39,188 nucleotides of DNA from Pirellulales bacterium. GTDB lineage: Bacteria > Planctomycetota > Planctomycetia > Pirellulales > S012-138. Position 1 is the stretch's first letter; every line of letters starts with the position of its first letter. The notes beneath the pieces were generated by a model. That model searched no databases and had not been told where the DNA came from. It worked only from the letters and a program-made list of their open reading frames with translations. The position numbers and the translations under genes were made by a program. This document shows, one piece after another, positions 1-39,188 of the stretch. Where the stretch lies: the NCBI GenBank assembly GCA_028066245.1, contig JALCBR010000041.1:1-39188 (forward strand). The letters run 5' to 3'.

Positions 1-66
1 CTGAACTTTTGTTTCGGTTTGTGGGTGTTTTTTGGGGTCCCTTTGATGGTTAATTTTTGGGAATGA
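1..66 (+). CDS. Hydrophobic micro-ORF in repeat copy A (5' end cut off)
   Basis: Read from base 1 the frame gives 21 residues and a TGA stop at 64-66. It starts two codons into the 23-codon ORF of copies B and C. Leu3, Asn4, Gly8, Leu9, Val11, Val15, Pro16, Leu17, Val19, Asn20 and Trp22 are shared with copy B. The replaced residues are mostly Phe, Trp, Cys, Gly or Met, so the peptide stays hydrophobic. Of 21 base differences from copy B, 9 fall in third positions, only a mild bias. The frame has no indel or early stop. Function unknown. It could be a coincidence of the repeat's sequence. Confidence 0.3.
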   Translation: MNFCFGLWVFFGVPLMVNFWE

Positions 67-310
67 GGCGTTTGCGCCACCCCTCTGGAGGATGGAAAAA
101 TTTGACCAATGTCAATTTCGCCCGTACGCGTGAGAGCATGGCCCGGGAAACGGTGCAGCACTTCAATCTCACGTCCACGAAGTGACGGGACCTGCGACGA
201 ACAGAACACCAATCAGAGAGATGTTCTCAAGCGCTTTGTTGAATCTTGTTCTGCTCGCAGTCGGGTGTCGTCCACCATCTCACAGGCGGAACGTCAACGA
301 GATAAGCGAT
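1..310 (+). repeat. Dispersed repeat, copy A (left part cut off by window edge)
   Basis: This stretch is homologous to 10849-11285 and 33255-33668. The left inverted-repeat arm lies outside the window. The right arm is at 98-134 and matches the left arms of the other copies, reverse-complemented, at 36 of 37 bases. Left of the arm, bases 1-66 continue the micro-ORF of the other copies with no indel but only about two-thirds base identity to copy B. Right of it are hairpins at 169-185 (TCAC/GTGA) and 198-257 (CGAACAGAACA pairing with TGTTCTGCTCG through one wobble). The shared sequence ends near the motif GGAACGTCAA at 288-297, about 40 bases from the stop codon of the DAHP synthase gene. Confidence 0.85.
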
Positions 311-339
311 CTAAGTCTTCACCACTTGCACTCCGGCCA

Positions 340-1356
340 TCAGTTGACCGAAAGATCTAGTGGCTCAGCCAATCTTTGAATTTGGCCAATCAGTTCGGTC
401 AGTTGACCGAAGTTTAGTGATTGAGCACCGTCAGAGAGTGCCCGCTCCGGAGTAGGATGGACTTCCATCAGTAATCCGTGCGCACCGGCCGCCATTCCCG
501 CCAATGCCATCGGAGGCACATAGTCTCTCCGTCCAGTCCCATGCGAAGGATCCACAAGAATCGGCAAGTGTGAGAGTTGCTTGACTGGCGGAACAATGGA
601 CAGATCAAGCGTGTTTCTCGTGTGATCTGCGAACGTTCTCACGCCGCGCTCACAGAGAATGACGCGGTAGTTTCCACCGGCCATGATGTATTCCGCCGCC
701 ATCAGCCATTCATCCAGGGTGGCGGACATGCCGCGCTTGAGCAGGATGGGCTTCCTTGCGCGGCCGCACCTCCTCAGCAAACTGAAATTCTGCATGTTGC
801 GCGTGCCAACCTGCAGAACATCCGCAATTTCTTCGGCAACGTCCACGTTGTCGTTGTCCATCACTTCCGTGGCGATCTTAATGCCCGTGGCGTCACGCGC
901 CTTTTCCAGCAATCGGAGCCCCTCTTCCCCCATGCCTTGAAAGCTGTAGGGGCTGGAGCGCGGCTTGAAAGCGCCGGCACGCATGATGCGCACCCCGTGC
1001 TGCATCAACACGTCAGCCGTGCGGAGGATCATGTCTTCGTTTTCCACGCTGCAAGGTCCGCAAATCAGCGTGAAGTTGCCAGGCCCAATTGTTGTCTCAC
1101 CAATTTCGATCGACGTGTCATCAGGGTGCATCTCGCGGCTAGCAAGCTTATAGGCTTTGGTGACGCGGATCAGTTCCAGAACGCCAGGCAGCAACTCCAA
1201 CTGGCGAGAATCAACCGCGCCGGTGTTGCCGGTGATGCCGATCGCTGTCCGCGTGGGCCCCGGCATTGGGTGCGGTGAAAGCCCCATTTCCTTGATACGC
1301 TTGACCGCATCTTCCACCTGTTGCTTTGTCGCCTCGTGGCGCATAACCACCAACAT
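340..1356 (-). CDS. aroF: 3-deoxy-7-phosphoheptulonate (DAHP) synthase, type I-beta
   Basis: Joins phosphoenolpyruvate and erythrose 4-phosphate in the first step of the shikimate pathway, in the cytoplasm. The 338-residue protein has an N-terminal ferredoxin-like (FL) domain, about residues 1-75, which in Thermotoga-type enzymes binds the feedback inhibitor. The TIM barrel of the AroF/KdsA family follows, with GPCSVEN at 100-106 (its Cys is the expected metal ligand) and KPRSSPYSFQG from 131. I chose the ATG at 1356 rather than the longer frame opening at 1470: it has GGGAG about 7 bases upstream and the protein then starts MLVVM, as FL domains usually do. The gene stands alone, and its 3' end abuts repeat copy A in convergent orientation. 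Feedback control by aromatic amino acids is inferred from the domain layout. Confidence 0.93.
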   Translation of the reverse strand: MLVVMRHEATKQQVEDAVKRIKEMGLSPHPMPGPTRTAIGITGNTGAVDSRQLELLPGVLELIRVTKAYKLASREMHPDDTSIEIGETTIGPGNFTLICGPCSVENEDMILRTADVLMQHGVRIMRAGAFKPRSSPYSFQGMGEEGLRLLEKARDATGIKIATEVMDNDNVDVAEEIADVLQVGTRNMQNFSLLRRCGRARKPILLKRGMSATLDEWLMAAEYIMAGGNYRVILCERGVRTFADHTRNTLDLSIVPPVKQLSHLPILVDPSHGTGRRDYVPPMALAGMAAGAHGLLMEVHPTPERALSDGAQSLNFGQLTELIGQIQRLAEPLDLSVN

Positions 1357-1636
1357 GCAATGCTCCCGGACGCGTTCCGCCTTGGCAAACGCAAAAACTC
1401 GTCGAAACTGGCTACCTGCGGACTTCTTGGATTGACTTGCTTGGAGTCCAGCCTGCACGATACCAAGCAACCCTCTCGCATGCTACCGGCACACAATCAG
1501 AGCAAACTCCAATCCAATCAAGGCAAGCTAGGACCGGCTACAATCACGATTCTGAAACCCACTGATTATCAATAGGCTGCATGCTCCCCAAGATTATGGG
1601 ATTCCAGTCCACTCCCTCATTCGATCTTTGCCTCCG

Positions 1637-2290
1637 ATGTCCGTTCATTCAGAGATTTTCGCTTGCCGAAATCCCGAACTATGGCTGATCACTGCGATGG
1701 CTTCTACGGGCTGTGGAGAGAAGGCCACCGTTGATGTTTCCGCCAGCGGAATGATCGCGACGTCCGTGACGAGCGTCTCAATTGTGCCAGAAGCGCCTCG
1801 CGTTCTTGTTGCAATTTCCCATCAACATCGGACAGGGGAAATCATTAACCAATGTGGAGCTTTCGCGTTGCATGTTCTGGGCGAAGATAATCTTGACTTG
1901 GTTTGGCGGTTCGGGCTCCAGAGTGGTCATGCCGTGGAGAAGCTGGCGGAGATCAAGACGCGGCGGCATTCCATTGATTTCGAATCGGCACGGATCAACT
2001 TCCTTGTCGTACCCGATTGTGCCGCGTGGCTGGCGTGCCGGGTGGAAACCTTGTTTGACATTGGTGACCGGTTACTCGTTGTCGCAGAAGTTGTTGCCGC
2101 CGAGAAACTACGCCACCGGATGGATCCTCTGACTATGCGCCGCCTTGCAGAGATCGGTGCTCCAGAAAAGCTCTCACAACTACGAGAGCAATCGTCACGG
2201 CAGGCGGTCATCGATCATCAGGCGATCACCAACTGGCGGCTGTCAAACGGATCGTTGGTCAACCGAGACGCAACAAGACCGAACGAGTAA
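1637..2290 (+). CDS. Flavin reductase-like (FMN-binding split barrel) protein
   Basis: The 217-residue product resembles the flavin reductase/DIM6-NTAB family, which binds FMN and reduces free flavin or acts as a small flavoprotein. Visible family features are an N-terminal strand with LITA, the SVSIVPEAPRVLVAISH stretch (flavin-phosphate region), the following ETLFDIGDRLLVVAEV strand, and the overall length. The C-terminus carries about 50 extra polar residues without a recognised motif. The ATG at 1637 is chosen; a TTG at 1628 in the same frame is possible. It is divergent from aroF and convergent with the small lipoprotein gene. Substrate and partner are unknown. Confidence 0.7.
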   Translation: MSVHSEIFACRNPELWLITAMASTGCGEKATVDVSASGMIATSVTSVSIVPEAPRVLVAISHQHRTGEIINQCGAFALHVLGEDNLDLVWRFGLQSGHAVEKLAEIKTRRHSIDFESARINFLVVPDCAAWLACRVETLFDIGDRLLVVAEVVAAEKLRHRMDPLTMRRLAEIGAPEKLSQLREQSSRQAVIDHQAITNWRLSNGSLVNRDATRPNE

Positions 2291-2370
2291 GTCGACAGTG
2301 CATCTTCGAGAAGGACAACTTCCAGCAAACGTTGTTGTCTTCCCAACGTGCCTTGCATTCCGTGGCAGTT

Positions 2371-3291
2371 TCATCGCGTGATGGTCTTCTCTTCGTTCGG
2401 TTTTCGCCATCTGCGTTGATCCGCTGTCCTCAGCGGATTCCAACTCATGCGTTGAGGCGGTTTCCACGCAGTACGAGCAGCGGCCGTTTCGGCACGGAGT
2501 GGATTTTCGCTACGTGCCGTTTGCCAGCTCTTTCCACGATTGGGATTCGCTGCCTGAAAACCATCGACGCCATTCCCATCTAGGGGAGCAGGAAGGACCT
2601 GAGGTCCGGGGGGCAAGATATCGGGAGAGCTTTCCGGCCTGTCATTGACGCCACCAGGCCCAATCTCTTCCGGAAACACTCCGGGAGTTTTTTCGATGAT
2701 TGGCAACGGCACGTTGGGGCAATGCGGAGGAAACCTTCGCCACGCCGTTTCGTAGTACCCCCAACAGGGTCCCACGTGATTCTCAACCGCAATGGGTGGC
2801 TTTCCCAACAGTCCGTGGCCGGCGTGCGTTTGTGTCGGTGGACCATGATGCGTAGATACATGTTCTGCCGGCGCACACCTGCAGTGAAGAGCATTGCCGC
2901 CGCAATGGTCACAGAACAGGAACTCAACAGTCCGAGCAACCGGCCTCAGATGATGAAAAAGGTCATGGATCAGCCCGCGAATCGGGCCGGGGTACCCAGG
3001 CCCACACTCGGGGCAACCGTGAGCGATTGGCGCAACGTCATGCGGAGAACGTTCGTCAAAGATGAATTCATCGTAGCCGGGCTCGTCATAAATTGGCTCG
3101 GCAGTGTGGCTGGCGTTGATGTAGTCAGCTTGGTGATATCCTGAATCAGGATACTCATCAAACAACATGCCCTCAGGCAGGAGTGGAGCACGGTGATGAA
3201 CTGCGTTCCCGCAGCCGGAGCAGGCCAAGGTCGCACAGATCGCAACCATCGCCCAGCTCTTGGGAATCGAGCGTTGCAAGAGATTGGTCAT
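2371..3291 (-). CDS. Predicted secreted/lipid-anchored protein of unknown function
   Basis: I do not recognise a family. The 306-residue protein has a signal-peptide-like start (MVAICATLACSGCGN) with cysteines near the expected cleavage point, so it may be a lipoprotein. The middle is rich in His, Cys, Pro and Tyr, with pairs such as HGCPECGPG and CDHCGGNALHCRC that could bind metal or form disulfides. The C-terminus is Pro-rich and then strongly basic. It follows the polysaccharide-export gene by 11 bases on the same strand, so the two are probably one transcript, which suggests an envelope role. This is inference from position only. Confidence 0.6.
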   Translation of the reverse strand: MTNLLQRSIPKSWAMVAICATLACSGCGNAVHHRAPLLPEGMLFDEYPDSGYHQADYINASHTAEPIYDEPGYDEFIFDERSPHDVAPIAHGCPECGPGYPGPIRGLIHDLFHHLRPVARTVEFLFCDHCGGNALHCRCAPAEHVSTHHGPPTQTHAGHGLLGKPPIAVENHVGPCWGYYETAWRRFPPHCPNVPLPIIEKTPGVFPEEIGPGGVNDRPESSPDILPPGPQVLPAPLDGNGVDGFQAANPNRGKSWQTARSENPLRAETAAARTAWKPPQRMSWNPLRTADQRRWRKPNEEKTITR

Positions 3292-3302
3292 GACTGTGGT
3301 CC

Positions 3303-4397
3303 TTAGAATCCGAGGCCGCCGGTTTGGCCGAACTGATCAAAGAATTTGATGCGGGAAACGGTTTGTGTACCCAGCAGAGTCGTTCCGAAGACTCGCTCAA
3401 ACGGCGACGTGATCTTGGCGACAATCGCATCTGTCGTGAACCAACGATCCTCGGCAATAAAGATGCGATCACCGGGCAAAATCTGATAGTTGGTAAATGT
3501 CGCGCCGCCGCGAGTGATCGCCAGCCAATCCACCGGCATAAGTTGCTGTCGCATTTCACCCGCAGGCGCCGGACGCGCGATCCAGACCTTTTTTGAGGAC
3601 TGCGGCAACAGACCTTCAATTTGAGAGATCGCATCCAGTACGGTTTCGTTACCAGTGAATGGGCGACGGTACACTCCATCGCCGGCGGCTGAGCCCTCGG
3701 CAATCACGTAGTAGACCTTGCTGTTGTAGGCAAAGACATCGACGGAGACTTCAACATTCTCCAGTTCATGCCCGAGATGCTCTTCAATGACTTGTTTGGC
3801 TTGGCCGCGCGTCATGCCTGCGACAAAAACCTGGCCGTACGAACCCAGCGTGACGGTCCCATCAGGACCAATCATGTGTTCGCCGTTGATTTGTTGGATG
3901 ACATCCTGGCTGGATTGCAAAGTGAACACGGCAACATCGGCAGTCGGCACTTGCTGGCGCAGGTGTTCATTGACGACTTCCTTAGCTTCGTCCACGGTCA
4001 TCCCTTGCACGGACGTTGTCCCGTAGCGACCGAGATCAATGATCCCGCCAGGCTGCACCACGAGCCCAACCGTGTTGCTGGGCGGCGCATTGGGGTCCTG
4101 CGGAGGAATGATCGGCGCAGCTTCCGGTAAGCCTTCGATGGAAGCGAGGATCAAATCATTGGGAACCAGCAGGTGAGGCGGCAGAGGATTTCCGCGAATT
4201 AGATCCACGAGCAAAACATCCGGCGGCTCAAGGACATAATCCGGCAGCACGACCTTTTCCAATTCGCGCGGAGCATCCGCGGGAGGAACGGGCATTTGCA
4301 GCGCGTTAGCGCCAGGAACGGGGCCAAAGAACGCCGCGCAACCACTCAAGCTGAGGGAGCACAGAATCAATAGACAGCAGGTCAGTCCCCGGGGCAT
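3303..4397 (-). CDS. Polysaccharide biosynthesis/export lipoprotein (Wza/BexD-like)
   Basis: Outer-membrane polysaccharide-export proteins of this family form a periplasmic channel for capsule or exopolysaccharide. The 364-residue protein opens with a lipoprotein signal ending in LSLSGC. Next comes the export-domain start (PDYVLEPPDVLLVDLIRG), then repeated beta-grasp units: GGIIDLGRYGTTSVQGMTVDEA, then GTVTLGSYGQVFVAGMTRGQA, and a C-terminal SLBB-like stretch ending with ITRGGATFTNYQILPGDRIFI. The frame is open up to 4748, but the ATG at 4397 gives the signal peptide and has GGAAGGA about 8 bases upstream. The small lipoprotein follows after 11 bases. The sugar genes at 23454-27608 could supply its substrate, but they are 19 kb away. 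Confidence 0.88.
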   Translation of the reverse strand: MPRGLTCCLLILCSLSLSGCAAFFGPVPGANALQMPVPPADAPRELEKVVLPDYVLEPPDVLLVDLIRGNPLPPHLLVPNDLILASIEGLPEAAPIIPPQDPNAPPSNTVGLVVQPGGIIDLGRYGTTSVQGMTVDEAKEVVNEHLRQQVPTADVAVFTLQSSQDVIQQINGEHMIGPDGTVTLGSYGQVFVAGMTRGQAKQVIEEHLGHELENVEVSVDVFAYNSKVYYVIAEGSAAGDGVYRRPFTGNETVLDAISQIEGLLPQSSKKVWIARPAPAGEMRQQLMPVDWLAITRGGATFTNYQILPGDRIFIAEDRWFTTDAIVAKITSPFERVFGTTLLGTQTVSRIKFFDQFGQTGGLGF

Positions 4398-4678
4398 GGG
4401 GCCGTCCTTCCATGTTGCGGCGGATTCATTCCGCCTCGCGCCCCCCCTGACTCTTGGGCGCGTCACCTTTGCCAGCATGTTTCGGGCACGAAGTCGCCAG
4501 CTCGATGATCGTTGACCCGTATATCGACCGACCAGGTCTTTGACTTTGATCAAAGGTGAGTAATTCAAGAATTCGCGCAAAACTCCAGCCGTCAGCGGCA
4601 GCATCGCTTTCAACGCCTGGATCGAGGTGTCGCACAACACGACCCTGCTGTCAAAGCAAGCAATACGTTCGGCAGTCG

Positions 4679-6139
4679 TTAAGCCTTGTTGGGTGGACGG
4701 CTGAAGAAACTCACCAACAGTCCCAGAAAAACCAACCCTGCTGACCAAAACGCCTCGTAGACTGCCCTTTGGTCGTCAATGGCATATTGCATGGTCGAGT
4801 AGATGATGCCCGCACAGACAAGCGTGAAGAGCATCGGCGTGACAGGATAGCCAGGCACGCGGAACGGCGGCTTTTCTACCGGATGCTTGCGTCGATAGTA
4901 ATAGAGCGAAAGGACAACCAACGTAACAAAGAACCAGTAAGCTGGAGCCGTGTAGAGGACCATCCTTTCAAATCCGTCGGCTGGCCGAAAGTTCCCGCCA
5001 GCCTCACCTTGAAAGAACCTCGCCCAAAACTGACTGCCGAACAGCGCGGTCAGACCGCACGTCACAATGCCTTGCATCAAAAGCGAGTTGACAGGCGTTG
5101 TGAATCGCTGATGCCATTTTCCCAGCCAGGAGAACAGCGCGTGATCCTGGCCGAATGCGTAGTAGATCCGCGAACCAGTGAGCACAATTCCATTCAAGGC
5201 TCCCGCGGAGGAAATCAGGATCAACGCCGAAAGGAACCGTTCTCCCCAGCCGCCGATCGCAATCCTGGCCGTCGAGGCAGCGACCGTGTTGGATGTCTGC
5301 AACCCCTCGAATCCCAACACGTGCAGATAAGAAAAGTTCATCAACAAATAAACAGTCGTAATCACGACGACGCCGATCGTCATCGCCCGAAACGTGTTGT
5401 GCTCTGGCCGACGGACCTCCGCACCGACAAATGCGATGTCGGTCCAGCCACCGAAAGCGAACATGACAAAGATCAAAGATTGGCCGATGGCCAATGCAGA
5501 GAGTAACAATGCGTGCATGGGACTGGCCTCCTCCGTGACGTCGCTCGTGACCGTCTCCGCATTCTCAGTCAATCCCGGTTCAACCGATTGAGCGGAGGGA
5601 GTCAACAGGGCACAGACAAAGATCGCCAACATGCCCACTACTTTGGCACACGTGAGCATGTTTTGCGTCGTCTTGCCGACGCGTAAGCCCAACACGTTTA
5701 GCAGCGTCACCACGGCAATCAGTGCAATCGCCCAAACAATGGTCAAACTCTGGTCCGCGGTCGGCGCGAACGATTCTTGGAAATACTGGGCGAAAATAAA
5801 TGCCATCGCGCCGATCGACCCTGGACGCACAACCCAGAATTGGGTCCAGGCGAAGACAAAGCCCAGTCGGCGTCCGTAGCAACCCTTGAGAAAATGATAG
5901 TCGCCGCCCGCTTTGGGAAACCGCACAATGAGTTCGGCATAGCACAATGCACCCATCAGGCTCACCAATCCACCGGCGACCCAACACATCATTAGCAAAG
6001 GTTCGCTGTCCAAGGGCATCGCTGCGAGTTGTGGAGTCGCAAAAATGCCAGTACCAATCACAATCCCGACAATAATGTTGACGCTGTCAAACAGCGATAA
6101 CTGCCGGCGCGGCGTCTGAGGGTCTGATTGAGTCGGCAT
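4679..6139 (-). CDS. APC-superfamily amino-acid permease
   Basis: A 486-residue inner-membrane transporter of the amino acid-polyamine-organocation superfamily. The N-terminal helix carries the family glycine motif NIIVGIVIGTGIFATP, which lies in the broken first helix that binds substrate. About twelve hydrophobic segments follow. One loop, roughly residues 180-205 (QSVEPGLTENAETV and on), is an acidic insertion. The PFRVPGYP motif before the last helices is typical of the LAT/YfnA-like branch. The start ATG has no clear ribosome binding site. The gene ends 282 bases before the export lipoprotein start on the same strand. Substrate cannot be read from the sequence. Confidence 0.88.
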   Translation of the reverse strand: MPTQSDPQTPRRQLSLFDSVNIIVGIVIGTGIFATPQLAAMPLDSEPLLMMCWVAGGLVSLMGALCYAELIVRFPKAGGDYHFLKGCYGRRLGFVFAWTQFWVVRPGSIGAMAFIFAQYFQESFAPTADQSLTIVWAIALIAVVTLLNVLGLRVGKTTQNMLTCAKVVGMLAIFVCALLTPSAQSVEPGLTENAETVTSDVTEEASPMHALLLSALAIGQSLIFVMFAFGGWTDIAFVGAEVRRPEHNTFRAMTIGVVVITTVYLLMNFSYLHVLGFEGLQTSNTVAASTARIAIGGWGERFLSALILISSAGALNGIVLTGSRIYYAFGQDHALFSWLGKWHQRFTTPVNSLLMQGIVTCGLTALFGSQFWARFFQGEAGGNFRPADGFERMVLYTAPAYWFFVTLVVLSLYYYRRKHPVEKPPFRVPGYPVTPMLFTLVCAGIIYSTMQYAIDDQRAVYEAFWSAGLVFLGLLVSFFSRPPNKA

Positions 6140-6322
6140 TGTTCAGTATGCAAAGAACGTATTCCATCGCCACAGAGCGAGTGAACCACTCCTTCAATGG
6201 CGGTCTACGTGCAGCAGACAATGCCGCGGCGGTCGCATCATACGTTTAGTTTCTCTTGACGTGAATGTAAAATACGGTCGTTGCTATCGAGCAGACTCGC
6301 AAGTCAGATTGTAAGTTGCATG

Positions 6323-7510
6323 ATGAATCCTCCTGAATCTTCGCAAACGGATCGTGAGCCAACCCGCAGGTTTCCCACGATGCCAACCACACCCATCGCA
6401 CCGCCGCTTTATCCGTCCGTGGTCTACCGATGCGATAGCCCGACGCAAGCCGCCGGTTTGCTCAACCGCGAAGCTGCTGGCTACGTCTACTCACGCGATG
6501 GCCACCCCAACGGCGATCAACTCGCCGCAATTTGTTGCCAACACCACGCTGTGCAGGAGGGCATTGCTTGCGGGTCCGGAATGGCGGCCTTGTCCACGTT
6601 GCTGCTGGGCACACTCAGTTCAGGCGATCACCTTATCGCAAGCAATCTCCTGTACGGCCAAACAACCAACCTCCTCCGTAACGAGTTGCCCAAACTTGGA
6701 ATCACAAGTACGGAAGTTGATCCCTGTGACATCCAGGCTGTGGAAGCGGCTTTCGCCAACGGAGCAAAAGGGTTGCTTGTCGAAACCATTAGCAATCCCA
6801 TGCTGCGCGTGATCGATCTTGCCAAGCTGGCAGAGATTGCCCACGGGAGCGATGCGTGGCTGGCCGTGGACAATACCTTCGCTAGCCCTTCTGTTTGCCG
6901 TCCGGTGGAGCACGGCGCTGACTTTATCCTGGAGAGCATCACCAAGATGATGAACGGACACAGCGACGTCCTGCTGGGCTTTGTGGGGGGAAACGTGGAT
7001 TCGCTAGAACGTTTACGGAAGGCTTCCATCACGTGGGGTTTTACCGCCGCTCCCTTTGACTGCTGGCTCGCAACGCGGGGAATCGGCACGCTTGACTTGC
7101 GTGTGGAGAGAGCCTGCGCGAATGCGATGACAATCGCCCAAACACTGCAAGCTGACGGCCGGGTGAATGAAGTGAGCTACCCTGGGCTGCCGCAACATCC
7201 AGATCATGAACTTTGTCGGCGACAGTTCCATATGGGGCGATTTGGCCACATGCTCTCATTTACGCTTCCCGGCGGCTGGGACGCGGCGTCAAAATTCATC
7301 GCCGCCGCGCGGTGTATTCCGTTTAGCCCTTCACTGGGTGATCTGGAAACGACGCTCAGCCACCCCGCTTCCACCAGCCACCGCAAGCTCTCGCAAGAAG
7401 AGCGGCTTGGTTACGGAATCGACGACGGAACTCTGCGGCTGTCGATCGGCATTGAGCCGGTTGAGCGAATTGTTGACGCTCTCGAAGAGGGGTTGACAGG
7501 TCTCAGGTAG
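6323..7510 (+). CDS. Cystathionine gamma-synthase/lyase-family PLP enzyme
   Basis: A 395-residue member of the Cys/Met metabolism PLP-dependent family (fold type I), which carries out gamma- or beta-replacement or elimination on sulfur amino acids. Family marks are YVYSRDGHPNGDQLA (usually YSRxxNPT), CGSGMAAL, VDNTFASP with the PLP-ring Asp, and SITKMMNGHSD with the PLP-binding Lys. The Asn-Pro-Thr of the first motif is changed to His-Pro-Asn, so the exact reaction is uncertain. Two adjacent ATGs (6320 and 6323) could start it; the frame is open back to a TTG at 6281. It heads a plus-strand run with the ketoacyl synthase and the sulfatase-like gene, though a 203-base gap argues against one tight operon. 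Confidence 0.85.
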   Translation: MNPPESSQTDREPTRRFPTMPTTPIAPPLYPSVVYRCDSPTQAAGLLNREAAGYVYSRDGHPNGDQLAAICCQHHAVQEGIACGSGMAALSTLLLGTLSSGDHLIASNLLYGQTTNLLRNELPKLGITSTEVDPCDIQAVEAAFANGAKGLLVETISNPMLRVIDLAKLAEIAHGSDAWLAVDNTFASPSVCRPVEHGADFILESITKMMNGHSDVLLGFVGGNVDSLERLRKASITWGFTAAPFDCWLATRGIGTLDLRVERACANAMTIAQTLQADGRVNEVSYPGLPQHPDHELCRRQFHMGRFGHMLSFTLPGGWDAASKFIAAARCIPFSPSLGDLETTLSHPASTSHRKLSQEERLGYGIDDGTLRLSIGIEPVERIVDALEEGLTGLR

Positions 7511-7713
7511 TCTACGCCATGTTTACGTAACCAGTTTGTCTTCCACGGCTTGGAGAGCAGGTCGACTCGATCATCACTTCATCCCCGGCCCCCAAGTGCA
7601 ATTGTCGGGAACATCGGGCTGTGGTAGCTTGTTCCGTCTTACCCAGTTTCACATTGCCGACACGGAAAAGTGTTCCCGGTCGCAATTTTGCCCGCATTGT
7701 GTGAGGGAGCCCG

Positions 7714-8715
7714 TTGAGTCACGCCACCATCGGTCCGATTGCCGTTTACTTGCCGGCGATGGTGGAGTCCAACGAGCAGTTGGCCGCGCAGTTTCCGCGA
7801 TGGGACATGCGGATCATCGAGCAAAAGACGGGCATCGCCAAGCGGCACATCGCAGGACCGGATGAGTGTGTTTCGGACCTGGCGGTCGCGGCAGCGGAGA
7901 AACTCTTCACCGAACACAACATCGACCGGCAGACGGTCGATTTCCTGCTACTGTGTACGCAAACTCCGGATTATCCACTGCCCACAACGGCGTGCCTGGT
8001 GCAAGACCGTCTCAGGTTGCCCACCTCCACTGGAGCGTTGGATTTCAATCTGGGATGCTCAGGCTTCGTTTACGGGCTATCTCTGGCCGAGGGTCTGATT
8101 GCATCGAGAGCAGCCAAACGCGTCTTGCTGATCACCTCGGAGACCTATTCAAAGTACATTGATGCCGAGGACCGTTCGCTGCGCACGATCTTTGGCGATG
8201 GCGCAGCTGCCACATTGATTGACGCCGCCGAGGAACAATCGCTCAGTTCCTTCCGTTTTGGCACTGATGGAAGTGGCGCGGACATGCTGATGCTTACGCG
8301 CAGCGGGGTCCGTAGTCCGGAAACCAGCCTGCGTCCCCGCAAGCGGCAGCGCTGGAAAAGCGATCTGTACATGGACGGTCAAGGGTTGGTCTATTTTACG
8401 GTCGAGAAGATCCCTGAGCTGCTGGACGGGATTGTCAAGGACGCCGGCATTGACCGAGAGGAAATCGACCTGTTCCTTATGCACCAACCCACGCGGCTGC
8501 TGTTAGAACGGCTGCGAGAAACGCTCGACTTGGATGAGACAAAACTTCCCATGGACTTGGAGTCCTGCGGTAATACTGTTTCCTCGACCATTCCGATTCT
8601 CATCAATGACCTCCGCGCGTCCGGGGATCTGAAGCCGGGCATGACCAGCATGCTCGTCGGTTTTGGAGTTGGGCTTTCCTGGGCAGGATGCCTTTGGAAA
8701 GAGACTGGCGTATAA
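7714..8715 (+). CDS. 3-oxoacyl-ACP synthase III family protein (FabH-like)
   Basis: A 333-residue thiolase-fold condensing enzyme. The catalytic triad is complete: Cys115 in FNLGCSGFVYG, His257 in LMHQPTRLL and Asn287 in ESCGNTVSSTIP. FGDGAAATLI and the C-terminal GFGVGLSWAG are family hallmarks. FabH starts fatty-acid chains by condensing acetyl-CoA with malonyl-ACP; relatives make other acyl starters, and this divergent sequence may be such a relative. The start is a TTG with GAGGGAG about 5 bases upstream, the best initiation signal in the region. The next gene begins 42 bases after its stop, so the two are probably co-transcribed, hinting at lipid or envelope chemistry. Confidence 0.88.
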   Translation: MSHATIGPIAVYLPAMVESNEQLAAQFPRWDMRIIEQKTGIAKRHIAGPDECVSDLAVAAAEKLFTEHNIDRQTVDFLLLCTQTPDYPLPTTACLVQDRLRLPTSTGALDFNLGCSGFVYGLSLAEGLIASRAAKRVLLITSETYSKYIDAEDRSLRTIFGDGAAATLIDAAEEQSLSSFRFGTDGSGADMLMLTRSGVRSPETSLRPRKRQRWKSDLYMDGQGLVYFTVEKIPELLDGIVKDAGIDREEIDLFLMHQPTRLLLERLRETLDLDETKLPMDLESCGNTVSSTIPILINDLRASGDLKPGMTSMLVGFGVGLSWAGCLWKETGV

Positions 8716-8757
8716 CGGAACGCATTGCTCTTGCCGCCTATTGCAAGGAATGCAGGT

Positions 8758-10803
8758 ATGGCGACTCTTCAAAACGCAGAGGCAGCGGAGCGGTTATCGA
8801 AATCCCGCTCGGAAATTTTGGCGCTGAGCCTGGGCTTGGCAGCTCTCCTGATTGCGGTCAAGTTTGTGCTGCTGCCATTTCCCGTCGAGACGGTTGGGCA
8901 GTTTGCCCGCTGGGCGCTGCGGTTGGCTTTGGTGGCCGCACCAGATATTTGTTTTGTCGCGGGAACCTGTGTCGCTGCTCTGGCCGGCAATCGCATGCTG
9001 GCGAGGTTTCCCGCAGCCCATACGACAGCGCGATTGCTGGGATACGCGGTCTTCTACGTGCTGGGAATCTTCGGCGTGGCCAGCGTGGGGATCTATAAAT
9101 GGACGATGGCTCCACTTTCCTGGCAAGGATTGCAGATGGCCGGTGGCGTGGAGACGTTTTCGTCATCGCTGGCCGCCTATGTTGACCTGATCACGGTGAG
9201 TGTTTTGCTCTCTGCTCCGGCGATTGTCATTCTCCTGCCATTCGTGGTACGGCGTTTCAGCACGCTACGCAGGAAGAACAGACCGACTCATCAACGGTGG
9301 AGACCAACTGTCTTGCACGCCGGGACTCGATCACTGCGTGCATTGCGCCGCATTATGCCGCGCGGTCGTCGATGCGCCTTGGCGGCAATCACGGGCATCG
9401 CACTCTATGGCTTCGTCTCGCACTCCTATATCCAGGCGAACTGGATAGACCCCAATCGCTGGGAACGCCGGATTGCGCAAAGCCCCCACGCAGTTTTCTT
9501 GCAATCGGTGCTGACCGATCTGGTCTGGGGAACAGCATTGCCGTTGGACGACGAGCAAGCCGACCTCAGTGACTTTGCGGCAGCGAAACCAGGCTCTTCG
9601 ACCTACGCCCCAAAGGATGAGCGGCCGAAGAACGTGCTCATCATCATGTTGGAATCAACTGCGGCCGAGTACACCAGCCTGACCCGCGCCAGCGAGTTTG
9701 GGCCGGCTGCGAGGGTTCAGCGGCCTACCACACCGCGGCTTGCCGAAGCTGCTGCCCAGTCTGGAATCATCTTTGATAACTGCTACGTCCAAGCGCCGTC
9801 CAGTTGTAAGAGTTTGGCCAGTTTGATGGCCAGCGTCTATCCGCGGACCGATTGGTGGTTGTTGGTGCGAGACAACCCGCGATTTGCCGTGCCGACAATT
9901 GCCGAGCAGCTTACGGAACGAGGATTCCGTATGTGCTTTGCTCATTCAGGCACTTGGAGCTGGAAGCAGCGAGACGCATTCTTAGCCGCTCGGGGTGGTC
10001 AAACCTTGCTGGATGCCAGTTCTATCCCGGCGGAGAAGGTCAACTCCTGGGGTATCAGTGATCGAGATATGTTTGACGCAGTCTTGGATTGGATTGACCA
10101 TGCCCCTCAGCGCCCCTTCTTTGCGTTGGCGTATACGATTGAGACTCACCACCCGTACGTCGTTCGTTCGGCGGAAATCGATTTTGGAGTTGAAGATCCC
10201 AACTTCAACCGTTACTTGAACGCGCTGCATGAAACGGATCGTCAGATTGGTCGCATGTTGGACGAACTTCGTCGGCGTGGCTTGCTCGATGATACGCTGA
10301 TCGCCATCACAGCCGATCATGGCGAGAGCTTCGGTCAGCACAATCAACGCATTCACAGTTTTGCCGTCTATGACGCGGCTGTGCATGTGCCGCTTGTGCT
10401 ACTACACCCTTCACTAGTCGATCACCAGCGCCGCGATGATCGCATGGCGGGGCACGTTGATCTCGCGCCCACCATCCTGGATATGCTCAGCATCACTTCG
10501 CCGCCTGATTGGCAGGGGCAATCGCTCTTTGCGGACCGTGCCCGCCAACGAAACTACTTCTTTTGCACCGGGAATGAAATCATCCTGGGACTACGAGAGG
10601 GGGCGTTCAAGTATCACTACTACGTGGATAGCGGCTACGAAGAACTCTTCGACCTCTCCCAAGACCCAGGCGAAACGGCAAACCTGGCTAATCACGTCTC
10701 CGTCGGGAAGACTTACCGCGACAAGATGGCCGACTATCGGCGACGGCTGGCGGGACTTGTCCGGCACCAACAAGCATTCTGGAGTACCAGACTCGGCCAA
10801 TGA
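8758..10803 (+). CDS. Membrane sulfatase/LtaS-like phosphotransferase family protein
   Basis: The 681-residue protein has about five N-terminal transmembrane segments (within residues 20-230) and a large alkaline-phosphatase-fold domain outside the membrane. Metal ligands are visible in NVLIIMLEST and ITADHGESFGQH; DLSQDPGETANLA is the usual C-terminal sulfatase signature. The nucleophile region reads APSSCKSLASLMASVYP: it lacks the CxPxR or SxPxR motif that becomes formylglycine, so it is probably not a true sulfatase but a phosphotransferase or phosphodiesterase like LtaS or the phosphoethanolamine transferases. The ATG at 8758 has AAGGA nearby and is preferred over an in-frame opening at 8725. 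Substrate unknown. Confidence 0.82.
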   Translation: MATLQNAEAAERLSKSRSEILALSLGLAALLIAVKFVLLPFPVETVGQFARWALRLALVAAPDICFVAGTCVAALAGNRMLARFPAAHTTARLLGYAVFYVLGIFGVASVGIYKWTMAPLSWQGLQMAGGVETFSSSLAAYVDLITVSVLLSAPAIVILLPFVVRRFSTLRRKNRPTHQRWRPTVLHAGTRSLRALRRIMPRGRRCALAAITGIALYGFVSHSYIQANWIDPNRWERRIAQSPHAVFLQSVLTDLVWGTALPLDDEQADLSDFAAAKPGSSTYAPKDERPKNVLIIMLESTAAEYTSLTRASEFGPAARVQRPTTPRLAEAAAQSGIIFDNCYVQAPSSCKSLASLMASVYPRTDWWLLVRDNPRFAVPTIAEQLTERGFRMCFAHSGTWSWKQRDAFLAARGGQTLLDASSIPAEKVNSWGISDRDMFDAVLDWIDHAPQRPFFALAYTIETHHPYVVRSAEIDFGVEDPNFNRYLNALHETDRQIGRMLDELRRRGLLDDTLIAITADHGESFGQHNQRIHSFAVYDAAVHVPLVLLHPSLVDHQRRDDRMAGHVDLAPTILDMLSITSPPDWQGQSLFADRARQRNYFFCTGNEIILGLREGAFKYHYYVDSGYEELFDLSQDPGETANLANHVSVGKTYRDKMADYRRRLAGLVRHQQAFWSTRLGQ

Positions 10804-10857
10804 GGCAACTGTCAGTAAGGCGTGCTGCCTGTAATACACAGCCCGCGCAACCCTGCT

Positions 10858-10894
10858 CTCAGGCGTACGGGCGAAATTGACATTGGTCAAATTT
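10858..10894 (+). repeat. Left 37-base inverted-repeat arm of repeat copy B
   Basis: Pairs with 11056-11092 at 34 of 37 positions. The core TTGACATTGGTCAA is itself partly palindromic (TTGAC/GTCAA), as is CGTACG. Together the arms enclose 235 bases, the size of a small MITE-like element. Confidence 0.9.
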
Positions 10895-10952
10895 GGGGGT
10901 GTTTCTGGCGAACATGCGCGCTGCCGAACACCATAGGAGGTTGACGGTTAAC

Positions 10953-11024
10953 ATGCTGCTGAACTTAACGTCAGGGTTGCCGGTGATGTTGTCGGTGCCA
11001 TTGCTGGTTAATTGCTGGCTATGA
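10953..11024 (+). CDS. Hydrophobic 23-residue micro-ORF in repeat copy B
   Basis: ATG to TGA, 23 codons. The peptide begins MLLNLTSGLPVML and ends PLLVNCWL. It has no charged residue and is long enough for one membrane helix. A perfect AGGAGG lies at 10935-10940, 12 bases before the ATG, longer than the usual spacing. The same ORF with one changed residue (final Leu to Pro) is in copy C, and a diverged version with the same stop position is in copy A. The ORF lies between the inverted-repeat arms. Small toxic or membrane-active peptides have this look, but I recognise no family and cannot exclude a chance ORF. Confidence 0.4.
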   Translation: MLLNLTSGLPVMLSVPLLVNCWL

Positions 11025-11055
11025 AGCGTTTGCGCCACCCCTCGGGAAGCGGGAA

Positions 11056-11092
11056 AAACTTGACCAATGTCAATTTAACCCGTACGCCTGAG
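11056..11092 (+). repeat. Right 37-base inverted-repeat arm of repeat copy B
   Basis: Reverse complement of 10858-10894 with three mismatches. The equivalent arms in copies A (98-134) and C (33461-33497) carry different mismatches, so the arms have diverged independently while staying complementary. Confidence 0.9.
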
Positions 11093-11111
11093 GGGAATGG
11101 CCGCGGCAATT

Positions 11112-11136
11112 CCATCACGCGTCCACGAAGCGATGG
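11112..11136 (+). other. Conserved small hairpin in the right half of repeat copy B
   Basis: CCATC pairs with GATGG around a loop containing GTCCACGAA. In copy C the same position (33528-33552) pairs GTCAC with GTGAC; one A-T pair is replaced by G-C and an A-C mismatch becomes A-T. Copy A keeps TCAC/GTGA at 169-185. A pair that changes on both sides suggests the fold matters, as RNA or as single-stranded DNA. Confidence 0.45.
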
Positions 11137-11316
11137 AACTTCCGGCGAACAGAACACCCATCACGGAGATGTTCTGGAACGCTTTGTTGATTCGTGTTCT
11201 GCTCACGGTCGGGCGCCGTCCAACACTTCAGCAACCCGAATTCGTCGAGGTTGGCAACGGAACGTCAATAGGAGAAGCTTTCTGGAAACGTCGTACTGAA
11301 GGTTGCGTCTCACCGT

Positions 11317-12273
11317 TTGCTTGCCATTGGCCTGAAGACTCCGTTGAATACACCCACACAACACGTACCAGTGATGCTTCCCGAGGTGCTGGCCGCCCTT
11401 ACTCCGCAACCAGGGATGAACATCCTTGATGGCACACTGGGCGGCGCCGGTCACGCCCGGGCCCTGGCTGAAGCAATCAACGCTGAAAACAAAGGCAATG
11501 CCGGACTCTTGATTGGCCTAGATCGTGATCCGGCAGCCATCACTCGAGCTGAGAAGTCCCTGGCAGGCTTGCCCGTGGTGTTGGCGGAATCCAACTATGC
11601 CGACGCTCCGGAAGTCCTGGCCGAACTTGACCTGGGCACGGAGGAAAGCCGTGCCGTTTTGGACGGAGTTTTGTTGGACCTGGGGCTGTCCAGCGATCAA
11701 CTGGCTGACGAGGAGCGCGGCTTCAGTTTCCATTCCCATGGTCCGCTCGATTTGCGGTTTGATCCCACGCAGGGTGAGCCAGCCTGGCGGCTGATCAATC
11801 AACTCCGCCCGGAAAACCTGGCCGACTTGATCTATCGCTATGGAGAGGAGCGATTGAGCCGTCGCATTGCCAGGGCGATTGAGTCCGAGCGCCGCAAAAA
11901 GACTTTGGAATCAGCCGCGGATGTAGCGGATGTGATCAGGCGGGCGGTCCCGGCGTCTGCCAGGTATGGCCGTATTCATCCGGCCACGCGAACGTTCCAA
12001 GCGTTGCGGATTGCCGTGAATGACGAGTTGAAATGGCTGGAAGTTTCGTTGCGACGGTTCCCGGAGTTGCTTAAGCCCGGCGGCAAGTTGGCCATTATTA
12101 GCTTTCACTCGTTGGAAGACCGGTTAGTCAAGCAGGCGTTTCGCGATGACAATCGGCTTGAGGTCATCACCCGCAGTCCAATTCGCCCTTGTGAAGCTGA
12201 GACGGAGACCAATCCCCGTTCCCGTAGCGCTAAGCTCCGTGTTGCGGAAAGAATAGCTACGACACGTGCATAG
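11317..12273 (+). CDS. rsmH: 16S rRNA (cytosine-1402-N4)-methyltransferase
   Basis: RsmH (MraW) methylates N4 of C1402 in the ribosomal P site using S-adenosylmethionine. Motifs in order: HVPVMLPEVL at the N-terminus, DGTLGGAGHA (SAM loop), GLDRDPAAI, DLGLSSDQLADEERGFSFH, GPLDLRFDP, LAIISFHSLEDRLVK, and the C-terminal NPRSRSAKLRVAERI. The frame opens with a TTG at 11317 (318 residues). A second TTG at 11344 would give a 309-residue protein starting a few residues before HVPVML, closer to the usual family start; neither has a good ribosome binding site. The gene is not in a division/cell-wall cluster, and its upstream region is repeat copy B, so its promoter may lie in or beyond the repeat. 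Confidence 0.95.
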   Translation: MLAIGLKTPLNTPTQHVPVMLPEVLAALTPQPGMNILDGTLGGAGHARALAEAINAENKGNAGLLIGLDRDPAAITRAEKSLAGLPVVLAESNYADAPEVLAELDLGTEESRAVLDGVLLDLGLSSDQLADEERGFSFHSHGPLDLRFDPTQGEPAWRLINQLRPENLADLIYRYGEERLSRRIARAIESERRKKTLESAADVADVIRRAVPASARYGRIHPATRTFQALRIAVNDELKWLEVSLRRFPELLKPGGKLAIISFHSLEDRLVKQAFRDDNRLEVITRSPIRPCEAETETNPRSRSAKLRVAERIATTRA

Positions 12274-12491
12274 AGAGTGACCGTCCCGTGTGATTCTCAC
12301 AGTCTACACCGAGCAGAAATCTGTACCGAGCGGATTCGCGCGCCGGTAGCCATCAACCCGTGCCTTTCTGCAGCAAAACGTCTTGGCCGCGGACTCGACT
12401 TAGGAGGGTCGCTACGGCGCGGGAGTTGCAGATGCCATGAAAGCGAGATCTGGATCTGAAGCAACCTATTTCACGAATCATCGAGGTTCCT

Positions 12492-12734
12492 ATGTCCGTT
12501 GAAATGCTGCGAGAATTCCTGCTGTGGTGTACGGTTTGCAACGTAGGCCTCTTGGTCTGGTGGTTCGCGTTCATGGTGTTGGCGCATGACATGGTCTATG
12601 AGATGCACACACGCTGGTTCAAGATCTCCAGGGAGACGTTTGACGCAATTCACTACAGCGGCCTGGCCGCGCTCAAGATCATCATTTGGGTGTTCAATAT
12701 CATTCCGTACGTGACCCTGTGGGCGATCACGTAG
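12492..12734 (+). CDS. Small membrane protein, DUF6868-like
   Basis: An 80-residue protein with two hydrophobic segments: FLLWCTVCNVGLLVWWFAFM near the start and IIIWVFNIIPYVTLWAIT at the end, joined by a short polar stretch with HTRWFKISRETFDAIHY. The pattern and length fit small two-helix proteins annotated DUF6868; that name is from memory and no function is known. It has an ATG with GAGG about 6 bases upstream. It lies alone between rsmH and the nitrilase gene on the same strand. Confidence 0.75.
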   Translation: MSVEMLREFLLWCTVCNVGLLVWWFAFMVLAHDMVYEMHTRWFKISRETFDAIHYSGLAALKIIIWVFNIIPYVTLWAIT

Positions 12735-12854
12735 TTCTGCCACGCTTGCGAACTCCACGTTCGTACGGGAGAATCCTCGATTGAGGCGCGCGTTCTGGAG
12801 AGGTTGAAGGCGCGGGGGAGCATCTTCAACTCGTTGGCAAGCAAGAGGAATGAA

Positions 12855-13838
12855 ATGAATCGTGGGGATACAGGTGACCAACTAACGGTCGGGCTGGCGC
12901 AGATCGCTCCGGTTTTGCTCAACCGGGACGCCACAACGGCAAAGATCATCGCCGCGATCGGCGAGGCGGCCGCCGGTGGTTGCCAATTGGTCGCTTTTGG
13001 AGAAGGTTTGCTGCCTGGCTATCCCAGATGGATCGAACTGACCAACGGTGCAGAATTCAACTCGCCTGTGCAGAAAGAGCTGCATGCGCGTTATCTGGAT
13101 CAAGCTGTGCAGATCGAATCCGGCCACTTGACGGAGATTTGCCAGGCGGCTGCCGATCACCGAATCACCGTTGTTTTGGGATGTATCGAACGTCCGGCTG
13201 ATCGGGGCGGCCATAGCTTGTACGCAAGCCTTGTCTACATTGACGCGGCAGGCGAGATTCAGTCGGTGCATCGCAAGCTCATGCCAACCTACGAGGAGCG
13301 ACTCTCATGGTCGCCCGGCGATGGCCACGGGCTCCGCGTTCACCCCTTGGGTCCGTTTACCGTGGGCGGCCTCAACTGCTGGGAGAACTGGATGCCGTTG
13401 GCGCGTGCGGCCATGTCAGCGCAAGGGGAAGACCTGCACATCGCAATCTGGCCAGGGAGCGCACGGCTGACGCAAGATATTACTCGGTTTATGGCGTTGG
13501 AAGGCCGGTCCTACTTACTTTCCGTTTCCGGGCTGTTGCGAGCCAGCGATATCTCTCCAGACGTTCCACACGCCGATTTGATCCTGCAGGGAGCGCCCGA
13601 TGTGCTTGCCAATGGCGGTTCGTGCATTGCTGGTCCGGATGGAGAATGGGTCGTCTCGCCGGTGATTGAAGAGGAGCGCGTCGTCATCGCCACGCTCGAT
13701 CACAGCAAGGTCCGGGAGGAGCGGCAGAACTTTGATCCGGTAGGTCATTACTCGCGTCCAGACATATTTCAACTCCAGGTAAATCGAAGTCGACAAAGCC
13801 TGGTGAAGTGGCAGGCGGATGAGCCCGGCGGCAGCTGA
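12855..13838 (+). CDS. Nitrilase / carbon-nitrogen hydrolase
   Basis: Hydrolyses a carbon-nitrogen bond, most likely a nitrile to acid and ammonia. The 327-residue protein has the full triad of the superfamily: Glu50 in AFGEGLLPGYP, Lys141 in HRKLMPTYEE and Cys175 in GGLNCWENWMPL. The CWExxMPL form of the last motif is typical of the true nitrilase/cyanide hydratase branch rather than of amidases. I chose the ATG at 12855, which has AGAGGA 6 bases upstream; the frame is open from 12804. tgt follows after 54 bases on the same strand, with no obvious functional link. Natural substrate unknown. Confidence 0.9.
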   Translation: MNRGDTGDQLTVGLAQIAPVLLNRDATTAKIIAAIGEAAAGGCQLVAFGEGLLPGYPRWIELTNGAEFNSPVQKELHARYLDQAVQIESGHLTEICQAAADHRITVVLGCIERPADRGGHSLYASLVYIDAAGEIQSVHRKLMPTYEERLSWSPGDGHGLRVHPLGPFTVGGLNCWENWMPLARAAMSAQGEDLHIAIWPGSARLTQDITRFMALEGRSYLLSVSGLLRASDISPDVPHADLILQGAPDVLANGGSCIAGPDGEWVVSPVIEEERVVIATLDHSKVREERQNFDPVGHYSRPDIFQLQVNRSRQSLVKWQADEPGGS

Positions 13839-13892
13839 AAAGCAAACCCTTGCGCCCATCGACGCGGGAGCACATCTGCGTACAATCGCCCC

Positions 13893-15014
13893 ATGTCCGC
13901 AGTTAGCTTTCAGCTCTTGGCTCAAGATGGATCGACCGCCGCCCGGCGAGGTCAATTGGCAACCGCCCACGGAGACGTACAAACGCCTGCCTTCATGCCG
14001 GTGGGGACAGTCGCTACGGTCAAAGGAGTGGATGTCCCTGACGTGCAGGCAACGGGCGCGGAGATCATTCTCGGCAACACATATCATCTGGCGTTGCGCC
14101 CTGGCACAGACATCCTGGAAGAGTTTGGTGGGCTGCATGAATTCATGGGCTGGCCGGGACCGATCCTCACGGATAGCGGTGGCTTCCAAATCTTCAGCCT
14201 GGCCAAGATTGTCAAAATCACCGATGAGGGAGCGAAATTTCGCTCTCATATCGACGGGGCATTGCTAGACCTCACTCCTGAGCGCGCCGTCCAGATTCAA
14301 GCCAGCCTGGGAAGTGATATTGCCATGGTGCTGGACCACGTCATACGGCTGCCGAACACCCCAGCAGGAATTCGTGAAGCGGTCGAAAGGACGATCCTCT
14401 GGGCTGGTCGGGCGAGGGAAGCCCATCGTCAATATGCAAAACCACATCAAGCGCAGTTCGGCATCGTGCAGGGAGGCTTGGACCCAGTAGTGCGAATTGA
14501 ATGCGCAGAGCGATTGCAGGAGTTTGGTTTCGATGGATATGCCATCGGCGGGCTAAGCGTGGGTGAGACTCCGGAGCAGATGTATTTCATCTTGCGAGAA
14601 ACCGCATCCGTTCTGCCTGAGCATCGCCCTCGTTACTTAATGGGCGTCGGACAACCTTGGGACTTGCTGGAAGCGATCAGTCAGGGAGTCGACATGTTCG
14701 ATTGCGTGCTGCCAACTCGGAATGGCCGCAATGCCCTCGCGTACACCGATGCCGGCCCCGTCCGCTTGCGAAACAAATGCCATGAACGCGACCAACAACC
14801 ATTGGACGCGGAGTGTCCTTGCCCGGCGTGTCAGCATAGCCGTGGGTACTTGCGGCACCTATTTATGGCGGACGAAATGCTGGGCCCCATTCTCCTGACG
14901 GTACATAACTTGACTTACTACCAGCGACTTATGCGTGAAGCGAGAAGCGCCATCGAGGTAGGCGATTTCCAGGCCTTTCATCAATCCAAGTTGGCCACGT
15001 GGAATTTGCAATAG
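13893..15014 (+). CDS. tgt: tRNA-guanine transglycosylase
   Basis: Exchanges guanine-34 of GUN-anticodon tRNAs for the queuosine precursor preQ1 (bacteria) or queuine. The 373 residues match family length. Asp94 (DSGGFQ) is the general acid/base, Asp270 (DCVLPTRNGR) the nucleophile, Gln193 (VQGG) and Gly219-Gly220 contact the base, and Cys308, Cys310, Cys313 and His338 bind zinc. The usual bacterial segment FDECxPxP is replaced by LDHVIRLP: the base-contacting Asp148 is kept, but the position of the bacterial selectivity Cys is Val150. The second selectivity residue, Val in GGLSVGE, stays bacterial. QueE in the same window supports de novo queuosine synthesis. Confidence 0.95.
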   Translation: MSAVSFQLLAQDGSTAARRGQLATAHGDVQTPAFMPVGTVATVKGVDVPDVQATGAEIILGNTYHLALRPGTDILEEFGGLHEFMGWPGPILTDSGGFQIFSLAKIVKITDEGAKFRSHIDGALLDLTPERAVQIQASLGSDIAMVLDHVIRLPNTPAGIREAVERTILWAGRAREAHRQYAKPHQAQFGIVQGGLDPVVRIECAERLQEFGFDGYAIGGLSVGETPEQMYFILRETASVLPEHRPRYLMGVGQPWDLLEAISQGVDMFDCVLPTRNGRNALAYTDAGPVRLRNKCHERDQQPLDAECPCPACQHSRGYLRHLFMADEMLGPILLTVHNLTYYQRLMREARSAIEVGDFQAFHQSKLATWNLQ

Positions 15015-15159
15015 TGTCGCAGGACGGTGGCCCACGGTCATGTCTTGAAGCCGATCGATCGTTCAACTTTGCTCGCCACGATCTGCCACAACTTGAAATG
15101 AACTCCGTTCCTGTCACGTAGCTTGGTGCACAAATTGATACAGGTCCGCTCGTACGAAG

Positions 15160-15711
15160 TCATCTATCAGCAGCGGCGTTTTCCTTGTGTTGCGCCTTGA
15201 GCAATTCTCCCACGGCATTCGGAGCAAAGGCACCGCCGATGGCTAGTCCACCCTTGAGTGGGCCATAGAGTTCGATGGCGATTTGCGAAATCGGCAACTG
15301 GCCGACTTTCTGACTGGTCGCAGGAGTTACAGAAGCGATTGCCATAATCGGGCCGGAATCATCGGCGATCCCTTCCATCGCCTTACCGAACTCCTGATTG
15401 GGAAAGAAACGGTACATCATCGTTTGGTGATATTCGCTCTCATACCACCGCATGGTCGCTGCCTTGTCCTTAAACCAGGCGAAGATTACCGATTTGCCGC
15501 TTTGGGTTGTTGCTTGTTCTACGCCTAAGCAACCGTCGATACCCTTGAGCTCTTTGACCAGATTAGGAAATGCTTGATCCAGATTCGCAGGCCCTTGCTG
15601 GTCTTGGGTAACAAGAGGAGCTGCGCTAGACGACGGAGAGATGCTCCAACAGATTCCACCGACCACCACGACGATCAAAGCCAAGCTCAGAAATGAAGAT
15701 TTACGTTCCAT
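15160..15711 (-). CDS. Secreted protein of unknown function
   Basis: A 183-residue protein with a clear signal peptide (MERKSSFLSLALIVVVVGGI, cleavage likely after the following SSAA region). The mature part, about 150 residues, contains FAWFKDKAATMRWYESEYHQ and repeated Ala/Gly-rich strands. The spacing faintly recalls small dimeric alpha-beta barrel proteins, but I would not assign a family. The ATG at 15711 with GAGGTG just upstream is preferred over a TTG at 15723. It is convergent with tgt and 172 bases downstream of the CoA-transferase gene on the same strand. Confidence 0.65.
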   Translation of the reverse strand: MERKSSFLSLALIVVVVGGICWSISPSSSAAPLVTQDQQGPANLDQAFPNLVKELKGIDGCLGVEQATTQSGKSVIFAWFKDKAATMRWYESEYHQTMMYRFFPNQEFGKAMEGIADDSGPIMAIASVTPATSQKVGQLPISQIAIELYGPLKGGLAIGGAFAPNAVGELLKAQHKENAAADR

Positions 15712-15883
15712 TTTGCACCTCAAGGAAACGGTGAACGAAAGGGAGGCAGAGAAATGATTTCACACGGCCATGTGCCCAGTTTTCGTTTGAGATTGCAAAA
15801 TCTTGTAGGGAGAGTCAGGAAAACCGCTGTGCCTGCCCCAAAACTCAGGATTGACACGCTCTCCCAGTTGTCTCGGGCAAGGA

Positions 15884-16645
15884 TTATCGCCCAATGAGAT
15901 ACCGATGTGGGTCTACTTCTGACCGAAGAATCTCAAGTTGTTCCTCTGTCGGGCGCGGAGTCGTATTCGGTTTGGGAACAGAGTCGATGGGAAACCCGGT
16001 CGCGGATTGAACTTCGTCCATCGTGATGCCTTCATGCAGACTCTCCACCTGCATCCGTTTCGTCTCTGGATGGAAGCCCATCACCGCCAGATCTGTAATC
16101 ACCTGATACGGACCGCTGTCAGCAGGGAGTCCTGCTTCTTCCCGGGCACCGGGTCCGGTGAGAAAACCGGGCGTCGTCACGAAGTCGAGCTTCTCGACAA
16201 ACCGCCGGGCGTCATGCTGGGTGATGACCATTGTCCGCCAACAGAACGAACCCAGATCGTTGGCTCCGCCAGAGCCAGGAAAGCGAACTTTGGGCTGCTT
16301 GTGATCGCCAACAACGGTCGAGTTCAAATTCCCATAGGCGTCAATTTGCGCTCCACCCAGGAATGTGTAGTCAACCATTCCGCGCTGGCACGTCTCCATG
16401 ATATCGCACATGCTTGTGGCAGAAATGCCCTGATGGAACGTACGCGAATCACCTACGGAGATGGGCATGCGTGGGAGCTGCGGCCCAATGCCACCAGCTT
16501 CAAAGAACAGTGTCAGCATGGGGGCCGTTGTCTTCTGCGCCAGCATCGCTGCGGCACACGGAGCCCCCGTTCCCACCACAACGGTTGACCCGTCTTCCAG
16601 CATCCGCGCAGCGGCGCAGATCATCAGTTCCATCTTGTTATACAT
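15884..16645 (-). CDS. CoA-transferase family I, beta subunit (GctB-like), unpaired
   Basis: The 253-residue protein resembles the beta subunit of glutaconate-type CoA-transferases, which move CoA between acyl groups through a glutamyl-CoA intermediate. Glu49 in FFEAGGIGP sits where the catalytic Glu is expected. FLGGAQIDAYGNLNSTVVGD, FPGSGGANDLGSF and FVTTPGFLTGPGAR are characteristic. These enzymes normally need an alpha subunit encoded just upstream; here the upstream gene is a DUF1697 protein and no alpha subunit is in the window. The start ATG has no visible Shine-Dalgarno site. Substrate unknown. Confidence 0.85.
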   Translation of the reverse strand: MYNKMELMICAAARMLEDGSTVVVGTGAPCAAAMLAQKTTAPMLTLFFEAGGIGPQLPRMPISVGDSRTFHQGISATSMCDIMETCQRGMVDYTFLGGAQIDAYGNLNSTVVGDHKQPKVRFPGSGGANDLGSFCWRTMVITQHDARRFVEKLDFVTTPGFLTGPGAREEAGLPADSGPYQVITDLAVMGFHPETKRMQVESLHEGITMDEVQSATGFPIDSVPKPNTTPRPTEEQLEILRSEVDPHRYLIGR

Positions 16646-16792
16646 GTCGGCATGCGCTGGTTAGCGAGATGTCGGCCAGCCGGTATTCTATCGATGCGTC
16701 ATACGCGGCTCAACGGACAGAACAAACTGAGGGCCGTTGCGCGTTGCCAAATCTCTCAACTCGACATGCGATTTCCCGGCATTGCTCATGGC

Positions 16793-17350
16793 CTATTTCA
16801 TATCCTCCAACAACTCAAGCAGCTTGAAAACCGTGTTGTGATTTCGGACGGTCATTTGTTGATAGACAGGCTCCTTGGCAAGTTTCACCATCGTCGTCTT
16901 TGTCAGGTCGCTGATCGACGCTGACCAAAAAATCACGCCTGGTCCTGTGGCGACCGATTCAATGTCGGGCTTTAGTTTGGGAAGTTGAGCCAGGATGCGC
17001 TTGGGTGTGACTCCGCGGAGCATGAACATTGCGTTGTGCTTTTGCTGCTCATCCTTGCCCCAGCCGCTAGGCGCTGCCGCGACTGCCGACTTATATCTGC
17101 CACGGGCGATTACGACTGCCTGAGCGTTATACTTGAAGCGACCGGACAATCGCGCTTCAATGGCGGCCGTCAACTCGGCAACGCTTGATTGCGTTGACTG
17201 AAAGAGAATGTTGCCGCTTTGGATGTAGGTTCGGACGGCGGAAAACCCCATACCTTCAAAGCATTGGCGCAGATCATCTTTGGAAATGATGTTTTTGCCG
17301 CCAACGTTTATGCCGCGTAACAGGGCCAAGTATCGAGTTTGCCGTGGCAT
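16793..17350 (-). CDS. DUF1697 family protein
   Basis: A 185-residue protein beginning MPRQTRYLALLRGINVGGKN, the signature start of DUF1697, followed by RTYIQSGNILFQ and a C-terminal stretch with MTVRNHNTVFKLLELL, all typical of this uncharacterised cytoplasmic family. The frame is open to 17440, but the family always begins at the YLALLRGINVGG strand, so the ATG at 17350 is used. It lies 93 bases after the DUF1501 gene on the same strand. Function unknown. Confidence 0.9.
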   Translation of the reverse strand: MPRQTRYLALLRGINVGGKNIISKDDLRQCFEGMGFSAVRTYIQSGNILFQSTQSSVAELTAAIEARLSGRFKYNAQAVVIARGRYKSAVAAAPSGWGKDEQQKHNAMFMLRGVTPKRILAQLPKLKPDIESVATGPGVIFWSASISDLTKTTMVKLAKEPVYQQMTVRNHNTVFKLLELLEDMK

Positions 17351-17443
17351 GGAATCGTAGCGAGCAGATTTCCGGATTTGTGCAACGGAAACAGAGTCAA
17401 GTTGGCGGCGCAAAGAGTTGCGACTGGGCGATGCCAGCAATCC

Positions 17444-18787
17444 TTACAGAAGTTCTTCAATCGCTGTCCCGTCTTGCACCAATCGGACCGGGCGACCATC
17501 TGGAGTGTGCAGTTCGGTTCCCGGATCAATCCCCAACAGCGTATAGATGGTCGCAGTGAGATCCGCTGGCGAAACTGGACGCTCGGCAGGGCTTTCGCCT
17601 ACCGCGTCGCTGGCTCCAATGATCTGCCCTCCGGAGATCCCTCCTCCGGCGAGTGCAACGCTGAACACTCGAGGCCAGTGATCCCGCCCACCGGAAGTAT
17701 TGAGCTTGGGTGTGCGGCCAAACTCGCCCATCACAACCACTAGCGTTTCTTCCAGCAAGCCGCGCTCATCCAAATCATCCAGCAGCGCACCGAGTGCCCG
17801 ATCCAATGACGGCACGAGTCCCACCGGAGTTCTCGCTCCGGCAAAGCCTTCTTTGAGTCGTGTGTAGAGCTGTTGGTGGGTATCCCAACCGGGATTATTG
17901 ACGGTCACGATGGGCACGCCACGCTCGATGAGCCGCCTGGCAAGGAGACAGCTTTGACCGATAGTGCGGGGTCCGTATGCGGCACGCGTGCGAGCATCCT
18001 CCGCTTGCAGGTCAAATGCGGATTTGGCTTCCGGCGAAGTCGCCAGGCGGAACGCTTGCTCAAATTGCGGATCAAGGTTCACATCGGCGGCCTGTTGCTC
18101 AACGGCTTGCTGAAATCCGTCCACCGCCGCCAAAAACTTGCGTCGACGATTAAGCCGCTTGGCAGTAACGTCAGGAAATCTGTCCAGGTCGCGCACGGAA
18201 AAGTCAGGCTTGGCTGGGTCGCCACCGATCGCAAACGGCTGCACAGTTGTCGACAGAAAGCCATTACCGGAAAAGTTGGCCCCGCCAACGCGGAAGTTCG
18301 GGACGGCAATGTGATCAGGCAGCATGCCAGAGGTTGGCCGCAGATGAGCAGCAACACAACCGAATGCCGGATATTCAAGTACCGGTGTCGGCCGATACCC
18401 GCTTAGTAGGTAGTGGGTTCCAAAATTGTGCTCACCCAACGGAGAGGTCATGCTCCTCACGACAGCTAGCCGATCTGCCCGTTTTCCGCACTCTGGCATC
18501 AATTCGGAAAAGGATACACCCGGAACGTTTGTCTGCAACGTCTCAAACGGACCGCGAACTTCAGCTGGAGCGTTGGGCTTGGGGTCGAACATATCCAAGT
18601 GACTCGGCCCACCGTCCAGCCAGATCAAAATGCAGTTCTTGGCTTTCGCCGAGGCGCCAGGAACACTTTTCGCGGCATGGCCAGACCGCAATCGTAAAAG
18701 GCCAGGCAACGAGAGCGAAAGGGCCGTCAACCCGCCAACCCGCAAGGCATCTCGCCGCGTGACACCATCACAATTTTTGACTCGCAT
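17444..18787 (-). CDS. DUF1501 protein with Tat signal (alkaline-phosphatase-like fold)
   Basis: The 447-residue protein starts with a twin-arginine signal (VTRRDALRVGG and a hydrophobic run), so it is exported folded. The mature part has CILIWLDGGPSHLDMFDPKP, SPLGEHNFGTHYLLSGY, NPGWDTH, VVMGEFGRTPKLN and GGRDHWPRVF, the conserved metal-site motifs of DUF1501 proteins, which are distant relatives of sulfatases and phosphatases. It follows the DUF1549/DUF1553 gene by 21 bases; such pairs are extremely common in planctomycetes and are thought, without much biochemical proof, to act on complex extracellular polymers. Confidence 0.93.
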   Translation of the reverse strand: MRVKNCDGVTRRDALRVGGLTALSLSLPGLLRLRSGHAAKSVPGASAKAKNCILIWLDGGPSHLDMFDPKPNAPAEVRGPFETLQTNVPGVSFSELMPECGKRADRLAVVRSMTSPLGEHNFGTHYLLSGYRPTPVLEYPAFGCVAAHLRPTSGMLPDHIAVPNFRVGGANFSGNGFLSTTVQPFAIGGDPAKPDFSVRDLDRFPDVTAKRLNRRRKFLAAVDGFQQAVEQQAADVNLDPQFEQAFRLATSPEAKSAFDLQAEDARTRAAYGPRTIGQSCLLARRLIERGVPIVTVNNPGWDTHQQLYTRLKEGFAGARTPVGLVPSLDRALGALLDDLDERGLLEETLVVVMGEFGRTPKLNTSGGRDHWPRVFSVALAGGGISGGQIIGASDAVGESPAERPVSPADLTATIYTLLGIDPGTELHTPDGRPVRLVQDGTAIEELL

Positions 18788-18808
18788 GAGCTGATCCTGG
18801 TTTGGTGC

Positions 18809-21106
18809 CTAATAGTTGTGCGTGAATGCGCGGCTGTTGAGAATGCTCCAGGCGAAATCCTGCAGGACGGCCTGGCGTTCTGCAGGCCCGGCAGCCTTGA
18901 TTGTTTTCTGCCAATATTCTTGTTCGGCACTTGAAGGATCACGCGAGAATGCATGCCGATAGATCGAACGAACAATTGATTCCGTGGTAGCGTCTTTGGC
19001 GATCAATTGCTGCAATCGACCGTCCGGGGCAATCAATCGCTTGTTGATCCAGTCACCGTTGAGGAAATGCAGCTTGCTCGCCAAGCCACGTTGTGCGGCG
19101 ACATCTATTGTTTCACACGCCTCGGCCCGCTGGCAGCGACCGAGAACGTCAAGCTGCGGCGCGGCGATCGCGCCATCAAGGATCGTAACGGCTCGTACTC
19201 CAGCCTTGTGCTGGCCGTAGCCGGTCCAAACGCCTGTCACATCACTCACGGCGTCCGCAAGAACTTCGGCGGGAAGCGGCTTAGCCGTGGCGAAGACATA
19301 AAACTTCAACACAAGATCATCGACGTCCGGCGGCGCCCGCGATGCCGCGTACGCTTGGCTCTTGGCAATTAACCGGAGAGTATGACGGATGTCATAGCCG
19401 TTCGCGGTAAAATCCTCAGCAAGTGCATCCAGCAAGGCCGGATGGGACGGAGGATTGGTTGCCCTTAGGTCGTCACTCGGTTCGACCAGCCCTCGCCCCA
19501 TCATGGATTTCCACAGTCGATTCACCCACGCGCGACCAAAATATGCATTGTCGTCAGCGAAGAGCCAGTCGGCCAAATGTTGCCGCCCGTCAGATCCAGG
19601 CGGAACAAACTCCTGACCCGGAATCCGCATCACTGCCGGTTCTCCGGTAGCAGGGTGTGTCACTTCTCCCCGCGGGTTTGGTTGAACCATGCGCCCGGTT
19701 GACATCTTCGCAAAGATCGCGGCCAGCCCGTGATAATCATCCTGCGTCCAACGGTCCAAGGGATGGTTGTGACAATTCGCGCATCGCATACGTGCTCCCA
19801 TCAGCAATTCACTGGCATACTCCGCCTGCAAGCGAGCGTCAGCACCCACGCGATAGAAATTGGCCGGACCATTGACGTGTGTATCGCCTTCAGAAAGCAG
19901 CAATTCACGCGTCATTTCCTTCAACGATGTTCCGTTGGCAATGACTGCGCATAGCCAATTGGCATACGCGTCTGCGCCTTGAGTCTCACGCGGGGCAGAC
20001 CGAATCCGCAACAACCTGGAGAATCGATACGCCCAGTATTCAGAAAACTCGTCCGACTCCAGCAGTTGATCAATCAATTCAACTCGTGCTGTGGTCGAAC
20101 CATTCCGCCGACGGGACAACGAGAAGGCATCGACTTGCTCTCCTGTCGGTAATCGGCCGGTCAGATCAAGCGTTATGCGACGAAGGAAAGTTGCGTCATC
20201 CGCATCAGGCGATGACCATAATCCAAGACGAGATTGTTTTTGCCGAACATATCGATCGACCAGATTCGTCGCGCTCTTCCCATCGCGATCCATGGTCGAA
20301 TGACCGATGGGCTGTATCAACTCGATAGGAACAACGCGATCTAAATAGCGCGCTATGACGATGTGCTGACCGGGACGACGCACAATGGCGCGAACCGTCT
20401 GTGAAATAGACTCTTCTGCCGGCTTGCCATCACCGCCAACAACCCGGGTGTTCGAGTGGATTTTGATTTCCACCGAGGCTGAGTCTGTCGCTGTGAAGAC
20501 CGTCCATGCTGTGACATCACGCTCTGTCCCATCGCTGAACTCGGCGATGGCCTGCAACCGTGCTGGTTCATCGGCATTCTTCACGACTGCGGAGTTCGGT
20601 TTGACGGAAAAGTTAACGAGCTTTGTCCGTTCAAGCCGCGGCGCACCCTCGGAAATCCAACGCTCAATCAGTTTGTGATCAACGCCTTGCCACTCCAGTC
20701 GAACTTCTCCACCGTGGTCCAACATGCCTGTTGGCTTCTGTAAGACCAAACTGTTTGCCGGCTGCGCCAGATTCACACGTCGACCAGAAAACTCCTGCAC
20801 GATGGCCTTATAGTCATCTTGGGGACGCCCACCAAAGAGCGAGAGACGAAAGCCTCCACGTCCGCTTGCCGAGCCATGGCACGCGCCGACATTGCAACCG
20901 GCCTTCGTGAGAACTGGGACGACTTCCGTATCGAAATCGACCGGCTTTGGTGCGACCGTCGAGACCGGCAATTGTCTCGGTTGGCACCTTTCATCCGCGG
21001 TTTGGACGCCGCTGACTTCGGTCGGTTCACTGGCGGACACCACCCATGCGAAGCATGACAAGGCGACCACAAACGCCAAGTTGCAACAGTTGGCTCGTCC
21101 ACCCAT
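18809..21106 (-). CDS. DUF1549/DUF1553 planctomycete protein with cytochrome-like motifs
   Basis: A 765-residue secreted protein with an N-terminal signal (CCNLAFVVALSCFAWVVSAS). CNVGACH at 71-77 has C-x4-C-H, a variant of the haem-c motif with a longer spacer. A bacterial Ig-like region, about 165-265, follows. DUF1549 covers about 280-490 and contains a classical CANCH at 442-446 in CANCHNHPLDRWTQDDYHGLA. DUF1553, with AWVNRLWKSMMGRGLVEP and HPALLDALAEDF, fills about 525 to the end. It is the first gene of a pair with the DUF1501 gene, and its promoter should lie in the 218 bases before the divergent lipoprotein gene. Whether haem is bound is unproven. Confidence 0.93.
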   Translation of the reverse strand: MGGRANCCNLAFVVALSCFAWVVSASEPTEVSGVQTADERCQPRQLPVSTVAPKPVDFDTEVVPVLTKAGCNVGACHGSASGRGGFRLSLFGGRPQDDYKAIVQEFSGRRVNLAQPANSLVLQKPTGMLDHGGEVRLEWQGVDHKLIERWISEGAPRLERTKLVNFSVKPNSAVVKNADEPARLQAIAEFSDGTERDVTAWTVFTATDSASVEIKIHSNTRVVGGDGKPAEESISQTVRAIVRRPGQHIVIARYLDRVVPIELIQPIGHSTMDRDGKSATNLVDRYVRQKQSRLGLWSSPDADDATFLRRITLDLTGRLPTGEQVDAFSLSRRRNGSTTARVELIDQLLESDEFSEYWAYRFSRLLRIRSAPRETQGADAYANWLCAVIANGTSLKEMTRELLLSEGDTHVNGPANFYRVGADARLQAEYASELLMGARMRCANCHNHPLDRWTQDDYHGLAAIFAKMSTGRMVQPNPRGEVTHPATGEPAVMRIPGQEFVPPGSDGRQHLADWLFADDNAYFGRAWVNRLWKSMMGRGLVEPSDDLRATNPPSHPALLDALAEDFTANGYDIRHTLRLIAKSQAYAASRAPPDVDDLVLKFYVFATAKPLPAEVLADAVSDVTGVWTGYGQHKAGVRAVTILDGAIAAPQLDVLGRCQRAEACETIDVAAQRGLASKLHFLNGDWINKRLIAPDGRLQQLIAKDATTESIVRSIYRHAFSRDPSSAEQEYWQKTIKAAGPAERQAVLQDFAWSILNSRAFTHNY

Positions 21107-21248
21107 GATTGTGAAACCCGTGTGGTAGCGTGCTCTGCGATCTCAGTCATTTTCCCCGCCTGGGGTCGGCAATACAATGGCCAAAGCCTTGGGAATCGAA
21201 GACTCGCTTCCGGGAGGACGGGAACTCGCACAGTGCGCGCGGGGGCAC

Positions 21249-21263
21249 GGCGACGTTGTCGCC
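21249..21263 (+). other. Short perfect hairpin upstream of the lipoprotein gene
   Basis: GGCGAC and GTCGCC flank a GTT loop, 62 bases before the ATG at 21325. It may lie in the leader RNA or be an operator half-pair. There is no T-tract, so it is not an intrinsic terminator. Confidence 0.3.
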
Positions 21264-21324
21264 TGTTCGGAGCAATATCACCGTGATAGCAATCTCACGC
21301 TCATCGCATCGACGGACACTGGTT

Positions 21325-23457
21325 ATGAAACACTGCCTTGCTTTCTTTTCCTTGGCGCTGTGGTTGGGTTCTGTTTGCGGATGTGACGAACGAACGTCGG
21401 ATGAAACGGCCAGAGTTCAGGCAGCTGTAGGTTCGGATAACGTGGCCAAGTCAACTGACTTAGATGATGACCAACTCGGCGAGGATGCCCTCGGTGACAA
21501 CGTCAAAACTCCAAAACCCGAACCGACAACCAGCAATGCCCAAAACGATGCCGTTTCATTATCGGATGAGTACTCCGAGCCAGATGACTTCCTGGCATTT
21601 GAGGATGATTTCCAGCAGCCCCTTGGCGAAGATTGGGAAACAGTCGGAGGCTCTGTTGGCAGCGACGGTGAAGATCTTGTTATTCAAGCGCCCACGAACG
21701 GCGATTCCATTGCGCGAATTCGTCGGATTTGGAAACACCCGCTTGCCGTTCACATCATGTACGAGAAAAACAAGCGATGGCTCGATCTCCTGTTGCCTCG
21801 CGACTACGTCGTGCGATTTGGGGGGCGTGGACATGCTCCAGAAGGCGGACACAAGTATGGAACAAACGTCTCGCTGTTGCATCAAGGTGAAGCGCAAGAG
21901 CTTGTTGCATCAGCGAAGTTCGTACCCGGTGGAGAGCAATTACTTGAGGTTCAACTGCTTGATGGAGAAATCCGCATCTATTGTCAAATGCTTGATACAA
22001 AGATGTATTTGCATGCAGATGGGGCCTGGCGAGCACAAGTCGGACCGTGTCTTTCGCACAGGCTGAAAAAGCCGGGCGTACCGCGAGGAACAATTGCTCT
22101 GCGGGCGAATTTCCCAGGACAGTCGCATCGGATCAGATCGCTCGCCGTTACAGAACCCGTTCCCAAAGAGGGAGAGCAGTATTTTGGCAAAGCTGGTCCG
22201 GTCCCAACGCTGGCTGAAGACGGGCTCTCCCTGCCAGAAATCTCACACCTACCCATGTCTTGGGCAGGCTACGCACCACGCGTTGATGCACCACGAGTTG
22301 ATGATGCGGAGTTAATTGAATACGCATCGTTCGTTCATTGGGGGAGTCCGGACGGTGAGAGCAGGCGACAGATCAAGGGCGTGAATCCAGAGATTTCAAT
22401 CCCTGCCTATATGATCTGCACGATGTGGGGTGGGTGGGACAAATGGAACTCATGGAAAGCGCACGCTGAGCTGTTGGGGATTGACCCAAACGACGGCAAG
22501 CTCGGCGATTTCGACGTTGGAAGTGCTGGAGGCAGCGAAGTCGCCTATGCGAATTTGGCCAATCAGCATGTGCGCGAGTTCTTGCTCGCCAAGGCAGAGC
22601 AACTTGCCGCGCGTGAGGAAGTTGACGCGATTTTCTTCGACGTGACCTACCCGGCACTTCCCGACGGATTCACCCGCACTGAGTGGTCAGACCTGCAGGG
22701 CAGCTTGTACCGGGAGATCTGGAAAAAGTCACTCGCTCCCCGGGGAAAGTGGTGCATGATCAATGTCGGGAACGCAAAAACGGACCGAAATTCGCGGATC
22801 GTCCAATGGATACCAATCATCTACCTGGACAGGCAACTCTTATCCTTTGCGACCGCTTGGGATTGGCATGAATGGACGGTGCAGAACAATCCTCGATACC
22901 GCCAATCATTGCTGGGACAGGAATGGATCAGCGTCCTCGACGGTGTGGGCATGGATCACAACTGCCAGAATGAAGACATCAAGTATGGCTGGCTGACAAC
23001 GTACTACCAAAGATTGGCGACGTTGGGCGGTTTCTCGGGGCGTCACTTTCTTGCGGGCGGGTTCAACGGCGACTGGCAAGCAGACGGCAAGAGCGGCCGA
23101 AGCAAGTGGCTGGCACGTCACTGGGTGCCTGCCATGCGATACGACGTGGGCGATCCCATCGGCAGCGTTGAGCAAGTTGACGCAGGCGAGCGAGCTTTCG
23201 AAGGCGCACAATGGACGTGGCGTCTGTACCGCGCCAAGTTTGAGCACGCTGACGTTTATCATTTCCCCAATTACCTACGGCCCAGCGATTTCGAAACGCC
23301 GGAACCCTCCAACGCGCCGCCGCAAATTGTCGAGTTCGATGAACCGCACGATATCTTGAAGTTCGATGGCAGCTGGCAAAAGAACCAAACGAGAATCGTT
23401 ATCCCACCAGCAAGCGGGCGAATCGTTCGTCGCTCACAATCGCATTTGCCTGACTAA
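21325..23457 (+). CDS. Lipoprotein with possible glycoside-hydrolase-like TIM barrel
   Basis: The 710-residue protein begins MKHCLAFFSLALWLGSVCGC, a probable lipoprotein signal with Cys20 as lipidation site, then an acidic low-complexity linker rich in Asp, Glu, Asn and Pro. Around residues 90-270 a beta-rich region (DDFQQPLGEDWETVGG to TIALRANFPGQSHRIRSL) resembles concanavalin-like sugar-binding domains. From about 310 to 650 comes a likely TIM barrel with EVDAIFFDVTYPALPDG (acid on strand near 438), WCMINVGN and GFSGRHFLAGGFNGDW, features seen in putative glycosidase families. The family is not identified. I chose the ATG at 21325; the frame is open from 21130 without a better start. It diverges from the DUF1549 gene. 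Confidence 0.7.
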   Translation: MKHCLAFFSLALWLGSVCGCDERTSDETARVQAAVGSDNVAKSTDLDDDQLGEDALGDNVKTPKPEPTTSNAQNDAVSLSDEYSEPDDFLAFEDDFQQPLGEDWETVGGSVGSDGEDLVIQAPTNGDSIARIRRIWKHPLAVHIMYEKNKRWLDLLLPRDYVVRFGGRGHAPEGGHKYGTNVSLLHQGEAQELVASAKFVPGGEQLLEVQLLDGEIRIYCQMLDTKMYLHADGAWRAQVGPCLSHRLKKPGVPRGTIALRANFPGQSHRIRSLAVTEPVPKEGEQYFGKAGPVPTLAEDGLSLPEISHLPMSWAGYAPRVDAPRVDDAELIEYASFVHWGSPDGESRRQIKGVNPEISIPAYMICTMWGGWDKWNSWKAHAELLGIDPNDGKLGDFDVGSAGGSEVAYANLANQHVREFLLAKAEQLAAREEVDAIFFDVTYPALPDGFTRTEWSDLQGSLYREIWKKSLAPRGKWCMINVGNAKTDRNSRIVQWIPIIYLDRQLLSFATAWDWHEWTVQNNPRYRQSLLGQEWISVLDGVGMDHNCQNEDIKYGWLTTYYQRLATLGGFSGRHFLAGGFNGDWQADGKSGRSKWLARHWVPAMRYDVGDPIGSVEQVDAGERAFEGAQWTWRLYRAKFEHADVYHFPNYLRPSDFETPEPSNAPPQIVEFDEPHDILKFDGSWQKNQTRIVIPPASGRIVRRSQSHLPD

Positions 23458-24701
23458 AGATTCTCGAGCGCTAAGTTCTTCACCTTTGGCAGGTGATCTC
23501 GGATTTGTCGAGCTAGTTCTGGTGCTCGGTCAAGCAACGTTTCGGCGAAGTCTGCCAGTTGAGCGATCGAATCTCCATTGGGAGGAATCAAACAATCAAC
23601 TAGTCGGAAATGGGCAAATAGCCCATCAAACTTGCCCAAATAGGTAATGCAACCAACAGGCGTTCCCATCCCCAAAGCCGCAATTGCCAAGTGCATTCGG
23701 CCCGTCAACACAGCATTCAGTTTCCCGCAGATAGCCTTAATCTCGGCGGCGCGGATGGGTGCCGAAACGTTGAGCGTCCGCGCCATCTCGCTGGCCGCAA
23801 GCTTCGACGCAACGAGGTCCGCCAAATCAAAGTCGCTCGGCTCACCGCGGCTATCATGAGGTAAAAACACCAGCGCCAAGTTTTCACGGCGTCGCAATAG
23901 TTCGCCAAGCGAATCCGCATAGGCACCCACCAGTTCCTCCGCGGAGAGTTCCTTCAACAGGTGTTGCCGACTGCTGTTGAAGTTGATGCCCAGTACTTGT
24001 CGTCCGTTGTCAGTGTGAGTGGCAATCCATTTCAGATACGGTTCGATTGTGGTCGAGTCGTTGATCTCCTCCAGGAGGAATGCCGCGTCTGCGGTTAACT
24101 TTGACTCTCTTCCCACTTGTTGTTGAAAGCGTTGTTGAGAGACAGCTTCGCGATTGGAAAACTCGACAGACTTCGGTAGCGCGCGAAGCGCGTCACAACA
24201 TTGCTGACTAGGCTGGCTGCTGAAACTGAACCCCACAATCTTGACGCGGCATCCAACCTTTGCGGCAATCTCCGCCAGCTTGATGCGCACCAAACTGCGG
24301 CCTGGCGAGTACCGACCATCCATCACATCCGCTCCTAGTAGATAGAAGCGTGGCGAACCCGCAAAAATCCAGGCGGCTCTGAGGGCATCAACAAAACGTG
24401 CATGCAGTGTCCAGCCGGAAAGGTCAATCATGCGCGCATCGGGAATTGCCTCGTGGTGGCCCGGCAAACTGGACTCCAGAATCGAAATACCCGTCACACC
24501 TTGCCGCTTGAGCTGTGTGCAGATCGCAACGAGCATCGCCTCATCGCCAAGACTTCCAGGCTCTGAAGGAGCGAGCACAACAGCAGCAAGCTTGCGCCGC
24601 GAGATCAGCGATCGCAACCGCAAAACGCGTGTGATCAATGCCAGCAAGATGCCCTTGACCAAAGGTCGTGGACGCCAAGATGTGGTGTTTCGTTTATCCA
24701 T
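23454..24701 (-). CDS. Polysaccharide pyruvyl transferase family protein (CsaB-like)
   Basis: Family members add a pyruvate ketal to sugars of surface polysaccharides from phosphoenolpyruvate. The 415-residue protein shows SLGDEAMLVAI near residue 50 (usual GNxGDEAIL), FYLLGADVMDGRYSPG, VLGINFNSS, LVFLPHD and the C-terminal AVLTGRMHLAIAALGMGTPV, which is the family signature. The very basic, hydrophobic N-terminus may associate with the membrane. It follows the flippase gene by 49 bases on the same strand. Its stop codon overlaps that of the convergent lipoprotein gene (23454-23457). Confidence 0.85.
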   Translation of the reverse strand: MDKRNTTSWRPRPLVKGILLALITRVLRLRSLISRRKLAAVVLAPSEPGSLGDEAMLVAICTQLKRQGVTGISILESSLPGHHEAIPDARMIDLSGWTLHARFVDALRAAWIFAGSPRFYLLGADVMDGRYSPGRSLVRIKLAEIAAKVGCRVKIVGFSFSSQPSQQCCDALRALPKSVEFSNREAVSQQRFQQQVGRESKLTADAAFLLEEINDSTTIEPYLKWIATHTDNGRQVLGINFNSSRQHLLKELSAEELVGAYADSLGELLRRRENLALVFLPHDSRGEPSDFDLADLVASKLAASEMARTLNVSAPIRAAEIKAICGKLNAVLTGRMHLAIAALGMGTPVGCITYLGKFDGLFAHFRLVDCLIPPNGDSIAQLADFAETLLDRAPELARQIRDHLPKVKNLALENL

Positions 24702-24750
24702 GTTGCTGAAGAGATACGCTTAACTCTATGCATCTTGTTGACAGGCTGAA

Positions 24751-26295
24751 TCACGTCTGTCGTCGAGTCGAGAATCGCAACGGCATCAACTCGAGAAAAT
24801 CATTCGTCGCGGGCGGACGCCAAATCAGCGCCATCGCTGAATACAGAAAGATTCCTATTGGAACGCAAGTGCAGAGTATTAAAACATCGCCTGCGCCTAG
24901 GAAACGCAGAATGCGATCCAAACTCCAAACGCCCGTCCCCATCACGCTACTCATAGCCAAAGGAGGAAACAGGCCCTCCAAGATTCGTCGTGAGCTAAGC
25001 CCTTCGACCAATGCGTTGGATAACCTCAGGCCTACAGGCAAGAAGGCGAAAGCTGTCGCGGCATACACTGCCGCCAACGGAATCAAGCCATACCGGACGG
25101 TCACCAAGAACAGGCAGACACGAATGAACGTCACCACTAATGAGTAGCGGAACAGAATGCCTGTTCGCCCTTTGGTCATGAAGAGTTGGCTCTGGGTTGA
25201 CGTAATACTTTGAATCATCCCAATCGGAGCGAGAATCCAGATCAACGGAATGGCGTCTCTCCACGCCGGACCTAACACGACGGTCACAAATGGTGAAGCA
25301 ATCGTAGCCAACCCCATCATCATCGGGAAAGTAATGAAGCCAATGGCTGCAACACACCGGACATACAGCGCAGAAAGTTGCTCGTCGTCATCCTGAAACT
25401 GCGACATTGCTGGGTAGAGGACGCGTCCCACAACCGCGGTGACCGCATCTCTGGGCAACAACATTAGGCGGTACGCCACCGAGTAAATTCCCAAGCTCCC
25501 CTTGCCCAAAGCGGCGCCAATGATCACGTCATCACCTTTTCGAGCGAAATAGTTGGTGATTCCGATTCCAAACAGGTTCAAACCGAAGGAGAATGTGCCC
25601 TCGAGTTCGTTCGAGCGGAAGACAAGCGCCGGTCGCCACTTCACCAGGCGAAAGACAGTGATGGCCCCGATAACTTCCGCCGTCAAACTTCCCAGCACGA
25701 ACGACCAAACACCCATTCCACCAACGGCAGCGGCAACAGCGACTGCTCCGCCGAGCAACGCCGCAAGAATTTCTCGGATGGCCAACGTCTTGAAGGCAAG
25801 TTGCTTTTGGAGGATGGCCGTGGGGATGATTGCCAGCGAACCGATGAAGAAACCAGCGGCAAGGGCAAGAATCAATCCCGTGACGTTGTGTTCCTGGAAA
25901 AACATCGCCGCGAGCGGAGCCGATAGAGCAATCCCCAACGCAACCACGCCTGCCAGGATCAACTGCAAGACAAAGACGCTGGAGAGGAAGTCTTTCGTCG
26001 GGGCTCGCTTGCGAATAATTGCGTTATTCAGTCCCAATGACGCGAACACGCTGCCAAAACCGATCACCAATGTGGCCATGGACATCAGACCAAATGTTTC
26101 CGGCGCGAGCAATCTGGCCAAGATGATCGAAACGACGAACTGAATCAGCTGTGCGCCGTATTTGGAGAAGGCGCTCCATCGCACGCCCTGCCGGATCTTA
26201 TCGCCAGCGTTGCCGGGTTCCTGGTGCGGTGATCGAGCGGTTAGCCCTCCATCAGCAGAAATGTTCTCGGACATTGATGACAAAGGGCGGCTCAC
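24751..26295 (-). CDS. Polysaccharide flippase (Wzx/WzxC-like, MOP superfamily)
   Basis: The 514-residue integral membrane protein has about 12-14 hydrophobic segments after a polar N-terminus. DKIRQGVRWSAFSKYGAQLI followed by ARLLAPETFGLMSMA is the usual start of the polysaccharide-export branch, and FARKGDDVIIGAALGKGSLGIYSVAYRL is the conserved mid-protein segment. Flippases of this type move lipid-linked oligosaccharides across the inner membrane. The ATG at 26295 is used; an in-frame ATG at 26274 is also possible, and neither has a clear ribosome binding site. It is followed by the pyruvyl transferase and diverges from the glycosyltransferase gene. Confidence 0.9.
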   Translation of the reverse strand: MSRPLSSMSENISADGGLTARSPHQEPGNAGDKIRQGVRWSAFSKYGAQLIQFVVSIILARLLAPETFGLMSMATLVIGFGSVFASLGLNNAIIRKRAPTKDFLSSVFVLQLILAGVVALGIALSAPLAAMFFQEHNVTGLILALAAGFFIGSLAIIPTAILQKQLAFKTLAIREILAALLGGAVAVAAAVGGMGVWSFVLGSLTAEVIGAITVFRLVKWRPALVFRSNELEGTFSFGLNLFGIGITNYFARKGDDVIIGAALGKGSLGIYSVAYRLMLLPRDAVTAVVGRVLYPAMSQFQDDDEQLSALYVRCVAAIGFITFPMMMGLATIASPFVTVVLGPAWRDAIPLIWILAPIGMIQSITSTQSQLFMTKGRTGILFRYSLVVTFIRVCLFLVTVRYGLIPLAAVYAATAFAFLPVGLRLSNALVEGLSSRRILEGLFPPLAMSSVMGTGVWSLDRILRFLGAGDVLILCTCVPIGIFLYSAMALIWRPPATNDFLELMPLRFSTRRQT

Positions 26296-26513
26296 TCATG
26301 CGGCTTGCAGTCGCAGCGTTTGTCCGGTAGCGATTTAGACTTCTATCCTGAGATTAACTTTCCACCGAATACCCAACGGGGCGGGTTCCCAGCACGAAGC
26401 CGAAACGCGTCTGCATGAACGCTGGTCATTATTGAATGGGGAGACCTTGCCTTCAATGGACCTTCTCTCTCTAATTATGGTTGTGAACTCTCCTACACCG
26501 CGACGATGCTCCG

Positions 26514-27608
26514 TTGAAGATCATCAGCACTGCGCCCATCTCAGGGCAGAACGACTATTGCCGCCTGTTTTACGAATCAATAAGTAAACATGGCATGGCA
26601 TTTGACGATAACTTCCAGCTAACAGGCGATTGGTTCTCTCAACGTTGCCGCGAATTCGACGCGCTGCATTTCCATTGGCCCGAGTACCTCATTCGAGATG
26701 TGCCGGCATGGACCAATCGGGTGCCACAGATCCCAGGTGCCTGGCGCGTTGCGAGTTTTCTTGGGTGGCGGTCAAATCTGAAGCTGTTGCGCCGCCTCCT
26801 TGCGGATTGCCGTAGGGCGGGCAAGCGCTTGATCTGGACGGCGCACAATCTGATTCCACACGGGAATCGGGCGCAGCGGTTCGCGTTGGCAGCTTACCGA
26901 GCGATTGCGGAAAGCACAGATTTGGTCATTTGTCACGATCAAGCGGCAGCGGACAGTGTGAAGGAACGTTATTCCCCGCCGGGCGAGATTGTTGTGATGC
27001 CGCACGGAAACTATGACGGTACCTTCCCACCGCCGGGGTCAGTGCAGGAAACTCGCCAACGCTGGTGCGTCAGTATGGATGATGCGCTGTTGGTGGGTGT
27101 CGGAACGCTCCGTCGCTACAAAGGACTGGAAATTGTTTGCCAAGCTATCGATGGGCTCAAAGCATCACCGACGATCATTGTTGCCGGTAATCCTTCCGAC
27201 ACCTCATATGTCGAGGAATTACGGAGATTGGCATCTCGGAATCCTCGCATCCGGATCGAAGCTCGATCGCTTAGCAACCAGGAATTTGCTGACTTGGTCA
27301 CAGCATCTGACGGCGTGCTACTGCCGTACCGCAGTATTACCGGCAGTGGCGCTTTGCTTGCGGCGTTAACACTCAGGCGAGGCGTGATCGCCAGTGACTT
27401 GCCGCTGTTTCGCAACACGGTTGCAAGGGAACCGCAAGCCGGGCGCCTTTTTGCGCCGAACGACGTTGCCGCGTGCCGCAGCGCGCTAGAAGATTTCCTT
27501 GCCATTCCCCGCGGGCAACGAGCACAAGCGGCACGGCGTTTGGCCGATGGGTTTGCCTGGAATAAAGTGATCCAACCGGTGGTCGATGTTCTGAACTGCT
27601 GGAAATAG
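26514..27608 (+). CDS. Glycosyltransferase (GT-B fold, group 1-like)
   Basis: A 364-residue sugar transferase. The N-terminal half has ALHFHWPEYLIRD and RLIWTAHNLIPHGN, as in family 1/4 glycosyltransferases that work on exopolysaccharide. The C-terminal half has LLVGVGTLRRYKGLE (nucleotide-sugar site), IVAGNPSD and ADGVLLPYRSITGSGALLAAL, where the usual Glu-rich motif is replaced. The start is a TTG; the nearest upstream ATG is out of frame. It is divergent from the flippase gene, and the 218-base space between them probably holds both promoters. Donor and acceptor are unknown. Confidence 0.85.
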   Translation: MKIISTAPISGQNDYCRLFYESISKHGMAFDDNFQLTGDWFSQRCREFDALHFHWPEYLIRDVPAWTNRVPQIPGAWRVASFLGWRSNLKLLRRLLADCRRAGKRLIWTAHNLIPHGNRAQRFALAAYRAIAESTDLVICHDQAAADSVKERYSPPGEIVVMPHGNYDGTFPPPGSVQETRQRWCVSMDDALLVGVGTLRRYKGLEIVCQAIDGLKASPTIIVAGNPSDTSYVEELRRLASRNPRIRIEARSLSNQEFADLVTASDGVLLPYRSITGSGALLAALTLRRGVIASDLPLFRNTVAREPQAGRLFAPNDVAACRSALEDFLAIPRGQRAQAARRLADGFAWNKVIQPVVDVLNCWK

Positions 27609-27677
27609 CCACGTGGCAACGAGCTACGTCTTCCGGGACCGCGGGATTTGGAAAACAACGGCTCCGTGAACCTGGGA

Positions 27678-29078
27678 TCATGCAGTTTGTTGCAGTGAAG
27701 CTTCCGCGTTCAATTTGTTGTAGAGCGTCTTGAGACTGACGCCGAGTTCTTTGGCGGCTGCCGGCTTGTTGCCGTTGTGACGCTGTAGCGCTTCATGAAT
27801 GGCTACCATTTCCAGGTCTCGCAGTGTTTGACCTCGTCTCAAAGTGAGCGTCTCGACGCTGCCAGAACTGCGAGGGCGTCCCAACCGCTGCGGGAGATGC
27901 TCAGGCTGAATCGGGCCATCATCGCAGAGGATGGCAGCATGCTCAATCACATTGGCGAGTTCACGGACATTGCCTGGCCAATCGTGCCGGGAGAGTTGTT
28001 CCTCTACGTCTGGCGTAAAAGCCTGATCTTCTGGGCGTAGATGAGGACGGAATCGTTTCAGGAGATGGCGCGCCAGTGGAACGAGGTCACCCGAGCGCTC
28101 ACGCAACGGCGGCAATAGAATCTCGAACGTGTTGATACGGTACATCAAGTCTTCTCGGAAATCGCCGTCATCGACCATCTGCTCAAGCTGACGATGGGTT
28201 GCGCAGACGATGCGAACATCGACCTTGAACGGCTCGTTCTCGCCGATTCGACGGATCTCACCACTTTCCAGAACCCGCAGCAATTTGGATTGCATCTGCT
28301 TGGGAAGTTCGCCAATCTCATCCAGGAACAGCGTTCCACCGTTGGCAACTTCAAACAGGCCAACGCGATGCTCCTCTGCTCCCGTGAAAGCGCCTTTACG
28401 GTGTCCGAACAACTCACTTTCGATCAAGTTTTCCGGCAAGGCTCCACAGTTAATTGGTACAAACGGCATCTTCGCCCGCAAGCTACGGTCATGGACCGCT
28501 CGGGCAACCAGCTCTTTACCTGCGCCGGTCTCGCCACGGATCAAGACCGTGGACTCCGTTGGTGCCACCTTGGCAATCAACTCATGAACGCGCTGCATGC
28601 CTGGCGACTCACCGATAAGCTGGGACGGGCCTTGCAGGCAGTCAAGTCGACGCTGCAAGGCGCGAAACTTGTTGGTCAATTCGCGCTTGTCCGCCACGCG
28701 TTTGAGCAATGACTCGATCTCTATCAATTTGCATGGTTTGGTCAGGTAGTCGAAAGCACCGTGTCGCAATGCGCCAACAGCTGTCTCCAGCGATGACTTG
28801 CCGGTAAGCACAATCGCTTCCGTATCAGGCGAAAGCTCTTTGGCCTTGGCAATGACTTCAATCCCGTTGAGTCCCGGCATGTCGAGATCGACGAGCACGC
28901 AGTCGTAGGTATTCTTTTCCAGCGCCGCGACGGCAGTCAGACCGTCGGGACAGACAGCCACTTCATGCCCCATGCGCGGTAGTTCCAGGCTCATCAGTTC
29001 CTGCAGTGAGCGTTCGTCGTCAGCAAACAGGATGCGCAGGCTCTTAGGCGACTTGGTATTGATGACTTGACTCCTCAA
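27678..29078 (-). CDS. NtrC-type sigma-54-dependent response regulator
   Basis: A 466-residue activator of sigma-54 RNA polymerase. The receiver domain (about 14-130) is intact: Asp20-Asp21, phospho-acceptor Asp64 in VDLDMPG, Thr92 and Lys114. The AAA+ domain (about 150-385) has Walker A GETGAGKE, the sigma-54 contact loop GAFTGA at 229-234, and Walker B GGTLFLDEIGEL. A Fis-type helix-turn-helix lies at the end (NKPAAAKELGVSLKTLYNKL). The only start I see is a TTG at 29078, inside the sensor gene, with GAGGAG right behind it; a CTG just before the receiver domain is possible. It overlaps the sensor gene by 35 bases, so translation is probably coupled. Confidence 0.95.
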   Translation of the reverse strand: MRSQVINTKSPKSLRILFADDERSLQELMSLELPRMGHEVAVCPDGLTAVAALEKNTYDCVLVDLDMPGLNGIEVIAKAKELSPDTEAIVLTGKSSLETAVGALRHGAFDYLTKPCKLIEIESLLKRVADKRELTNKFRALQRRLDCLQGPSQLIGESPGMQRVHELIAKVAPTESTVLIRGETGAGKELVARAVHDRSLRAKMPFVPINCGALPENLIESELFGHRKGAFTGAEEHRVGLFEVANGGTLFLDEIGELPKQMQSKLLRVLESGEIRRIGENEPFKVDVRIVCATHRQLEQMVDDGDFREDLMYRINTFEILLPPLRERSGDLVPLARHLLKRFRPHLRPEDQAFTPDVEEQLSRHDWPGNVRELANVIEHAAILCDDGPIQPEHLPQRLGRPRSSGSVETLTLRRGQTLRDLEMVAIHEALQRHNGNKPAAAKELGVSLKTLYNKLNAEASLQQTA

Positions 29079-30702
29079 ACGGTGCGGCCAAGGGCAGTAT
29101 CACGCGAACACGTTCCTGCCGGTCGGACTCTGATGGTATCGATGTCGTTGGTGTTGAAATATTTCCGCCGTAATCTCTGACGATGCACTCGGCCAGTGAA
29201 AGCCCGAAGACGGCGGCAGGCTCTTCCAGATCTATGGAAACGTCGCGGGTAACGATCAGCGGTGAATCATCACTGTCGGAAACGACAAGTTGGGCGAACT
29301 CGCCAATCACATTCAGGTGCAAAGTCACAACTTGCCCGGCACCAACACGATCCAAACGGTGCACCAGCAGTGAAAGCACGACTTGCTTGATCTCCTGGGG
29401 ATTGGCTTCGACGACGATGGGTTCTTGGGACTTCAGCTCAATCGTCTTGTTCGCATACTTGCCGGAGCGAACCAGGAGATCAACGACGCTTTGACCGAGT
29501 TCGCCAATATCCAATCGCTCGCGACGGTTGTTCCCTGATCGGGAAAGATCCAAGAGGCTTTCCGTAATCTCTTTGCAGCGAAACGCCGCGGCCGAGATTG
29601 CCTGCAACTCCTTGATGGCAGTTGAAGGATCGATCCTCTGCTCCTGCTTCGTGTGGGAGTCGGCGTCAGTTGAAGATGGTTTGGGCAAGGCGGAGCCTTC
29701 GATCCCGCTCGCGTTGTTTTCAGCGTGACTGCCATCTGAGAACACAGCCTCAAGCGTCTTTGCGCGGTCACGAATCACGGCCAGTGGCGTGCTGATCTCA
29801 TCAGCCACCCCGGCGGCGAGAAATCCTACACCGGCCAATCGTTCGGTTCGCACAGCTTGCGAGGTGCGTTCCTGCACCTGGCGGTCGAGATCATCTCGAA
29901 TGGTCCGAAATTCGTGGGTCATTTCGTTCATCGCATCCGCCAATTCCCCCATTTCGTCTTGTGAGTCAAGACGAATGGCGTCATTGAAGTCCGCTCTCAC
30001 AACCTTACGTGATCCCTTGATTAAGACACGTAGCGGGCGAAATACCCATCGGTACAGAATCCAAAGCATGAATGCCGTTAGACCGGCAGCGAATAGACTT
30101 GTAACCCAGGCGGCACGGATGCGTTGCCCATAGGCAACTCGGGCAACCGCAGGAAGTTCACTGACGTCGCTCTGCACAGCGCGGGGCAAATCACCCACCT
30201 TAGCTTTGAGCTGCTTGGCAATTGCCAACGCTGTCACCTTCCCATCCTGATGACTGCCCTTCTCCAGGGAGGTATCCAGCTCATTGATAATTAGCTCAAT
30301 CTCCTGCAAGCTGGCTAGCTCAGCATCAAAATCTCGTTGATCCTGCTCCGCCAGTTTGGACTTCGATTGTGCCCGATAGTCCTCCAAAGAACTCCGCACA
30401 CCTTCGAGATCATGCTTCAATTCCATTCGGAAGAGGAGTTCCTCCGAAGAAAGCTGCACGATGCTTGTTCCTTGCGACGTCCTTCCCCCCTCTGCCCGTT
30501 CACTCAACTCCAAGTGAAGTTGATTCACACGTCGCTCCAGGTCTGTCGCTCGGGGCAGGCTGGCAACACGCTCCAGGTGCTTTACTAGGCCACGAAAGGC
30601 ATACAGGCCCTCAAAACTACTCCAGCAGAGCACGGAAACCGTGAACAACCACAGCAGCAGGGCCAAAATCAACTTGGATCGAATGGGGAGCCGGGCGAGC
30701 AC
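29044..30702 (-). CDS. Degenerate sensor histidine kinase with HAMP domain (likely pseudokinase)
   Basis: The 552-residue protein has a transmembrane segment (11-30), a periplasmic helical domain (about 31-195), a second segment (198-220), a HAMP domain (221-275) and a kinase core. The H-box reads GVADEISTPLAVI where active kinases have GVAHEIxNPL: residue 301 is Asp (GAT at 29802-29800), not His. The ATP domain is also altered: the N-box is EIKQVVLSLLVHRLD without its Asn, and the G1 motif DxGxG reads DSDDS. The second DHp helix (AAAFRCKEITESLLDLSR) is normal, but a polar insertion of about 40 residues (322-362) separates the helices. It is probably a sensor that cannot phosphorylate in the usual way. 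It overlaps the regulator gene. Confidence 0.88.
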   Translation of the reverse strand: MLARLPIRSKLILALLLWLFTVSVLCWSSFEGLYAFRGLVKHLERVASLPRATDLERRVNQLHLELSERAEGGRTSQGTSIVQLSSEELLFRMELKHDLEGVRSSLEDYRAQSKSKLAEQDQRDFDAELASLQEIELIINELDTSLEKGSHQDGKVTALAIAKQLKAKVGDLPRAVQSDVSELPAVARVAYGQRIRAAWVTSLFAAGLTAFMLWILYRWVFRPLRVLIKGSRKVVRADFNDAIRLDSQDEMGELADAMNEMTHEFRTIRDDLDRQVQERTSQAVRTERLAGVGFLAAGVADEISTPLAVIRDRAKTLEAVFSDGSHAENNASGIEGSALPKPSSTDADSHTKQEQRIDPSTAIKELQAISAAAFRCKEITESLLDLSRSGNNRRERLDIGELGQSVVDLLVRSGKYANKTIELKSQEPIVVEANPQEIKQVVLSLLVHRLDRVGAGQVVTLHLNVIGEFAQLVVSDSDDSPLIVTRDVSIDLEEPAAVFGLSLAECIVRDYGGNISTPTTSIPSESDRQERVRVILPLAAPFEESSHQYQVA

Positions 30703-30855
30703 GCGACCTCCTTGCGGCCCTCACTGCGTCACATCCGTGTGAATTCGCGGTAAAGGGCTGCGGAGTGTAACACCGCCTGTGGAGATGGGGCAAGACAGGG
30801 TCAAAGAGCTCGCTGTCACTGGTGGCAGGCGACCGAGAGTATCTGTCTTACTGGC

Positions 30856-32058
30856 TTAGCCAGAGGACTGACCTTCATAGACTGCGTTGGCGGCGGCAAC
30901 GCTATCGCCGCGGCCAAACTCATAGCCTTGGGTTGCCAGCAGTTGCTCTAAGGCGGAGAGGAATAGCAGCACGTTGTTGCGGCGCGCGCCATGTCCCATG
31001 AGTCCGATTCGCCATGCCTTACCTTTAAAGGCGCCCAGTCCACCACCGATTTCAATCCCGAACTCGTTGAGCAGACTGCTGCGGACAGCAGCATCGTCAA
31101 CTCCATCAGGAATCTTTACGGCATTGAGCATTGGCAATTGGTAGCCTTCGGCCGCCGCATAAGAGATTCCAATTGAGTTCAACCCTGCTTTTAGCGCTTG
31201 AGAATTAAGTTTGTGACGCGCAAATACGTTATCGAGTCCCTCTTCAAGCACAACCTGCAGCGCTTCGTAAAGGCCCCACGTCATATTGATGGGAGCCGTG
31301 TGATGGTATACGCGCTCACTCCCCCAGTAGTTGGCCAACATCGAAACATCAAGGTACCAGCTTTGCACCTTGGTCTTTCGGCTCTTGATCACCTCCAAGG
31401 CGGTAGGGCTGAACGAAACGGGCGCCAGCCCTGGGGGGCAAGAGAGGCATTTCTGCGAACCGGAATAAACCGCATCAATCTTCCATTCATCGACTCGGAC
31501 CGGCATGCCTCCCAGTGATGTGACAGCATCGACCAGCAATAGTCCGCCAGCTTTGTGAACGACTTCAGAGATTGCTTCGATTGGCTGACTTGCGCCCGTG
31601 GATGTTTCCGCCATGACGACACCCACAACTTTCGGCGAAAAGTCGCGGATGGCCTTCTCAATCTGCTCAGGAGAAAATACTTCTCCCCACGGCTGCTCAA
31701 TCACTTTCACTTCAGCTCCGCACCGACCGGCGACATCTGCCATCCGTCCGCCAAAGACACCGTTGACGCAGATGAGCATCTTGTCGTTGGGCTCAATCAG
31801 ATTGACAACCGCCGCTTCCATTCCTGCGGATCCGGTGCCAGAAACCGCGAATGTCATTTCGTTATCCGTCATGAAGACTTGCTTGAGCATTGCACGCAAG
31901 CCATTCATCACTTCCAGAAAGTACGGGTCCAAGTGCCCGACCGTGCCCGCGGACATCGCCTTTTGCACGCGGGGGTGAATCTCGCTTGGCCCCGGCCCCA
32001 ACAGAACACGAACGGGTGGGCACAGAGCGGGAGGGCGGGGTGTAGGTGAGGGTGGCAT
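30856..32058 (-). CDS. Class V aminotransferase (alanine-glyoxylate/serine-pyruvate type)
   Basis: A 400-residue PLP enzyme of fold type I. LLGPGPSEIHPRV near the N-terminus is the signature of alanine-glyoxylate and serine-glyoxylate aminotransferases and their PucG relatives. AVSGTGSAGMEAA binds the cofactor phosphate, Asp177 in LLLVDAVTSLGG the pyridine ring, and Lys203 in SGSQKCLSCPPG forms the Schiff base. WRIGLMGHGAR near the end holds the carboxylate-binding Arg. Likely roles are glyoxylate detoxification or serine-glycine interchange; PucG-type use of ureidoglycine cannot be excluded. It is monocistronic as far as visible, 153 bases upstream of the sensor gene on the same strand. Confidence 0.92.
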   Translation of the reverse strand: MPPSPTPRPPALCPPVRVLLGPGPSEIHPRVQKAMSAGTVGHLDPYFLEVMNGLRAMLKQVFMTDNEMTFAVSGTGSAGMEAAVVNLIEPNDKMLICVNGVFGGRMADVAGRCGAEVKVIEQPWGEVFSPEQIEKAIRDFSPKVVGVVMAETSTGASQPIEAISEVVHKAGGLLLVDAVTSLGGMPVRVDEWKIDAVYSGSQKCLSCPPGLAPVSFSPTALEVIKSRKTKVQSWYLDVSMLANYWGSERVYHHTAPINMTWGLYEALQVVLEEGLDNVFARHKLNSQALKAGLNSIGISYAAAEGYQLPMLNAVKIPDGVDDAAVRSSLLNEFGIEIGGGLGAFKGKAWRIGLMGHGARRNNVLLFLSALEQLLATQGYEFGRGDSVAAANAVYEGQSSG

Positions 32059-32547
32059 CGAATTACAGACAAGATCGAAAGGGAGACTGCCTCGGCGAAT
32101 GGAGCGTGGCCGTACGGCTCAGCCGCACATTCTATCGAAGAAATGATCTCTGGCTAGAATGCGCCATCGTTCGATATCAAGCAGTCAGATTGCCATTGGG
32201 AGGGGTTAAGACGAACCGCTCGACATCTTTTTGTGCTTCAGCATCTTCCACACATTCGATTGGCGAGGGATTCGGCAACTTTTGCAGATGATCCAAATGC
32301 CATTGTGACATGCCGTCGTGACGGCCTTCAATCTACGTCAGGTGCGCGAGTAAGATGAACAACTCGTGATTCGCAGCATCTTTGCGCCACCACTTGGATT
32401 CTTTCCTTGTGATTCGTACCGTCGGTTGCTAAATCAACAGGCGGCTCGTTTGTCGTTGGTTGCAATGTCACGAGCCGTTTAATTTGGCCTTTTGTGAATA
32501 TTGCGGTCTCTGCAGGAACGACCTGACACTCACGCGCACATTGCCCG
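32059..32547. other. Intergenic region between divergent aminotransferase and queE genes
   Basis: This 489-base gap separates two divergent starts, so both promoters should be here. I find no convincing ORF or tRNA and no preQ1-riboswitch-like motif before queE. Two inverted repeats stand out: GCCGTC/GACGGC at 32312-32325 with a two-base spacer, and CGGCTCG/CGAGCCG at 32442-32477 with a 22-base loop, about 70 bases before the queE start. Neither has a clear T-tract. Confidence 0.5.
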
Positions 32548-33183
32548 ATGCCATATTCCGTTAAAGAGATTTACTACACCATTCAAGGAGAAGGACGTCA
32601 GGCTGGTCGTCCGGCAATCTTCTGCCGGTTTGCGGGATGCAATCTTTGGACTGGCCTAGAGCAGGACCGTGCCGGTGCGATCTGCGATTTTTGCGACACG
32701 GATTTTGTGGGAACCGATGGCGTTGGCGGAGGCAAGTTCCTGCATGCCGAGCAACTGGCGGATGCTCTCCTCGACAAGTGGCCTAGAAAGTCATCGCAAC
32801 GGCCATACGTCGTGTGCACGGGCGGGGAACCACTGCTGCAGTTGGATGCGGATCTCATCGATGCACTCCATGCCCGTGAGACAATGATTCACGTTGAGAC
32901 CAATGGAACACGCGCATGTCCCGATGGGGTGGATTGGCTGTGCGTGAGTCCTAAAGCCGGAGCGGCCTGCGTTCAACGTGAGGGAGATGAACTCAAGCTC
33001 ATTTTTCCGCAAGCCAACCAAGACCCCGCCGATTGGATCGACCTGCCATTTAAGTACTTTTTTCTTCAACCGATGGATGGCCCTGACTTCGCCAAGAACG
33101 TGCAAGCGGTCACCGACTATTGCCTTGTGCACCCCCAATGGCGTGTCAGCTTGCAATTGCACAAACAATTGGGAATTGCCTAA
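32548..33183 (+). CDS. queE: 7-carboxy-7-deazaguanine synthase
   Basis: QueE is the radical-SAM enzyme that contracts carboxy-tetrahydropterin to 7-carboxy-7-deazaguanine, the third step towards preQ1 and queuosine. The 211 residues begin VKEIYYTIQGEGRQAGRPAIF, the family start. The 4Fe-4S cysteines are C31, C46 and C49: the C-x14-C-x2-C spacing is typical of one QueE branch rather than the classical Cx3Cx2C. TGGEPLLQ and HVETNGT bind SAM and substrate. queC and queD are not in the window, but tgt is. The gene is followed after about 70 bases by repeat copy C. Confidence 0.94.
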   Translation: MPYSVKEIYYTIQGEGRQAGRPAIFCRFAGCNLWTGLEQDRAGAICDFCDTDFVGTDGVGGGKFLHAEQLADALLDKWPRKSSQRPYVVCTGGEPLLQLDADLIDALHARETMIHVETNGTRACPDGVDWLCVSPKAGAACVQREGDELKLIFPQANQDPADWIDLPFKYFFLQPMDGPDFAKNVQAVTDYCLVHPQWRVSLQLHKQLGIA

Positions 33184-33263
33184 AGCACCTGCTCGATTGC
33201 TATTTCGCTCGCCCAGGCGAACTCTGTCAAGTCATCTCTCGATGGGAAGCCACGCACCCTGCT

Positions 33264-33300
33264 CTCAGGCGTACGGGCGAAATTGACATTGGTCAAATTT
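33264..33300 (+). repeat. Left 37-base inverted-repeat arm of repeat copy C
   Basis: Identical to the left arm of copy B and complementary to 33461-33497 apart from three positions. The arms enclose 234 bases. The eight bases left of the arm in copies B and C are also shared (ACCCTGCT), so homology extends slightly beyond the arm and hides any target duplication. Confidence 0.9.
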
Positions 33301-33358
33301 TGGGATGTTTCCGGCGAACATGCGCGCTGCCGAGCGCCATAGGAGGTTGACGGTTAAC

Positions 33359-33430
33359 ATGCTGCTGAACTTAACGTCAGGGTTGCCGGTGATGTTGTCG
33401 GTGCCATTGCTGGTTAATTGCTGGCCATGA
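33359..33430 (+). CDS. Hydrophobic 23-residue micro-ORF in repeat copy C
   Basis: Same ORF as at 10953-11024, differing only in the last residue (Pro for Leu). It has the same AGGAGG 12 bases before the ATG and the same TGA stop. Identity of the whole 88-base block with copy B, beside a more diverged right half, suggests recent spread, gene conversion or selection on this block. Function unknown. Confidence 0.4.
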   Translation: MLLNLTSGLPVMLSVPLLVNCWP

Positions 33431-33460
33431 AGCGTTTGCGTCACTCCCTGGGGGCGGGAA

Positions 33461-33497
33461 AAACTTGACCAATGACAAATTCGCCCGTACGCCTGAG
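33461..33497 (+). repeat. Right 37-base inverted-repeat arm of repeat copy C
   Basis: Reverse complement of 33264-33300 with three mismatches. Two of these differ in place from the mismatches in copy B; the third, near the inner end, is shared. Confidence 0.9.
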
Positions 33498-33664
33498 AAA
33501 TGGCGCGCTGGGAACGCCGCGGCAATTCAGTCACGCGTCTGCGAAGTGACGGGAACTGCCGATGAACAGGACAGAAATCGAGGCTCCAGCCGGTTGCCGT
33601 CCAACACCTCAGCCACATCCGAGTTCGTCAATGCTGGCGACGGAACGTCAACAAGTAAAGCGTT

Positions 33665-34249
33665 CTAGCAGCGCAGACGCTCCAAGTCTGCCAGCCGCCG
33701 ATTTACGTGGTCTTCGCTGGCGATCTCTCCACTGTGCTGCTTGGCGTCAAAGTCGATCGATAGTTCCTCCAAGGCGCCGACGATTTCGCGTTTGTCGCTC
33801 TCGCTGATCCGATCAATGAACAAAACGCCGTCCAGGTGGTCGGCCTCGTGCTGAACAATCCGACTCGGCATGCCCTCCAATTCAACGTTGATTTCTTGCC
33901 CGCGAAGGTCATAAGCGTTCAATCGGATTTGAGCGGGCCGTGTGACGGGCTTATAGACGCCCGGTAGGCTCAAGCATCCTTCTTCCTGCTCGGCTGATCC
34001 TTTGGGGCGGCTCAGCACAGGATTGATAATCACTTGTTGCGCATCAGGTTGCTCAGGATCCCCTGTCTCATTCATGACAAAGAAACGGTACGGCAGGTCC
34101 ACCTGGTTGGCTGCCAGTCCCACGCCTTTGGCTTCATACATCAGATCAAACATCTGATCGATCATCGCACGCAATTCAGCGTCAACCCTCCGTAGCGGCT
34201 TGGAGCGGTGGCGCAATGTCGGATGTGGATATTCGATGATCTTAAGCAT
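33665..34249 (-). CDS. def: Peptide deformylase
   Basis: Removes the formyl group from the N-terminal Met of new proteins at the ribosome. The 194 residues carry all three motifs: GVGLAANQ at 42-49, EGCLSLPG at 90-97 with metal ligand Cys92, and QHEADHLDGVLFID with ligands His134 and His138 and catalytic Glu135. The C-terminus extends about 40 residues past the last motif, as in many longer deformylases. The stop codon lies in the right edge of repeat copy C. No fmt gene is adjacent; the gene diverges from mcsA. Confidence 0.96.
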   Translation of the reverse strand: MLKIIEYPHPTLRHRSKPLRRVDAELRAMIDQMFDLMYEAKGVGLAANQVDLPYRFFVMNETGDPEQPDAQQVIINPVLSRPKGSAEQEEGCLSLPGVYKPVTRPAQIRLNAYDLRGQEINVELEGMPSRIVQHEADHLDGVLFIDRISESDKREIVGALEELSIDFDAKQHSGEIASEDHVNRRLADLERLRC

Positions 34250-34494
34250 AGCGGCAACAACAAGGCTCTAGTAGGTCGGGCATCAAGCCATTGTAAATGC
34301 GTCACACAGTAACGGTAACCCGCCCAGCAGATGGCGAATCCAGATTCCGTACGCCAGAGCCCCCTGTCTGCCCTCGTCGCACGAAAAACGACAGGCCGCA
34401 ATGGCTGGAAAAGCCAGTTTGGTTTATCTTGGCGATTAGGTGGAAGCGCCAGATCCCACAAGGTTCTCAGACTCTTACCTTCCGGCGATTTGCC

Positions 34495-35097
34495 ATGAAG
34501 TGCCAGTATTGCGAGCGTACGGCGACGTTGCACATTACCGAATTGACCGATGGTCAGGTCAAGGAGTTGCACCTGTGCAAGGAGCACGCGCACGAATACC
34601 TGTCTCAAGCGGATGCTGGCGTCCCTCAGCCTACGAGCTCCGCCAGTTCGTTGGCTCACCATCTCACGGTGGGGAACACGGCGGAAGACCTGGCACGGCT
34701 GGACCAGAAAGTTTGCCCAATCTGCGGGATTTCTTTCTATGAGTTTCGCAACTCTGGACGGCTGGGATGCCCGAACGACTACACCTGTTTTCAGCAGGAG
34801 CTTGAAGGCTTGTTGTTGAATATCCACGGCGAGACGAGCCATGTCGGCAAATTGCCTGGTCGTGGGGCCACAGATCTCGCTGAGCACACGCGCTTGATCC
34901 AAATGCGGCGACAGCTCAAGGAAGCCGTGAGTGAGGAAGATTACGAGTTGGCCTCCAAGTTGCGGGATGAAATTCGTGACCTGCGATCGGAATTTCGCGA
35001 GGGACGGCCAACTGAAAGCGAGCCGAAAGCCAAGAAGCCGAGAAAACGGCAAGCGCCGAGGCCAAAACCGCCGGCAGATGAAGGAAGCCAAGATTGA
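34495..35097 (+). CDS. mcsA: Protein-arginine kinase activator (McsA-like, zinc fingers + UVR)
   Basis: McsA activates the arginine kinase McsB and helps it deliver clients to ClpC-type proteases. The 200-residue protein has a first zinc site (Cys3, Cys6, Cys28 and probably His31), a second (Cys74, Cys77, Cys92, Cys98), and a UVR motif at about 133-165 (LIQMRRQLKEAVSEEDYELA), matching McsA layout. The tail is basic and Lys/Pro-rich. The ATG at 34495 places MKCQYC at the start as in the family, though the frame is open from 34297. mcsB follows within 114 bases. A general UvrB/UvrC-motif protein would be the cautious alternative. Confidence 0.88.
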   Translation: MKCQYCERTATLHITELTDGQVKELHLCKEHAHEYLSQADAGVPQPTSSASSLAHHLTVGNTAEDLARLDQKVCPICGISFYEFRNSGRLGCPNDYTCFQQELEGLLLNIHGETSHVGKLPGRGATDLAEHTRLIQMRRQLKEAVSEEDYELASKLRDEIRDLRSEFREGRPTESEPKAKKPRKRQAPRPKPPADEGSQD

Positions 35098-35211
35098 ATT
35101 GCGAGGCGCACGACGAGATTGCTGTCACGCAGGGAAACTTGCTTCGCGCAGTGCCGTGCTCCCAAATTCTGCCGGTTGTGAGCGCAATTCATTCGCCGAA
35201 CGCCTTAACGG

Positions 35212-36414
35212 ATGTGTGTGGGCGAGTACAATTCTGGTAGGCTGAGCGATCCTGTCACTTTGCCCAAACGTTATCAGTTTCGCGCGGATGATCTTGAGCC
35301 GCGCTTTGGCTTTTTTCCGCGGACCAACGCAGTGGACATAAGCGACCTGGCGCAATCGAGCGGAGAATGGCTCAGGGGCGGCGGTCCGGAGTCGGACATC
35401 GTCATCAGTAGCAGAATCCGGCTGGCGAGAAACCTGGCTGAGTATCCCTTTGTCAATCAGGCTGGTCCGGCGGAACGCCATGAGATTGAATCCACGCTTG
35501 AGCAGGCGATTACCGGAATCCGCAAGCCCAAGCTGGAGTATTTCAGTGTCGATGACTTCTCATCGCTTGATCGCCAGTTTTTGGTTGAACGGCAGTTGAT
35601 CAGCCGTGAGCATGCCGAAGGTGAAGGCGCGCGCGGTGTGGCCATTGACGCCAGCGAGCGAATTAGCCTGATGGTTAATGAAGAAGACCATCTCCGCATC
35701 CAAGTGATGCACAGCGGTTTGGATCTGGACGCCGCCTGGAAAGAGATCGACAAAATCGACAACGAGATCGAGCGGCACGTCACCTATGCGTTTGATCAGC
35801 GTTTGGGTTACTTAACGGCATGCCCAACTAACGCCGGAACAGGCATGCGCGTCAGCGTCATGTTGCACTTGCCTGCGGTCGCGCTGACGGAACAGGTGGA
35901 AAAAATCTTCCGCAGTCTGCAAAAGATCAACGTTGCCGTCCGCGGCTTATATGGCGAGGGATCACAGCCTGCCGGGGACTTCTACCAGATCAGCAATCAA
36001 ATCACGCTCGGACGAGATGAAGCCAACCTGATTGGTACCGTCGCCGATGTCGTACCGACGATCATACAATATGAACGCAAGGCGCGCGCGTACTTACAAG
36101 AAGAGAAGCGTGAAGTACTGCATGATCGCATTAGCCGCGCGTACGGGATTTTGCGAAACGCCCAAACCATCACGTCAGAAGAAACGATGCACTACCTTTC
36201 GCGTGTGCGGATGGGCATCAACATGGGCCTGATCAAAGATCTGCAGATCCCCACCGTCAATGAGTTGTTCATTTACACGCAGCCAGCGCATCTGCAAAAG
36301 ATGAGCGGCAGTGAGATGAACAGCGCAAATCGAAATATCGAACGGGCGCGTTACCTACGAGATAACCTCAACGGCGGTGAGGCACCATCCGGAAACGGTG
36401 GAGACCTTATCTAA
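35212..36414 (+). CDS. mcsB: Protein-arginine kinase
   Basis: McsB phosphorylates arginine side chains, marking proteins for ClpCP. The 400-residue frame shows WLRGGGPESDIVISSRIRLARN (phosphagen-kinase start), VNEEDHLRIQ, and GYLTACPTNAGTGMR with the conserved Cys204. GDFYQISNQITLG and MHYLSRVRMGINMGLI mark the C-terminal half. Near the end the RDxxRA motif, reported as the phosphoarginine-binding allosteric site, reads RNIERA (374-379). The ATG at 35212 adds about 50 residues before the homologous part; a GTG at 35332 (before DISDLAQSSGEWL) is a plausible true start. Neither has a clear ribosome binding site. No ctsR or clpC is adjacent. Confidence 0.92.
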   Translation: MCVGEYNSGRLSDPVTLPKRYQFRADDLEPRFGFFPRTNAVDISDLAQSSGEWLRGGGPESDIVISSRIRLARNLAEYPFVNQAGPAERHEIESTLEQAITGIRKPKLEYFSVDDFSSLDRQFLVERQLISREHAEGEGARGVAIDASERISLMVNEEDHLRIQVMHSGLDLDAAWKEIDKIDNEIERHVTYAFDQRLGYLTACPTNAGTGMRVSVMLHLPAVALTEQVEKIFRSLQKINVAVRGLYGEGSQPAGDFYQISNQITLGRDEANLIGTVADVVPTIIQYERKARAYLQEEKREVLHDRISRAYGILRNAQTITSEETMHYLSRVRMGINMGLIKDLQIPTVNELFIYTQPAHLQKMSGSEMNSANRNIERARYLRDNLNGGEAPSGNGGDLI

Positions 36415-36469
36415 CCGCCTGAGTTGTCTCTTCTTTGTTGCGGAGCTTCTCGTTGTGGATGCGATCGCT

Positions 36470-38668
36470 CTACGCGTTCCGCACGGGCCGAACAACGATC
36501 CGCGACCCTTGAACTTTGGCGATGACGATTTCGTCACCTTTTTCTACCGCGACACCATCAGTCACGACATCGTACATCTGCCCTTGGATGAGTACTTTGC
36601 CCGAGGGTCGTAGAGAAGTTGCCGCCGTGCCAGTCTCACCCACCAGGTGCGAATAGACGGCGACCGATTCCCGCTCTTGCTGCACTTGAGTGTCCGCCTC
36701 CGGAGGATTGAGCACCAAACTTCCGAAGCGGCTGGACTTTGGCAGATATCGTCGGACGAGTGCAAAGACTGTCACGGTGCCGACTCCCGCTGATGCGACA
36801 ATAAACAAACTTCGTGTCAGTTCGTCGAGCTGTGCACCGTCGGTGAAGTCGCCCTTGATGGATTGCATGGCCATCACCAGCGACGCGACGATCAAGATAC
36901 CTCCGCCAACGCCAAAGATCCCCACCCCGGGAATGACGAAGACTTCCAGCAGCAAGAAGATCAGCCCGGCGACAAACAGCAACACTTCCAGCCAGCCTGC
37001 CGTGCCATCCAGATAGTTACCCCAAAAGAACAGGAGAAAACAGATGCAGGCGACGAACCCCCCGATGCCGGTGCCGGGAGATTGCATTTCGATAAAGAAG
37101 GCCGAACCGCCAATCAACAACAATGCCCACATGACGCCTTCTTGAGTCAAAGCGCTCACCAACGTGTCTAACCAGGTTGGCTGGATTGATTCGGGCTCTG
37201 TATCAAGCCCATACAACGCGCGGAGCTCAGGAAAACTGCCGACCAGTTCCGTAGCGATTCCCAACCGGTAAGCGTTCTCCGCATCCAGCACCAATGGGAG
37301 GTTGTCTTCTGTGATGGGGTTTCCTTGTCGCCAAACATCAGGGTTGGGAAGCGCCGCCCAGTCTGATACGCCGAACGCGGCGAGCCGTCCGTCCAATTGG
37401 TGTTGGTATTCATAAACGGTGACGCTACCGTCAATCATTGCCGCCATGACGGAGTGCGGCCTGCCTGTGGCGCGCGAAATCCCTTTCAATTCTTCAAGCT
37501 TGATGCGGAGTTCCTCTGACGAGAGACCAGGGATTTCACCTCCCAGCTTGGCGTCGGGGGCCATCAACAAGTGGTTGCAAGCCATCGCGATGAATGCCGC
37601 GTCACCTTTGGCCTGCCGGCGAACAAAGGCCACGGTGCGCCGCTCATTTGTAGGGAGTTTGGCGATGTAGTTTGCCAAGGTCTTGCTAGCGTCCGGGGCT
37701 CCTCCAGAGCTATTGACGATCAGGATGATCAGGTTCGCATCCTTTTCATCGATCGCTCGTTGGATGCTACGTTCCACCTGCCCGATGAACCTTGGTGTCA
37801 GCGGCTCTTCCAAGGTGACTTTGACGGCACGCAATCCGCTTGCGAGGGAAATGTCCTCTTCCATCGCCATCACAGGCAAGGAAAGTGCCATTGCCAGGCC
37901 GTTTCGGTCTTCAACCAGGTGCTGCACAAAACCGGCTTGAAAACCAACGTCGCCGGTGAAGAGTCCATATTCGCCACGCTGGATTGTGGGTGACTCCGCC
38001 CGGATGGCTTCTTCTTCGTTTTCGATCTGTTCTGCCTGTTCGGCGGTGGCGTACTTTCGGCCTGTGACCGTTTCGATTTCCCAGATTTGCAACGCCGGGT
38101 CCAGCATACCTTGAGCGATCGCGGCCGGGACATTTCGCCTGGCATTGGCGATTTCCTCGTAGGTTGCCAGCTTGGACGCCGCGATGACGTTGTCGTCAAG
38201 GCCGGCCTCGCCAAGTTGTGCTTCCTTGGACATGGCAATCTGCTCGCATGCCAATGCAACCAGCACCGCATGGCCGGTGAGCTTCTGCGGGTTTCCCTTC
38301 CCATCTTTAGGAATGTAGGCAACTGTCTGAGCGGAAAGCTCTGTGATCGCCTGCGCCAAATCTCGCGCAGCACCAAAAGATGCTGGCCCAGGCTCAATCT
38401 CGAAGACGATCACCGCACGCCCACCTTCCTGGGCGACCCGGGACTCAAAACTCTTGGCCTGGCGGATGGCTCTTTCCACGATGGTTGAGGAAATGGGCGA
38501 AGGAATCCGAACCAACCGACCTTGAATTGCCGCAGGCTCTGCATTCTGCCTGGCGTCATTGTTCTGAGCGAGCGTGGCCGAAGTCAAAGTTATCGCGAAA
38601 ACGGCGACGATCGCACGGTAAACGACCGCACAAGAACAGCATCTTGGGAAGCGCGGCGCTGACATCAA
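36470..38668 (-). CDS. NfeD-family membrane protein with two ClpP/crotonase-like domains
   Basis: A 732-residue envelope protein: a signal peptide (VAVFAITLTSATLAQ, about 20-35), two tandem ClpP-like domains (about 50-200 and 280-480), four to five transmembrane helices (510-600) plus one near 620, and a C-terminal OB-fold NfeD domain (about 670-732). NfeD motifs IEMQSPGTGIGG and LLLEVFVIPGVGIFGVGG are clear. NfeD-1b proteins are membrane serine/lysine proteases, often linked to stomatins. Here the serine-motif positions read GHAVLVALAC (132-141) and GDAAFIAMAC (355-364): no Ser in either domain, so protease activity is doubtful. No stomatin gene is adjacent. It is convergent with mcsB. Confidence 0.88.
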   Translation of the reverse strand: MMSAPRFPRCCSCAVVYRAIVAVFAITLTSATLAQNNDARQNAEPAAIQGRLVRIPSPISSTIVERAIRQAKSFESRVAQEGGRAVIVFEIEPGPASFGAARDLAQAITELSAQTVAYIPKDGKGNPQKLTGHAVLVALACEQIAMSKEAQLGEAGLDDNVIAASKLATYEEIANARRNVPAAIAQGMLDPALQIWEIETVTGRKYATAEQAEQIENEEEAIRAESPTIQRGEYGLFTGDVGFQAGFVQHLVEDRNGLAMALSLPVMAMEEDISLASGLRAVKVTLEEPLTPRFIGQVERSIQRAIDEKDANLIILIVNSSGGAPDASKTLANYIAKLPTNERRTVAFVRRQAKGDAAFIAMACNHLLMAPDAKLGGEIPGLSSEELRIKLEELKGISRATGRPHSVMAAMIDGSVTVYEYQHQLDGRLAAFGVSDWAALPNPDVWRQGNPITEDNLPLVLDAENAYRLGIATELVGSFPELRALYGLDTEPESIQPTWLDTLVSALTQEGVMWALLLIGGSAFFIEMQSPGTGIGGFVACICFLLFFWGNYLDGTAGWLEVLLFVAGLIFLLLEVFVIPGVGIFGVGGGILIVASLVMAMQSIKGDFTDGAQLDELTRSLFIVASAGVGTVTVFALVRRYLPKSSRFGSLVLNPPEADTQVQQERESVAVYSHLVGETGTAATSLRPSGKVLIQGQMYDVVTDGVAVEKGDEIVIAKVQGSRIVVRPVRNA

Positions 38669-39028
38669 GTTCCTCGCCCAGGGCGGACTCTTTTTGACTC
38701 ATTCCCTATTCTGCGACTGAGAGCGCAACTTCCCGCCAATGATGGGCGGTGAATGCCTACTCGCGACCTGCCTCCAGCTTCAGGCACGATAAACGCTCAA
38801 GCCACAGCCGACAAATTATAGGTCTTGCCGGCGCAGTGAGTCAATTTTGCCCAGGAGGTGCAGGAGCGCGCCACATGGGGAATCCAAAGCGAACTGGTCA
38901 GACGGTGGACTGGAAAACGGCGGGAAGTTCAAACGGGACAGCTTGTCCTCTGAGATTCAAGCGGTTGCCGAACAACTTGCTCTGCATGCAACATAAACAT
39001 TTGCTTGACCCAACCCAGGAAAGCAAAG
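38669..39028. other. Intergenic region between nfeD-like gene and selC
   Basis: About 360 bases upstream of the NfeD-like gene and downstream of selC, both on the minus strand. It should hold the promoter of the former and the 3' end processing region of the latter. I see no convincing gene and no strong hairpin with T-tract. Confidence 0.5.
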
Positions 39029-39125
39029 CGGAAGTGCATGGGAATCGAACCCACCGGCGACAAGGTTGACTCGCCGCCCGCCGGTTTTGAAGACCGGGGC
39101 CGCCACCAGGCGTACAAGCACTTCC
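39029..39125 (-). tRNA. selC: Selenocysteine tRNA (tRNA-Sec, anticodon TCA)
   Basis: Read on the minus strand, a 97-base tRNA with the marks of bacterial tRNA-Sec. The acceptor stem has 8 base pairs (GGAAGTGC with GCACTTCC), followed by discriminator G. The anticodon stem is CCGGT/ACCGG around loop CTTCAAA, giving anticodon TCA (39088-39090), which reads UGA. There is a long variable arm with six pairs (CGGCGA/TCGCCG) and a T-arm GTGGG-TTCGATT-CCCAT. CCA is not encoded. It implies that this organism decodes UGA as selenocysteine; selA, selB and selD are not in the window. Confidence 0.96.
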
Positions 39126-39188
39126 GGCGCGGGGTTTCAAAGCGGACGCAACTCGCTTGACATCCGCCTGGTAACCGCAACCGTGTTA

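Follow-up and report, generated by a model that had tools for sequence, protein, structure and literature searches.

A high-copy IS630-type repeat in a Pirellulales draft genome, with an inner cassette probably rewritten by ectopic gene conversion

A repeat present at about 100 copies in the genome of a Pirellulales bacterium is most plausibly a non-autonomous MITE of the IS630 family whose inner cassette has been rewritten by ectopic gene conversion, a reading to which, taken whole, we assign a probability of about 0.75. As an IS630-type MITE the element would resemble known ones; its unusual part is an inner cassette built as arm, centre and arm. We describe it from the window, a stretch of 39,188 nucleotides that is the entire contig C63 of a 186-contig, 4.94-Mb draft genome, and from copies elsewhere in the same genome; all of the evidence comes from this one draft assembly.

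Copies in the window and across the genome

The window holds three copies of the repeat, all on the forward strand and with the single layout that a first-pass annotation of this DNA had described. Copy A (1..314) has its left side cut by the contig start and retains the remainder of the centre, the right arm (about 97-141), the outer right part and a right terminus ending in ...GCGATCTAA. Copy B (10840..11285) has both arms, the centre, the outer right part and an eroded right terminus; its left inner arm (10858..10894, forward) and right inner arm (11056..11092, reverse) pair at 34 of 37 bases (92%), exactly as first reported. Copy C (33180..33668) is complete from its left terminus CTAAAGC to its right terminus GCGTTCTAG, and its inner arms (33263..33301, forward, and 33460..33498, reverse) pair like those of copy B. 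The AGGAGG motif and a 23-codon frame occur in both copies whose left half lies inside the window. Although the copies themselves are real, their earlier limits needed adjustment: the one begun at 33255 begins at 33180, and the one begun at 10849 is without a left terminal repeat.

All three copies are intergenic, with DAHP synthase (aroF), a sulfatase, rsmH, a radical-SAM protein and def as window neighbours by Pfam; the earlier remark that they sit beside housekeeping genes holds for aroF, rsmH and def, but the gene called queE is by Pfam a radical-SAM protein. The relatives of the window's rsmH are planctomycete MAGs (Planctomycetaceae, Rhodopirellula, Thermoguttaceae), which makes a place in Pirellulales likely. 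Adjoining def, a UVR-motif protein is followed by an ATP:guanido phosphotransferase (34297-36414, forward), an McsA/McsB-like pair. The window also encodes a tRNA-Sec (39030-39125, reverse; Rfam 71.5 bits against a gathering score of 47), which suggests that the host planctomycete has selenoproteins.

The 23-codon frame (10953..11024, forward, in copy B) had been singled out as a tiny ORF, and its status as a conserved gene is not supported. Of 45 copies, 34 retain the ATG and 11 have lost it, and a 2-bp indel splits the copies, affecting about half of them. Minor-allele frequencies by codon position are.121/.032/.130, so that second positions are the least variable, and this periodicity is not significant (p = 0.095).

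Searches of the host draft with a 26-base arm pattern gave 204 matches (104 and 100 by strand), and a 28-base pattern gave 205 (105 and 100), with 0 in the control in each case. The guess that three copies in one contig imply very many in the genome was therefore sound, and the contrary outcome, only three copies with no shared ends, is replaced by about 100 copies with common termini. Across 395 further Pirellulales genomes the 28-base pattern had 0 matches, the repeat was absent from the viral contigs searched, and the GTDB contig collection, where records of the host or its close relatives may be missing, held no exact arm match. In the sampled copies, contig ends are frequent within the cassette (consensus 84-334) and absent from the outer parts, which makes the repeat a likely cause of the fragmentation of the draft assembly. 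Such ends lie, for example, at window position 1 and in L035, L036, L038-L041 and L045-L047.

True ends and IS630 parentage

The ends of the element were mapped over 1.39 Mb, with 30 copies aligned in proper orientation. Homology extends beyond both arms, by about 80 bp on the left and by some 85-195 bp on the right. Left termini of the aligned copies follow YTAGAGCRCC..., read YTAGAGCRCCTGTCCGATTGCTGTTCCG, and right termini ...GCGCTCTAR, such that both ends are TA-type (YTAR), with no conserved sequence outside them. The 37-bp arms are not the ends of the element but form an inverted repeat inside it, with the terminal repeats placed about 80 bp or more further out. Mapping the true ends also settles the earlier doubt that homology past the right arm and a missing transposase do not fit a simple insertion element: that homology is real and belongs to the transposon's outer half. 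Element sizes are about 420 or 530 bp, with shorter copies stopping near consensus 420 and longer ones at 529; a few short copies, about 110-170 bp, are without the cassette. The longer copies look composite, as if two MITE units were joined: after the first right terminus a second unit starts with CTCGAGCGC, which resembles a left terminus (about 389-450 of the 529-bp consensus).

Matches to DDE_3 (PF13358) in the host genome are broken up. A 607-bp IS630 (PF13358) relic on C16 is bounded by CTAGAGCGACTCTTTGATTGCTGTTCCG and GGAAAAACGCTCTAG, and its left end matches the MITE consensus at 23 of 28 bases by direct count. A second relic, C166:5654-6038, joins a MITE-type left terminus, pieces of an IS630 ORF and an IS right terminus, and further IS630 fragments lie on C60, C69, C83, C121, C145 and C170. 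IS630 relatives 1006-1039 bp long, with CTAGAGC ends, occur in other Pirellulales. As to the earlier remark that no transposase is visible, no intact IS630 was found in the data searched, and the host genome holds decayed relics with similar termini.

Terminal inverted repeats common to the repeat and to the C16 and C166 relics place it in the IS630 family (Tc1/mariner), and its short length (420-530 bp), its roughly 100 copies and the lack of a supported transposase or other gene mark it as a MITE. The first impression of a MITE-like element was right in this respect, and the alternative raised with it, fragments of a known insertion sequence, applies to the outer ends, which are IS630-type, but not to the inner cassette, which had no match in anything searched. 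Judging from the termini, an IS630 transposase would have spread the element in trans, inserting it at YTAR sites, and would since have decayed in the host genome.

TA (YTAR) stands at both ends of copies with unconserved flanks, and no empty site was found: a search by synteny at def and rsmH gave none, synteny not being conserved, and among interrupted genes three spanning frames were found, none convincing. No copy clearly interrupts a gene. Of 50 copies with both flanking genes scored, 23 lie between convergent genes, 23 between tandem genes and 4 between divergent genes. The terminal TA falls inside a neighbour's stop codon in 20 of 60 copies; in copy C both terminal TAs fall in the stop codons of convergent genes (32548-33183, forward, and 33665-34249, reverse). 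YTAR sites outside elements and not inside long ORFs lie at such stops in 535 of 2010 cases (27%). A special role at stop codons was rejected because the observed fraction is close to this background, and target choice together with tolerance is enough to account for the placement.

Variation in the inner cassette

Conservation is uneven along the element. The majority base has a mean frequency of.82 in the left outer part,.96 in the left arm,.895 in the centre,.94 in the right arm and.83 in the right outer part, and the corresponding mean pairwise distances are.30,.066,.129,.092 and.28; in the spacer beside the left arm the distance is.29. Distances in the two outer parts correlate with each other (+.32) and not positively with those of the centre (-.20 and -.26), which indicates that the cassette and the outer parts do not have one common history. 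LD in the cassette falls with distance (rho -.18, p =.001), dropping already within 10-25 bp, and 16 of 40 cassette sites are transversions, whereas the outer parts have no LD and nearly all of their sites are transitions, with one transversion in each part. All four gametes occur in 347 of 378 site pairs. The cassette pattern carries the marks expected of recombining older variants and the outer pattern those expected of independent decay.

The cassette is also found in both orientations. Among 72 scored copies, drawn from about 1.95 Mb in stretches mostly chosen around copies so that such proportions describe the sample and not the whole genome, 10 cassettes were inverted and 62 normal, and the inverted copies do not form a clade (p =.245). 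The clearest case pairs copy C with a copy on C16 (about 51.3-51.5 kb): the 162-bp centre and both arms are identical (cassette 33263-33498), private variants are common to the pair in both arms, and the cassettes are oppositely oriented between outer parts that are 38% and 32% diverged. Another two pairs, with centre distances of.012 and.018, have exchange tracts that extend into one outer part.

Ectopic gene conversion and its alternatives

We infer that ectopic gene conversion rewrites the cassettes, with the arms supplying the homology. A break, perhaps in the hairpin of the arms, would be repaired from another copy; because inverted arms offer homology in either orientation, such repair could make cassettes alike as well as turn them around. 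The outer parts, which are more diverged, would mostly decay on their own. Two copies paired in inverted register would be homologous along the arms and nowhere else, and the tract would then be confined as it is between C16 and copy C. In Escherichia coli, SbcCD and RecA are reported, in the excerpted account, to control rearrangement at an interrupted palindrome (PMC3315005). Repair of this kind may by analogy act on the element, and a search for SbcD gave only a partial match, below the cut-off.

Conversion alone does not predict the uneven conservation within the cassette, where a variable spacer adjoins a conserved arm. Arm positions are almost invariant, each arm contains TTGAC-N4-GTCAA, and singleton alleles per site amount to.14-.25 in the arms against.65-.72 in the outer parts, with the spacers near the outer level. 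Arms and centre might instead have come under purifying selection after exaptation, as protein-binding sites, structured RNA or an intergenic terminator, with conversion secondary; the rarity of divergent flanks (4 of 50) fits such a role, as does a strong arm-to-arm fold (z about -13). We nonetheless hold this to be unlikely. The arms account for the fold signal, the stop-codon association is near that of tolerated YTAR sites, and selection leaves unexplained an identical, flipped cassette within diverged outer parts. That the arms are kept by base pairing was rejected for want of surplus covariation between them (altWC 36 against 39.7 expected by chance). A structured RNA in the centre alone was likewise set aside, its fold not being significant and Rfam giving nothing significant for the repeat in the window. 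Selection on the arms may act alongside conversion, and these data cannot separate the two.

Short-read assembly that mixed about 100 similar cassettes could also generate mosaics, identical cassettes and inversions, and the contig ends that fall in the cassette (consensus 84-334) and in none of the sampled outer parts would suit such an artefact, as would arms that are long near-identical stretches. This account seems to us distinctly improbable: LD decays at 10-25 bp, a scale well under the k-mers normally used; final k-mers are commonly longer than the arms (37-46 bp); and the C16/C63 pair has private variants in common in both arms.

The 10 inverted copies, and the one pair in which the exchange tract stops at the arm ends, would be expected if a dedicated recombinase acted site-specifically at the arms, inverting and exchanging the cassette. 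We give this little credence, since other tracts pass an arm into the outer part, no other genome searched contains the arm, and for the resolvase and integrase genes present in the genome no clear or consistent linkage to copies was found.

A second, nested transposon with the arms as its terminal repeats is also very unlikely. The arms are inverted and 37-46 bp long, isolated arms occur rarely (e.g. C45:137389), and a few short copies have no cassette, all of which would suit it; yet full cassettes are always at the same place in the IS630-type shell, the data showed no transposase whose ends resemble the arms, and the isolated arms are few and maybe deletion remnants. The arm at C45:137389 (L051:2389), which is without a partner and lies shortly upstream of a frame resembling penicillin acylase by eye, is possibly one such remnant.

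Relation to known systems

The outer shell has a close counterpart in RUP of Streptococcus pneumoniae, which is proposed, in the excerpted account, to be mobilised by IS630-Spn1 (PMC2229807). As described there, RUP likewise has about 100 intergenic copies and termini in common with an IS630-family element, and its TA target is the one that the TA-type ends suggest here; the case for IS630-Spn1 rests on the same arguments, common termini and TA target choice (PMC2229807). RUP differs in being 107 bp long against 420-530 bp here, and an inner inverted-arm cassette is not described for it in that excerpt (PMC2229807); in the present genome, moreover, only decayed IS630 is found. Correia repeat enclosed elements of Neisseria are also high-copy bacterial MITEs, and are reported to undergo inversion (cited in PMC10969869, seen in excerpt); compared by literature description, the difference is that here the inverted unit is the inner cassette, set against the outer ends of its own element, and that copies appear to exchange cassette sequence. 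REP, BIME and REPIN sequences, as outlined in partial accounts, are similarly high-copy, intergenic and palindromic, and are set apart by size and termini, the unit here being much longer with TA-type, IS630-like ends, whereas REP and REPIN are built from palindromes of 20-40 bp linked to a RAYT transposase.

We tentatively raise a further idea, itself rather doubtful, that the cassette is a self-perpetuating unit: breaks provoked by its hairpin would be repaired from any of about 100 copies, in either orientation, which would rewrite and flip the cassette and keep it alike after the transposon has died. If this is true, similarity of the cassette across the genome outlives the transposon that spread it. 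With about a hundred copies in one genome, the outer parts and the cassette give separate records, the first of transposon decay and the second of probable ectopic conversion, and inverted repeats may promote both the homogenisation and the inversion that they undergo.
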